Positions 1 through 46,964 of a stretch of 46,964 nucleotides of DNA are shown here, one piece after another. Below the pieces are notes generated by a model. That model was not told the DNA's origin. It did not search any database and worked only from the letters and a program-made list of their open reading frames with translations. Both the position numbers and the translations under genes were made by a program. Each line of letters begins with the position of its first letter. Position 1 is the stretch's first letter. The DNA comes from Bacteroidia bacterium (lineage in GTDB: Bacteria; Bacteroidota; Bacteroidia; Flavobacteriales_D; Sanyastnellaceae). Where the stretch lies: NCBI GenBank assembly GCA_030427925.1, contig JAUICJ010000001.1, forward strand, positions 299,388 to 346,351. The letters run 5' to 3'.

Positions 1-650
1 CGGGCTTCGTGGATCACGGTTTGGCCTTCGCTGGACATCCACGTCGGCACGTCGCTCCGCCGCAACAGGAAGCCCGCGCGCGCCGCGTCCAAGCCCACCA
101 CCGTGCACACCCGCTGCACCGCTTCGCTCCAGCCTTGGATCGGCCCACCCCCCACGGGAACAAGCCGAGCCGTGCCCGGAGCCGTGGCCTTCACTTCCCT
201 CCAAAACCCCCGCGCATCGTCCTTCAACGCGTCGGTTTCCAACACCGGAATGCCCAACCCCCGCGCCAAGGCTTCCGCGTCAACGGCCGAATCGTCTGTT
301 CGGTTGATGACGAGCACGGTCGGAAATCCCCATTCGATGACCTGGTGCACCAGGAACAAGCCGCTGCGGAGCTGCGCCCCGTCCACGATCGCGAGCACGG
401 CATCCGGACGTTCGGGGTGCGCGGGGTTGAGCAGCACGTTTTGGGTGACTTGCTCGTCGGGAGCGGTGGCGTGCAGGCTGTAGGTTCCGGGCAGGTCGAT
501 GAGCATGTCGGACGCGTCGTAACGGACCGCAGCGGAGGTGGACGATACCGTCACGCCCGGCATGTTTCCGACCTTTCCGCGGGATCCGGTCAGGCGGTTG
601 AACAGCGTGGTTTTGCCGCAATTGGGGTTTCCGACGAGCGCGTATTTCAT
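1..650 (-). CDS. feoB: Ferrous iron transport protein B, N-terminal GTPase part (runs off left edge)
   Basis: Only the first 216 codons are in the window; the rest, including the membrane domain, lies beyond position 1. The reading frame from the ATG at 650 begins MKYALVGNPNCGKTTLFN, which is the G1 P-loop of the FeoB G domain. It continues with a PGVTV switch region, the G3 motif DLPGTYSL and a G4-like motif NRTD, where most FeoB proteins have NMxD. FeoB imports Fe2+ across the inner membrane with a cytoplasmic G domain. The start is 55 bases beyond the stop of the EnvC-like gene on the same strand, so it may be the last gene of that transcript. FeoA was not seen. The identity rests on the G domain alone. 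Confidence 0.85.
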   Translation of the reverse strand, partial: MKYALVGNPNCGKTTLFNRLTGSRGKVGNMPGVTVSSTSAAVRYDASDMLIDLPGTYSLHATAPDEQVTQNVLLNPAHPERPDAVLAIVDGAQLRSGLFLVHQVIEWGFPTVLVINRTDDSAVDAEALARGLGIPVLETDALKDDARGFWREVKATAPGTARLVPVGGGPIQGWSEAVQRVCTVVGLDAARAGFLLRRSDVPTWMSSEGQTVIHEA

Positions 651-705
651 GAAGGGCGAAAGTTCGTTTTGAATCGGAGGGAGGGCAATACCGCAAAAGG
701 GGGAA

Positions 706-1923
706 TCAGCCGCGGACAAGCCACGCCGCCGGATCCACGGGCGATTTTTCGTTCCCTTGGATTTTCCAAACCTCGAAGTGCAAAACGCTCGATCCGCCCA
801 CCGTGCGCACCTTACCGAGGGGAGATCCCCGGGTGATTTCCTGCCCCTTCGCTACGGCCACGCTGGTGAGGTTGCTGTAAACGGTCCGGTAGGCTCCATG
901 CGAAACGATGATGGTGGCACCCGATCCAGGGATGTCGAACACGCTGGTTACGCGGCCGTCGAAGATCGCTGTGGCCGCGGCGCCGGCATCGGTGGTGATG
1001 TCGATGCCGTTGTTGTCGATGGTGATGCCGGGCAGGGTGGGGTGGTTTTGCCGGCCAAACCGCCCCGTCATCACCCCGCGCATGACGGGCCAAGGCAAGG
1101 TCGACTTGTTCCGTTCGAACGCTTCGGAGACGATCTTACCGGCAGGCGTCAGGGCGTATTCGCCCGCGGAAGAGGCGCGTTCTGCGGCGAGTTCGGCTTC
1201 GATGAGCCGCCGGATTTCGGCGTTCAGGCGATCGCGTTCCGCGGCGGCTTGGCGCTGCTCGCGGCGCAACCGCTCCTCCTCGCTCTTGAGGGACTGGACG
1301 ATGCGCTCCCGCTCCGCACGGTCCGCATTCAGCTGCTCCCGCTCCGCAGCGATGCCGTCGAGCAGTTGTTGGGTCGTTCGGCGCTCCTCTTCCAGCGTGG
1401 TGCGTTTGGCCGTGAGGTCTTCCTGCGCGGATTGAATCTCCGTGACTTGGGCCTTGCGCAATTCCGCGTAGGATTGAAGCAGCTGGAAACGCAGGACCGC
1501 TTGGCTGAAGGATTCGGCGGCGAAGAGGTACAGCATGGGGTTTTCCGCGAGCTTCATGCGGTACGCCTGTTGCACCATGCGGGCGTATTCATCGCGCAGG
1601 GCGGCGATGTGGCCTTCGAGTGACCGGATTTCGCTGTCGGTGCCGTTCAGAGCGCGTTCGTTTTGGCGCAGCGCTTCGCGGTACTTGCGAATCAGGGCTT
1701 CCCGTTTTGCGATGACTTGGTCGACGAGTTGCAACTCGGAAACGGCGTTGGACCGGTTTTCGCGGGCTTGGCCGAGGAGCCGCTCGGTGTTCGCGAGTTG
1801 AGCGGCGATTTCGTCGCGCTGGCGTTGCAGGTCGGCCTTGCTTTGGGCCAAACCCTGAACCGCCACCGCGAGCAGCAACCCGAGCACGATCAGTTTAGAA
1901 CGAATCACGGCGCTCGAGTTCAT
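706..1923 (-). CDS. EnvC-like murein hydrolase activator (coiled coil plus degenerate LytM domain)
   Basis: The 405-residue product has an N-terminal signal peptide ending near GLAQ (about residue 27). A long Arg/Glu/Gln-rich coiled coil follows to about residue 250, then a C-terminal LytM/M23 fold (about 285-400). The LytM zinc ligands are altered. The usual HxxxD site is replaced by a segment reading NNGIDITT, and the last motif reads LHFEVW rather than HxH. A catalytically dead LytM domain is typical of EnvC, which activates amidases at the division site instead of cutting peptidoglycan. The start at 1923 overlaps the upstream DUF4292 gene by 29 bases. No other Met start precedes the signal peptide. 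Confidence 0.85.
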   Translation of the reverse strand: MNSSAVIRSKLIVLGLLLAVAVQGLAQSKADLQRQRDEIAAQLANTERLLGQARENRSNAVSELQLVDQVIAKREALIRKYREALRQNERALNGTDSEIRSLEGHIAALRDEYARMVQQAYRMKLAENPMLYLFAAESFSQAVLRFQLLQSYAELRKAQVTEIQSAQEDLTAKRTTLEEERRTTQQLLDGIAAEREQLNADRAERERIVQSLKSEEERLRREQRQAAAERDRLNAEIRRLIEAELAAERASSAGEYALTPAGKIVSEAFERNKSTLPWPVMRGVMTGRFGRQNHPTLPGITIDNNGIDITTDAGAAATAIFDGRVTSVFDIPGSGATIIVSHGAYRTVYSNLTSVAVAKGQEITRGSPLGKVRTVGGSSVLHFEVWKIQGNEKSPVDPAAWLVRG

Positions 1924-2794
1924 CGGGGATTTCGAAGGGGAAATCGTACGCCTTGTTGAGGCGGGTCCGGCCGACGTCGAGCCGAACGGTGAACACGCCT
2001 TGCGGGGTTTCGATGAGGACTTCGATTTGGCCGGGCAACCGCCCGCCGTCCGTGGTGTTGAAATCGCTCCGCGTGATGGTCACGAACCGCTGGTAATACA
2101 GGTCATCGAACACATCGCGCACGGGGTCGAAGCTCAGGCCATCGAACCAGTGCCGCTTCACGAGCAGGTCGTCCTCATCCGCCCGTTCGCGCACCCGTTC
2201 GTAGGCGCGGTCGTTGAGCTGAATCGTCAGGGAATCGTCCGGCGCGAGGTCCTTGTCGTCGAGGCCGATGACGCGTTTCGTGCGGCGTTTGTACTTGGAA
2301 ATCAGCACGTACTCGCGGCCGTCGATGCGGCTGATGAACTTGTCATTGGCCAAATCCAACCCCATCGGCCGACCCACCAGCACGTCCTGCAAATCGCCGA
2401 ACCCGATGGGCGTATCGAGCCAATCCGACACCGCTGCGTAATCCCCGGCATAGTGAAAGCGGTTGTTCGGCACCTTGCTGATGAGGAAAGCGCTGTCGGG
2501 CGTGAGCTTCAACCGCGCAACTTCCACGCCGAGCGCAGGGCTGATGCTGACCCAAATCACGCTGTCCCGCGCCATCCGAACCGTCGCGCTGAACGATCCG
2601 TCCCGCTGCTCCGATTCCACCTCCGCATCCAACTTCATCGCCAGCCAATCCCATTCCATCGCCGTGGCACCGTACTGCGTCAGGATGGCGTTCGGGCTTT
2701 GGTTCTTCAGCGGCTTGCCATTCGCCAAACGCCGGGCATTCGAACACCCCGCCGCCGCAACCACCACCAACACCAGCGCCGCCCACCGCATCAT
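1895..2794 (-). CDS. DUF4292-family lipoprotein
   Basis: The 299-residue product begins with a short hydrophobic signal and a lipobox ending AAAGC (Cys17), so it is a predicted outer-membrane lipoprotein. The body is a beta-rich domain with segments such as VRMARDSVIWVSISPALGVE and PGQIEVLIETPQGVFTVRLD. This pattern matches the Bacteroidota DUF4292 family, which I believe has a LolA/LolB-like fold. It sits between a TPR lipoprotein (4-base overlap) and the EnvC-like gene, an order I recall as recurrent in Bacteroidota. Its function is unknown. An envelope or lipoprotein-handling role is inference only. Confidence 0.8.
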   Translation of the reverse strand: MMRWAALVLVVVAAAGCSNARRLANGKPLKNQSPNAILTQYGATAMEWDWLAMKLDAEVESEQRDGSFSATVRMARDSVIWVSISPALGVEVARLKLTPDSAFLISKVPNNRFHYAGDYAAVSDWLDTPIGFGDLQDVLVGRPMGLDLANDKFISRIDGREYVLISKYKRRTKRVIGLDDKDLAPDDSLTIQLNDRAYERVRERADEDDLLVKRHWFDGLSFDPVRDVFDDLYYQRFVTITRSDFNTTDGGRLPGQIEVLIETPQGVFTVRLDVGRTRLNKAYDFPFEIPDELERRDSF

Positions 2795-4491
2795 GACGCG
2801 CCGTTTATTTTGCGTTGAATTCGCTCGGCCTCCGCCCCGCGCTCCATCGCCCGTTCGTACGCTTCACGCGCCTTCGCTTCATCCCCCGCGGCCCGGTAGA
2901 TGTCGCCCGCGTTTTCCCACATCCCGGCGCTCCCGCCGTTCGAGTCCGATTTCAAGGCCCGCTCCATCCACTCCACCGCTTCCGTATGTTCCCCCCGCAC
3001 GTGCAACACCCACGCGTACGTGTCCTCGAAAATGGCCACCCCGGGTTCGATTTCCACGGCCCGCTGGATGGCCTTCAACGCCCGGTCCAATTCCGCCCCC
3101 GCTTGCGCGAAGTACCACGCTTGGTTGTTCCAAATCGTCGCGTCCTCCGGCGCCATTTCCAACAGCACGTCGTACGTTTTCGCCGCCTCCAACGGCCGCC
3201 CCGCCGCATTCAGCGCATCCCCCAAGTTCAAATGGATCCGAAACTTCAAGTCCGGATTGTGGAACACCAAATTCGCCTGCGCCTCCAAACACCGCTCCAC
3301 CGCCACGCCTGCATTCCCGAGCGCCTTCGCAGCCATGCCCGCATGCAAAAGCAGTTCGGGGTCCACGGGAAACCGTTTCACGGCCGCCTCAGCATCCTGC
3401 TCCAACGCCTCCCAATCCCCCATCACCGCATCGAACGACACGAGCCGCCGCCACGCTTCCACCCGATGCGGCTGCATGTCCACGGCTTGTCGCGTGTACG
3501 ATCGAGCGGTCTCCAAATCGTCATCCGCCACGGCCACTTCTGCTGCAAGCAGGTACAACGCCGCCTCCCGCCCGTTCGCTTCCAAAGCGGCCTTCAGCAA
3601 CGGCCGCAACGGCGCCGACACCACCGGGCTGTAAAGCCGTTCCTGGTAATAACTCAGCACATTCAGCTGCTCGTTCAATCCCACGTCGTCCGAGGCGAAT
3701 GCCCGCGTGAAATGCTCCACGAGCAGCTTGTCGTTGTGTTGGTCCACGTACCACATGCCCAACGCATACTGGACACGCCCGTTGTATGGGTCGACCGCCT
3801 CGGCCGCTTTCAGCACGTCAAAGGCCGCATAGGCATCCCCTTGCTCTTCAAGGAAGGAGGCATAATACACCTGGAACTCCACGATGTCCGGAAAAGTGGA
3901 GACCATGCGTTCGAGTTCTTTCCGAATGCGTTCGGGCGTCCCCGTCGCGCTCAGGATGCTCAGCCGCTCTTGCGAAATCTCAGGATCGGGCGCTGCAGCG
4001 GCTTCGTAAGCGTCGCACACCGCCACCGCCAAATCCCGCGCTCCCTTCCCCGTGCACCGCTCCACCCAATCCAGTGCGTAGTCGATGTCGCCCCGCCGCG
4101 CCTCCACCAAACCGATGACGTCCTTTTGCGCCCCCTTCTCGTCGCCCAGCGCCAGCAACGTCAACGCGCGATAATGCCGAGCCCACGGATCCTCCAAGCC
4201 CAAATCGATGGCGCGATTCAACTGCACCAACGCGGTGGAATACCGCTCGGCCTCGTAGTCCAGCTTCCCCATTTGGAATGGAATCGCGGGCTCTTCGGGT
4301 TCGAGCAACGCGCAACTCGACAGCTCACTGTAGGCGGCTTCCGCATCGCCTTTGGCCAAATCGCGCTGCGCATCAAACCACGCACGCTGGAACGCCTCCG
4401 GGTACGGCGGCAACTCCGCCAGGTCCCGGCTCCCGCCGCAACCCCACGCCAGCAGCGCAACCGCCATCAGCCAACCCGCGTTCAATTTCAT
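2791..4491 (-). CDS. Tetratricopeptide-repeat lipoprotein
   Basis: The 566-residue product has a signal peptide with lipobox LLAWGC (Cys18). The rest is almost entirely helical TPR hairpins. Examples are the segments around AYSELSSCALLEPEEP, AKTYDVLLEMAPEDATIWNN and AVEWMERALKSDSNGG, each with the alternating small and large residues of TPR helices A and B. It is probably a scaffold on the periplasmic face of the outer membrane. The gene overlaps the nucleotidyltransferase gene upstream and DUF4292 downstream by 4 bases each, so the three are translationally coupled. The partner protein is not evident from the sequence. Confidence 0.85.
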   Translation of the reverse strand: MKLNAGWLMAVALLAWGCGGSRDLAELPPYPEAFQRAWFDAQRDLAKGDAEAAYSELSSCALLEPEEPAIPFQMGKLDYEAERYSTALVQLNRAIDLGLEDPWARHYRALTLLALGDEKGAQKDVIGLVEARRGDIDYALDWVERCTGKGARDLAVAVCDAYEAAAAPDPEISQERLSILSATGTPERIRKELERMVSTFPDIVEFQVYYASFLEEQGDAYAAFDVLKAAEAVDPYNGRVQYALGMWYVDQHNDKLLVEHFTRAFASDDVGLNEQLNVLSYYQERLYSPVVSAPLRPLLKAALEANGREAALYLLAAEVAVADDDLETARSYTRQAVDMQPHRVEAWRRLVSFDAVMGDWEALEQDAEAAVKRFPVDPELLLHAGMAAKALGNAGVAVERCLEAQANLVFHNPDLKFRIHLNLGDALNAAGRPLEAAKTYDVLLEMAPEDATIWNNQAWYFAQAGAELDRALKAIQRAVEIEPGVAIFEDTYAWVLHVRGEHTEAVEWMERALKSDSNGGSAGMWENAGDIYRAAGDEAKAREAYERAMERGAEAERIQRKINGAS

Positions 4492-5486
4492 CCCTGAATC
4501 GTCGAATAATCCCCCAAACTCACATCGCGCACCCCGCCGTCCACGTGGGCGTGGCTGCCGATCATCGCGCCGGAAAGCCGCGCGTTCTCGAGGGTGCTGT
4601 GGTCTTGAATGAGGGCGTTGTCGATGCGGCTGTCCGCAACAACCGTGCCCGCTCCGATGCTGACGTGCGGTCCGATGACCGACCGTTCAATGCGCGCCCC
4701 GGCACCGATGAACACCGGAGGCAGGATGACGCTGTCGGTGGTCACCGCGGTCGGGTCCACGTGGCTATCCGTGAGGTCGAGGACGCGGCGGTTCGTTTCC
4801 ACCGTTACGGCCTTGTTGCCGCAATCCATCCATTCGCTGACCTCGCCCGGCAGGAAGCGCAGCCCTGCGTTCGTCATGTTGCGCAGCGCGTCGGGGAGCT
4901 GGTATTCGCCCCCGTGGCGCACGTCCTCGTCGATGAGTCGTTGCAGCTCGCGCTCGAGCCGTTCGCCGTCCTTGAATGCGTAAATGCCGATCATGGCCAA
5001 ATCGCCCACCCATTCCTTTGGCTTCTCCACGTAATCCACGATCGCTCCCCCCTCATCGGTCACCACCACGCCGAAGGCACTCGGGTCCTCGATGCGCTGC
5101 ACGAACAGCACGCCATCTGCCGACGGATCGATGGTGAAATCCGCCCGGAACAACGTGTCCGCAAACGCCACGACGACCGGCCCTTTCAAGCACTCCCGCC
5201 CGCACAAAATCGCGTGCGCCGTCCCCAGCGGCTCGCGCTGGTAACAAATCCGGCCCTGCGCCCCCAACCGCTCGGCCACCGCGAGCAACTGCGCCTCCGC
5301 CTCCGGCCCGAAGTCCCCGATGACGAACGCGATTTCCTCCACCGGTTCACCGCTCCGGGCCACGATGTCTTCCACGAGCCGTTCCACGATGGGCTTGCCG
5401 GCCACCGGAATGAGCGGTTTGGGGACGGTCAAGGTGTGGGGGCGCAACCGGCTGCCTCGGCCGGCCATGGGGACGATGATGTTCAT
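4488..5486 (-). CDS. Sugar-phosphate nucleotidyltransferase with left-handed beta-helix tail
   Basis: The 332-residue protein opens with IIVPMAGRGSRLRPHT and then PKPLIPVAGKP, the GxGxRxxP-(x)-PKP signature of NTP-transferase family sugar nucleotidylyltransferases (GlmU, RmlA and GCD1 type). A DT pair in VVAFADTLF probably supplies the metal-binding Asp. From about residue 245 the sequence shows hexapeptide repeats (FIGAGARIERSVIGPHVSIG and following) of a left-handed beta-helix. The enzyme would join a sugar-1-phosphate to a nucleotide for cell-surface glycan synthesis. The sugar and nucleotide cannot be told from sequence alone. It follows dut on the same strand after 49 bases and overlaps the TPR gene by 4 bases. 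Confidence 0.85.
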   Translation of the reverse strand: MNIIVPMAGRGSRLRPHTLTVPKPLIPVAGKPIVERLVEDIVARSGEPVEEIAFVIGDFGPEAEAQLLAVAERLGAQGRICYQREPLGTAHAILCGRECLKGPVVVAFADTLFRADFTIDPSADGVLFVQRIEDPSAFGVVVTDEGGAIVDYVEKPKEWVGDLAMIGIYAFKDGERLERELQRLIDEDVRHGGEYQLPDALRNMTNAGLRFLPGEVSEWMDCGNKAVTVETNRRVLDLTDSHVDPTAVTTDSVILPPVFIGAGARIERSVIGPHVSIGAGTVVADSRIDNALIQDHSTLENARLSGAMIGSHAHVDGGVRDVSLGDYSTIQG

Positions 5487-5535
5487 GCGGACGGTGGGTT
5501 CAAAGGCGTGAAGTTACAACGGAATGCGCGCGCGT

Positions 5536-5970
5536 TCAGTTCGTTCCGGTCGAGCCGAAGCCGCCGATGCCGCGTGCGGTGGAAGGCAGTTCCTCGACCT
5601 CGTGCCACGCAATCCGTTCGAAGCGAGCGAGCACGAGTTGGGCGATGCGGTCACCGTGTTCGATGCGGAAGGGCATCGGCCCGTGGTTGATGAGGAGCAC
5701 CCCAATTTCGCCGCGGTAGTCCGCATCGATCGTCCCCGGCGCGTTGAGCACCGTCACGCCGTGCTTGAAGGCCAAACCGCTTCTCGGTCGAACCTGCAAT
5801 TCCGTCCCTTCCGGCAATGCGACGTACAACCCCGTCGGCACGAGTTGGAACGTGCCCGGCGCGAGGGTGATGGGCGTTTCGAGGCAGGCGCGGACATCGA
5901 GGCCAGCGCTCAAGGCCGTGGCGTACTCGGGGAGGGCCTGGCCGGAGCGGTTGCGGACTGCGACCGTCAT
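5536..5970 (-). CDS. dut: Deoxyuridine 5'-triphosphate nucleotidohydrolase (dUTPase)
   Basis: The 144-residue protein carries all five trimeric dUTPase motifs in order: SAGLDVRA (1), RPRSGLA (2), [18 protein letters not shown] (3, with the catalytic Asp and the uracil-binding hairpin), [10 protein letters not shown] (4) and the C-terminal [10 protein letters not shown] (5). It hydrolyses dUTP to dUMP and pyrophosphate, which keeps uracil out of DNA and feeds thymidylate synthesis. The length is normal for the family. It overlaps the enoyl-CoA hydratase gene upstream by 4 bases. Confidence 0.97.
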
Positions 5971-6734
5971 TTCCCGGGGAATTGGGGTTTGCGCTTTGCG
6001 ATGAAGGCTTGCGTGCCTTCCCGGAAATCTTCAGTTTCGAAGCAGGCCCCGAAGTGCTCGATTTCCGCACCGAATCCGTCCCGGCTGTAGCCCGCGAGGA
6101 CGGACTTCAAGGCGGCGGACAGGGCGGTCGGGGCGTTTTTCATGATTTGGCCTGCCAACTGCTTCGCGGCATTCAAGAGCTCGGCCTGGGGGACCACCGC
6201 ATTCACGAGGCCACACGCCAGCGCATCGCTCGCCGGAATGGCGCGCGCGGTCAGGATCATCTCCATCGCCTTCCCCTTGCCGACCAACTGCGGCAAACGC
6301 TGCGTCCCGCCGTAGCCGGGGATCACACCGAGGGAAACTTCCGGAAGTCCGAGCAGCGCGTTCTCCGACGCGACCCGGATGTGGGCCGCCATGGCCAGCT
6401 CCAGCCCGCCGCCGAGTGCGTACCCGTTGACCGCGGCGATGACCGGCTTCGGGCATTGCTCGACCAAATCGAACAGGGCGGTTTGGCCCTGCGCCGAGAG
6501 CGCGCGGCCTTGCTCGGCATTGAATTCGGCGAATTCCTTGATGTCCGCACCGGCAACAAAGGCCTTCTCCCCGCTACCGGTAAGGACCAGGGCGCGCACG
6601 TCGTCGTTCGTGGACGCCGCTTGGATGGCTTCCGACAGCGCGCGGATGACGTCGCCATTGAGCGCGTTGAGGGCTTCGGGGCGGTTGATGGTCAGGACGA
6701 GCAGTCCCTCGTGGAGTTCGCTGAGAATGAGCAT
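5967..6734 (-). CDS. Enoyl-CoA hydratase / crotonase-family protein
   Basis: The 255-residue protein has the crotonase fold signature. It shows [11 protein letters not shown] (first oxyanion-hole strand), [17 protein letters not shown] with Glu112, and [20 protein letters not shown] with Glu132. Both Glu residues that activate water in enoyl-CoA hydratase are present, so a true 2-enoyl-CoA hydratase is the best call. 3-Hydroxybutyryl-CoA dehydratase is a close alternative. No other beta-oxidation gene lies next to it. The gene starts 51 bases beyond the TolC gene and overlaps dut by 4 bases. Confidence 0.92.
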
Positions 6735-6785
6735 GAAGTGGAAGTTCGAGCCGCAAAGTTAAGGCGAGCGGCGCCGGTCACCTCC

Positions 6786-8174
6786 TCACGGCTGCGGCTC
6801 GCCCCAAATCCAGCCCATCCGCCGCCAAGCCATCGCGAGTTCCACCTGGGCATCGATCCGCATCTTGCGCGCCTTGAGCCAGTTGGCCTCGCGGCTGTTG
6901 AGCAGGAACAGGGAGCTTTCCCCGGCCGCGAATTTGATTTCTTCGGCTGCCAGCAGCTGATCGGCCAAGGATTCGGATTCCAAGGCATTCGACCACTGGG
7001 CGAGGTAGGACACCCACGCATTGCCTGCGCCGATGGCCTCGGTCTCCCACTTCCAAGCTTTCGCGGACCGGTCGAGCGCAATGGATTCCATTTCGATCCG
7101 GGCGAGGGCCAGATCCCCGCGCTCCTTGCGGAGGAACAAGGGCATGGAAGCCTTCAGCTCCAGCGCGAAGTCGTTGCCCAGATCCAGTGAATTGGGGCTT
7201 TCCGACAGGGCCAAAAACCGAGCGTCCAACTGCGGCTTGAGCAGTTCGCGGCGAAGGCGGATTTCGGCTTCGGCGGCTTCGGTTTTGGCCATCAGGGCTT
7301 CGGCAAACGGGTGCTCATCCCAGCGCGCCGTTCGCACGTCGTCGTCGAGCAATTGGGTGAGGACCCAAACGGTTCGGGCGGTCGGGTCTTCGAGGAAGAC
7401 CGGAACGGTGGACTCGGTGAGCAGTTGCGGTTGGCCGTTGGGGCCCCACAGCCACGACGAGGCCTTCGCTCGGGCTTCCGCAAGGAGGGTGGCTGCCTGC
7501 GCGGCTTCGAGTTGTCGGGTGGTCCAGCGGAGGCGCGCTTCGACCGTGTCGATGGCCGCGCGATCCCCTCCGATGAGCGATGACCGGATGCCTTCGAGGC
7601 GTTCTTCCGCGAGGCGCTGTGCTTCGTCGGCGACCTGGGCGGCTTCGTGCGCCTTGTACCATTTCCAGTAGGAGTCGGCGGCGTCGAGGAGCAGGTCGTT
7701 GAGTGCGGCGGTCCGCTGGGCAGCGTTCAGGGAGACGTAGGCTTCGGCCTGCCGCAAGGCGGTCCGTCGGGCGTCCGTGAACAGCCCTTGCCCCAAGCGC
7801 ACGGTGGCTCCGACGGACCACAGGCCTTCATCGGGCAGCGTCGATTCGGGGTTCAGGTAGGTGCCCTCGGCCGCGTTCCAATTCGCGTCCAGTCCGATGC
7901 CCCAGCGCGTTTCGGCCGCTACGCCGGCGCCGCGGTAGTCGTAGTAGGACGTGCCGCTGTAGGTTTTTGATTTGTCCTGCGCGAACAGCTTGGGGTCGAA
8001 GGCTCCGCGGGCTTTTTGGAGGTAAGCCGCTGCGGCGTCTTCGAGGAGGTCCGCTTGTTGGGCCACGGGATGATGGGCCAAAACGACGGAAAGGAAGTCG
8101 CTTTCCGTGAAGGGGATTTGGCCTGATGCCCGCGTGAAGCACAGGGTAAGCAGCAGGAAGGCGAGCGGTCTCAT
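6786..8174 (-). CDS. TolC-family outer-membrane efflux channel
   Basis: I place the start at the ATG at 8174, giving 462 residues. That Met begins the signal peptide MRPLAFLLLTLCFTRASGQ, and its ATG overlaps the stop of the HlyD gene (ATGA). The frame stays open further upstream, but that part is Arg-rich and lies inside the HlyD gene. The mature part is dominated by long amphipathic helices with two similar halves, as in TolC (for example AAADSYWKWYKAHEAAQVAD and WSNALESESLADQLLAAEEI). It would form the trimeric outer-membrane and periplasmic channel of the exporter encoded just upstream by the ABC and HlyD genes. Confidence 0.88.
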   Translation of the reverse strand: MRPLAFLLLTLCFTRASGQIPFTESDFLSVVLAHHPVAQQADLLEDAAAAYLQKARGAFDPKLFAQDKSKTYSGTSYYDYRGAGVAAETRWGIGLDANWNAAEGTYLNPESTLPDEGLWSVGATVRLGQGLFTDARRTALRQAEAYVSLNAAQRTAALNDLLLDAADSYWKWYKAHEAAQVADEAQRLAEERLEGIRSSLIGGDRAAIDTVEARLRWTTRQLEAAQAATLLAEARAKASSWLWGPNGQPQLLTESTVPVFLEDPTARTVWVLTQLLDDDVRTARWDEHPFAEALMAKTEAAEAEIRLRRELLKPQLDARFLALSESPNSLDLGNDFALELKASMPLFLRKERGDLALARIEMESIALDRSAKAWKWETEAIGAGNAWVSYLAQWSNALESESLADQLLAAEEIKFAAGESSLFLLNSREANWLKARKMRIDAQVELAMAWRRMGWIWGEPQP

Positions 8175-9523
8175 GGTTTCTTCGACTTGCTCGATTCCTT
8201 GGCGTTGCCGGTGTAATAGTCGGGTGGGAACCCGTTGAGCTGCCGCCACACCTCGTACCAAATCGGCACGGTTTCCAGCAGCGCGATGCCGCGTGCTCCC
8301 CCACCGGCGCGCAAGGCTTCCGGCCAAGGCTGCGCACTGCGCTCGGCAACGAGAACCCGGTACTTGCCGTTGGCGCTGATGACGGGGTCGATGGCCACGA
8401 TTTCACCGGGGAACGTTCCGTACGTCACCGCGGGCCACCCCGAGAACACAATGGCGGGCCAGCCATCGAACAGGAAGCGGACTTCGTTGCCCACGTGAAT
8501 GAGCGGGAGGTCCATCGGTTCGACGAAGAATTCCACTGCAAGGGCGGTTTCATCGGGCACGATGGTCAAAATGGGTGTGCCTTCTTTCACCGTTTCCCCG
8601 ATGCCCACGGAAAGCGCTTGGGTCACCCGACCCGACTGGGGAGCGCGCAAGTAGCGGAACCCAGCGCGCGCCTCGTAGTTCGCCAACGTATTGCGCAGCT
8701 TCGCCACTTCGCCGCGTGCTTCCGCTCCGGCCGATTCGGCGCTGAACCGTTCGCTGGAGACCTTCGCCAGCTTGTCCGCGAATTCGCTCGCCAACGTCGA
8801 TTGCTCGATGAGGGCGTTTTCGAGTTCGTTGCGGCTGTAGTCCAAATCGTTGAACGCCTTGGTCATCTTCGCCTCCGCCGATTGCGCCTTCATGCGCCGC
8901 GATTCGAGGTCCACGAGGGACTTCAATCCCTGTTCGTACAGGGTGCGCTGGCGTTCGAGCTGGGCCAAGGCGACTTCGAGGTCGAGCTGGGCGGCCACGA
9001 TGGCTGCGCTGTCGGTGGTGACCTTGAGGCGCGCTTGGATGGTCTTGTTCGCTGCCGCGGCGAGCTTGAAATCCCGGGCTTGGGAAATCGCATCGAATTG
9101 CTGGGCCAGGGCCGTGACCTTGTTGTCGTAGGCGATCACGCCGGCTTGTTTGGCGGCGAGCTGTTCGCGGGTGCGCTCGAGGAGTTCGGGGTCGGTGTAT
9201 TCCGATTTGACCTCGGAGAGCCGCACCAAGGTGTCGCCGGCTTGGACGTATTGGCCTTCGCTGACGTACCACTGCTCGATTCGACCGGGGATGGCACTCG
9301 GAACGGTTTGCGGACGCTGGTCGGGCCGGAGCATCGTGATTTGGCCTGTGCTCTGGATGTTCTGCGTCCACGGCAGGAAGGCGAATGCGACGAGGACGAG
9401 GAACCCGATGGCCAGCAGGCGCTGCAGCCACGCATTCGTGTACCGGCTCTTCAACAGGCCAAATGCGCCGTACGGTTGGGTGTCAATCCGCCCGTCGATG
9501 GAGTTGTCGCTGAGGTTAAGCAT
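8171..9523 (-). CDS. HlyD-family periplasmic adaptor of the ABC exporter
   Basis: The product is 450 residues from the chosen ATG at 9523. A second ATG at 9550 would add nine residues and lengthen the overlap with the ABC gene from 8 to 35 bases. I prefer 9523 because Bacteroidota relatives, as I recall them, begin MLN-S-NS-I. One membrane helix (LLAIGFLVLVAFAFLPW) is followed by a first biotinyl-lipoyl half (VPSAIPGRIEQWYVSEGQYV). Next come a long alpha-helical hairpin and a second lipoyl half (YLRAPQSGRVTQALSVGIGE), then a beta-barrel. This is the membrane-fusion protein that joins the inner-membrane ABC protein to TolC. The cargo is unknown. Confidence 0.88.
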   Translation of the reverse strand: MLNLSDNSIDGRIDTQPYGAFGLLKSRYTNAWLQRLLAIGFLVLVAFAFLPWTQNIQSTGQITMLRPDQRPQTVPSAIPGRIEQWYVSEGQYVQAGDTLVRLSEVKSEYTDPELLERTREQLAAKQAGVIAYDNKVTALAQQFDAISQARDFKLAAAANKTIQARLKVTTDSAAIVAAQLDLEVALAQLERQRTLYEQGLKSLVDLESRRMKAQSAEAKMTKAFNDLDYSRNELENALIEQSTLASEFADKLAKVSSERFSAESAGAEARGEVAKLRNTLANYEARAGFRYLRAPQSGRVTQALSVGIGETVKEGTPILTIVPDETALAVEFFVEPMDLPLIHVGNEVRFLFDGWPAIVFSGWPAVTYGTFPGEIVAIDPVISANGKYRVLVAERSAQPWPEALRAGGGARGIALLETVPIWYEVWRQLNGFPPDYYTGNAKESSKSKKP

Positions 9524-11255
9524 CGGATCGAGTGGGTTCAATGCGTTCAATGCGGCCTTCGCGCATGTGGATGACGTGCGTGCACCGCTTCAAAAAGGCG
9601 GAGTCCCCGGTCGCTGCGACCAAGGTCCACGGGTGTTCAGGTCGGGTCAAGAATTCCGAGAGCGATTCGCGTTCTGCCTCCTCGAACGGCCGCAAGAAGG
9701 GGTCCAGCACGAGCAAACGGGGCCGCCCCACAATGGCCCGAGCGAGGAAAATGCGGTGCACGAAGGTTTGGGGCAACCCTTCGCCGTCCGATCCGAGCCG
9801 CGTTGAAAACCCGTCGGGCCACGATTCGATGATGGGCATGAGGCCCACCGCTTCGGCAGCCCAGCGCAGGTCTTCGATGTCAATGCCCGCACGGCCCACG
9901 GTGAGGTTGTCGGAGAGCGTGCCATCGAAAATGACTTCTTGGGCCAAGTAGTCGCCGATGTGCCGGCGCAGCACCCGCATGTCCCAGTTTTTCGCAGGAA
10001 TTCCATTGAGGATGCGCGACCCGGTCGAGGGCTCCAGCAACCCGCTGAGCACGTGGAGCAGGGCTGTTTTTCCGCTCGCCGGCGGTCCCACCACCGCCGC
10101 GCGCGAACCGGCCGGCAGTTCGAGGTTGACCCCGCTGAGGACGGGCCGGTTGACGTACCGGCCCATCGGCAAGGCCACATCGATGAGTTGCACCTTGAAG
10201 CCCGCGGTTTCCGGGGCGTTCACGTTGTTGTCGGACCCTTCCCGGTCGAGCGGAATGTCCGTTACGTGCCCCATCTTTTCCACCGCTGTCAGCACATCGT
10301 AGATCGGCTCCATCGTCAGGATGAGCTTCTCCGCGGAGTTCATGATGAGGATGATGATGATTTCGGAGGCGACGAATTGGCCGATGGTGATTTCGTTGTC
10401 GATGACCAGCAAACCGCCGATGACCAGCAGGCCGAGGGTGATGAGTGCCTTGAACCCCACAATGCTGCTGTACTGGAAGATGAGCAGCTTGAAATGCTGT
10501 TTGCGGTGGCCCAAATACGATTGCACCAACCCGTCCGTCCGTTCGAGCGGCAACTCGGTTTGGCCCGCCAACTTGAACGTGCTGAAGCCGCGCGCCAATT
10601 CCTGCAGCCAATGCGCCACCCGGTACTTGTCGCTGCTCTCCTTCAAACTGGTTTTCAACCCTTTCGGTCCAGTCCAGTAAACGATGGCGCCGAGCAATGC
10701 CGCTAGAAATACGCCGAAAAAGATGAAGAAGGGATGGTAAAAGGACAGCAAAATCAGACCGAACAAAATCTGCAACCCGCTGGCTGTGAAGTCGAGCAAG
10801 AGCTTGGACAGCCCCTTTTGCACGTTGAGCGTATCGAAGAATCGATTCACCAACTCGGGCGCATAAATGCCGCGCATGGCCTCCGTCTTGAAGCGGGGAA
10901 TGCGGTAAGCGAATTCGAAGGCGGACCGGGTGAAAATCCGCTGCTGCAAGACTTCCGTGATGCTCAGCTGGACCACTTGGAGCAACCCGCTCAAGGCGAC
11001 TCCGGCGGTGACAATGACCATGAGGATGATCCAACTCGTGCTCACCCGTCCGGCCAAAATCAATCCGATGATGGCTTGAATGCCCAGGGGCAGCGACAAG
11101 GCCACCAATCCATTGACTGCGGCATAGAGGTAGACGAACAGGATGTCCCTCTGGTCGATCGCCAAAAGGCGAAGCAGGCGCTTCAACGGGCGAGTGGACT
11201 CGGATGTTCCGGCGTCGGGGGCCGCTGTACGCGGTCGTTCAGGCGTCGGGGGCAT
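9516..11255 (-). CDS. ABC exporter (fused membrane and ATPase domains) with a degenerate ATPase
   Basis: The 579-residue protein has about six membrane helices in residues 37-310 and a nucleotide-binding domain from about 355. Walker A is intact (GPPASGKT, 390-397) and a Q-loop Gln is present near 439. The signature loop reads GEGLPQ rather than LSGGQ. Walker B ends in LDP, so the catalytic Glu is Pro519. The H-loop reads ATGD, with Gly in place of His. It is the first gene of a type-I-secretion-like trio with HlyD and TolC. No peptidase C39 domain is present. Whether it hydrolyses ATP normally is doubtful from sequence, although I think close Bacteroidota relatives may share the changes. Confidence 0.87.
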   Translation of the reverse strand: MPPTPERPRTAAPDAGTSESTRPLKRLLRLLAIDQRDILFVYLYAAVNGLVALSLPLGIQAIIGLILAGRVSTSWIILMVIVTAGVALSGLLQVVQLSITEVLQQRIFTRSAFEFAYRIPRFKTEAMRGIYAPELVNRFFDTLNVQKGLSKLLLDFTASGLQILFGLILLSFYHPFFIFFGVFLAALLGAIVYWTGPKGLKTSLKESSDKYRVAHWLQELARGFSTFKLAGQTELPLERTDGLVQSYLGHRKQHFKLLIFQYSSIVGFKALITLGLLVIGGLLVIDNEITIGQFVASEIIIILIMNSAEKLILTMEPIYDVLTAVEKMGHVTDIPLDREGSDNNVNAPETAGFKVQLIDVALPMGRYVNRPVLSGVNLELPAGSRAAVVGPPASGKTALLHVLSGLLEPSTGSRILNGIPAKNWDMRVLRRHIGDYLAQEVIFDGTLSDNLTVGRAGIDIEDLRWAAEAVGLMPIIESWPDGFSTRLGSDGEGLPQTFVHRIFLARAIVGRPRLLVLDPFLRPFEEAERESLSEFLTRPEHPWTLVAATGDSAFLKRCTHVIHMREGRIERIEPTRSDA

Positions 11256-11263
11256 GGTAGTTG

Positions 11264-11280
11264 TTTAGAATGGCTCTAAA
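11264..11280. promoter_or_regulatory. Short palindrome just upstream of the ABC exporter gene
   Basis: The arms TTTAGA (11264-11269) and TCTAAA (11275-11280) pair perfectly around a 5-base spacer, nine bases before the exporter ATG at 11255. A weak TATTTAGA -7-like element on the minus strand overlaps it. The position fits an operator or a 5' hairpin controlling the exporter. This is inference only, and no regulator gene lies next to it. Confidence 0.35.
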
Positions 11281-11338
11281 TAAACACCTTTTCAGGCGAT
11301 GGGTTCAAGGGTGCGGGCATCATTTCATGTTTTTTGTG

Positions 11339-12919
11339 CTATTCGAAAAGCTGATGCAGTTTTTGGCCCGGTTGACTGGCCAAAAGCCGCTGAGTGTAAG
11401 CATCCTCGGGTTCGGCCATCACGCGTTTCGCGTTCCCCAACTCCACGATGCGGCCTTCGTGCATGACGGCGATGCGATCGCAAAACGCTGCCACCACCTC
11501 CAAATCGTGGCTGATGAAGACGTACGTGAGCCCCCGTTCGCGCGCCAACCGATCCAGCAGCTGCAGCACGGCCTCCCGAATGGCGGTATCGAGCGCGGCC
11601 ACCGATTCGTCCAGCACGAGGAACTCCGGATCCACCGCCAGCGCCCGAGCGATGACCACGCGGGCGCGCTGCCCTCCGCTCAACCCGCTCGGCAACCGCC
11701 CCGCGACGTCAGCCTCCAGCCCCACCTCGGCCAACAGCCGCTCCGCGTCCTCCGTCGGCCGGCCATGCACCTGCAACACCTCCCGCAACGCCGCCCCGAT
11801 TGCCATCCGTGGGTTCAGCGCCGCGTACGGATCTTGGAACACGAACTGCCCCCTTTTTCGCAGCCGCGCCATCGCCTCCCGATCCTCCGCGTCGACCGGC
11901 GCCCCGTCGAACGCGATCCGGCCCGCCTCGATCGGCATCAGCCCCAGCATCGCCCGGCCCAACGTCGACTTCCCCGACCCACTCTCGCCCACCACCCCCA
12001 ATCGCTCCCCCCGCATCACCTCCAAATCGATGCCGCGCAACGCCTGAAACGTCGCCTTCGGCCGCCCAAGCAAATCCCGCTCCGTCACAAACTCCTTCAC
12101 CACCCCCTCCAATTCGATGAGCACCGGCCCGGTCGCCGCGTGCTCGTGCCGGACCTGCCGCCGGTGCGCCGCCAACAGGCTCCGCGTATACGGATGCGCC
12201 GGCCGCCCGAAGACGTCCCGCACGGCACCCGCCTCCACGACCTCCCCGTTGCGCAGCACCACCACGTCGTGGGCGATGTCGGCGACGACCGCCAAATCGT
12301 GCGTGATGAACAGCACCGCCAGGTCGTGCTCGGCCTGCAGTCGGCGCAGGAGATCCAGGATGGAACGCTGCACCGTCACGTCGAGTGCGGTCGTGGGCTC
12401 GTCGGCGATGAGGACCCGTGGCTGGCAAGCGAGGGCCAGAGCGAGCATGACGCGTTGCTTTTGGCCTCCGCTCAGCTCGTGCGGGTACTTGCGGGCCGAC
12501 CGCTCGGGGTCAGGCAGCTCCACGGCGTCGAGCAACGCAACGGCTTCCTTCCAAGCGCTGCGCCGGTCGAGGCCGCCGTGCACGATGAGCGGTTCGGCGA
12601 CCTGGTCGGCCACCCGCATCGAGGGATTCAAGGACGACATGGGGTCCTGGAACACCATGGACAACCCGCGTCCGAGCGGCGCCCCGGTTTGCAACCAGTC
12701 CGCCTCGCCTTCCCGCACCGAACCCGCCACGACGCGGCCGCCCGCGGGCAGCAGCCCCATGATGGCCGATGAGGTGACGCTTTTGCCGGAGCCGCTTTCG
12801 CCGACGAGTGCGGTGATTTGGCCTGCCTTCAACGTCAGGTCCACGCCGTGCGTCACGGGCGGTTGTTGCCCGAAGGCCACGGAAAGCCCGCGCACTTCCA
12901 GCACCGTCCGCCCGGCCAT
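11339..12919 (-). CDS. Double ABC ATPase of the oligopeptide/dipeptide importer type (DppDF-like fusion)
   Basis: The 526-residue protein has two complete ATPase domains in tandem. Each has Walker A (GESGSGKSV and GESGSGKST), signature (LSGGQKQR and LSGGQRAR), Walker B (LIADEP and LVLDES) and H-loop (FITHD and FISHD). The HPYTRSLL segment between them is typical of Opp/Dpp ATPases, so the layout matches YejF/GsiA-type fusions that power peptide uptake. No permease or binding-protein gene is adjacent, so its partners must be encoded elsewhere. It starts two bases after the hpd stop codon, so it is probably cotranscribed with tyrosine catabolism genes. Confidence 0.9.
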   Translation of the reverse strand: MAGRTVLEVRGLSVAFGQQPPVTHGVDLTLKAGQITALVGESGSGKSVTSSAIMGLLPAGGRVVAGSVREGEADWLQTGAPLGRGLSMVFQDPMSSLNPSMRVADQVAEPLIVHGGLDRRSAWKEAVALLDAVELPDPERSARKYPHELSGGQKQRVMLALALACQPRVLIADEPTTALDVTVQRSILDLLRRLQAEHDLAVLFITHDLAVVADIAHDVVVLRNGEVVEAGAVRDVFGRPAHPYTRSLLAAHRRQVRHEHAATGPVLIELEGVVKEFVTERDLLGRPKATFQALRGIDLEVMRGERLGVVGESGSGKSTLGRAMLGLMPIEAGRIAFDGAPVDAEDREAMARLRKRGQFVFQDPYAALNPRMAIGAALREVLQVHGRPTEDAERLLAEVGLEADVAGRLPSGLSGGQRARVVIARALAVDPEFLVLDESVAALDTAIREAVLQLLDRLARERGLTYVFISHDLEVVAAFCDRIAVMHEGRIVELGNAKRVMAEPEDAYTQRLLASQPGQKLHQLFE

Positions 12920-12921
12920 GC

Positions 12922-14052
12922 TCAGAGCGTTCCGCGGTTCTCTTGCTCCCGTTCGATGGCTTCGAAGAGCGCCTTGAAGTTGCCTTTGCCAAAGGACTTG
13001 GCGCCCTTGCGTTGGATGATCTCGAAGAACATCGTCGGGCGGTCCACCACCGGCTTCGTGAAGAGCTGCAGCAAGTAGCCTTCGTCGTCGCGGTCGATGA
13101 GGATGCCGAGCTCCTTGAGCGGTTCGAGGTCTTCGTCGATCGTGCCCACGCGATCGAGCACCGTGTCGTAGTAAGTCGCGGGAACTTGGAGGAACTCCAC
13201 GCCGCGGTCGCGCAAGGCGGTTACCGTTTCGATGATGTTGTCCGTGGCCACGGCGATGTGCTGCACGCCGGCGCCTTGGTAGAAGTCGATGTACTCCTCG
13301 ATTTGGGACTTCTTGCGGCCTTCCGCGGGCTCGTTGATGGGGAACTTGATGCGGCCGTTTCCGTTCGACATCACCTTCGACATCAACGCCGTGTATTCCG
13401 TGGAAATGTCTTTGTCATCGAAGGAAATGAGCTGGGCAAATCCCATCACGCGCGCATAAAAGTCCACCCACGTATTCATCTCGCCCCACCCCACGTTGCC
13501 CACCATGTGGTCCACGAACTTCAAGCCCACTTCCGGCGCGCGGAACGCGGGGTTCCAAGGCTGGTATCCTGGGAGGAATTCGCCGGTGTAGTCCTTCCGC
13601 TCTACGAACACGTGCACGGTTTCGCCGTAGGTTTCGATGGCGCTGAGCACCACGCGCCCATTCGCGTCTTCGAGCACCTTGGGTTCGAACACGCTCACCG
13701 CTCCCCGCGAAGTCGTTTCCTTCCAACTCTTCGTCGCATCGTCGACCCAAAGCGCCACGTTCTTCACCCCGTCTCCGTGCTTGTTCACGTGTTCGTTGAT
13801 GGGACCGTCCGGCACGAGGGAGGTGGTCAACACCAGGGTGATTTTATCTTGGCGAAGGACGTAGGACACGCGGTCCTTCACGCCCGTTTCCAGTCCGGCA
13901 AAGGCCACGGGTTGGAAGCCCCAAGCGGTCATGTAGTAATGCGCGCTCTGCTTCGCATTGCCGCAGAAGAGTTCAATGTGGTCCGTACCGAGCAAGGGCA
14001 GGAAATCCTCCGCTTGCGGGACGACTTTTTCGAGTTCGGGTGAAGCGTTCAT
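12922..14052 (-). CDS. hpd: 4-Hydroxyphenylpyruvate dioxygenase
   Basis: This 376-residue two-domain vicinal-oxygen-chelate protein has the three iron ligands of HPPD: His182 (VDHMVGNV), His265 (VQHIAVATDN) and Glu344 (FFEIIQRKG). It also has the C-terminal helix segment FGKGNFKALFEAIE. It converts 4-hydroxyphenylpyruvate to homogentisate with O2. The next enzyme of the pathway, homogentisate dioxygenase, is encoded immediately upstream on the same strand. A perfect TAnnTTTG element lies in the 35-base gap before this gene, so it may also have its own promoter. Confidence 0.96.
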   Translation of the reverse strand: MNASPELEKVVPQAEDFLPLLGTDHIELFCGNAKQSAHYYMTAWGFQPVAFAGLETGVKDRVSYVLRQDKITLVLTTSLVPDGPINEHVNKHGDGVKNVALWVDDATKSWKETTSRGAVSVFEPKVLEDANGRVVLSAIETYGETVHVFVERKDYTGEFLPGYQPWNPAFRAPEVGLKFVDHMVGNVGWGEMNTWVDFYARVMGFAQLISFDDKDISTEYTALMSKVMSNGNGRIKFPINEPAEGRKKSQIEEYIDFYQGAGVQHIAVATDNIIETVTALRDRGVEFLQVPATYYDTVLDRVGTIDEDLEPLKELGILIDRDDEGYLLQLFTKPVVDRPTMFFEIIQRKGAKSFGKGNFKALFEAIEREQENRGTL

Positions 14053-14072
14053 TTCGCGGTGTTTTCAGGGTT

Positions 14073-14080
14073 CAAAGGTA
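14073..14080 (-). promoter_or_regulatory. Candidate -7 promoter element for hpd
   Basis: The minus strand reads TACCTTTG, a full match to the Bacteroidota -7 consensus TAnnTTTG, 20 bases before the hpd start. No TTG was found at the expected -33 distance, so this is a partial match only. Confidence 0.4.
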
Positions 14081-14087
14081 AGGCCGA

Positions 14088-15257
14088 TCACATGCCGGGT
14101 TCGAGCCACGACGTGAGGTAATCGGGGTGTTCGATGTCCAGTGCTTGCTGCGTGACTTTCAAGGGACGGAAGGTGTCGACCATGACGGCGAGTTCCTCCG
14201 TTCCTTTCTTGCCGATGCTGGCCTCGTAGGTGCCCGGGTGCGGACCGTGGGGAATGCCGGCGGGGTGCAGGCTGATGTATCCGCGGTCGATGCCGATGCG
14301 GCTCATGAAGTCGCCTTCGACGTAGTACAGGACCTCGTCGCTGTCGATGTTCGAGTGGTTGTACGGCGCCGGAATGGACTCGGGGTGGTAGTCGTACAAA
14401 CGGGGCACGAAGGAACAAATCACGAAGCCGTCCGTCTCGAAGGTTTGGTGAACGGGCGGCGGTTGGTGCACGCGCCCCGTGATGGGTTCGAAGTCGTGGA
14501 TGGAGAAGGCGTACGGGAAGTGGTAGCCGTCCCAGCCGATGACGTCGAAGGGGTGGCTCGCGTAGACGTAGTCGTGCAGGAAGCCTTCTTTCTTGATCCG
14601 AATCGTGAATTCGCCGAGCGCGTCGTGCGTTTCGAGTTCGGACGGTGCGCGGAAATCGCGTTCGCAGAACGGGCTGTGCTCGAGCAGCTGGCCGAAGTGG
14701 TTGCGGTAGCGCTTGGGCGTGTAGACGGGGGAGGTGCTTTCGATGACGAGCAGGCGGTTCGCCGGGCCGTCGAAGGCGATGCGGTAAATCATCCCGCGCG
14801 GAATGACGAGGTAGTCGCCGGGGCGGAATGCGATGTTGCCGAGCATGGTGTGGAGCGTCCCCGAGCCGTCGTGGACGAACAGCACTTCATCGCAGTCCGC
14901 GTTTTTGTAGAACGCGTCCTCGGCCATGCTCGCCGTCGGGGCCGACAGCGACAGGGTGACGTCGCTGTTGAACAGGACGGGCGTCCGGCCGCCGAGGAAG
15001 TCCGGGTGCGGGGCCACTTGGAAGCCCTCGAGTTTGCGGCTGATCAGGTTTTGGTCCACGGCAGCCACCGGGCGCACATCCACGCTCGCCTCCACGCGCT
15101 TCACCATCGTCGGACGGTGCACGTGGTACAACAACGAGCTCATCCCCGCGAACCCGATGGTCCCGAACAACTGCTCGTAATACAAGGTGCCATCCGGCTT
15201 GCGGAATTGCACGTGGCGCTTTTGCGGGAACTTCCCCAGTCGATGATAAAAGGGCAT
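14088..15257 (-). CDS. hmgA: Homogentisate 1,2-dioxygenase
   Basis: The 389-residue cupin protein matches homogentisate dioxygenase throughout, for example GFAGMSSLLYHVHRP, IPRGMIYRIAFDGP and YASHPFDVIGWDGYHFPYAF. Likely iron ligands are the His in PAPYNHSN, the Glu in SDEVLYYVEG and the His in IPHGPHPGTYE. It opens the homogentisate ring to maleylacetoacetate. It is shorter than the roughly 440-residue animal and proteobacterial enzymes, a length I recall as usual for Bacteroidota. The maleylacetoacetate isomerase and fumarylacetoacetase genes of the pathway are not in the window. Confidence 0.95.
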   Translation of the reverse strand: MPFYHRLGKFPQKRHVQFRKPDGTLYYEQLFGTIGFAGMSSLLYHVHRPTMVKRVEASVDVRPVAAVDQNLISRKLEGFQVAPHPDFLGGRTPVLFNSDVTLSLSAPTASMAEDAFYKNADCDEVLFVHDGSGTLHTMLGNIAFRPGDYLVIPRGMIYRIAFDGPANRLLVIESTSPVYTPKRYRNHFGQLLEHSPFCERDFRAPSELETHDALGEFTIRIKKEGFLHDYVYASHPFDVIGWDGYHFPYAFSIHDFEPITGRVHQPPPVHQTFETDGFVICSFVPRLYDYHPESIPAPYNHSNIDSDEVLYYVEGDFMSRIGIDRGYISLHPAGIPHGPHPGTYEASIGKKGTEELAVMVDTFRPLKVTQQALDIEHPDYLTSWLEPGM

Positions 15258-15323
15258 GGCTTGCTTCGTCTTTCGCAGGCCAAATTACTTCAACTTCCGC
15301 CCCCGCTTCCTGACCTCCTTCGC

Positions 15324-16322
15324 TTAATCGGATTCCCGCGCGTACCAAGGCGCGGTGCCCTCCTTCGTCAGGTGCCATTTCAGCGCGAGCCGGGTGCCGG
15401 CCTGCAGCGGTTCGCCGACCGTCAGGCGGTTTTTCCGCACGATGGCCTTCATGCTCACGCCGGTTCGCTGGGAAACCGCCCAAAGCGTCTCGCCCTCTTG
15501 CACCGTGGTCCAGGCTTCGACGCCGCGCGACCGCTTCGGTTGGAGGTAGACGATTTCGCCCGCTTCGAGCGCGTGGTCGCTGCCCTTGCGTTCGACCTCG
15601 TTGTAGCGGTAGAACTGCCACCGCATCATGTCGAGGGAACGGGCGAGCGCTTCGTAGGTGTCGCCCGGTTGCGCCACGATGTACTGGATGGCGTTGTCGG
15701 AAAGGAGGACTTCTCGGCCTCCGACCAGCCGGTTTTTGGCCAAATCCGTTCGCGCTTCATCCAACTTGGCATCTTCGTCCATCAACGCGAGCGCCTGGTC
15801 GTCGTAGACGTACAATTCGTAGCGTTCCACGAGGTCGATGAGCTTGTCGGCGTATTGCGGATTCGTCGCGTAGCCGCATTGCTTCAGTCCCTTGGCCCAC
15901 CCGCGGTAGTCCGTGATTTCCAGTTCGAACAGCGGCGCGTAGCGGGAGCGCTTGAGGAAATCGCTGTGGTCATTGAAGCTGTCGGCCGCGTCCTCATAGG
16001 CTCGGAAGCACTCGCCCTTCGCGTCGTCATCGTGGTACGTCCGGCCGCCGGTCCAGTCGCTGTGGCATTTGATGCCGAAGTGGTTGTTGGAAACGCGCGC
16101 GAGTTCGCTGTTGCCGTTGCCGCTTTCCAGGATGCCTTGCGCGAGGGTGATGCTGGCGGGGATGCGGTGATCGATCATTTGGCGGATGGCCACGTCGCTC
16201 CATTGCGCGATGTAGTCTTGCGGCTTGTTCGCAGGGGCTTGCGCGCGGGCGGATGCAGGCCAAATCGCCCACAACAGGCCGCACGCCACGTACAACAAAC
16301 GGAAGGTCCACGTCTTCATCAC
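15324..16322 (-). CDS. Secreted glucosaminidase with two LysM domains
   Basis: The 332-residue product has a signal peptide (to about residue 28, ending ASARAQ) and a GH73/FlgJ-type glucosaminidase domain (about 35-190). That domain contains GILESGNGNSELARVSNNHF, whose Glu is the probable catalytic acid, and KCHSDW. Two LysM modules follow, starting near IVAQPGDTYEALARS and TVQEGETLWAVSQRT. It would bind peptidoglycan through LysM and cleave its glycan strands. Two Met codons begin the frame; either could be used. It lies between hmgA and the MORN lipoprotein on the same strand. Confidence 0.9.
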   Translation of the reverse strand: MMKTWTFRLLYVACGLLWAIWPASARAQAPANKPQDYIAQWSDVAIRQMIDHRIPASITLAQGILESGNGNSELARVSNNHFGIKCHSDWTGGRTYHDDDAKGECFRAYEDAADSFNDHSDFLKRSRYAPLFELEITDYRGWAKGLKQCGYATNPQYADKLIDLVERYELYVYDDQALALMDEDAKLDEARTDLAKNRLVGGREVLLSDNAIQYIVAQPGDTYEALARSLDMMRWQFYRYNEVERKGSDHALEAGEIVYLQPKRSRGVEAWTTVQEGETLWAVSQRTGVSMKAIVRKNRLTVGEPLQAGTRLALKWHLTKEGTAPWYARESD

Positions 16323-16384
16323 CGCGCGAAGTTAGGCGGCGGGGGCAGCGCGTTGCCGCGGGCCGGCCGCCACCTATTAACGGC

Positions 16385-16843
16385 TCAATGTGGATTCCGA
16401 TTGCGCCCGGCTTCGTCCGCCGCGATGGTGGCGCCCTCGATTTCGCGCATCACCGAACCGTCCGGGGCCAGGAATCGCCACGTGCCGGTCGGGAGACCGT
16501 CGTCGCCGTACAAGCCGTCGATGTACAGGGCGCCGTTGGGATGCCAGGTGCGGTAGGCTCCGATTTGGACCCCCTCCCGATACTGGTGCTCCGACCACGG
16601 CTTGCCATCCGGATAGAACGCCTGCCAAACCCCCGACTTGCGCCCCTCCGCATCGTACGCCTCCACCCGGTCGAGCTGCCCGTTTTCATGGTACACCCGC
16701 ACGGCGAGCGTATCGCCTTGCGCCACGTCAGCCTCGCGCTTCACCTCGCCGCTCGGCCACGTCGCCGTCACCACCTGATCCACTTCGGGTTCGCTTCCAC
16801 ATCCGGCGATCGCCATCGCCGCCAACACCAGCATCCGGTTCAT
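16385..16843 (-). CDS. MORN/YwqK-type repeat lipoprotein
   Basis: The 152-residue product has a lipobox ending IAGC (Cys15). It then shows repeated YwqK/MORN-like units: TWPSGEVKREAD, YHENGQLDRVEAYD, FYPDGKPWSEHQYREG and WHPNGALYIDGLYG. Databases often label this family 'toxin-antitoxin system YwqK family antitoxin', but no toxin gene is next to it here, so I do not infer such a role. It overlaps the polyprenyl synthase gene by 4 bases. The function is unknown. Confidence 0.8.
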   Translation of the reverse strand: MNRMLVLAAMAIAGCGSEPEVDQVVTATWPSGEVKREADVAQGDTLAVRVYHENGQLDRVEAYDAEGRKSGVWQAFYPDGKPWSEHQYREGVQIGAYRTWHPNGALYIDGLYGDDGLPTGTWRFLAPDGSVMREIEGATIAADEAGRNRNPH

Positions 16844-17832
16844 TTTTTCCGATCGATTGTGTAGTGCACCAAATCCATGAGCGCCGCACGCACCGCGCCC
16901 TCGGGGAACGCCTCCAGCATCGCCATGGCCTCGTCCAGCAACCCCTTCATCCGTCCGCGCGCATACGCCATGCCCGGTCCCTCGAGCACCGTTCGCATGA
17001 CCTCTTCAACGGCTTTGGGGTCGTTGCTCCGGTACTTCACGAGCCGAATCAGCCGCCGCCGCTCTGAGCGGTCCGATTGCTGCAGCGTGTGGATCAGCGG
17101 CAACGTCATTTTCCGCTCTTTGATGTCCACTCCGGTCGGCTTGCCCGTTCGCTCGCCTTCACCGAGGTCCAGCAGGTCGTCTTGGATTTGGAATGCCAAA
17201 CCCACCAATTCCCCAAACCGCCTCATCCGTTCCACCCCCTCAGCATCCGCCCCCGCCGCCGCCGCACCACACGCGCAGCACGCCGCAATCAACGACGCGG
17301 TTTTGCGCCGAATGATCTCGAAATACACCTCCTCCGTGATGTCCAGCCGCCGCGCCTTCTCGATCTGCAGCAACTCGCCCTCCGAAATCTCCCGAACGGC
17401 CTGCGACGTGATCTTCAGCAAATCGTACGTATCGTCCTCCACGGCCATGAGCAGGCCGCGCGAGAGCAAGTAATCCCCGACCAGCACCGCCACCTTCTTC
17501 CGCCAGAGCGCTTGGATCGAGAAGAATCCCCGCCGCATGTCGCTCTCGTCCACCACGTCGTCGTGCACCAGCGTGGCGGTGTGCAGCAATTCGATGAGCG
17601 AGGCGGCCACTTGCGCCCGGCGGCCGAGCGGTTCACTGAAGGGTTGGTCGGTGTGCAACCGCGCGCTCAGGAACACGAACAGCGGCCGCATCTGCTTGCC
17701 GTTGCGCCGGAGGATGTGCCGCATGATGACGTTCAGCAGCGCCACGTCCGTGCGCATCGCCTCGCGGAAGTGCACTTTGAACGCCTGCATGTCGGCGGCC
17801 ACGGGGGCCTGGATGTCGGAGATGCGGCTCAT
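16840..17832 (-). CDS. Polyprenyl diphosphate synthase (all-trans, quinone side chain type)
   Basis: The 330-residue all-helical protein carries both aspartate-rich motifs of trans-prenyltransferases: DDVVDESDMRRG (first, FARM) and QIQDDLLDL (second). It also has GKQMRPLFVFLSAR near the N terminus. These bind Mg2+-diphosphate and add isopentenyl units to an allylic substrate. The length and motifs suit an octaprenyl-type synthase for menaquinone tails, but product length cannot be fixed from sequence. It is divergent from yicC across a 59-base gap that holds -7 promoter elements in both directions. Confidence 0.92.
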   Translation of the reverse strand: MSRISDIQAPVAADMQAFKVHFREAMRTDVALLNVIMRHILRRNGKQMRPLFVFLSARLHTDQPFSEPLGRRAQVAASLIELLHTATLVHDDVVDESDMRRGFFSIQALWRKKVAVLVGDYLLSRGLLMAVEDDTYDLLKITSQAVREISEGELLQIEKARRLDITEEVYFEIIRRKTASLIAACCACGAAAAGADAEGVERMRRFGELVGLAFQIQDDLLDLGEGERTGKPTGVDIKERKMTLPLIHTLQQSDRSERRRLIRLVKYRSNDPKAVEEVMRTVLEGPGMAYARGRMKGLLDEAMAMLEAFPEGAVRAALMDLVHYTIDRKK

Positions 17833-17840
17833 GCGAGGTG

Positions 17841-17848
17841 CAAAGGTA
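17841..17848 (-). promoter_or_regulatory. Candidate -7 promoter element for the polyprenyl synthase operon
   Basis: The minus strand reads TACCTTTG, a full match to TAnnTTTG, nine bases before the ATG at 17832. The nearest upstream TTG is about 30 bases away, longer than the usual spacing. Transcription would begin almost at the start codon. Confidence 0.45.
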
Positions 17849-17867
17849 CGGCGTGCGAGGGGTTGGC

Positions 17868-17875
17868 TATCTTTG
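17868..17875 (+). promoter_or_regulatory. Candidate -7 promoter element for yicC-gmk-nadD
   Basis: The plus strand reads TATCTTTG, a full match to TAnnTTTG, 16 bases before the yicC ATG. No TTG sits at the expected -33 distance. The element directly abuts a GGCCAAA heptamer (17876-17882). Confidence 0.5.
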
Positions 17876-17891
17876 GGCCAAATCTCGTTCC

Positions 17892-18764
17892 ATGATCCGA
17901 TCCATGACCGGCTACGGCAAGGCCACCGGCACCATCGGCAACCGCCGGTACACCGTCGAAATCCGCTCCCTCAACGGGAAGCAGCTCGACCTTTCGGTGC
18001 GCATGCCCAGCGCCTTCCGCGAGTGGGAGATGGCCCTGCGCAAGCAAGTCGGCGCGGAACTCATTCGGGGAAAGAGCGACCTTTCCATTTCCTACGAACA
18101 GGACGAGGCGGAAACCCGCAACCAGCTGAACGGTCCGGTTCTCCGGGCCTACCTGGAAGACATGCGGCTCCTCGCCCAAATCGAAGAACTGCCTTTGGTC
18201 GATCCCCTCGGCGCTGCGCTGCGCTTGCCGGATGTCGTGCGTCAGGCGAAGGACGAAGTGGATGAGTCGACGTGGTCGGCCCTCGACGCGCTGGTCGCCG
18301 AAGCACTCGCGGCATTCAATGCCTTTCGCGAGCAGGAGGGCCGGGCCCTGGAAGCGGATTTCCGTCAGCACCTCGATTCAATTGCCGCGGTGGAGGCCGA
18401 CCTCGACCCCTTGCTCGACGCCCGCCTTGAACGGGTAAAATCCCGCATCCACGCCCACCTTGAGGACGTGATGCAGCGAGGCCGGATCGATGAGAACCGG
18501 TTCGAGCAGGAGGTGCTGTTCTACGTGGAAAAGATGGACGTAAGCGAGGAACGGGTGCGGCTCCGGGCGCATTTGGCCCTGTTCCATGAAATCCTGGAGG
18601 GCGAGCCCGGGCAAGGGAAGAAGCTTGGTTTTGTGGCGCAGGAAATCGGCCGCGAAGTGAACACGCTCGGTTCGAAGGCCAACGATGCGGAAATCCAGCG
18701 CCTCGTGGTCGGCATGAAGGACGATTTGGAGAAAATCAAGGAGCAGGTGCTCAACGTGCTGTGA
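17892..18764 (+). CDS. yicC: YicC-family endoribonuclease
   Basis: The ATG at 17892 begins MIRSMTGYGKA, the conserved start of YicC proteins; the frame is open upstream but that part lies in the promoter region. The product is 290 residues. It has the N-terminal YicC domain (VEIRSLNGKQLDLSVRMP) and the C-terminal DUF1732 part (GQGKKLGFVAQEIGREVNTLGSKAND). Members of this family are recently described RNA endonucleases. The gene is followed by gmk with start and stop codons overlapping (TGATG), and then by nadD. Confidence 0.93.
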   Translation: MIRSMTGYGKATGTIGNRRYTVEIRSLNGKQLDLSVRMPSAFREWEMALRKQVGAELIRGKSDLSISYEQDEAETRNQLNGPVLRAYLEDMRLLAQIEELPLVDPLGAALRLPDVVRQAKDEVDESTWSALDALVAEALAAFNAFREQEGRALEADFRQHLDSIAAVEADLDPLLDARLERVKSRIHAHLEDVMQRGRIDENRFEQEVLFYVEKMDVSEERVRLRAHLALFHEILEGEPGQGKKLGFVAQEIGREVNTLGSKANDAEIQRLVVGMKDDLEKIKEQVLNVL

Positions 18765-19366
18765 TGGCTGCTGCGCGATCCAAGGGCAAGGCCGTCATCT
18801 TTTCCGCACCTTCGGGTTCGGGAAAAACCACCATCGTGCGGCATCTGCTGCAGCACGTCAGCCACCCCATGGGCTTTTCGGTCAGTGCCACCACGCGGCC
18901 GCAGCGAGGCCAGGAACGCGATGGCGTGGACTACCATTTTCTGTCGCTCGACGCGTTCAAAGCGCAGGTCGCCGCGGGCGCGTTCGTCGAGTGGGAGGAG
19001 GTGTACCCGGGCAAGTGCTACGGGACGTTGCGTTCCGAGTTGGATCGCATGTGGGCAGCAGGCCAAACCGCACTCTTCGATGTCGACGTCGAAGGGGGCG
19101 TGAACTTGCGCAACGCCCTCGGCGAAGCGGCCCTGAGCGTGTTCATTCGCCCGCCATCCCTTGCGGTTCTGCGCGAACGCCTCGAAGGCCGCGGCACCGA
19201 CGCGCCCGACGTCATCGAAGAACGGCTGCTCAAGGCGGAACGCGAACTGGCCTACGAGGATCAGTTCGATGTGGTGTTGGTGAACGACGATTTGGCCACG
19301 GCCTGCCGCCGCGCAGTGGAACTCGTCGAGGCGTTCATTGCCCCTGCGGAATCCCCGGCTTCATGA
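18764..19366 (+). CDS. gmk: Guanylate kinase
   Basis: The product is about 200 residues. It has P-loop SAPSGSGKTT and the GMP-binding segments SATTRPQRGQERDGVDYHF and FVEWEEVYPGKCYGT, as in guanylate kinases. It phosphorylates GMP to GDP with ATP. I chose the ATG at 18764, whose first base is the last base of the yicC stop. A GTG at 18761 is an in-frame alternative. The stop overlaps the nadD start. Confidence 0.96.
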   Translation: MAAARSKGKAVIFSAPSGSGKTTIVRHLLQHVSHPMGFSVSATTRPQRGQERDGVDYHFLSLDAFKAQVAAGAFVEWEEVYPGKCYGTLRSELDRMWAAGQTALFDVDVEGGVNLRNALGEAALSVFIRPPSLAVLRERLEGRGTDAPDVIEERLLKAERELAYEDQFDVVLVNDDLATACRRAVELVEAFIAPAESPAS

Positions 19367-19974
19367 TGGGTCCGCGCAACGTTGGCCTCTATTTCGGTTC
19401 GTTCAACCCCATTCACATGGGGCACCTCATCATTGCGAACCACATGGCGCAGTCCACGGACCTCGATGAGGTGTGGCTCGTGGTCACTCCGCAATCGCCG
19501 CATAAGGCGAAGGGCGCCCTCATCGCGTTTGCGGACCGGATGCAAATGGTGCGGCTGGCGATTTCCGATAACCCAGCGCTTTCGGCCACGGACGTCGAAG
19601 CGAACCTGCCCGAACCGCATTACACGGCGGCCACCATGCGCCACCTGCGCGGCGCGCATCCGGAGCTGGTCTTCAGCATCATCATCGGGGAGGACAATTT
19701 CGAGACGCTGCACACCTGGAAAGATCACGAGGAGTTGCTTCGCGAACACCGGTTCCTCGTGTATCCCCGGCGGACACCGGACGTTCCGTCGCCCGCGCTG
19801 GATGGTCAAGCCGTGCCGTTGAACCACCCCCACGTCGAACACTGCAATGCGCCCATGATCAGCATCTCCTCGACGTATTTGCGCCAGGCGATTTTGGCCA
19901 ATCAAGACATCCGCTACTTGCTGCCGGACAAGGTGCTCCACTACATCGGGAGCAATCACCTTTACGAGGATTGA
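19363..19974 (+). CDS. nadD: Nicotinate-nucleotide adenylyltransferase
   Basis: The 203-residue protein begins MMGPRNVGLYFGSFNPIHMG, which contains the nucleotidyltransferase (T/H)xGH motif (HMGH). It ends with SISSTYLRQAI, the ISSTxIR motif. It makes nicotinate adenine dinucleotide in NAD synthesis. The ATG at 19363 overlaps the gmk stop by 4 bases; a second Met at 19366 is possible. The stop TGA forms half of the palindrome TGATCA (19972-19977), the other half being the stop of the convergent pth gene. Confidence 0.95.
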   Translation: MMGPRNVGLYFGSFNPIHMGHLIIANHMAQSTDLDEVWLVVTPQSPHKAKGALIAFADRMQMVRLAISDNPALSATDVEANLPEPHYTAATMRHLRGAHPELVFSIIIGEDNFETLHTWKDHEELLREHRFLVYPRRTPDVPSPALDGQAVPLNHPHVEHCNAPMISISSTYLRQAILANQDIRYLLPDKVLHYIGSNHLYED

Positions 19975-20538
19975 TCAGGTGTTGTTGAAGGCGTTCATCG
20001 TGCGCCCCAAACCCGCAGTCGCAAAGCTCCACGTGCTCTCCACACACCGCTCGAGGCGCTCCGGCAAGGCGTTTCGCTCCTCTGCGGTCCACTTGCCCAA
20101 CACGTAATCCACCTGCGCCCCGCGGTGGAAGGCGTCCCCGATTCCGAAGCGCAGCCGGGGATACTGCGTGGTGTTCAATACGGACTGAATGTCCTTCAGT
20201 CCATTGTGTCCGCCGTCCGAGCCCTTGCCTCGAATCCGCAACGTGCCGAAGGGCAAGGCCAAGTCATCCGTGATGACGAATACATTTTCCACCGGGATCT
20301 TCTCAGCGTCCATCCAATACCGCACGGCCTTGCCGCTGAGGTTCATGTAGGTGGACGGCTTCAACAGCACGAACGTGCGCGCTTTAAAGCGGAACGTGGA
20401 CACGTCGCCCAGTCGGGCGGGGGCAAACGATGCTCCCCGCGACTGGGCGATGGCGTCCACGACCTTGAACCCGATGTTGTGTCGGGTGTCCTCATATTCA
20501 GCACCCGGATTTCCGAGACCGACGATGAGGTACTTCAT
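19975..20538 (-). CDS. pth: Peptidyl-tRNA hydrolase
   Basis: The ATG at 20538 gives 187 residues beginning MKYLIVGLGNPGAEYEDTRH, which includes the catalytic-His motif TRHNIGF. KPSTYMNLSGKAV and DDLALPFGTLRIRGKGSDGG follow. All are hallmarks of Pth, which frees tRNA from stalled peptidyl-tRNA. The frame extends 14 codons upstream into the rplY gene, but the family start is clear. It lies 4 bases after rplY in a prs-rplY-pth operon. Confidence 0.97.
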   Translation of the reverse strand: MKYLIVGLGNPGAEYEDTRHNIGFKVVDAIAQSRGASFAPARLGDVSTFRFKARTFVLLKPSTYMNLSGKAVRYWMDAEKIPVENVFVITDDLALPFGTLRIRGKGSDGGHNGLKDIQSVLNTTQYPRLRFGIGDAFHRGAQVDYVLGKWTAEERNALPERLERCVESTWSFATAGLGRTMNAFNNT

Positions 20539-20542
20539 GTGC

Positions 20543-21118
20543 TTACGCTTCAGCAGCTGCAGCAGCGGCCATGGCGGCACGCGTACGCTTCACAGATGCG
20601 ATGAGGGTGGAGTCGTTGAGCAGGATCTCGGAGCCTTCCACTTGGAGGTCACGCACCCGGAGGTTGCTTCCGATTTCCAAGCCGGAAATGTCGACGGAGA
20701 TGACCTCGGGCAAGTTGTTCGGCAAGCCGCGAACCGGCACCCGACGGTACTGCAATTCGAGGCGGCCACCGTTCATCACACCGGGGGACGTGCCCGTGGT
20801 GCGGACGGGCAATTCCACGCGTACCGGCTTCTGCTCGTCGAGCAACAGGGCATCGATGTGCACGATGTGATCGGTCACCGGGTGGAACTGGATCTCCTGA
20901 AGGATCGTGTCGTACTTCGTGCCTTCGACGTCCAATGCGATGCGGAAGACGTCCGGGTTGATGACCAACCGTTCGATGTCCAGTTTTGCAACGTGGAAGT
21001 GAACTTGCTCGGTGCCTCCGTAGAGGACACCCGGGACACGGCCTTCCTTGCGGAGGGTCGCAGCATCTTTTTTCCCTACGCTCCCACGCAAGGAGCCGCT
21101 CAATGATGCAGTTTTCAT
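20543..21118 (-). CDS. rplY: Ribosomal protein bL25 (general stress protein CTC type)
   Basis: The 191-residue protein has the 5S-rRNA-binding L25 domain (LRGSVGKKDAATLRKEGRVP, LDVEGTKYDTILQEIQFHPV). It also has the C-terminal CTC beta domain (VPVRGLPNNLPEVISVDISG) and an Ala-rich tail. The long form with the extra domain is normal in this phylum. It lies 12 bases downstream of prs and 4 bases upstream of pth. Confidence 0.95.
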   Translation of the reverse strand: MKTASLSGSLRGSVGKKDAATLRKEGRVPGVLYGGTEQVHFHVAKLDIERLVINPDVFRIALDVEGTKYDTILQEIQFHPVTDHIVHIDALLLDEQKPVRVELPVRTTGTSPGVMNGGRLELQYRRVPVRGLPNNLPEVISVDISGLEIGSNLRVRDLQVEGSEILLNDSTLIASVKRTRAAMAAAAAAEA

Positions 21119-21130
21119 GATAGTATGTTG

Positions 21131-22060
21131 TTAAACAATGAGTTCTGAACTGATGGAACGCTCTTCTACGAGGCAGGTGAGCGTTTTTGCGAACAAATCG
21201 TGGACTGGAAGGACCTTGATTTTCGCGGTGTCTGCGCCTTCGCGCAGGGGCATGCTGTCGGTGATCACCAACTCCGTGAGGCTGCTGTTCGCAATGCGCT
21301 CGTAAGCCGGACCGCTGAGGACACCGTGGGTGCACAGCGCGCGAACGCTCTTCGCACCGTGCTCCATCATGAGGTCCGCGGCTTTCGTGAGCGTGCCGGC
21401 CGTGTCGCACATGTCGTCCACCAACACCACGTCCTTGCCCTTCACGTTTCCAATGACGGTCATGGACTCGACTTGGTTTGCCACTTCGCGCTGCTTGTAG
21501 CAGATGGCCATGTCCACCCCGAGCCGCTTTGCGTAGCTGTTGGCGCGCTTCGTTCCACCGGTGTCGGGCGTGGCGATGCACAGGTTCGTGCGGTCGAGTT
21601 GCTCGAGGTAGGGGATGAAAATCGTGCTCGCATAGAGGTGGTCGACCGGGACTTCGAAGAAGCCTTGGATTTGGTCCGCGTGCAGGTCCATGGTGATGAG
21701 GCGGTCGATGCCGGCTGCGGTGAGCAGGTTGGCGACCAACTTCGCTCCGATGGCCACACGGGGTTTGTCCTTGCGGTCTTGCCGCGCCCAACCGAAGTAC
21801 GGAATCATCGCGATGATGCGCTTGGCGCTGGCGCGCTTTGCGGCGTCGATGAGAAGCAGCAATTCGAAGAGGTTGTCGGTCGGCGGGTAGGTGCCTTGGA
21901 TGATGACCACTTCCTTGCCCCGAACGGTTTCCTCAATGCTCACTTGAAACTCCCCGTCGCTGAATCGCGTGGTGTTCACGGGAATCAAATCCGCGCCGAA
22001 CGCTTCCGCGACGCGGGCGCCAAAGGCGTGGGAGGAAGAACCAGCTAGGATTTTGAGCAT
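21131..22060 (-). CDS. prs: Ribose-phosphate pyrophosphokinase
   Basis: The product is 309 residues from the ATG at 22060; the open frame upstream contains the promoter and is not coding. It has FSDGEFQVSIEETVRGKEV, the flexible-loop motif YFGWARQDRKDKPRVAIGAK, DLHADQIQGFFEVPVDHLYA and the PRPP-binding loop VVLVDDMCDTAGTLTKAA. It makes PRPP from ribose 5-phosphate and ATP for nucleotide, NAD, His and Trp synthesis. It heads the prs-rplY-pth operon behind the best promoter match in the window. Confidence 0.97.
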   Translation of the reverse strand: MLKILAGSSSHAFGARVAEAFGADLIPVNTTRFSDGEFQVSIEETVRGKEVVIIQGTYPPTDNLFELLLLIDAAKRASAKRIIAMIPYFGWARQDRKDKPRVAIGAKLVANLLTAAGIDRLITMDLHADQIQGFFEVPVDHLYASTIFIPYLEQLDRTNLCIATPDTGGTKRANSYAKRLGVDMAICYKQREVANQVESMTVIGNVKGKDVVLVDDMCDTAGTLTKAADLMMEHGAKSVRALCTHGVLSGPAYERIANSSLTELVITDSMPLREGADTAKIKVLPVHDLFAKTLTCLVEERSISSELIV

Positions 22061-22084
22061 GACGGGGCAGGCTTTTTGAGGCTG

Positions 22085-22115
22085 CAAATGTAGTGCATTC
22101 CGTGCTGAAGACCAA
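22085..22115 (-). promoter_or_regulatory. Promoter of prs-rplY-pth
   Basis: On the minus strand TTG (22113-22115) is followed after 20 bases by TACATTTG (22085-22092). This matches the Bacteroidota consensus TTG-N(about 20)-TAnnTTTG in both boxes and spacing. Transcription would begin near 22078, giving a leader of about 18 bases before the prs ATG at 22060. Confidence 0.75.
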
Positions 22116-22134
22116 GGGGTTTGCGCAGCGGCCA

Positions 22135-22830
22135 TCAATGGAGCGAAAAGCGCACGGGCAGGGTGTATTGAACCCGAACGGGTCGGCCTTGTTGGCGCCC
22201 TGGTTGCAACACCGGAAGCCCTTCGATGCATTCGAGGGTGGTGCCGTCAAAGGCCGTGTGAGGCGACTTCAAAATGCGCGGATTCCGGACGCGTCCGTCT
22301 TCGTCAATGATGTACTCGAGGTAGACCACGCCGTCGATGCCTGCGTCCCGCATGTGCCGTGGGAATTCCACGCATTGTTGCATGTGTTCGATGATGCGCT
22401 GTTCGGTGCACTGCCGCTCGCCATCGGGGTCGAGGACATCGGCGCACTCGGGGAAGGCGGGCATGTGATCGGCGACCAACAACGTCGCGGGTTCGCTGCT
22501 GAACACCGGCTCAGGCTCCGGACCGAACAGGTCGTCCCAGCCCGAAAAGAAACCCGGGTCGGGTTCGGGCCCCAAGGGGCCGCTCCCGATGGGGGCCGGC
22601 CGCGGTTCGGGGTGCACGAGGGGCGGAGTCGTTGGCGCAGGCGGCGGGGGTGGTTTCACGGGAACAGAAGCCGGAACGACTTCCACTTCCAAAACGTCCG
22701 TCGGCAGGGACGTGAACGCCGCCGCGCGCGCGGTTGACCATTCAAACGAGGTCCATTCGAATGCCGCCCATGTCAAGGCGAGGGCAGCGGTCAGTCCCAT
22801 CAGGAACGTGGGTGGGGTGGGTTTGGACAT
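22135..22830 (-). CDS. TonB-family energy transducer
   Basis: The 231-residue protein has one N-terminal membrane helix (FLMGLTAALALTWAAFEW) and a Pro-rich periplasmic linker (VPVKPPPPPAPTTPPLVHPE). The C-terminal TonB domain (about 145-231) includes RDAGIDGVVYLEYIIDEDGR. It would carry proton-motive energy from ExbB/ExbD to outer-membrane receptors; exbB/D are not in the window. The start codon lies two bases beyond the U-tract of an intrinsic terminator-like hairpin, so its expression may depend on read-through. A later Met at about 22800 is a possible alternative start. Confidence 0.85.
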   Translation of the reverse strand: MSKPTPPTFLMGLTAALALTWAAFEWTSFEWSTARAAAFTSLPTDVLEVEVVPASVPVKPPPPPAPTTPPLVHPEPRPAPIGSGPLGPEPDPGFFSGWDDLFGPEPEPVFSSEPATLLVADHMPAFPECADVLDPDGERQCTEQRIIEHMQQCVEFPRHMRDAGIDGVVYLEYIIDEDGRVRNPRILKSPHTAFDGTTLECIEGLPVLQPGRQQGRPVRVQYTLPVRFSLH

Positions 22831-22834
22831 GAAA

Positions 22835-22859
22835 AAAGGGATTGAGAACCAACCCCTTT
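22835..22859 (-). terminator. Terminator-like hairpin between the response regulator and tonB-type gene
   Basis: On the minus strand AAAGGGGTTG pairs with CAATCCCTTT (10 pairs, one G-U) around a 5-base loop. T bases continue to 22832. It fits an intrinsic terminator for the two-component genes, but it abuts the TonB-type ATG at 22830, so it could also act as an attenuator. Confidence 0.65.
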
Positions 22860-22891
22860 CGAATACTGTGCCACACTGTGTTAACGCCGCG

Positions 22892-23593
22892 TCAGGATGC
22901 GATCAATTTGAATCCCTTTCCGTGGACGTTCATGATTTCAATGGTCGGGTCGTTCGACAGGTGCTTCCGGAGTTTGGCAATGTACACGTCCATGCTTCGT
23001 CCGTTGAAGTAGTTGTCGTCTCCCCAAATCGTGCGCAGCGCGAACGGGCGCTCGAGCAATCCATTTTTGTGCTTCGCCAGCAGGTAGAGCAGTTCGTTCT
23101 CCTTGGTGGTCAGGCGCTTCTCTTCGGATCCGTGGGTGAGTTTTTGCGTGTTGTAGTCGAACGCGTATTCGCCGATGCGGAATTGGCTGACTTCTTCCCC
23201 CTCTTCCGGAAGGGCCGCGGATCGCCGCAAAATGGCGTGGATGCGCATCAGCAATTCGTCCATGCTGAACGGCTTTGTCATGTAGTCGTCCGCGCCGACT
23301 TTGAATCCCTGCAGCGTATCCTCTTTCGCCGAACGCGCTGTGAGGAACAAAATCGGCAACTGACGCGATTCCCGCCGGATCTCCTCGGCCACTTCGAAGC
23401 CGTCTTTGCGCGGCATCATGACGTCGAGCAATGCGAAATCGAACGAATGGCGGTGAAATTCCTTCAATCCTTCCACGCCGTCTTTCGCCCAAACCGTTTC
23501 GAACCCTTTGGCGTTCAAGTAATCAGAAAGGAGTCGGCCCAAATTTGGGTCGTCCTCGCACAACAAGATGGATGTTTTCGTTTCGGTGCTCAT
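22892..23593 (-). CDS. OmpR-family response regulator
   Basis: The product is 233 residues from the ATG at 23593; the extra upstream residues overlap the kinase gene. The receiver domain has the acidic pair CEDD, phospho-acceptor Asp57 (FALLDVMMPRKDGFE), Thr in LTARS and Lys in YMTKPFS. A winged-helix DNA-binding domain follows (FDYNTQKLTHGSEEKRLTTK, RSMDVYIAKLRKHLSNDP). It is encoded one base after the sensor kinase stop and is that kinase's evident partner. The regulon is unknown. Confidence 0.94.
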   Translation of the reverse strand: MSTETKTSILLCEDDPNLGRLLSDYLNAKGFETVWAKDGVEGLKEFHRHSFDFALLDVMMPRKDGFEVAEEIRRESRQLPILFLTARSAKEDTLQGFKVGADDYMTKPFSMDELLMRIHAILRRSAALPEEGEEVSQFRIGEYAFDYNTQKLTHGSEEKRLTTKENELLYLLAKHKNGLLERPFALRTIWGDDNYFNGRSMDVYIAKLRKHLSNDPTIEIMNVHGKGFKLIAS

Positions 23594-23594
23594 G

Positions 23595-24902
23595 TCAACG
23601 TTCAGGTTGGGTTTTCGGCAATTCAATCACAAACGTGCTGCCCTTTCCAGGTTCGCTCTCAACGTGGATGGACCCGTGATGGCGCACAACCACCGTGCGC
23701 ACATAACTCAAACCGAGTCCAAATCCTTTCACGTCGTGAACGTTTCCCGTGGGGACACGATACAACCTATCAAAGACCTTGCCTAAATGTTCTTTCGGGA
23801 TGCCGATGCCGTTGTCTTTGAACCGAAACTCCACGCCGTTCGGGGTGTTCCGGCTGGAAATTTCGAGCAGCGGATTCTCGGATGCGTACTTCAGTGCGTT
23901 GTCCATGAGGTTGTAAACCACGTTCGTCAGGTGGATGCGATCGGCCTCGATGACCGGACTGCTCGCCGTGAGGTTGAGCTCCACCTTTCCTCCCCGTTTT
24001 ACGGTTTGGATGGCCAAATTCTTGACCACTTCCTTGATGACATCGTGCGCGTTCAATGGCTGCATGAACAACCGCATGCTCCCCGAATCCGCGAGGCTCG
24101 CTTGCAACACGTTCTCCACCAACACCCCGAGCCGCTTGTTCTCCTCCCGAATGAGGCCCACGTAGTGCTTCAAGGTTTCTTCGCTCCTGCGCATGTCCGG
24201 GTCGTTCAGCGCTTCCGCGGCGAGTCCGATGGTGCTGATGGGCGTTTTGAGTTCGTGCGTCAAGTTGTTCATCAAATCGCGTCGAATGCGGTCGATGCGC
24301 TTGTTGCGGTTCGCGGTGATGACGGCGCTGAACAGGCCGGCGGCGATGATCGCAAGCATCACTCCCGTCAACGCGAATTGGCCCAACAAATTGTGCAGCA
24401 AGTAGCGGTCGAGCGAGGGGAAGTGCACGCACAGCCGCAGCGGCTCAGCCACCACGCAGTACCCTTCTTCGGTCAGCGCCGCCCGGTGCTCCTCATCGGC
24501 CTCTTCCAGCCGAACGGGTTGGCCAAACCGATCGAACACACCGATGACGGGCACCGCGGCAATGCCGTGTTCGTGCAGCGCTTCTTGAATCAAACTGTCC
24601 ACCATGAAGGCATCCATCCGCTGCAACATCGTGCGTTCCGCCCCGCTCAGTGCCGTTCCGATGGAGGGAATGCCGGGGTCGGAATTCACGGCTTCCAATT
24701 GGGCTTGAAGGGCCGCTGCGGAGGGCTGTGTGAGGAAATCCCCCACCTCGGAAAGGGCGTGGGCGACGTTGTCGTCGAACAGCTGCTGCTTCATGCGCAC
24801 CGACGAACGCAGCCAATGGATTTGGATGGTGCTCATGCCCAAGAAGGCGAACACCATGGCAATGATGAACCACGGGATGCTCTTTGTGCGTCGGTTGGCC
24901 AT
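23595..24902 (-). CDS. Membrane sensor histidine kinase (HisKA type)
   Basis: The 435-residue protein has membrane helices at about 11-29 and 172-195. They enclose a periplasmic sensor of about 140 residues that I do not recognise. The HisKA motif NNLTHELKTPIS places the phospho-acceptor at His216. The ATPase domain has N box NVVYNLMDNALKYA, G1 DNGIGIP and G2 GFGLGLSYV. It forms a two-component system with the OmpR-type regulator immediately downstream. Confidence 0.94.
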   Translation of the reverse strand: MANRRTKSIPWFIIAMVFAFLGMSTIQIHWLRSSVRMKQQLFDDNVAHALSEVGDFLTQPSAAALQAQLEAVNSDPGIPSIGTALSGAERTMLQRMDAFMVDSLIQEALHEHGIAAVPVIGVFDRFGQPVRLEEADEEHRAALTEEGYCVVAEPLRLCVHFPSLDRYLLHNLLGQFALTGVMLAIIAAGLFSAVITANRNKRIDRIRRDLMNNLTHELKTPISTIGLAAEALNDPDMRRSEETLKHYVGLIREENKRLGVLVENVLQASLADSGSMRLFMQPLNAHDVIKEVVKNLAIQTVKRGGKVELNLTASSPVIEADRIHLTNVVYNLMDNALKYASENPLLEISSRNTPNGVEFRFKDNGIGIPKEHLGKVFDRLYRVPTGNVHDVKGFGLGLSYVRTVVVRHHGSIHVESEPGKGSTFVIELPKTQPER

Positions 24903-24909
24903 AACGATT

Positions 24910-24917
24910 CAAAGTTA
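24910..24917 (-). promoter_or_regulatory. Candidate -7 element for the histidine kinase operon
   Basis: The minus strand reads TAACTTTG, a full match to TAnnTTTG, seven bases before the kinase ATG at 24902, which would give an almost leaderless transcript. The nearest upstream TTG is about 30 bases away. The rest of the 188-base gap to the LytTR regulator (24918-25091) shows no gene. Confidence 0.4.
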
Positions 24918-25091
24918 CTCCCGGGAAAGCCACGCCGCGGGTTTCATCAACATCCCTTAACAAACCCGTCACGGCCACGTCACCCTTACCGCTGAACTTC
25001 GAACCATCAAAGGCCCTCATGGCGGTGGGCCGAGGTTTGACGGTCCTCCAACTGGACGAGATGGGGCTTCACAACGGTGGGGCTCCATTTT

Positions 25092-25796
25092 TTAACCCCC
25101 GTTTTGCAGCCGTTCCATCAGCCCGCTTTGGTAGGTTCTGCCGACGGGCAATTCCTTCCCCTTGACCCAAACGGCCGTTCGGTTCCACCGCTCCACGTGT
25201 CCGATCTGCACCGCAAAGCTTCGGTGGATTCGCACGAACCGGTCTTCGGGTAGCTTCTCCAAGAAGTTGCTCAGGGTGGACCGCAGCACGTGCGTCCGTT
25301 CCCGGGTGTGGATTTCCAGGTACATCCGGTTGCTTTCGAAGAATAGGATTTGGTCCAAATCCACCCGCACCCGGCCATAGCCATCCGGAAGGAAGATCCC
25401 ATCGTTCATCGCGCGCTGGCTTCCCGATGCGGCCAAGGCCAACTCGATGCTCGAATACAAGTCATCCGCGGTGAACGGCTTCACCACATACCCCGCCGGC
25501 CGGGTCGGTTTCGCCCGCTCAATGGTCGCCGGATCCGCGTACGAGGTCAAAAAGATGAACGGCGTTTCGCCGCGCTCTCGAATGACATGCGCCACGTCGA
25601 TGCCATCGCGCTTCCCACCGAGCGCAATGTCAATGAGGGCCAAATCCACCGGCACCTCTTCCAACAAGTTCAAGGCCTCGCGGTGCGACCGCGCGTGCCC
25701 CGACACGTGGTAGCCCAGGGCCCGAAGTTCCTTGCGGATGAAGCCCGCGATGATGGGTTCGTCTTCGACAATGAGGATGTTGGGGGGATGGTTCAT
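25092..25796 (-). CDS. LytTR-family response regulator
   Basis: The 234-residue protein has a receiver domain with the acidic pair VEDE, phospho-acceptor Asp56 (LALIDIALGGKRDGID) and Lys in VVKPFTADD. A LytTR DNA-binding domain (about 135-234) includes ILFFESNRMYLEIHTRERTH and RFVRIHRSFAVQ. It overlaps the propeller kinase gene by 4 bases, which makes the two a coupled pair. LytTR regulators in Bacteroidota often act with 7TM- or propeller-type kinases. Confidence 0.93.
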   Translation of the reverse strand: MNHPPNILIVEDEPIIAGFIRKELRALGYHVSGHARSHREALNLLEEVPVDLALIDIALGGKRDGIDVAHVIRERGETPFIFLTSYADPATIERAKPTRPAGYVVKPFTADDLYSSIELALAASGSQRAMNDGIFLPDGYGRVRVDLDQILFFESNRMYLEIHTRERTHVLRSTLSNFLEKLPEDRFVRIHRSFAVQIGHVERWNRTAVWVKGKELPVGRTYQSGLMERLQNGG

Positions 25797-28700
25797 GTGG
25801 CATCGGATTCTTCAAAAGTCCAAATCAATCGCGACCTGGCCCGCGGGCTCACGCGCACCACACCGCCGAGTTGGTGCACCATTTCGGCCACCAACCAAAG
25901 CCCCAACGAGCGCTCGTCGCTGAAGGTGATGTCCGGCGGCAGCCCGAGACCGTGGTCGTCATAGTACGCGGTAAACCGGCCTTTTTCCGCCCGCCGCAGG
26001 TGAAGCTGCACGTCGACGGTTTCGGCGTCCGGCTGCGAATGCTTGAACGTGTTCGTGATGAGTTCGTTCAAAATCAAGCCCATGGGAATGGACATGTCGA
26101 GGTCCATCTCCACGTCCCGCCCGGAGACGTGCAACTGCGCATCCGCCGCGTCCCAGCCGTACAGCTTGCAGTTCAGGTCGAACAAGCGCCCAGCGAAGTG
26201 CTGAAACGAGAGCGATTTCGTCTCTCCCGCTTGGTGAAGCTCTTGGTGAACCAAGGCGATGGACGCAATCCGCGAACGCCCTTCACGCAGCGTGCGCTTC
26301 GCCTCCTCGTGCTGCACATGCGTTGTTTGCAGGTCGAGCAAGTTGCCCACGATTTGCATGTTGTTCTTCACCCGGTGGTGGACTTCTCTGAGGTAGAGGT
26401 CTTTGAGTTGAATGGCTTCTTCGAGGGAGGCGGTGCGTTCGGCGACCAGCCGTTCGAGTTGCTGCGTGCGGCGTTTGGCCTGCAGGAAGATGCCCCAGGC
26501 CAAAACCAGCACCGTCGCCGCAAGCCCCATTCGGAAGGCGAGCGTCTGCGTCCACGCCGGCTCCATCCGAATCGGGATGAGGAGCCCGTTTTTCGACCAC
26601 TGTCCACCCCGAAACCGCGCCCGGACTTCGAGCGTGTAGTTCCCGGGATCCAACCCGGCGATGCGCACGGAATTGCTTTTCGTTTCGTGCCAATTCTCGT
26701 CAGCTCCCAGGATCCGCGTGGCGTACGTGTGCCCACCGGGCCCCCATTCGAGCAGCCGAAACTCCGCGGTCAGGATGGGAAAGGACGGCGTCAACCGCAC
26801 CACGGATCCGGACGCCCAATCCGAATACACGTCCCGCTTCCCGCCCGACTCGGTTCCCAGCGCATCCAAGGCCAGGACCCCGATGTTCGCATTGGCTTCG
26901 AACGACTGGCAGTCCCAAAACGACGGGTCCACCACCGTCAGCCCGTCCAGTCCGCCGAAGTACAACCGACCCGAAGCGCCCGCAGCGAAGGAAGTTCGGT
27001 TGAACTCAAGCTGGTGCAGCCCTTCGGTGCGGCCGAACACATCCACCGCCTCCGAGTTGATGTGAAACCGCATGATCCCCCGATCGCTCGAAAGCCACAA
27101 GTTGCCGCATTTGTCCTCGAGCACCGCGTAGATCCGGTCATCCGACAGGCCCGTCCGCCGTTGGAAAGGCCTCGAAGTGTGGGCCTTGAGGTCGAACGCC
27201 ACCATCCCATGCGTGGCGGTTCCCATCCAGCACACGCCTTGGATCACGAGCAAGCTGTACACCGCGTAGTCCACCGATGGGAACGGGTGCAAGGTGCGCG
27301 AGCCGTCTTCGTATCGCCACAACCCCGTCGAGGTGCCGAGCAGGACTTCCCGTGGCCCGATCCGCTCCATGCCATACACGTCGCCGAGTTCATCGCGTTG
27401 TTCGGGCGTTTGGGTGATCGCTTCCGCTTGTGCCGTGCGCCGGTTGAATCGGGTCAAACCGTGGTGCCCCATGAGCCAAACATCCAGGGCTTCATCCAAC
27501 GGTTCGAGCGACCAGCAATCGATGACCGAGGTCGTTGCAACCGGCTGCAGGGTGCCTGTCATGCGGCCTTCGTGCCATTGCCCGTTGCCCGCGATGATGA
27601 GCGAGTCGTCTGAAAGCCGCGCCACCGCGCTCAAGCCGGAGTGCTCAGGAGCGAGCAGGATGGAGGGGGTCCAGCCCGATTCGGTGCGGTGCAAGCGGTA
27701 GGTTTGGCCCAAATCGTTGCAGAAAATGAGCGTGTCGGGCGACCATTCCAGCAGCGTGCGCATCGAATTCAGGCGAGCGGGGGAATTCGGCTGGGGCCGC
27801 AGCGGCTTGGATAGGGCGTTGAACCCGGTTTGGTGAACCTCAACGTGGGTGATGCCGTGGCTTGAGCAAATCCACCCATCGTCCTTGCTCGAAAACCGAA
27901 TCTTCGTCACGCGCCGACCCCATTCCACGTCTTCCGTGATTTCATCCTGCCAAATCAGTTCATTCGCGGCGTTGAAAATCAGCAAGCGGTTGCCGTGGAT
28001 CACCCAAGCGTGTCCGGTGTAAGGGTTTTCGCTGAGGAAGCCGAATTTCGGGTGGAGCTCACCGTATCCGCTCACGCGCTCGACGCCCGCACCGGTCCAG
28101 GATTGCAAGCCGCCATCGGGATGGAAGCACAACACGGATCCATCGCTGCCCCAGCGCATGGTCCCTCGCTGCAGGGCTTCCTTCAGTGCTTTGCTCGAAG
28201 GCCCGACTTGAAATTCCCCGTCGAATTCGTGGATGAGGCCGGCTCCTTTGGAAAAGTCGCGGTGGTGCCAAATGAACCACGACCCTTTTCGGGGGTCGGT
28301 GTGCAGGGGCTCGATCCAGTTGATGGAATCCCCCCCGCTGAATTCCGTTCGAAATGCGGCTCCATCGAGTTGCCCGATGCGCCCCCCATCGCCGCTGATC
28401 CAAACGCCTTGGCTCGACCGCATGAAGTGCACGTTGTGCCAACTCGGGAAGTGGAGGGCGGCTTGCGCTTCGAGGGTGTGGGGGCCAAATCGGGGAATGC
28501 TGTCCCAGCGCACCCAGTCGCGCAAACCGCTGGCGCCCAGCCACAACGTGCCGGACGGATCGAGGGCCAGCGTCCGCAAGTTGAGGGCCTCTCCGAAGGG
28601 CTCGAAGCGCGCGCCGTCGAAACGATTCAGTCCTTTCGCGGTGGAACACCAAAGGAACCCGTGGTCGTCGAGGGTGATGTCGGTGACTTGTTGGCTCGAA

Positions 28701-28879
28701 AGCCCCGATTCCACGTTGTAGTGCTGCCAGTGCACGGCGAGGTCGCCCTCCGGGAACGGAAGGGTCGGGGAGGGATTTGATGTCCAAACACCCCAGCAGC
28801 ACGCCGTGGTCAAGAGCAGGAATTTCAGCGGAAGAATTTCAGCACGAGTTACGCCATCTTGCGCGGAGTGACAATGCAT
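25793..28879 (-). CDS. Two-component-regulator-propeller histidine kinase (HisKA_2 type)
   Basis: The 1028-residue protein begins with a likely signal peptide around ILPLKFLLLTTACCW. Periplasmic beta-propeller repeats follow, for example ITLDDHGFLWCSTAKGLNRF and VLEDKCGNLWLSSDRGIMRF. A Y_Y_Y domain (GLDPGNYTLEVRARFRGGQW) then leads to one membrane helix at about 780-800 and a short coiled coil. The HisKA_2 motif REVHHRVKNNMQIVGNLLDL (His at 834/835) and a HATPase domain complete the protein. No receiver domain is fused, so this is not a hybrid kinase; its partner is the LytTR protein just downstream. The ATG at 28879 is the only Met before the signal peptide but puts about 15 polar residues first, so the true start is uncertain. 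Confidence 0.9.
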   Translation of the reverse strand: MHCHSAQDGVTRAEILPLKFLLLTTACCWGVWTSNPSPTLPFPEGDLAVHWQHYNVESGLSSQQVTDITLDDHGFLWCSTAKGLNRFDGARFEPFGEALNLRTLALDPSGTLWLGASGLRDWVRWDSIPRFGPHTLEAQAALHFPSWHNVHFMRSSQGVWISGDGGRIGQLDGAAFRTEFSGGDSINWIEPLHTDPRKGSWFIWHHRDFSKGAGLIHEFDGEFQVGPSSKALKEALQRGTMRWGSDGSVLCFHPDGGLQSWTGAGVERVSGYGELHPKFGFLSENPYTGHAWVIHGNRLLIFNAANELIWQDEITEDVEWGRRVTKIRFSSKDDGWICSSHGITHVEVHQTGFNALSKPLRPQPNSPARLNSMRTLLEWSPDTLIFCNDLGQTYRLHRTESGWTPSILLAPEHSGLSAVARLSDDSLIIAGNGQWHEGRMTGTLQPVATTSVIDCWSLEPLDEALDVWLMGHHGLTRFNRRTAQAEAITQTPEQRDELGDVYGMERIGPREVLLGTSTGLWRYEDGSRTLHPFPSVDYAVYSLLVIQGVCWMGTATHGMVAFDLKAHTSRPFQRRTGLSDDRIYAVLEDKCGNLWLSSDRGIMRFHINSEAVDVFGRTEGLHQLEFNRTSFAAGASGRLYFGGLDGLTVVDPSFWDCQSFEANANIGVLALDALGTESGGKRDVYSDWASGSVVRLTPSFPILTAEFRLLEWGPGGHTYATRILGADENWHETKSNSVRIAGLDPGNYTLEVRARFRGGQWSKNGLLIPIRMEPAWTQTLAFRMGLAATVLVLAWGIFLQAKRRTQQLERLVAERTASLEEAIQLKDLYLREVHHRVKNNMQIVGNLLDLQTTHVQHEEAKRTLREGRSRIASIALVHQELHQAGETKSLSFQHFAGRLFDLNCKLYGWDAADAQLHVSGRDVEMDLDMSIPMGLILNELITNTFKHSQPDAETVDVQLHLRRAEKGRFTAYYDDHGLGLPPDITFSDERSLGLWLVAEMVHQLGGVVRVSPRARSRLIWTFEESDAT

Positions 28880-28886
28880 TCAGCCA

Positions 28887-28915
28887 TTGATTTCGGCCGT
28901 TGCGCAATATCTTCG
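28887..28915 (+). promoter_or_regulatory. Candidate promoter for dnaG-mscS
   Basis: TTG (28887-28889) is followed after 18 bases by TATCTTCG (28908-28915), one mismatch from TAnnTTTG. The predicted transcription start is within a few bases of the dnaG ATG at 28924, so the transcript would be nearly leaderless. It lies in a 44-base divergent gap with the propeller kinase gene. Confidence 0.45.
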
Positions 28916-28923
28916 TAGTGCTC

Positions 28924-31191
28924 ATGATCCCCCAGTCCACCATCTCCCAAATCCTCGAAACCGCCGTCATCGAAGAGGTGATCGGCGACTTCGTGGAGTT
29001 GAAAAAACAGGGGAGCAGCTACCGCGGACTGAGCCCGTTCACGAACGAAAAGACCCCGTCGTTTTACGTCATTCCGCAGAAGGGCATCTTCAAGGACTTT
29101 TCCAGCGGAAAGGGCGGCAGCCTCATCACGTTCCTCATGGAGCTTGAGAGCATGACGTATCCGGAGGCGTTGCGGTTTTTGGCCAAACGCTACAACATCG
29201 AAATCGAAGAGCGCGAGCAAACCCCCGAGGAGCTGGCCGCGCGGAGCGAAAAGGAGAGCATTGCCGCCGTGGTGGCGTGGGCGCAGAAGTGGTTCACGGA
29301 ACAGCTGCACGAGACCGAGGCGGGGCAGGGCATCGGGTTGTCGTATTTCGCAGAGCGCGGCTTTCGGCCGGAGATCATCAAGCGGTTCTTGATCGGGTAT
29401 TCCCCGGATGTTTGGGATGCGTTTTCGACGGCGGCGGTGGCGGCTGGCTACGAGCCGAAGTGGCTTGTGGCGGCGGGGTTGTCGCGGGAGCGGGACAGCG
29501 GCGGGCTGTGGGACTTCTTCAAGGGGCGGGTGATGTTCCCGATCCGGGACGTGACAGGGCGGGTCATCGGATTTGGCGGGCGGACGCTGAAGAAGGAGAA
29601 GGACGTTGCGAAGTACTTCAACAGCCCGGAGAGCCCGCTGTATCACAAGAGTGACGTGCTGTTTGGCATCCATTTGGCCAAACCCCACATCACGAAAGAA
29701 GACCGCGTCCTCCTCGTCGAAGGCTACACCGACGTCATGGCGCTCCACCAAGCGGGGCTCGAAAACGCGGTCGCTTCCAGCGGCACGGCCCTGACGGACG
29801 GCCAAATCAAGATCATCCGCCGCTTCACGAAAAACGTGACGGTCCTCTTCGACGGCGACGCGGCGGGGATTCGCGCCTCCCTCCGCGGCATCGACCTGCT
29901 CCTCGCCGCCGGCCTGAAAGTCAAGGTCCTCCTGTTCCCCGACGGCGACGACCCCGACAGCTATTCCCGCAAGGTCAGCGCCTCGGAGCTCCAGCGCTTC
30001 GTGGCCGAGGAAGCACAGGACTTCGTGGCCTTCAAGGCCCAAGCCCTGCTCGCCGATGCCGGTGGCGACCCCTTGCGTCGTTCGGAAGCGGTCCGGAGCG
30101 TGGTGCAGTCCATCGCGGCCATTCCCGACGCCATCGAGCGGAGCGTGTACATCCAAGCCTCGGCCGCTCAACTGAGCGTCGGGGAGGACTTGCTCCAGGG
30201 CGAGGTCAACAAGGCGGTGCTGAAGTTGGCCGAAGAACGGCGGAAGGCCGAGGAGCGGGCGAAGCGCGCCGCCTCGACGGTGCGCACGCCCCAGGGCCGC
30301 ATGTCCGGTTTGCGCCCCGCCGCCTCGCTGCCCGAACCGCCGCCTTACACCGACGCGCCGCCTTACACCGACGCGCCGCCGCTGCCCGACGCGCCGCCGC
30401 TGCCCGACGCGCCCCCGCTGCCCGACGAACCGCCGCTGCCCGACGCGCCGCCGCACCCCGCCGATGCCGGTTGGGCCATCGCCCCCGACGGCACCATCCC
30501 CGGATGGACGGGCCCCCACGCCCCGCCCCCGCCCGCCGAACCCGGCTGGATGTCCGACGACGGTCCGGAAGTCGCCCCGGTCGAACCGATGGCCACCCCC
30601 GGGTTGCTCGACGTCCCGCGTCGGTACTTCTTGGAAAAGGATTTGGTCCGACTGCTCGTGAATTATGGCGGCCACCCCGTGGACGTGACCGTGGAGGGCG
30701 AAGAGGAGCCCGTCACCGAGCGTCACCCCTTCGCCGAATGGGTCATTCACACCCTTGAGCTGGAACAAATCGAACTCCAGTCATCCGGTTTCCAGCGCGT
30801 CATCGACTTCGCCGTGCAGTGTTTGGACGAGCACCTCATTCCGGAGTTCAGCAAGCTCCTGCAGGACCCGGATCCCGAGCTGCAGCGCGTGCTCGCCGAC
30901 GCGATGATGGTGCAACACGTGGTGTCCCAAAACTGGGCCATCCGCCACCAAATCTACCCGGAGCTCGAAGAGGACCACCTCGAAAAGGCCCTGATGGACG
31001 CGATGCACCTGTTGCGACTGGACAACATCCAACAGCGGATCAAGGCGATTTCGTCGGAACTCGTCGCGCTCGATCAGCAACCCGACACGGACGCTGCGGT
31101 GGACGAACTGCTCGCGGAGCGCATTCGGCTGGATCGCGAAAAGTCCGAATTGGCGAAGTACTTTGGCTCCACCATTTTGCCTTACGAATGA
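28924..31191 (+). CDS. dnaG: DNA primase with non-canonical zinc-finger region and Pro-rich linker repeats
   Basis: The ATG at 28924 gives 755 residues beginning MIPQSTISQILETAVIEEVI. The CHC2 finger region is present (GLSPFTNEKTPSF, FKDFSSGKGG), but the four zinc ligands are replaced by about Ser37, Thr40, Asp58 and Ser61. I recall this as typical of Bacteroidota. The Toprim core is intact (LLVEGYTDVMA, LFDGDAAG, DGDDPDSYS). A Pro-rich linker with six to seven 6-residue repeats precedes the C-terminal helicase-binding domain. It makes RNA primers at the replication fork. A TTG at 28900 is an unlikely alternative start. It overlaps the MscS gene by 4 bases. Confidence 0.96.
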   Translation: MIPQSTISQILETAVIEEVIGDFVELKKQGSSYRGLSPFTNEKTPSFYVIPQKGIFKDFSSGKGGSLITFLMELESMTYPEALRFLAKRYNIEIEEREQTPEELAARSEKESIAAVVAWAQKWFTEQLHETEAGQGIGLSYFAERGFRPEIIKRFLIGYSPDVWDAFSTAAVAAGYEPKWLVAAGLSRERDSGGLWDFFKGRVMFPIRDVTGRVIGFGGRTLKKEKDVAKYFNSPESPLYHKSDVLFGIHLAKPHITKEDRVLLVEGYTDVMALHQAGLENAVASSGTALTDGQIKIIRRFTKNVTVLFDGDAAGIRASLRGIDLLLAAGLKVKVLLFPDGDDPDSYSRKVSASELQRFVAEEAQDFVAFKAQALLADAGGDPLRRSEAVRSVVQSIAAIPDAIERSVYIQASAAQLSVGEDLLQGEVNKAVLKLAEERRKAEERAKRAASTVRTPQGRMSGLRPAASLPEPPPYTDAPPYTDAPPLPDAPPLPDAPPLPDEPPLPDAPPHPADAGWAIAPDGTIPGWTGPHAPPPPAEPGWMSDDGPEVAPVEPMATPGLLDVPRRYFLEKDLVRLLVNYGGHPVDVTVEGEEEPVTERHPFAEWVIHTLELEQIELQSSGFQRVIDFAVQCLDEHLIPEFSKLLQDPDPELQRVLADAMMVQHVVSQNWAIRHQIYPELEEDHLEKALMDAMHLLRLDNIQQRIKAISSELVALDQQPDTDAAVDELLAERIRLDREKSELAKYFGSTILPYE
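30340..30465 (+). repeat. 18-base tandem repeat inside dnaG (PPxxDx linker)
   Basis: The frame reads PPYTDA twice, PPLPDA twice, PPLPDE, PPLPDA and a final PPHPADA-like unit, so about seven units of 18 bases. Adjacent units are nearly identical in DNA. It sits in the hinge between the Toprim core and the C-terminal domain and keeps frame whatever the copy number. Confidence 0.9.
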
Positions 31192-32018
31192 GCGGACTGC
31201 GCACTTTTTTGGAATCGGGATTCACCATCGGTAAGTACAGCTTTACGGCGCTGGACGTGTTCGTCGTCCTCGGGATCTTCGCGCTTGCGCAGGTGATGCT
31301 GTGGCTGGGGCGGCTGTTCTTGAACCGGTCCATGCTGCGGCGGCGCGTGGACCAGGGCAAGCAGTTCATGATCCGGCGGATTTGGCGGACCCTGGTTTAC
31401 CTCGTGGCGGGGATGTCTGCGCTGAGCACCATCGGGGTGGAAATGAAGGTGCTGTTCGCGGGTTCTGCGGCGCTGTTGGTGGGGGTGGGCATCGGATTGC
31501 AGGGTTTTTTCAACGACGTGGTGTCGGGGTTTGTGCTGTTGTTTGAGGGCGGGGTGCGCGTGGGGGATGAGCTGGAAATCGAGGGTTCGCTCGTGCGGGT
31601 GGAGCGGATTGACTTGCGTTCGACGCGGGTGATCACGCGGTCGGGGGACTTGATCGTCTTGCCCAATGGCATGTTTGCAGGCCAAAGCGTGCGCAACTTC
31701 ACCCAAGGGCGCGACCGCACCCGGCTCGACGTCCGGGTCGGCGTGGCCTACGGCTCCGACACGGTCCTCGTTTCGGACCTGCTCGTCCAGGCCATGCGGG
31801 CCCAACCCGAAGTGGCGGACAACGAAGAAATCGTGGTCATCTTCGAGGACTTTGGCGACTCGGCTTTGGTCTTCGAAGTGCGCTCCTGGATCCGCTCACC
31901 GTGGACCATCGATCGCATCAAGAGCGACATCCGCTTCCGCATCGATGCGCTCTTCCGCGAGCACGGCGTTGTGGTTCCGTTCCCTCAACGGGACGTTCAC
32001 CTCATCCCTCAGTCCTGA
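31188..32018 (+). CDS. Small mechanosensitive ion channel (MscS family)
   Basis: The ATG at 31188 overlaps the dnaG stop by 4 bases and begins MSGLRTFLESGFTIGKYSF, giving 276 residues. Three membrane helices are expected. The pore helix region is ALLVGVGIGLQGFFNDVVSG, followed by the MscS beta domain FEGGVRVGDELEIEGSLVRV and ITRSGDLIVLPNG. It would open under membrane tension to release solutes. Its 3' end overlaps recJ on the other strand by 10 bases. Confidence 0.92.
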   Translation: MSGLRTFLESGFTIGKYSFTALDVFVVLGIFALAQVMLWLGRLFLNRSMLRRRVDQGKQFMIRRIWRTLVYLVAGMSALSTIGVEMKVLFAGSAALLVGVGIGLQGFFNDVVSGFVLLFEGGVRVGDELEIEGSLVRVERIDLRSTRVITRSGDLIVLPNGMFAGQSVRNFTQGRDRTRLDVRVGVAYGSDTVLVSDLLVQAMRAQPEVADNEEIVVIFEDFGDSALVFEVRSWIRSPWTIDRIKSDIRFRIDALFREHGVVVPFPQRDVHLIPQS

Positions 32019-33742
32019 GCCTCTCGCACGTCGATGACGTGGAGGTTGAGTTTGATCTCATCGGGCGCCGAACGCGCTTCCAACCACGTATTGCGCACCA
32101 GCGTGTAGACGATATCAAAGGCATGCCATTGCTTGAGCAGCGGCAGCAGGTGGCCCAAATTGAACCCCACCGCCTCAATCGATCCGGACCATTCCGGCTG
32201 CGTGACGAACAGCTTCAAGTGCTTGCCTTCCGCTCCCACCGCCCGCGGTGCTTTCGCGCACCGCACATTGCGGCTCATGAACACCGGCAACGGATTGCCC
32301 GGACCAAACGGTTCCAGCGTTTCCAATCCCCGGAACATCGCCGGCGTCAGCTCGGACAAGGGCAACTCGGCGTGGTACGTCACCCGGGGCTTGGGCTCGC
32401 GCCCGGCAAGCTGCTCGCCGATGGCTTGCTCGAACCGTTCCCTGAATTCCGGCAAGTCCTTCTTATGCAGCTGCAACCCAGCCGCCATGGGATGCCCCCC
32501 GAATTGAATGAGCAGGTCGCTGCACGCGCCCAGTGCGTGGTGGATGTCCACGCCATCCACGCTCCGTGCGCTGCCGATGAGGGTGGTGCCCTCCTCTGAA
32601 AGCACGAGCGAAGGCCGGTAGCGGTGCTCCACCAGGCGGCTCGCCACGATGCCGACCACCCCGCGGTGCCAATGCTTGCCGTAAACCAAATTGCAGTACC
32701 GATTCCGCTCATCTTGGTCCACCAATTCGATGGCCTTCGCGGTCATGTCTTCGTCCACCTCCCGGCGGATTTGGTTCCAATTCTCCAACAACCGAGCGCA
32801 TTCTGCGGCGCCATTTTCGCAGGTCTCCAACAACAGGTTCACGGCCGTCATGGCATCCTCCATCCGCCCAGCGGCGTTGATGCGCGGCCCCAGCGTGAAG
32901 CTGATGTCGCGGATGGTGGCCGGAGCTTCCCGAATGTCTGCTGCACGGAGCATGGCGCGCAACCCGGGCCGTTGCAATTCCTTGAGCCGCTTCAATCCGT
33001 GGTGCGCGAGGATGCGGTTTTCGTTGACCAAATCCACGAGGTCCGCCCCAATGCTGATGGCCACCAAGTCCAATTCTTCCAACAGGTTGTCCTGTGGAAA
33101 ATCCATCCGAAGGGTCAGCGCTTGCAGGAGCTTGAACGCCACCCCACACCCCGATAATTCCTTGAATGGATACGTGCAGTCGGGGCGCTTGGGATTCAGC
33201 AAGGCCAAAACCGAAGGCAACTGCTCCTCGGGAAGGTGGTGGTCGCAGACGATGACGTCGATGCCCTTCTTTTTCGCGTACGCCAGCGACTCAAAATCCT
33301 TCGTGCCGCAATCGAGCGTGATCATCAGCGTGCATCCTTGATTGGACGCAAAAGCCACCCCTTCCATGCTCACCCCGTGCCCTTCGTCGAAGCGCTTGGG
33401 CACATACGGCGTCACCTCCGAGCCCAATCCCGTCAGGAACCCAGAAATCAAGGCCACAGCGGTCGTTCCGTCGACGTCGTAGTCCCCGTAGACCATGATG
33501 CGTTCCCCCCGCTGCACCGCTTGGTGCAACCGTTCGGCCGCCGCATCCATGTCTTTCATGCCACTGGGGTCGAGCAGGTCGTCAGCGGAAGGCGTCAGGA
33601 ATTTTCGAGCGGCCTCGGCGGAATCGATGCCGCGCTGTACCAACAGCCAAGCAACCAAATGGGTCAGCCTTGCGTTCATTTGCAAGTCCGACACCTTCTG
33701 ACCGTCAGGCCGGGGTTCCGCTGTCCAAGGGGTTTCTTCCAT
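32009..33742 (-). CDS. recJ: Single-stranded-DNA-specific exonuclease RecJ
   Basis: The 577-residue protein has the DHH phosphoesterase motifs YGDYDVDGTTA (I), LDCGTKDFES (II) and CDHHLPEE (III, the DHH signature), and later GAD/DHHA1 elements including FGGHPMAAGLQL. A C-terminal OB-like domain follows. It degrades ssDNA 5' to 3' in recombination and mismatch repair. The length is typical. It is convergent with mscS (10-base overlap) and divergent from the Cys-rich lipoprotein gene. Confidence 0.96.
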   Translation of the reverse strand: MEETPWTAEPRPDGQKVSDLQMNARLTHLVAWLLVQRGIDSAEAARKFLTPSADDLLDPSGMKDMDAAAERLHQAVQRGERIMVYGDYDVDGTTAVALISGFLTGLGSEVTPYVPKRFDEGHGVSMEGVAFASNQGCTLMITLDCGTKDFESLAYAKKKGIDVIVCDHHLPEEQLPSVLALLNPKRPDCTYPFKELSGCGVAFKLLQALTLRMDFPQDNLLEELDLVAISIGADLVDLVNENRILAHHGLKRLKELQRPGLRAMLRAADIREAPATIRDISFTLGPRINAAGRMEDAMTAVNLLLETCENGAAECARLLENWNQIRREVDEDMTAKAIELVDQDERNRYCNLVYGKHWHRGVVGIVASRLVEHRYRPSLVLSEEGTTLIGSARSVDGVDIHHALGACSDLLIQFGGHPMAAGLQLHKKDLPEFRERFEQAIGEQLAGREPKPRVTYHAELPLSELTPAMFRGLETLEPFGPGNPLPVFMSRNVRCAKAPRAVGAEGKHLKLFVTQPEWSGSIEAVGFNLGHLLPLLKQWHAFDIVYTLVRNTWLEARSAPDEIKLNLHVIDVREAQD

Positions 33743-33842
33743 GTGATTGAGCCCCGCAAGTTCGTCAAAAAAAGATGGTTGTTCCTGCCTTCAACGTATC
33801 TTGGTGCCGGTTTCTAAAATTAGACCATTGAAACGCAATCAC

Positions 33843-34811
33843 ATGTCTGCATTGAAACGTATTGCCTCTGCCTTGCCGATGTTGGCTTTGCCGCTGGCGT
33901 TCATCCTGTTCACCGGTTGCCTCAACGAGGACAACCGGATTCCTGAAAACTGCTACGATGGCATCCAGAACAACGGGGAGGAACTCGTAGACTGTGGCGG
34001 CCCGATTTGTGAGCCTTGTGATCCGTGCGAGAACGGTCAGTACGACGTGTTGCTCGGGGAGCAGTGGGTGGACTGCGGGGGGGAATGCGAGCCCTGCGAC
34101 CCGGCGTTCAACGGGGTGCTTGATCCGGGAGAGACCGGCATCGATTGCGGTGGAACTACGGGCATTGCGTGCGGTGAACTCTGCGGGGACGGTTTGCTCA
34201 ATGGGTTGGAAGAGGGCGTGGATTGCGGGGGGCCGGATTGCGACGTTTGCCCTTCCTGCGTGGACGGGATCATGAACGGCTCCGAAATTGGCATCGACTG
34301 TGGGGGGCCGGATTGCGATGCGTGCGCCACGGATGGGGATTGCACGAACGGCTTGCTCGATGGCGACGAGTTGTACATTGATTGTGGGGGTTCGACGTGC
34401 CCGGATTGTGAAGCGATTTTGACGTGGAAGGCCAACGGTTCGACGATTTTGGCGGACTTCGAAGCAACCGCGACCTTGGACGGTGCAACGGGTACCATCA
34501 CCATCGCGGGCTTGTCGGTCACGACGCAGGGCATCGGCTTGACGCTTCCGGAGCCACCCTTGGTCGGCTGGGTCGATGGCGCGGTCGTGAGCTTGAACGA
34601 TGCGACGGCTCCCGCGGGCGTGGCCACGTATGTGGCGGTGGGCGGCGGGCAATACAGCACGTCGTTTGGAGGAAACATCAACGTGACCGTCACGTACATC
34701 GACGCCCAAGTGGGCGGCATCATCGTGGGCACCTTCAGTGGGTCCATGGTGGATGCGGCGGATGACAACGTGACCATTTCACTCGGCTCCTTCCAGTTGC
34801 CCATCCAGTAA
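33843..34811 (+). CDS. Secreted lipoprotein with Cys-rich DCGG repeats
   Basis: The ATG at 33843 gives 322 residues with a signal peptide and lipobox LFTGC (Cys26). Residues 37-189 contain six units of the form DxxxNGxExxxDCGGxxCxxC. They are acidic and Cys-rich, so they probably form disulphide-bonded, perhaps Ca-binding, loops. The last about 130 residues are Cys-free and beta-rich (ILTWKANGSTILADFEATAT ... GTFSGSMVDAADDNVTISLG). They resemble Bacteroidota lipoprotein domains such as DUF6252, though I am not sure of that name. A TATCTTGG element at 33797-33804 may belong to its promoter. A strong terminator follows. Function unknown. Confidence 0.8.
   Translation: MSALKRIASALPMLALPLAFILFTGCLNEDNRIPENCYDGIQNNGEELVDCGGPICEPCDPCENGQYDVLLGEQWVDCGGECEPCDPAFNGVLDPGETGIDCGGTTGIACGELCGDGLLNGLEEGVDCGGPDCDVCPSCVDGIMNGSEIGIDCGGPDCDACATDGDCTNGLLDGDELYIDCGGSTCPDCEAILTWKANGSTILADFEATATLDGATGTITIAGLSVTTQGIGLTLPEPPLVGWVDGAVVSLNDATAPAGVATYVAVGGGQYSTSFGGNINVTVTYIDAQVGGIIVGTFSGSMVDAADDNVTISLGSFQLPIQ
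33951..34409 (+). repeat. Six DCGG Cys-rich repeats in the lipoprotein gene
   Basis: Each unit encodes about 22-28 residues ending in DCGG followed by Cys pairs. The unit lengths vary and the DNA is diverged, so the array is old compared with the near-identical repeats at the right edge of the window. Confidence 0.8.
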
Positions 34812-34831
34812 GCAGAAGGTTGCTGACGAAA

Positions 34832-34863
34832 AAGCCCGGTCTGCTCACAAGCGGACCGGGCTT
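34832..34863. terminator. Bidirectional terminator between the DCGG lipoprotein and OmpA-type genes
   Basis: AAGCCCGGTCTGC (34832-34844) and GCGGACCGGGCTT (34851-34863) form a 13-pair stem with one G-U around a 6-base loop. A T run follows on the plus strand and a five-T run on the minus strand. It serves the two convergent genes. Confidence 0.9.
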
Positions 34864-34885
34864 TTTTGTGTCCAGGATGCGGACG

Positions 34886-35854
34886 TCATTCGTTGCGAAT
34901 CAGATCGAACAACTCGCCCAAGTCCGGGGCGAGCACGATTTCGATGCGGCGGTTTTTCGCTTTGTCTTCGGCATCCACGGGGTGGTATTCGCTGCGACCG
35001 GAAGCGGTCAGCAGGCTCGGGCTGACCCCACCATCTCCGGTGAGCAAATCCACGACCGCCGTGGCTCGGAGGACGCTGAGTTCCCAGTTGTTGCGCGGGA
35101 TGCTGCCCGTGGATCGGATTTGGTCCGTGTCCGTATGCCCTTCCACGATCACCTCGATGTCCTCTTGCACGGCCACCACTTGGGCCAAATCCAGCAGCGC
35201 CTGCCGTCCCTCCACATTGATCGCCGTGCTCCCCGACGGGAACAGCAGTTTCGCCTCCAGGGACACGTACACCTTGCCATCCCGTTGTTCCACGGTCAAG
35301 CCCTTGTCCTTGAAGCCGAGCAACGCTTCGGCCACGCGATTGCGGAGGGCGGTGGCCGCGGCATCGCGGGCGGCGAGCAGGGCCTCGAGCTCCTCCACGC
35401 GTGCGGACCGCGCCGCGAGTTCCTTGCGACGGGCCTCGAGGTCGGCTCCGAGTGCAACGAGTGAATCCTCCTGGGCTTGCAATTCTTCGCGGGTGCTCGC
35501 GAGGTTGCGGAGCAGGGCTTCGTTTTCGGTGATCATTTTCGCGAGCCGGTCGGAACTCTGTTCGTTGAGCACATCGTTCAGTTCGCGCAATTCCGCGATG
35601 CGCTGCCGACTGCGGGCCAAATCCCGCCCCATTTCCGCCGTATCGGCTTCCAATTCCGTCCGCGCATCCTCCAACACCGCTACGCGCCCTTCGAGTTCGC
35701 GCCGGTTGATTTCGGCGTCACCTTGCGCCAAACGCGCCGCGGCTTGCGCATCGCGCAGTTCATCGCGCTCGGATTCAAGCGCTTCGTAAGACTTCATGCT
35801 GACGCATCCGGAAAGCAGGCCGGTGGCCACGAGAAGAAGGAGGGGTTTGTTCAT
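34886..35854 (-). CDS. OmpA-family lipoprotein with long coiled coil
   Basis: The ATG at 35854 gives 322 residues with lipobox LLSGC (Cys17). A coiled coil of about 150 residues follows (YEALESERDELRDAQ and onward). The C-terminal OmpA domain has LFPSGSTAINVEGRQALLDL, VIVEGHTDTDQI, NWELSVLRATAV and DKAKNRRIEIVL. The domain binds peptidoglycan non-covalently through its Asp and Arg pair, and the coiled coil would act as a spacer from the outer membrane. Upstream lies a perfect 12-base palindrome (35876-35887). Confidence 0.9.
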   Translation of the reverse strand: MNKPLLLLVATGLLSGCVSMKSYEALESERDELRDAQAAARLAQGDAEINRRELEGRVAVLEDARTELEADTAEMGRDLARSRQRIAELRELNDVLNEQSSDRLAKMITENEALLRNLASTREELQAQEDSLVALGADLEARRKELAARSARVEELEALLAARDAAATALRNRVAEALLGFKDKGLTVEQRDGKVYVSLEAKLLFPSGSTAINVEGRQALLDLAQVVAVQEDIEVIVEGHTDTDQIRSTGSIPRNNWELSVLRATAVVDLLTGDGGVSPSLLTASGRSEYHPVDAEDKAKNRRIEIVLAPDLGELFDLIRNE

Positions 35855-35875
35855 TCGAAATGAGGGATGTAATGC

Positions 35876-35887
35876 TTGTTGCAACAA
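35876..35887. promoter_or_regulatory. 12-base palindrome upstream of the OmpA-type gene
   Basis: TTGTTGCAACAA is perfectly self-complementary and lies 22 bases before the OmpA-type ATG (35854). A TATTGTTG sequence on the minus strand (35882-35889, one mismatch from TAnnTTTG) overlaps it. It could be an operator. No protein can be assigned. Confidence 0.35.
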
Positions 35888-35922
35888 TAATGGTGGTTTC
35901 AGCGTTATCCTTGTGGTGCAAG

Positions 35923-36066
35923 ATGATGAAACTGCGCAACATATCGGCGAGGTTGCGCCCGGTCTTGGACTGGGTGGATGCGCATTTGGTCTGGTTTTTC
36001 ACCAACGGGAACAAAGTGGGCGTCGAGGAGGGCCAGGTGACGCCGCACGACGATCACGTGATTTGA
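35923..36066 (+). CDS. Possible small protein of 47 residues
   Basis: This frame begins MMKLRNISARLRPVLDWVDA and continues HLVWFFTNGNKVGVEEGQVT, ending in an Asp/His-rich tail. I do not recognise it. Support comes from its codons: about 80% have G or C at the third position, as in the neighbours, although the stretch is otherwise intergenic. An upstream in-frame ATG at 35860 would add a hydrophobic segment (68 residues in all). Its 3' end overlaps the convergent aldehyde dehydrogenase gene by 13 bases. A TATCCTTG element at 35906-35913 may be its promoter. Confidence 0.45.
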   Translation: MMKLRNISARLRPVLDWVDAHLVWFFTNGNKVGVEEGQVTPHDDHVI

Positions 36067-37502
36067 ATGCAAACGTTCTGAGGTTCGGTAAAGAACCGCA
36101 ACGATTCGGTTCCGCCTTCGCGCCCGGCTCCGGATGATTTCACGCCACCGAATGGCATGCGCAAATCGCGCTCCAGCCAGCAGTTCACCCATGCGATGCC
36201 GCTGTCGATTCGGGCGGCAACGCGGTGTGCCCGCCGCAGGTTTTCGGTCCAAATCGTGCACGCGAGCCCATACTCCGTCCCATTCGCCAAGCTGATGGCC
36301 TCTTCCTCGGTTGCAAAGGGCTGGAGCGTGACCACGGGGCCGAAGATTTCTTGTTGGTTCACTTCGCAAGTGGGAGAGAGCCCCTCGATGATGGTGGGCT
36401 GCATGAAATGGCCTTGGCGGCAGCGGTCGCCTTCGGGGTGGGTGGCTTGGCCGCCGCAGAGGATGGTGCCTCCAAGTTCCCGCGCTTGGGCGACGAAGGA
36501 TTGGATCTTGGCCAAATGCTCAGCCGATGCCACCGCGCCCATTTTGGTCTCGGGCAACGACGGGTCCCCAGGCCGCATGGCGCTGACTTTTTCCACCAAC
36601 GCATCGCGGAAGCGGTCGTAGATGGATTCGTGGATGAGGAATCGGCTGGAACAGAGGCAGATTTGGCCTTGATTCGCAAAACCAGAGCGCAGCACGGTCC
36701 GCAGCGTCAAGTCGAAATCGCAGTCCTCGAAAATGATGGCGGGATTTTTTCCGCCCAACTCAAAGGTGGTTTTCTTCGACGTGCCCGCTACGGCTCGGGC
36801 AATGTGCCGACCAGTCGCCGTTCCCCCTGTGAAGGAAATGGCCTTGATCCGCGGGTGCGTAACGAGGGCTTCCCCCACCTCGTTGCCCAAACCGTGCACG
36901 ATGTTGAAACTTCCAGGAGGGAAGCCGGACTCGTTGATCCATTGGGACATCAAGAAGGCGGTTGCCGGCGTGATTTCAGACGGCTTGCCGATGACGCAAT
37001 TGCCCATGGCCAAAGCCGGAGCGACCTTCCAAGTGAACAAGTACAGGGGAAGGTTCCACGGGGAGATCACGCCCACCGTGCCGAGCGGCTTTCGGTGCAC
37101 GTAGTGCAGCTGATGCGCGCCCGCGGCCATGCCGGCCTCGGTCAAATACTGCTGCGCAGCGGAAGCATAGAAGCGGAGGTTCTTCTCCGCCCGGGGAATG
37201 TCCACGTGTGCGGCGAGGCTGACCGGTTTCCCGTTGTCACGCGATTCGGCTGCTACGAGTTCGTCGAAGTGTTCGGCGATGCGATCAGCGAGTCGGTTCA
37301 AGCAGGCGGCGCGCTCTTCCACCGAAGTCGATGACCAGATCGGATACGCAGCTTGCGCGGCTTCCATGGCGCGTTCGACGTCCGCTGCGCCTGAACGCGG
37401 AAGGCGTCCATAGGGGAGGCCAGTTGCGGGTTCGATGTTGTCCAACCATCCGTTTTCGATGGCAGGGAGGTGCATGCCTCCAATGAAGTTCAAAATATCC
37501 AT
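36054..37502 (-). CDS. NAD(P)-dependent aldehyde dehydrogenase
   Basis: The 482-residue protein has the family motifs: VISPWNLPLYLFTWKVAPAL (cofactor and active site), SFTGGTATGRHIA (Rossmann glycines), FELGGKNPAIIFEDCD (general base Glu) and NQGQICLCSSRFLI (catalytic Cys). EIFGPVVTLQPF is also present. It oxidises an aldehyde to an acid. The overall pattern is closest, from memory, to 2-hydroxymuconic or 2-aminomuconic semialdehyde dehydrogenases, but no ring-cleavage pathway genes are adjacent, so the substrate is open. Confidence 0.9.
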   Translation of the reverse strand: MDILNFIGGMHLPAIENGWLDNIEPATGLPYGRLPRSGAADVERAMEAAQAAYPIWSSTSVEERAACLNRLADRIAEHFDELVAAESRDNGKPVSLAAHVDIPRAEKNLRFYASAAQQYLTEAGMAAGAHQLHYVHRKPLGTVGVISPWNLPLYLFTWKVAPALAMGNCVIGKPSEITPATAFLMSQWINESGFPPGSFNIVHGLGNEVGEALVTHPRIKAISFTGGTATGRHIARAVAGTSKKTTFELGGKNPAIIFEDCDFDLTLRTVLRSGFANQGQICLCSSRFLIHESIYDRFRDALVEKVSAMRPGDPSLPETKMGAVASAEHLAKIQSFVAQARELGGTILCGGQATHPEGDRCRQGHFMQPTIIEGLSPTCEVNQQEIFGPVVTLQPFATEEEAISLANGTEYGLACTIWTENLRRAHRVAARIDSGIAWVNCWLERDLRMPFGGVKSSGAGREGGTESLRFFTEPQNVCIQIT

Positions 37503-37512
37503 GCCGAGGGTG

Positions 37513-37543
37513 TTGGCGTGAGCGCGAAATTTCTTTATCTTCG
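37513..37543 (+). promoter_or_regulatory. Promoter of tRNA-Gln
   Basis: TTG (37513-37515) is followed after 20 bases by TATCTTCG (37536-37543), one mismatch from the Bacteroidota -7 box. The tRNA begins about 36 bases downstream of the predicted start. Confidence 0.6.
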
Positions 37544-37548
37544 CGCTC
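37520..37548. repeat. 9-base inverted repeat overlapping the tRNA promoter
   Basis: GAGCGCGAA (37520-37528) and TTCGCGCTC (37540-37548) are perfect complements separated by 11 bases. The right arm covers the end of the -7 box. It could be an operator, or a hairpin in the leader of the divergent aldehyde dehydrogenase gene whose ATG is at 37502. Confidence 0.5.
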
Positions 37549-37585
37549 GATTTTCTTGGTCACGTTCGCTGACAAAGGTAATCAC

Positions 37586-37656
37586 TCCCCGATGGTGTAA
37601 TGGTAACACACCGGTTTTTGGTGCCGTTTTTCCAGGTTCGAGTCCTGGTCGGGGAA
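37586..37656 (+). tRNA. tRNA-Gln (anticodon TTG)
   Basis: The 71-base cloverleaf folds with acceptor TCCCCGA/TCGGGGA, D stem GTGT/ACAC, anticodon TTG at 37618-37620, T stem CCAGG/CCTGG and T loop TTCGAGT. The base after the acceptor is A, and CCA is not encoded. The anticodon stem has a C-U mismatch at its base (27-43), and the variable loop is four bases. It has its own promoter and terminator. Confidence 0.95.
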
Positions 37657-37659
37657 CTG

Positions 37660-37689
37660 AAGCCCGTCGCTTTTCAAGCCGACGGGCTT
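37660..37689 (+). terminator. Terminator of tRNA-Gln
   Basis: AAGCCCGTCG (37660-37669) pairs perfectly with CGACGGGCTT (37680-37689), followed by TTTGTTTT. The hairpin starts only four bases after the tRNA 3' end. Confidence 0.9.
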
Positions 37690-37778
37690 TTTGTTTTCCG
37701 GCGGTAACAGATTTTTGGTTAAAGCGTTCGGGCCTTGGTCGATGAATGGCCTACATTGAACCATTAAATCCCAATTTC

Positions 37779-38243
37779 ATGCGCCTGATTTCCTTCAACT
37801 CGCTCTTCCTCGCAGGAGCACTCTCCGTCTTCGGCATGGCCACGGCGGCAGCTCAAAGCACTGCAGACACCTCAACAGGTGCACCGTGGCTCTACAATCC
37901 GGACGCCAACGGCAACGGCAACATTGCGACGTTCGATCTCATGGAGTTGTTGTCCATTTTCGGCCAAGACGTGGATTTTCCAGCGGTTGTTCCGGCTGAG
38001 ACGGTGGACGGCTTGACGGATCAAGTGGAATGGCTCGACCAAATCGTGAGGGCCCAGCACGAGCAGTTGGTCGTCCTGACGGATGCGGTGAGGCAGTTGC
38101 AGCAGGCAGCGGTGGGGCCGTTCGTTTGGAGCGAGGAGCACCAGGCTTGGATTTGCAGCGAGTCGGTGGTCGTTCAGGGAGTGGTTCGTTCGGGTCGGTT
38201 GGAATCCGGTTCTGCTCGCATTGGTGGGTTGTCGGCGAATTGA
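37779..38243 (+). CDS. Small secreted protein with Ca-loop-like module and coiled coil
   Basis: The ATG at 37779 gives 154 residues with a signal peptide ending ATAAAQS (about residue 26). Residues 39-67 read YNPDANGNGNIATFDLMELL followed by SIFGQDVDF. This Asp/Asn/Gly-rich loop plus helix resembles a dockerin or EF-hand half. A coiled coil (about 77-110) and a beta-rich tail (VWSEEHQAWICSESVVVQGV and onward) complete the protein. There is no T9SS sorting domain. The same N-terminal module starts the convergent YadA-like gene at 38314-39492. I do not recognise a named family and the function is unknown. Confidence 0.75.
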   Translation: MRLISFNSLFLAGALSVFGMATAAAQSTADTSTGAPWLYNPDANGNGNIATFDLMELLSIFGQDVDFPAVVPAETVDGLTDQVEWLDQIVRAQHEQLVVLTDAVRQLQQAAVGPFVWSEEHQAWICSESVVVQGVVRSGRLESGSARIGGLSAN

Positions 38244-38260
38244 GTGCGAATGGCTGAAAT

Positions 38261-38296
38261 GAAAACGGCCCGGACTGAGCAGTCCGGGCCGTTTTC
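38261..38296. terminator. Perfect 16-base bidirectional terminator
   Basis: GAAAACGGCCCGGACT and AGTCCGGGCCGTTTTC pair perfectly around the tetraloop GAGC. It lies between two convergent genes and has A and T runs in its arms, so it can stop transcription from both sides. Confidence 0.92.
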
Positions 38297-38313
38297 ATTT
38301 CCACGCGTGGGGT

Positions 38314-39492
38314 TCACTGACCCTGGAGCAGCGTTTCCACCTGACTCGTCAACAGGAGCAGGGCTTCTTCGAGTTCGGTCACTCGGGAATTGAGTGAATC
38401 GATGACCTGCATCGGGTTGGTTCCGCCCACGAGGAGGGTTTCGTGCACTTCCACCGTTCCGTCGTTGATGACGGTCAGGGCGTTGCTTCGGGATTGCAGG
38501 GATCCGTTGCCCACAGCGAAGAGGAGCCCGGGTACTTCGAGGGTGTTGTATTGGCCCACCACGAAACTTTGATCGGCATCTGCTACGGTTGAAAGTCCGA
38601 AGGCCGCGGAGGAGTTGTTCAGGGCTTGGGTTTGGCGACCGTGCGACGAGCTGTAGAGTCCCGAGGCGATGGTTTGGTAGCCTTCCGCGTGCGCTGCATA
38701 GCCGGTGGCGTCGGATTGGAATCCTTCGGCGTGGCTGTTGCTGCCACTGGCCAAGGTGGCATCGCCCTCGGCGTGTGAGGCGGTGCCCGAGGCGACCGTG
38801 TTGCGGTTCTCCGCATGGCTGTAAAGGCCCGTTGCGTCGGTCAAGTAGCCTTCAGCGTGGGCCGCGGTGCTGTTCGCAAGCGTTACGTATCCTTCGGAGT
38901 GAGCGTAGTTGGCCGTGGCGTCGGTTGCGTAACCTTCGGCATGAGAGGCGGTGCCCGATGCGAACGAACTCATGCCTTGGGCGTGCGACGCCACACCCGC
39001 TGCCGTGCATCCTTCCCCGGCTGCGCTGGAACAGGTGGCGGTAGCGTTGGTGAGGCGATTTTGGGCGTGGCTATAGGCCCCGGACGCAGTGACATTCAGG
39101 CCGCTCGCTTGCGCGAATGCCCCCGTTGCATTCGCATTGAGTCCCTGACTCAGGGTCGTTTCCACGCGGATGGCACCGTGGACGTAAGCCATTTCCTGGT
39201 TGCTGATGAGGGTGTCTTGGAACAAGGCCAAACCCAACGAATCCCGCGCAGCGGACGCATTGTTCGACCCCGTTCCACCCCCGGCCACCGGCAACACGCC
39301 TTCTACGAGAAACGAGCTTCCGTAGTAGGGGAGGAACTGCAGGAGATCTCCGATTTCGATTTCACCGTTGCCATCGTAATCCGGGTTGTAGGGGAATCCG
39401 ATTTCGGTTTGGCCTGAGGCGGGAAGAGCGAGTGCCAGCGCGAAAAACCATCCGCTGGCGCACATCAAAAAGGGCTTGCTGAGGTGTTTCAT
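38314..39492 (-). CDS. Secreted fibre-like protein with YadA-type head repeats
   Basis: The 392-residue product has a signal peptide ending PASGQ (about residue 28). The Ca-loop-like module YNPDYDGNGEIEIGDLLQFL (35-54) comes next, then LPVAGGGTGSNNASAARDSL, which matches the GGTG motif of phage tail fibres. Residues about 118-305 are 14-residue YadA/trimeric-autotransporter head repeats of the type ASGxxSHAEGxxT. A neck-like part (FAVGNG, RSNALTVINDG) and a C-terminal coiled coil (IDSLNSRVTELEEALLLLTS) finish the chain. Neither a YadA membrane anchor nor a T9SS sorting domain is present, so how it reaches or stays on the surface is unclear. Trimer formation is inferred from the head repeats. 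Confidence 0.82.
   Translation of the reverse strand: MKHLSKPFLMCASGWFFALALALPASGQTEIGFPYNPDYDGNGEIEIGDLLQFLPYYGSSFLVEGVLPVAGGGTGSNNASAARDSLGLALFQDTLISNQEMAYVHGAIRVETTLSQGLNANATGAFAQASGLNVTASGAYSHAQNRLTNATATCSSAAGEGCTAAGVASHAQGMSSFASGTASHAEGYATDATANYAHSEGYVTLANSTAAHAEGYLTDATGLYSHAENRNTVASGTASHAEGDATLASGSNSHAEGFQSDATGYAAHAEGYQTIASGLYSSSHGRQTQALNNSSAAFGLSTVADADQSFVVGQYNTLEVPGLLFAVGNGSLQSRSNALTVINDGTVEVHETLLVGGTNPMQVIDSLNSRVTELEEALLLLTSQVETLLQGQ
38578..39141 (-). repeat. YadA-like head repeats
   Basis: About 13-14 units of about 14 residues (42 bases) with the core SHAEG or close variants, all in frame inside the fibre gene. The DNA copies are diverged but the protein periodicity is regular. 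Confidence 0.85.
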
Positions 39493-39511
39493 AGCCTAAA
39501 AATACGCAGAA

Positions 39512-39535
39512 AAGCCGTCCCGAATGGGACGGCTT
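39512..39535 (-). terminator. Terminator of the giant T9SS protein gene
   Basis: AAGCCGTCCC and GGGACGGCTT pair perfectly around a 4-base loop, 42 bases after the stop of the giant gene. On the minus strand a TTTT run overlaps the end of the stem. The YadA-like gene begins 20 bases further on, preceded by a TATTTTTA element (39497-39504) that may be its -7 box. Confidence 0.75.
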
Positions 39536-39577
39536 CTCTGCGACTTGGGAGCCGTACGCTCCACATCGAAGGATTCG

Positions 39578-42500
39578 TTAAGGCATGACCACCAACAACC
39601 GCGAAACGCGTTCTTGCGAAGTGGAGATGACCACGGCATAGGTGCCCACTTCCAGGCCTTTCACTCGGAATTCAATGGTCTGTGGCGTTTTCGCAAAGAC
39701 TTGTCCATGGAAGATGTCGCTGATCAAAGCACCCTGGAGGCTGTGAAGCGTGACGGCCACGACATCGTCTTGGTCGATGTTGAAGTTCAACAACGCAACG
39801 TCGGAGGCCGGGTTCGGTTGCAGCGAAACGATTTCGATGCCGTTTTCGCCCACAATCAAGCCGCTCGGTCCGTTGTCCTCCTCATCCTCATAGGGGCCCG
39901 CGATGGGGGGAGTGGGCAGGCAGGAGGTCGACTCCACGCTCAGAACGTACTCAAAGCTGGTCGCATTCCCTGCGCAGTCTGTCGCGGTGTAGGTCCGCGT
40001 CACTGTGACCGGTTCCGTGCAGTTCAGATCCCCGAACAAATCGCCCGTCCCCGAAACCGCGTTTCCGTTCAACGTCCCCGTGTAGAAGAAGTCGGCGCTG
40101 TACCCGTAGTTGCTGTTCTTGTTGTTTGCCCCAAACCCTTCTTGCATGGCGTAGTAGAAGTTGGACGGTTGGTGGGTCAAATTCAGCACGGATCCCGCAT
40201 AGTCACCCCATCCGGTCATCGTACCTGACGTCATGATGTGGTACAACCAATTCTCGTGGTCGTTCACCTGAGTCCCACAGACATAGCGGTAGGATTGCGC
40301 CTCAGGGTTGTTCATCCAATCGGTCCAGTTCAGGCCTTCGGTGAAGGTGACGTCGATCGTCCAGCCGGCATTCGGGTTGTCGGATGCGACCACGGTTTGG
40401 CTCAAGACGAAAGTTCCATCGTCCAAATGCGTCGCCGTCCCCGCGACCGATTCGTAGAACGCTTCGCCCGGAAAGCTGCCCAAGAACACGCTGTACGGCT
40501 GCATGTTATCGCAGGTCAAATCATCGGGCATGACGTCAGGCGTCGTGACGGTGCAATACCCTTGCATGATGTCGGTGCCGGCAGGCAAAGTGGGTTCGAT
40601 CACTTCCTCGTAAACCACCTCGGTGCCCGCGTCACAATTGTCGGTGACATCAAGGACACACGCATCCGGCAAGGTGAACGTCCCGCCGTAGGAGTCGAAG
40701 CACAGCGCGATGGTTTCGCCGTTGCCCGCGTCGCAAGTGCCTTCGAGCACCGGAGCGGCGGTGTCGCTGATGGTCAGGACTTGCAGAGCGATGGAGCTGT
40801 TCCCGCAATCATCGGTGACCGTGAAGGTGCGTTCGATGACGTATTCCGTGCTGCAGCTGCCTTCAACGATGACGTCCGCGAAGTCGTAGACCAAATCCGC
40901 GTCCGCCGTCGCATCATCACTCGCAACGATCCATTCAAAGGGCACCTGTTCGTCGCACGACAAGGCAACGTTGGCCGGGACATACGAAATCACCGGAGCA
41001 GTCGTGTCGGTCACGGTCACCGTGTTGCTCACGCTGCTCGAATTGCCGGACGCATCCGTCGCCGTGTACGTCACCGTAGCAACGAATGTGCCGGTACACA
41101 CCACATCCGAAATCACCACGCTCATGTCCAAGGTCGCATTGGGATCGCAAGCATCCTCGAAGGTGGGCGCATAGTTCATCAAGTCGATGACCAACCACGC
41201 TTCGTGCGTCACGATCAGGTTGCCGGGTTCGGCGTCGAAAACAGGCCCCTCGGTGTCCACCACGTGGATGATTTGAACGGCCGTTTCCGCGTTGCCGCAC
41301 TCGTCGGTCGCCGTGAACGTCCGCTCGAGCGTGTAGTTGCCCACAACCCCTTCTGCCACGATGGCGTCGGAAGTGGTCATCGTCGCTGCACCGCAAGCGT
41401 CTTCCGCCACGGCATTGGGCGCTGGCAAGTCCTCCGAGCACTGCACCGTTGCGGTGTCGGGCACGAAGGTGAAGGTGGGCGCTTGGTTGTCCACCACGTT
41501 CAGGATTTGGGTCGCCACGGCGGTGTTGCCGCAGGCATCCGTAGCGGTGTGCGTGCGCACGATGGTGAGTTCGTTCGGGCAGGTGCCTGGGGTCACGTCA
41601 TCCGTGTAGGCCAGGATCAAGTCTTCGCTGGCTGTTGCGTTGTCTACCGCTGTGGCCAAATCTTCCGGCAGCGCCGCATCGCAGTTCAACGTGGCATCCG
41701 CCGGCACGAACGTCATGACCGGGTCTACCGAATCCAAGAAGCTGAGGGTGAACGGAACTTCCAGCACATTGCCGTTTTCATCACTGAACGCGTAATTGAC
41801 GACGACATCGAACGCTCCTGCACAGCTGCCTTCCACGATGGAATGCGACCACGTTCCGGGCAAGCCGGTTCCCTGAAGCGCGCCCGCGGACGCACCACCG
41901 CCTCCCGTTTCCGAGGTGCAGTTGTCTTGGACCACCGGTTCGTAGAAGGCAAGCAAGGACTCATCCCATTCGGTGCTTTGAAGCACCGGGGCAGGCGCTT
42001 GGTACACCAACTCGGGTCCGGTAGCGTCCACGATGGAAATCACCACGCTGGTGGTCGTGCTGTTTCCGCAATCGTCCGCAATCGTGAACGTCCGCATCAG
42101 TTCGAATTCGGTTGCGCTTGAGGCCTGCAACGTATCGTCAACAAAGGTGATTTCGAGTTCGGTGTCGAAGTTGTCGACGGCCGTTGGAAGTGCCACGGAA
42201 ATCACTTCGTCGCATCCGAAGGTGAGGTCTTCGGGGGTGGTCAGCACCACCGGTGCCAACGAGTCGATCAGGATGATTTCTTGTTCGACCGGGACCGATT
42301 GGTTGCCACAGCCATCCACCGCTACGTAGGTCCGAACGATGGTGCCCGTGCAACCGCTTGCAATGAATTGGTCGGTGAACGTCAGCAACGCTTCGGAACA
42401 GGCGTCCACTGCGGTGGCGTAAGCAGCGTCTTCAATGAACGCCTCGACGGACAACTCAAGGACCGACTCGGCCACGAGTTCCGGCGCATCGTTGTCGATG

Positions 42501-45500
42501 ACGCTGATGACTTGGGTGTGGTCCGTGACGTTGCCCGAGCAATCTGTGGCGGTCCAGGTCCGCGTCCAAACGCCCGTTGCTTCGCAGGTGCCCGCTTCGA
42601 ACGATTCCAAGAAGTCCACTGTTGCCGTGCTGCAGTTGTCTGTGGCCGTCAAGGTTGCCGGTGCTGGAACGTTTCCACACGCCACGGTGAGGTCAGCGGG
42701 CAACTCCTCGTTGAAGGCAGGAGCCGTCGTGTCGTTCACCTCGATGGTGAAGGTGGCCGTGGTGGCGTTGTTGCACGCATCGGTGGCCGTTAAGGTCACG
42801 AGGTGCACGTAGTTTCCGCACGCATCGTCGCTCAGGACCGTGCGATCTTCCGTGATGGTCACGTTCGAGCAGGCGTCGATGGCTTCGGCCGTGTACGGCT
42901 GTTCGGTGCAGGATTCAAGTTGGTCCGCTGGGACGAGCGTGAACGTGGGCGGGGTTTGGTCCGACACTTCGATCACTTGCACGTGCGCGGTTTCGTTGCC
43001 GGAGCAATCGCTCGCCGTCCACGTCCGCGTGATCGTGTAGGATCCGGGGCAAGCTCCCGCTGTGGTAGACTCGTCGAACGTCACGATCGCGCCTTCCGAG
43101 CAGTTGTCGGTTGCCGTCAACACCGGGGCCGTGGGGATGGCGTCGCATTCCACGGTGACGCTAGCGGGAAGGGACTCCACGAATTCAGGGGCGACGTCGT
43201 CTTGAACCGTGATCGTGAATTGCGTCGTGGCCACGTTGTCGCAGGCATCCGATGCCGTGATGGTCACCAAGTGGCTGTAGTTTCCGCACGCGTCTTCGCT
43301 CAGGATTTCGCGCGTTTCGTTGATGATGACCTCGGAGCACGCATCGATGGCGGCTGCGGCATAAGGTTGCTCGCTGCAGTCGTTGATTTGGTTCGCGGGT
43401 GTGCTGGTGAAGGTCGGTGGCGTGGTGTCTTCGATGAGCAGGGTTTGGACCACTTCAGACACGTTGCCGCAATCATCTACGGCGGTGAGCGTGCGCAGAA
43501 CCGTGTAACAGCCGCCTGTGGGGTTCACCGGTTCATCGGTCCAAGTCACCGCAACTTCGGTGTCCGCGTTGTCCGAGGCGGTCCATCCGCCCCAATCGGA
43601 TTGGGCGTTGTAATCGGTGCATTCCACGACAACGGATTCGGCTGTCAACGCGGGCGCTGTGGTATCCTGAACTGTGATGAACGTTCCCGTGGAGCTGGTG
43701 AGGTTGCAGAAGTCTTCCGCGATCCAAATCCGAACGAACTCATAGCTGCCCTCCGGCGTGTTGTCATCGCCAGCACACAGCGGGGTCGCTGTTCCATCGA
43801 AGAAGTTGATGGTCAACGTACCATCCTCCATGCTGCTGCAATTGTCGGTAGCGCTGGCTTGAAGGTCCATACTCCATTCCCCGTTTTCGTCGAGGAAGGC
43901 TGATGCAGAACCGGCCACGGAAATCGTCGGTTCGGTGTTGTCGAACAGGGTGAGGTATTGTTCGGCGGTCGCTGCGTTGCCACAAGCGTCCTGCGCGGTC
44001 CAAACCCGCAGCCAAGTGCCCGGACATCCACCGCCCAGCAGCGTTGCGTTCACGCTGTACGTCACGTCTGACCCGCACGCATCGGCAGCCGTCAACGGGA
44101 GGTAGTTGGTGTCAAACGGATCTTCGAGCGCAGAGCACTCGACCGTACGGAAGAGCTGATAGGGGTCAAACACGGGGGCGGTGACGTCCTCGACGGTGAT
44201 GGTTTGGACACACGAGGCGGGTTCGCCCGCTTGGCCACACGCATCAACGGCCGTGGCCGTGAAGGTCCGTTCAAACGAATAGCTTCCGCCGCATCCGGGC
44301 GTGGGAGGCCCATCGAAGAACGTCACTTGCACCGGGACCGAGCCGTCGCAGGCGTCCTCTGCGGAGGCGCTGGCCATGCCCGTTACGTCGGTATTCAGGT
44401 TCGCAGTGCAGGACGGGTTCGCTGCGATGGTCACGTCAGCCGGGCAGTCGATGCTGATGACGGGACCGGAGGTGTCCCCGACTTGGATGGTCTGCTCGCA
44501 CGTTGCAACGGCGCTGTTTCCGCACACGTCGGTGGCCGTCAACGTAAAGGTCCGAACGAAGGTGAACCCAGCGCAGCTTGGAATGGCCTCGCTGTCGCTG
44601 GTGGTCCAAACCGTTGCCACGTCCCCGCAATTGTCCGTGACCGTGAAGTCAGGTGTGCCCAAGGCGGCGACGCTCGTGTCGGCCGCGCAGGCGGTTCCTT
44701 CAACCGCGAGTTCAGGGGCGCAGCTGAGGCTGATTTCCGGTGCGACGTCATCGATCAGTTCGATGGTTTGGGTGAAGAAAGCGGTGTTTCCACACGCGTC
44801 CACTGCCGACCAAGTCCGAACGATGGTGCCTGGAGCCCCCAAGCAGCCGCCGGCGGTGGTGGCGTCCGTATAAGTCAAGGTGATGTCGTTGCAAGCGTCC
44901 GACACGTCAACCACGATGCCGCTCAGGTCGCCGCAGGGCGCGGTCACTTCGGGCTCCGTGTTGCCGAAGCTCGGGGGCGTGAGGTCTTCGACGTGCAAGG
45001 TTTGCATGGCGGTGGTGCTGTTGCCACACGCGTCGGTTGCCGTCCACGTCACGACGCGGTCGTAGTTGGTTCCGCATGAGCCCGGCACGTCCACGAAGGT
45101 GGACGTGAGCGACACGCCACCGCAGTTGTCCGTGGCTTCCGGGGTCAGGTAGAACACGTCTTCCTCGCATCCGAAGTAGATGTCAGAGGGAAGGGCGCTG
45201 ATGACCGGTGCGACGTTGTCGATTCCGGTGATGGTTTGGACGTAGTCGGTGGTGTTTCCGAGGCAGTCGGAGGCCTGCCAGGTGCGCGTGATGATGAATT
45301 CGTTGGCGCATGCTCCGGTTTGGGTGGTCTCCCCGATGTAGGCCAAATCCACATTCGCATTGGAACATCCTTCCGCCACTTCGAAAGCATCCAATCCCAC
45401 GACCGGCGGCACTTCACCACACGCGACCTCCACATCCGCTGGTCCACTCAGGAACACCGGGCCTTCCTCATCCACCACCTCGAAGAGCTGCACTTCATTC

Positions 45501-46964
45501 CACCACAAATTGCAGGTGGGATCGTAAGCGGTGTAGTGAATGTACACCGCGTCCTGTCCACAAGCGGTCGGCTCGACCACTTCGTCTTCGCTCAAATCGA
45601 TGACGAGGTCGCCCACAAAGCCGATGACGGATTCGCCTTGAACCATGCCTTCCCAAGAGAACCAGCCGCCCAGTCCGTATTGGCAATTGTGGCCGTTGCC
45701 GCCGTATCCGAGCTGGAATCGTTTGCTCTGGCTCGTAGGCATGTGGTTGAGCGCGAGGTAAGAACCCGCATACCCGCCCATCCCTTGGAGGTAACTTTGG
45801 TCGTTCTTCAGAACGTACGTCAAGGTGTTGGCGGTGTCAATGGAGCAGCCGTAAGCGGCGATGAGGCCATGGTTGGGCGATTCAGCAAGGAATTCATCGG
45901 CGGGTTGTTCGCCTTCAAAAACCAGGTGCACTTCCCAGGCCAAATCCGCATTCACATTGTTCCGAACGGTTCCCTCCACCAACGCCGTTCCATTGCTGAA
46001 TCGCGTAACGGTCAGCGGTTCCTCCTCGAACCACAAATCCGTGGGCGCCAATCCTTGGCTAGCCAGTCCGTTGATGCGAATGGCGGCATCGGGTCCGCTA
46101 CCATAAGCGGTGGTGCCTCCATTCAAAATGATTCCGCCGGATGCGTCACCGACGAAGGCACTGACCTCCAACGCTTCGCCCGTGCAGAATCCGGTGGCCG
46201 TAACGTCCAGTGGAGCGGTGGGCAGGTCTTCTGCGCAGGACAAGGTTTGGTCCGTCAACGCTGGCTCAAATACGGCGTAACAAGCCTCGCATGGCAACGG
46301 CTCTCCATTGCAATCGAAGCCCATCTCGGGATACGTGCAGCTGGCGTCATCGTCCGTCGCGTCGGCTTGGAAATTGCACGCGGCCTCATCCGTACAGCCG
46401 GGCACTTCAAAGGGGTCGCAGATGCCGTCTCCATCGGTATCGGTCAGGCAATTCCCTTCGCAGTCGTAACCGAATTCGGCATAGGTGCAGGTTCCATCTT
46501 CATCGGTGGCACCGGCGTTGTAGTTGCAGGCCATTTCATCGGTACAACCTGGAATTTCAAACGGATCGCAAACCCCATCGCCATCCGTGTCATCGAGGCA
46601 AATGCCAGCACAGTCGTAACCGGTCTCTGCGTAGGTGCAGGATCCGTCTTCGTCCGTGGCATCGGCTTGGTAATTGCAGGCCGTCTCATCGGTACAACCG
46701 GGGATTTCAAACTCGTCACACACACCATCGAGGTCGGCATCGTTCAAGCAGACGCCGTCGCAGTCGTAACCGGCATCGGCGTAGGTGCAGGATCCGTCTT
46801 CGTCGGTCGCATCGGCGTTGTAGTTGCAGGCGGTTTCGTCCTGGCAACCGGCAATCTCAAACTCGTCGCACACGCCATCGAGGTCGGCATCGTTCAAGCA
46901 GACGCCGTCGCAGTCGTAACCCGCATCGGCATAGGTGCAGGACCCGTCTTCATCGGTCGCATCG
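39578..46964 (-). CDS. Giant T9SS-exported adhesin with HYR-like repeats (5' end beyond the window)
   Basis: The frame is open from 46963 to the stop at 39578, giving 2461 residues in the window; the N terminus lies further right. From N to C it has four full and one partial 50-residue Asp/Cys-rich repeats (46280-46964), then a globular domain inside an HYR-like unit (about 45590-46160). Nineteen HYR-like units of about 82 residues follow (about 40773-45473), with the core TDNC ... RTWTATDxxGN. A twentieth unit is interrupted by a second, related globular domain (about 40020-40560). A type A sorting domain closes the chain (about 39578-39852), with SLQPNPASDVALLNFN and GLEVGTYAVVIST. The C-terminal signal means export by type IX secretion and surface attachment. 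Adhesion is inferred from the repeat families. Confidence 0.93.
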   Translation of the reverse strand, partial: DATDEDGSCTYADAGYDCDGVCLNDADLDGVCDEFEIAGCQDETACNYNADATDEDGSCTYADAGYDCDGVCLNDADLDGVCDEFEIPGCTDETACNYQADATDEDGSCTYAETGYDCAGICLDDTDGDGVCDPFEIPGCTDEMACNYNAGATDEDGTCTYAEFGYDCEGNCLTDTDGDGICDPFEVPGCTDEAACNFQADATDDDASCTYPEMGFDCNGEPLPCEACYAVFEPALTDQTLSCAEDLPTAPLDVTATGFCTGEALEVSAFVGDASGGIILNGGTTAYGSGPDAAIRINGLASQGLAPTDLWFEEEPLTVTRFSNGTALVEGTVRNNVNADLAWEVHLVFEGEQPADEFLAESPNHGLIAAYGCSIDTANTLTYVLKNDQSYLQGMGGYAGSYLALNHMPTSQSKRFQLGYGGNGHNCQYGLGGWFSWEGMVQGESVIGFVGDLVIDLSEDEVVEPTACGQDAVYIHYTAYDPTCNLWWNEVQLFEVVDEEGPVFLSGPADVEVACGEVPPVVGLDAFEVAEGCSNANVDLAYIGETTQTGACANEFIITRTWQASDCLGNTTDYVQTITGIDNVAPVISALPSDIYFGCEEDVFYLTPEATDNCGGVSLTSTFVDVPGSCGTNYDRVVTWTATDACGNSTTAMQTLHVEDLTPPSFGNTEPEVTAPCGDLSGIVVDVSDACNDITLTYTDATTAGGCLGAPGTIVRTWSAVDACGNTAFFTQTIELIDDVAPEISLSCAPELAVEGTACAADTSVAALGTPDFTVTDNCGDVATVWTTSDSEAIPSCAGFTFVRTFTLTATDVCGNSAVATCEQTIQVGDTSGPVISIDCPADVTIAANPSCTANLNTDVTGMASASAEDACDGSVPVQVTFFDGPPTPGCGGSYSFERTFTATAVDACGQAGEPASCVQTITVEDVTAPVFDPYQLFRTVECSALEDPFDTNYLPLTAADACGSDVTYSVNATLLGGGCPGTWLRVWTAQDACGNAATAEQYLTLFDNTEPTISVAGSASAFLDENGEWSMDLQASATDNCSSMEDGTLTINFFDGTATPLCAGDDNTPEGSYEFVRIWIAEDFCNLTSSTGTFITVQDTTAPALTAESVVVECTDYNAQSDWGGWTASDNADTEVAVTWTDEPVNPTGGCYTVLRTLTAVDDCGNVSEVVQTLLIEDTTPPTFTSTPANQINDCSEQPYAAAAIDACSEVIINETREILSEDACGNYSHLVTITASDACDNVATTQFTITVQDDVAPEFVESLPASVTVECDAIPTAPVLTATDNCSEGAIVTFDESTTAGACPGSYTITRTWTASDCSGNETAHVQVIEVSDQTPPTFTLVPADQLESCTEQPYTAEAIDACSNVTITEDRTVLSDDACGNYVHLVTLTATDACNNATTATFTIEVNDTTAPAFNEELPADLTVACGNVPAPATLTATDNCSTATVDFLESFEAGTCEATGVWTRTWTATDCSGNVTDHTQVISVIDNDAPELVAESVLELSVEAFIEDAAYATAVDACSEALLTFTDQFIASGCTGTIVRTYVAVDGCGNQSVPVEQEIILIDSLAPVVLTTPEDLTFGCDEVISVALPTAVDNFDTELEITFVDDTLQASSATEFELMRTFTIADDCGNSTTTSVVISIVDATGPELVYQAPAPVLQSTEWDESLLAFYEPVVQDNCTSETGGGGASAGALQGTGLPGTWSHSIVEGSCAGAFDVVVNYAFSDENGNVLEVPFTLSFLDSVDPVMTFVPADATLNCDAALPEDLATAVDNATASEDLILAYTDDVTPGTCPNELTIVRTHTATDACGNTAVATQILNVVDNQAPTFTFVPDTATVQCSEDLPAPNAVAEDACGAATMTTSDAIVAEGVVGNYTLERTFTATDECGNAETAVQIIHVVDTEGPVFDAEPGNLIVTHEAWLVIDLMNYAPTFEDACDPNATLDMSVVISDVVCTGTFVATVTYTATDASGNSSSVSNTVTVTDTTAPVISYVPANVALSCDEQVPFEWIVASDDATADADLVYDFADVIVEGSCSTEYVIERTFTVTDDCGNSSIALQVLTISDTAAPVLEGTCDAGNGETIALCFDSYGGTFTLPDACVLDVTDNCDAGTEVVYEEVIEPTLPAGTDIMQGYCTVTTPDVMPDDLTCDNMQPYSVFLGSFPGEAFYESVAGTATHLDDGTFVLSQTVVASDNPNAGWTIDVTFTEGLNWTDWMNNPEAQSYRYVCGTQVNDHENWLYHIMTSGTMTGWGDYAGSVLNLTHQPSNFYYAMQEGFGANNKNSNYGYSADFFYTGTLNGNAVSGTGDLFGDLNCTEPVTVTRTYTATDCAGNATSFEYVLSVESTSCLPTPPIAGPYEDEEDNGPSGLIVGENGIEIVSLQPNPASDVALLNFNIDQDDVVAVTLHSLQGALISDIFHGQVFAKTPQTIEFRVKGLEVGTYAVVISTSQERVSRLLVVMP
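40773..45473 (-). repeat. Nineteen tandem HYR-like units
   Basis: Each unit of about 75-95 residues begins with a VxDxxAPxF-like strand and ends RTxTAxDxCGNxxxxxQ. HYR (hyalin repeat) domains are immunoglobulin-like and common in large bacterial surface proteins. Units at about 42966-43436 and 42500-42965 are duplicated as a two-unit block. Confidence 0.85.
46280..46964 (-). repeat. 50-residue (150-base) Asp/Cys repeats at the right edge
   Basis: Four complete units start at 46963, 46813, 46663 and 46513 (read leftwards), with a fifth partial unit from 46363. Each has the form DATDEDGSCTY ... GYDCxGxCLxDxDxDGVCD followed by FEIPGCTDETACNYNA. The two rightmost units share long identical DNA runs. 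The DxDxDG loops look like thrombospondin type 3 Ca sites. More copies may lie beyond the window. Confidence 0.9.

Follow-up and report, generated by a model that had tools for sequence, protein, structure and literature searches.

Two convergent genes in a 46,964-nucleotide stretch of a Bacteroidia genome (contig JAUICJ010000001.1, positions 299,388 to 346,351 of the forward strand; the whole stretch is termed the window) encode proteins, P0001 and P0002, with the same short module close behind a signal peptide, raising the question of what this module is and what it could do at the N termini of the two mature proteins. The first-pass annotation considered the pair as possible fibres and the module as an assembly, anchoring or export tag taking the place of the domain recognized by the type 9 secretion system (T9SS). 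The features of the locus needed here are the following.

37779..38243, + strand: P0001 gene (154 aa); signal peptide, module, helix/coil and a short C-terminal part
37893..37964, + strand: N-terminal half-dockerin module of P0001, YNPDANGNGNIATFDLMELLSIFG, residues 39-62; 54.8 bits (19-row profile) and 67.4 bits (N-form profile), being itself one row of both profiles
37995..38108, + strand: predicted long helix/coil of P0001, residues 73-110; low confidence, pLDDT blocks 45-51
38257..38300, no strand: perfect inverted repeat, 20-bp stem with a 4-base loop, between the P0001 and P0002 genes
38314..39492, - strand: P0002 gene, fibre-like protein (392 aa); matches in 64 of 114 family genomes
38320..38415, - strand: C-terminal helix/coiled coil of P0002, residues 360-391; pLDDT blocks 65-78 for residues 361-390
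38578..39159, - strand: YadA-type head repeats of P0002, residues ~112-305; BpaC (PDB code 7o23) E 6.4e-6, CbpF 2.7e-4, YadA 0.0087
39217..39309, - strand: tail-fibre-like linker of P0002, GVLPVAGGGTGS...ARDSLGL, residues 62-92; PHROG tail fiber families E 5e-5 (isolated stretch)
39319..39390, - strand: N-terminal half-dockerin module of P0002, YNPDYDGNGEIEIGDLLQFLPYYG, residues 35-58; 57.2 bits (19-row profile)
39578..46897, - strand: upstream neighbour of P0002, HYR_4C giant ending in a T9SS type A tail (26.2 bits, over cut-off)

Arrangement of the P0001/P0002 locus

The translations bear out the earlier reading that P0001 and P0002 each begin with a signal peptide (called by a hydrophobicity rule and by eye), followed after a few residues by a module of the type YNPDx(D/N)GNGxIxxxDLxxLLxx(F/Y)G. 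When the YNPD...GNG core is written as a degenerate DNA pattern, it occurs at exactly two places in the 2.95-Mb genome, those in P0001 and P0002, and the reversed pattern has no place in it. No mention of YNPD in connection with Bacteroidota was found in the literature searched. AlphaFold gives no confident fold for the module in either protein and nothing confident anywhere in P0001. The coiled coil assigned at first to both proteins behind the module is retained for P0001 as a predicted helix of low confidence and not for P0002, where the module is followed by a GGTG linker and the YadA-type head with a short helix at the C terminus.

The two genes are convergent among the window ORFs and lie, as first described, tail to tail around a perfect palindrome whose 20-bp stem is confirmed. 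The calculated folding energy of the 71-nt stretch surrounding this hairpin is -41.5 kcal/mol (z -6.6) on one strand and -40.8 kcal/mol (z -7.1) on the other, and the hairpin is likely a bidirectional terminator; it is not among the output of a consensus terminator scan, probably because its T runs sit within the stem. A tRNA-Gln (TTG) is placed just upstream of P0001 at 37586-37657 (+). The giant protein on the far side of P0002 has 16 HYR_4C stretches and a weak TSP3_bac likeness, and between its gene and that of P0002 there is a further strong terminator-like hairpin (39505-39542, - strand) with 17 pairs and a T-rich tail, which makes an operon of the two genes doubtful.

Among 14 related loci, nine have a gene like window ORF 36054-37502 (an aldehyde dehydrogenase by eye only) next to the fibre gene, one of the nine with a P0001 relative in between, and six have an HYR-like gene, recognized by eye, on the opposite side of the fibre gene. 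Relatives of P0001 are present in genomes G001 (L144, 47.5% identity) and G013 (L145, 36.9%), each convergent with a fibre gene, so that the convergent pair recurs in two of the 14 loci.

Two forms of a dockerin-like module

A search with one module sequence finds 24 places in the genome and a 19-row profile finds 74, 73 of which were mapped to ORFs (C32:20487, at 10.4 bits, was left out). By profile the module is carried by 57 ORFs and does not rest on two proteins, as had been cautioned. It is C-terminal in 46 of the 57, defined as a last module no more than eight residues from the stop, and the other 11 comprise eight with the module just past the signal peptide and three with an internal module. 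The eight consist of P0001, P0002, C30:66351, C30:67533, C18:7 and C48:45203, all of the NPD type, together with C12:21076, which has SPD, and C31:35234, which is of the Cys type. Two or more copies are found by profile in 15 of the 46 C-terminal ORFs and a single module in 31; one of the 46 (C18:9376-10476) has modules near both ends. Internal modules occur on C11 and C14 of this genome, and L183 has a YNPD module near residue 699. Genes with the N-terminal module (N-tagged) are found next to one another: two adjacent pairs are formed among the eight, compared with ~0.02 expected on an assumed total of ~2,700 genes, and eight neighbouring pairs are seen in the loci fetched from this genome and its relatives. 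The second pair in the genome, at C30:66351-70862 (L065 6721-10863), consists of a FISUMP protein and, after it, a collagen-like one whose end is FISUMP-like.

The C-terminal form, placed at the stop, reads roughly C-P-x-D-x-N/D-x-D-G-x-V-x-x-x-D-L-L-x-x-L-x-x-F-G-x-x-C, and the N-terminal form, collected as 53 instances from the genome and its relatives, reads P-(Y/W/F)-N-P-D-...-(F/Y)-G-x-x-F. With positions counted relative to loop position 1, cysteine is present at +23 in 44 of the 46 C-terminal modules, and 36 of these have it at -3 as well. The pattern used to collect the N-terminal form specifies an aromatic residue at -3, N/S/Q/G at -2, P/G at -1, D/N at 1, I/V at 8 and D at 12, a choice that misses variants, among them L147 with its WDPD and L183 with its internal YNPD. 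At the restricted positions -2 and -1 the 53 instances have N in 50 and P in 52, and at the loop positions wholly or partly required they have D at 1 in 52, I/V at 8 in 53 and D at 12 in 53. Positions 3, 5 and 23 were left free by the pattern, and here D/N/E/S is found at 3 in all 53, D/N at 5 in 48 and an aromatic residue at +23 in 41. The cysteine pair of the C-terminal form thus contrasts with a mostly aromatic pair at the same places in the N-terminal form. For a type I dockerin, PMC4728124 reports a head-to-tail clasp with Tyr-Pro stacking and describes it as stabilizing. From the residue patterns we infer that the two forms of the module close the loop-helix unit by two chemistries, a cysteine pair in one and aromatics in the other.

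The best PDB matches of the module profile are type I dockerins (PDB code 2y3n, 1.7e-7; PDB code 1ohz, 9e-7), and the module shares with the type I dockerin family (PF00404) the loop D-x-N/D-x-N/D-G-x-I/V-x-x-x-D. Elsewhere in the genome, double C-terminal tails pass the PF00404 cut-off in four of six cases. However, the type I dockerin has two EF-type repeats, whereas the window modules are single and have no PF00404 match; none of four N-form modules matches PF00404, and among 44 complete N-tagged proteins (the 53 instances minus six truncated at a contig end and three in which the rule gave no Met) one does, at E 0.0033. The C-terminal form is closest in its Cys pattern and paired EF-type loops to dockerin_GC (NF041540), which NCBI names GC-type dockerin domain-anchored protein; no mention of a "GC-type dockerin" was found in the literature searched. 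Ten of the 15 double-tailed ORFs were scanned with this model and all 10 tails match nearly end to end, two over the cut-off of 29 bits (29.1 and 30.6) and eight at 19.2-27.6 bits. A difference is that most C-terminal modules here are single, the four singles tested scoring 14.1-20.4 bits. Modules behind a signal peptide (four of the (Y/W)NPD type and one of the Cys type) have no dockerin_GC match up to E 10, and the 44 N-tagged proteins have none at E<=0.01. The window module is a single-repeat, N-terminal and mostly cysteine-free relative of the GC-type dockerin within what would be a family-wide terminal-tag system.

Directly past the signal peptide is where 52 of the 53 N-terminal modules are located (48 by a crude rule and four by eye), the exception, in L182, being the second of two tandem modules past the signal peptide, and no further module is found beyond residue 110 in any of 47 N-tagged proteins. 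The 44 complete proteins include 15 copies of this fibre, nine FISUMP proteins, five GH16 proteins and two collagen-like proteins. A module specific to fibres, with hits sharing fibre domains, is rejected on the presence of the N-terminal form in FISUMP and GH16 proteins. The first-pass annotation had held that occurrence in unrelated enzymes as an ordinary repeat would speak against a tag; such occurrence is in part what the FISUMP and GH16 proteins display, yet the tag position is unchanged in them.

The module is present in 105 of the 114 genomes of the Flavobacteriales family to which the window genome belongs (E<=1e-5), many having more than 40 matches, and is scarce in two genera of the family (none in g4, none or one in g20). 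A profile of the N-terminal form matches none of 23 genomes from other families of the same order and two of 395 Bacteroidota genomes taken phylum-wide, both of these within the family; a mixed profile matches five of the 395, three of them outside the family with one match each. As judged from these profile searches, one Flavobacteriales family has the module in abundance, and elsewhere in the Bacteroidota it is rare.

A tag is favoured by the mostly terminal placement, the dockerin-type loops and the near-restriction to one family. These features bear also on a reading in which the modules play no part in targeting and are simply calcium-binding repeats of the EF-hand or thrombospondin type. 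Such acidic repeats are present at the locus, in the weak TSP3_bac matches of the HYR neighbour, and a few modules are internal, but the placement at protein ends, the conserved NPD and loop aspartates and the family restriction make this reading very improbable. A different possibility is a structural cap, a calcium-stabilized fold protecting the free N terminus (and starting trimer assembly in the fibre) with no partner involved. The module is the first folded element past the signal peptide in the 52 proteins noted above, it precedes domains as different as fibre heads, FISUMP, GH16 and collagen, and no binding partner was found with cohesin as the candidate tested, all of which would suit a cap. 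The cap is nevertheless unlikely, as the same module is located at the very C terminus of 46 other ORFs, where it resembles the "dockerin domain-anchored" family, and near-restriction to one bacterial family would be odd for a generic cap.

Architecture of the fibre-like protein P0002

P0002 is built like a trimeric fibre, with a tail-fibre-like linker, a YadA-type head and a C-terminal coil, and would form a trimer. The head is predicted by AlphaFold as a β-roll (pLDDT blocks 59-92, residues 121-300). A Foldseek search with the predicted P0002 structure, head included, returned no significant match. Matches to the YadA/Ata models of NCBIfam are weak, and Pfam PF05658 is matched by five of the 44 N-tagged proteins but not by P0002 itself at E<=0.01. 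Residues N36, P37, D49 and G58 and the GGTG of the linker are invariant in 15 aligned fibres, all of which except L132 were fetched via their module, so that the presence of the module in them proves nothing. The whole-fibre search gives a fair count of the module on fibres: module and head are both covered in 62 of the 64 matching genomes, the exceptions being G123, where the match is interrupted, and G132, where it is to the module only.

The YadA-type head repeats are shared with trimeric autotransporter adhesins (YadA, BpaC and CbpF). In a difference from these, the YadA anchor domain is not matched in P0002, the only likeness near the C terminus being a weak match to BimA that stops at residue 368; the C terminus is predicted as a 32-residue helix, and attachment is presumed to be at the N terminus. 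The literature searched yielded no paper linking trimeric YadA head domains with Bacteroidetes. The GGTG linker and the head also have likenesses among phage tail fibres and tail spikes, respectively, and by analogy with these the N terminus is the attachment end. P0002 resembles a tail fibre in which the module has taken the place of the attachment domain, which suggests the N terminus as the base. Over residues 105-355 P0002 and the tail spike of Flavobacterium phage immuto share 38.6% identity, a likeness of the head that suggests exchange between phage and host fibres. Unlike a phage tail fibre, P0002 is chromosomal and has a signal peptide. A prophage origin was judged unlikely because the fibre gene keeps the same chromosomal neighbour in nine of the 14 related loci.

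Tag, secretion and a proposed docking partner

The T9SS type A sorting domain (TIGR04183) is unlike the module in sequence but, in these same genomes, likewise tags the ends of many exported proteins. The literature searched held no paper connecting an EF-hand with the C-terminal domain of type IX secretion in Flavobacteriales. Profile scans find no T9SS tail on P0001 or P0002, and none of the 44 complete N-tagged proteins has one at E<=0.01, a figure for the N-tagged set alone. The module is therefore not always accompanied by a T9SS domain, which had been named as a finding that would count against a separate tag. C-terminal modules trivially exclude a T9SS tail at the C terminus. A profile search of the window genome returned 64 T9SS tails, 50 over the cut-off, and placed none on the 57 module ORFs, while a direct scan found one, on C45:56378-59998 (24.8 bits, over cut-off), an ORF that carries the weakest mapped internal dockerin module (15.1 bits). 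The genome-wide search missed this tail, so that its T9SS counts should be taken as minimum values.

Tag load and T9SS load are opposed among the 114 family genomes, with a Spearman coefficient of -0.68, and of -0.45 (p 0.04) over 21 genus means, values that are uncorrected for relatedness and are based on unscored first-look T9SS counts and on module counts among the matches listed (top values at least 69). Genera g7 and g12 are rich in both. Of the earlier proposal that the tag replaces the T9SS domain, the positional tag beside the signal peptide and the missing T9SS tails hold, and replacement itself is suggested by these rather than observed. The same two results, the tails missing from N-tagged proteins and the opposed loads, could point to an export signal recognized by an outer-membrane exporter, forming a second secretion route besides T9SS. 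Dockerins, however, are docking modules that act in binding and not in export, and secretion by T9SS through an unrecognized signal or plain retention in the periplasm could also account for the missing tails; an export signal is considered quite unlikely.

The partner of the type I dockerin, cohesin, is for the most part not found in the family, with matches in 12 of the 114 genomes (E<=0.01), five of them over the cut-off. When genomes with at least 10 module matches are termed tag-rich, cohesin is rarer in these (five of 82) than in tag-poor genomes (seven of 32), and cohesin as a general receptor is rejected on these counts. A search with the whole fibre finds a match in 64 of the 82 tag-rich genomes and in none of the 32 tag-poor ones. 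One scaffoldin-like protein, L083 (C45:54525-56528), has three cohesin stretches, of which one passes the Pfam cut-off (E 1.1e-6) and the other two are weak, with a fourth seen by eye, and ends in a double tail resembling dockerin_GC (27.6 bits, slightly below cut-off); it is flanked by another double-tailed ORF and by a T9SS-tailed ORF with an internal dockerin. These cohesin stretches and the double tail are what a classical, cellulosome-like cohesin-dockerin assembly with L083 as the scaffold would draw upon, an arrangement that is extremely unlikely given the scarcity of cohesin, greater still in tag-rich genomes, and the N-terminal modules being single rather than paired, L182 excepted. 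The scarcity of cohesin in tag-rich genomes leads instead to the proposal that docking takes place on another, non-cohesin partner.

The best explanation overall, with about an even chance of being correct, is that the module is a half-dockerin docking tag fixing the base of the fibre to a non-cohesin partner. The module would be a single EF-hand-type half dockerin acting as a terminal docking tag on Sec-exported proteins and, in its N-terminal form, would become the first folded element of the mature protein once the signal peptide is cleaved. In P0002 it would lie at the base, the YadA-type head of the presumed trimer pointing away from it, and its calcium-stabilized binding to the partner would keep the trimer on the cell envelope; calcium binding, docking, the existence of the partner, the surface location and the trimer are all proposed from sequence. 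In those genomes that have it, P0001 would act as a small accessory protein bearing the same tag. A point against a docking tag is that one EF-hand makes up half of a classical dockerin, and such a half may be unable to dock.

The first-pass description of an undescribed surface system stands in the position of the tag and in the absence of T9SS tails but is qualified by the relationship to known dockerins, seen in the best PDB matches and in the resemblance of the C-terminal form to dockerin_GC. In its broadest form the proposal is that this Flavobacteriales family has its own terminal-tag system beside T9SS, in which a half dockerin used at either protein end binds a non-cohesin receptor and anchors, among other proteins, a domesticated tail-fibre-like trimer by its N terminus, a picture advanced tentatively. 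If this holds, each genome would have dozens of exported proteins whose sorting or anchoring depends on a different tag from the T9SS tail, and dockerins would gain a role that does not involve cohesins. The tag is short (about 24 residues) and testable and would have two interchangeable closures, and the fibre, present in most tag-rich genomes, would serve as its model cargo.
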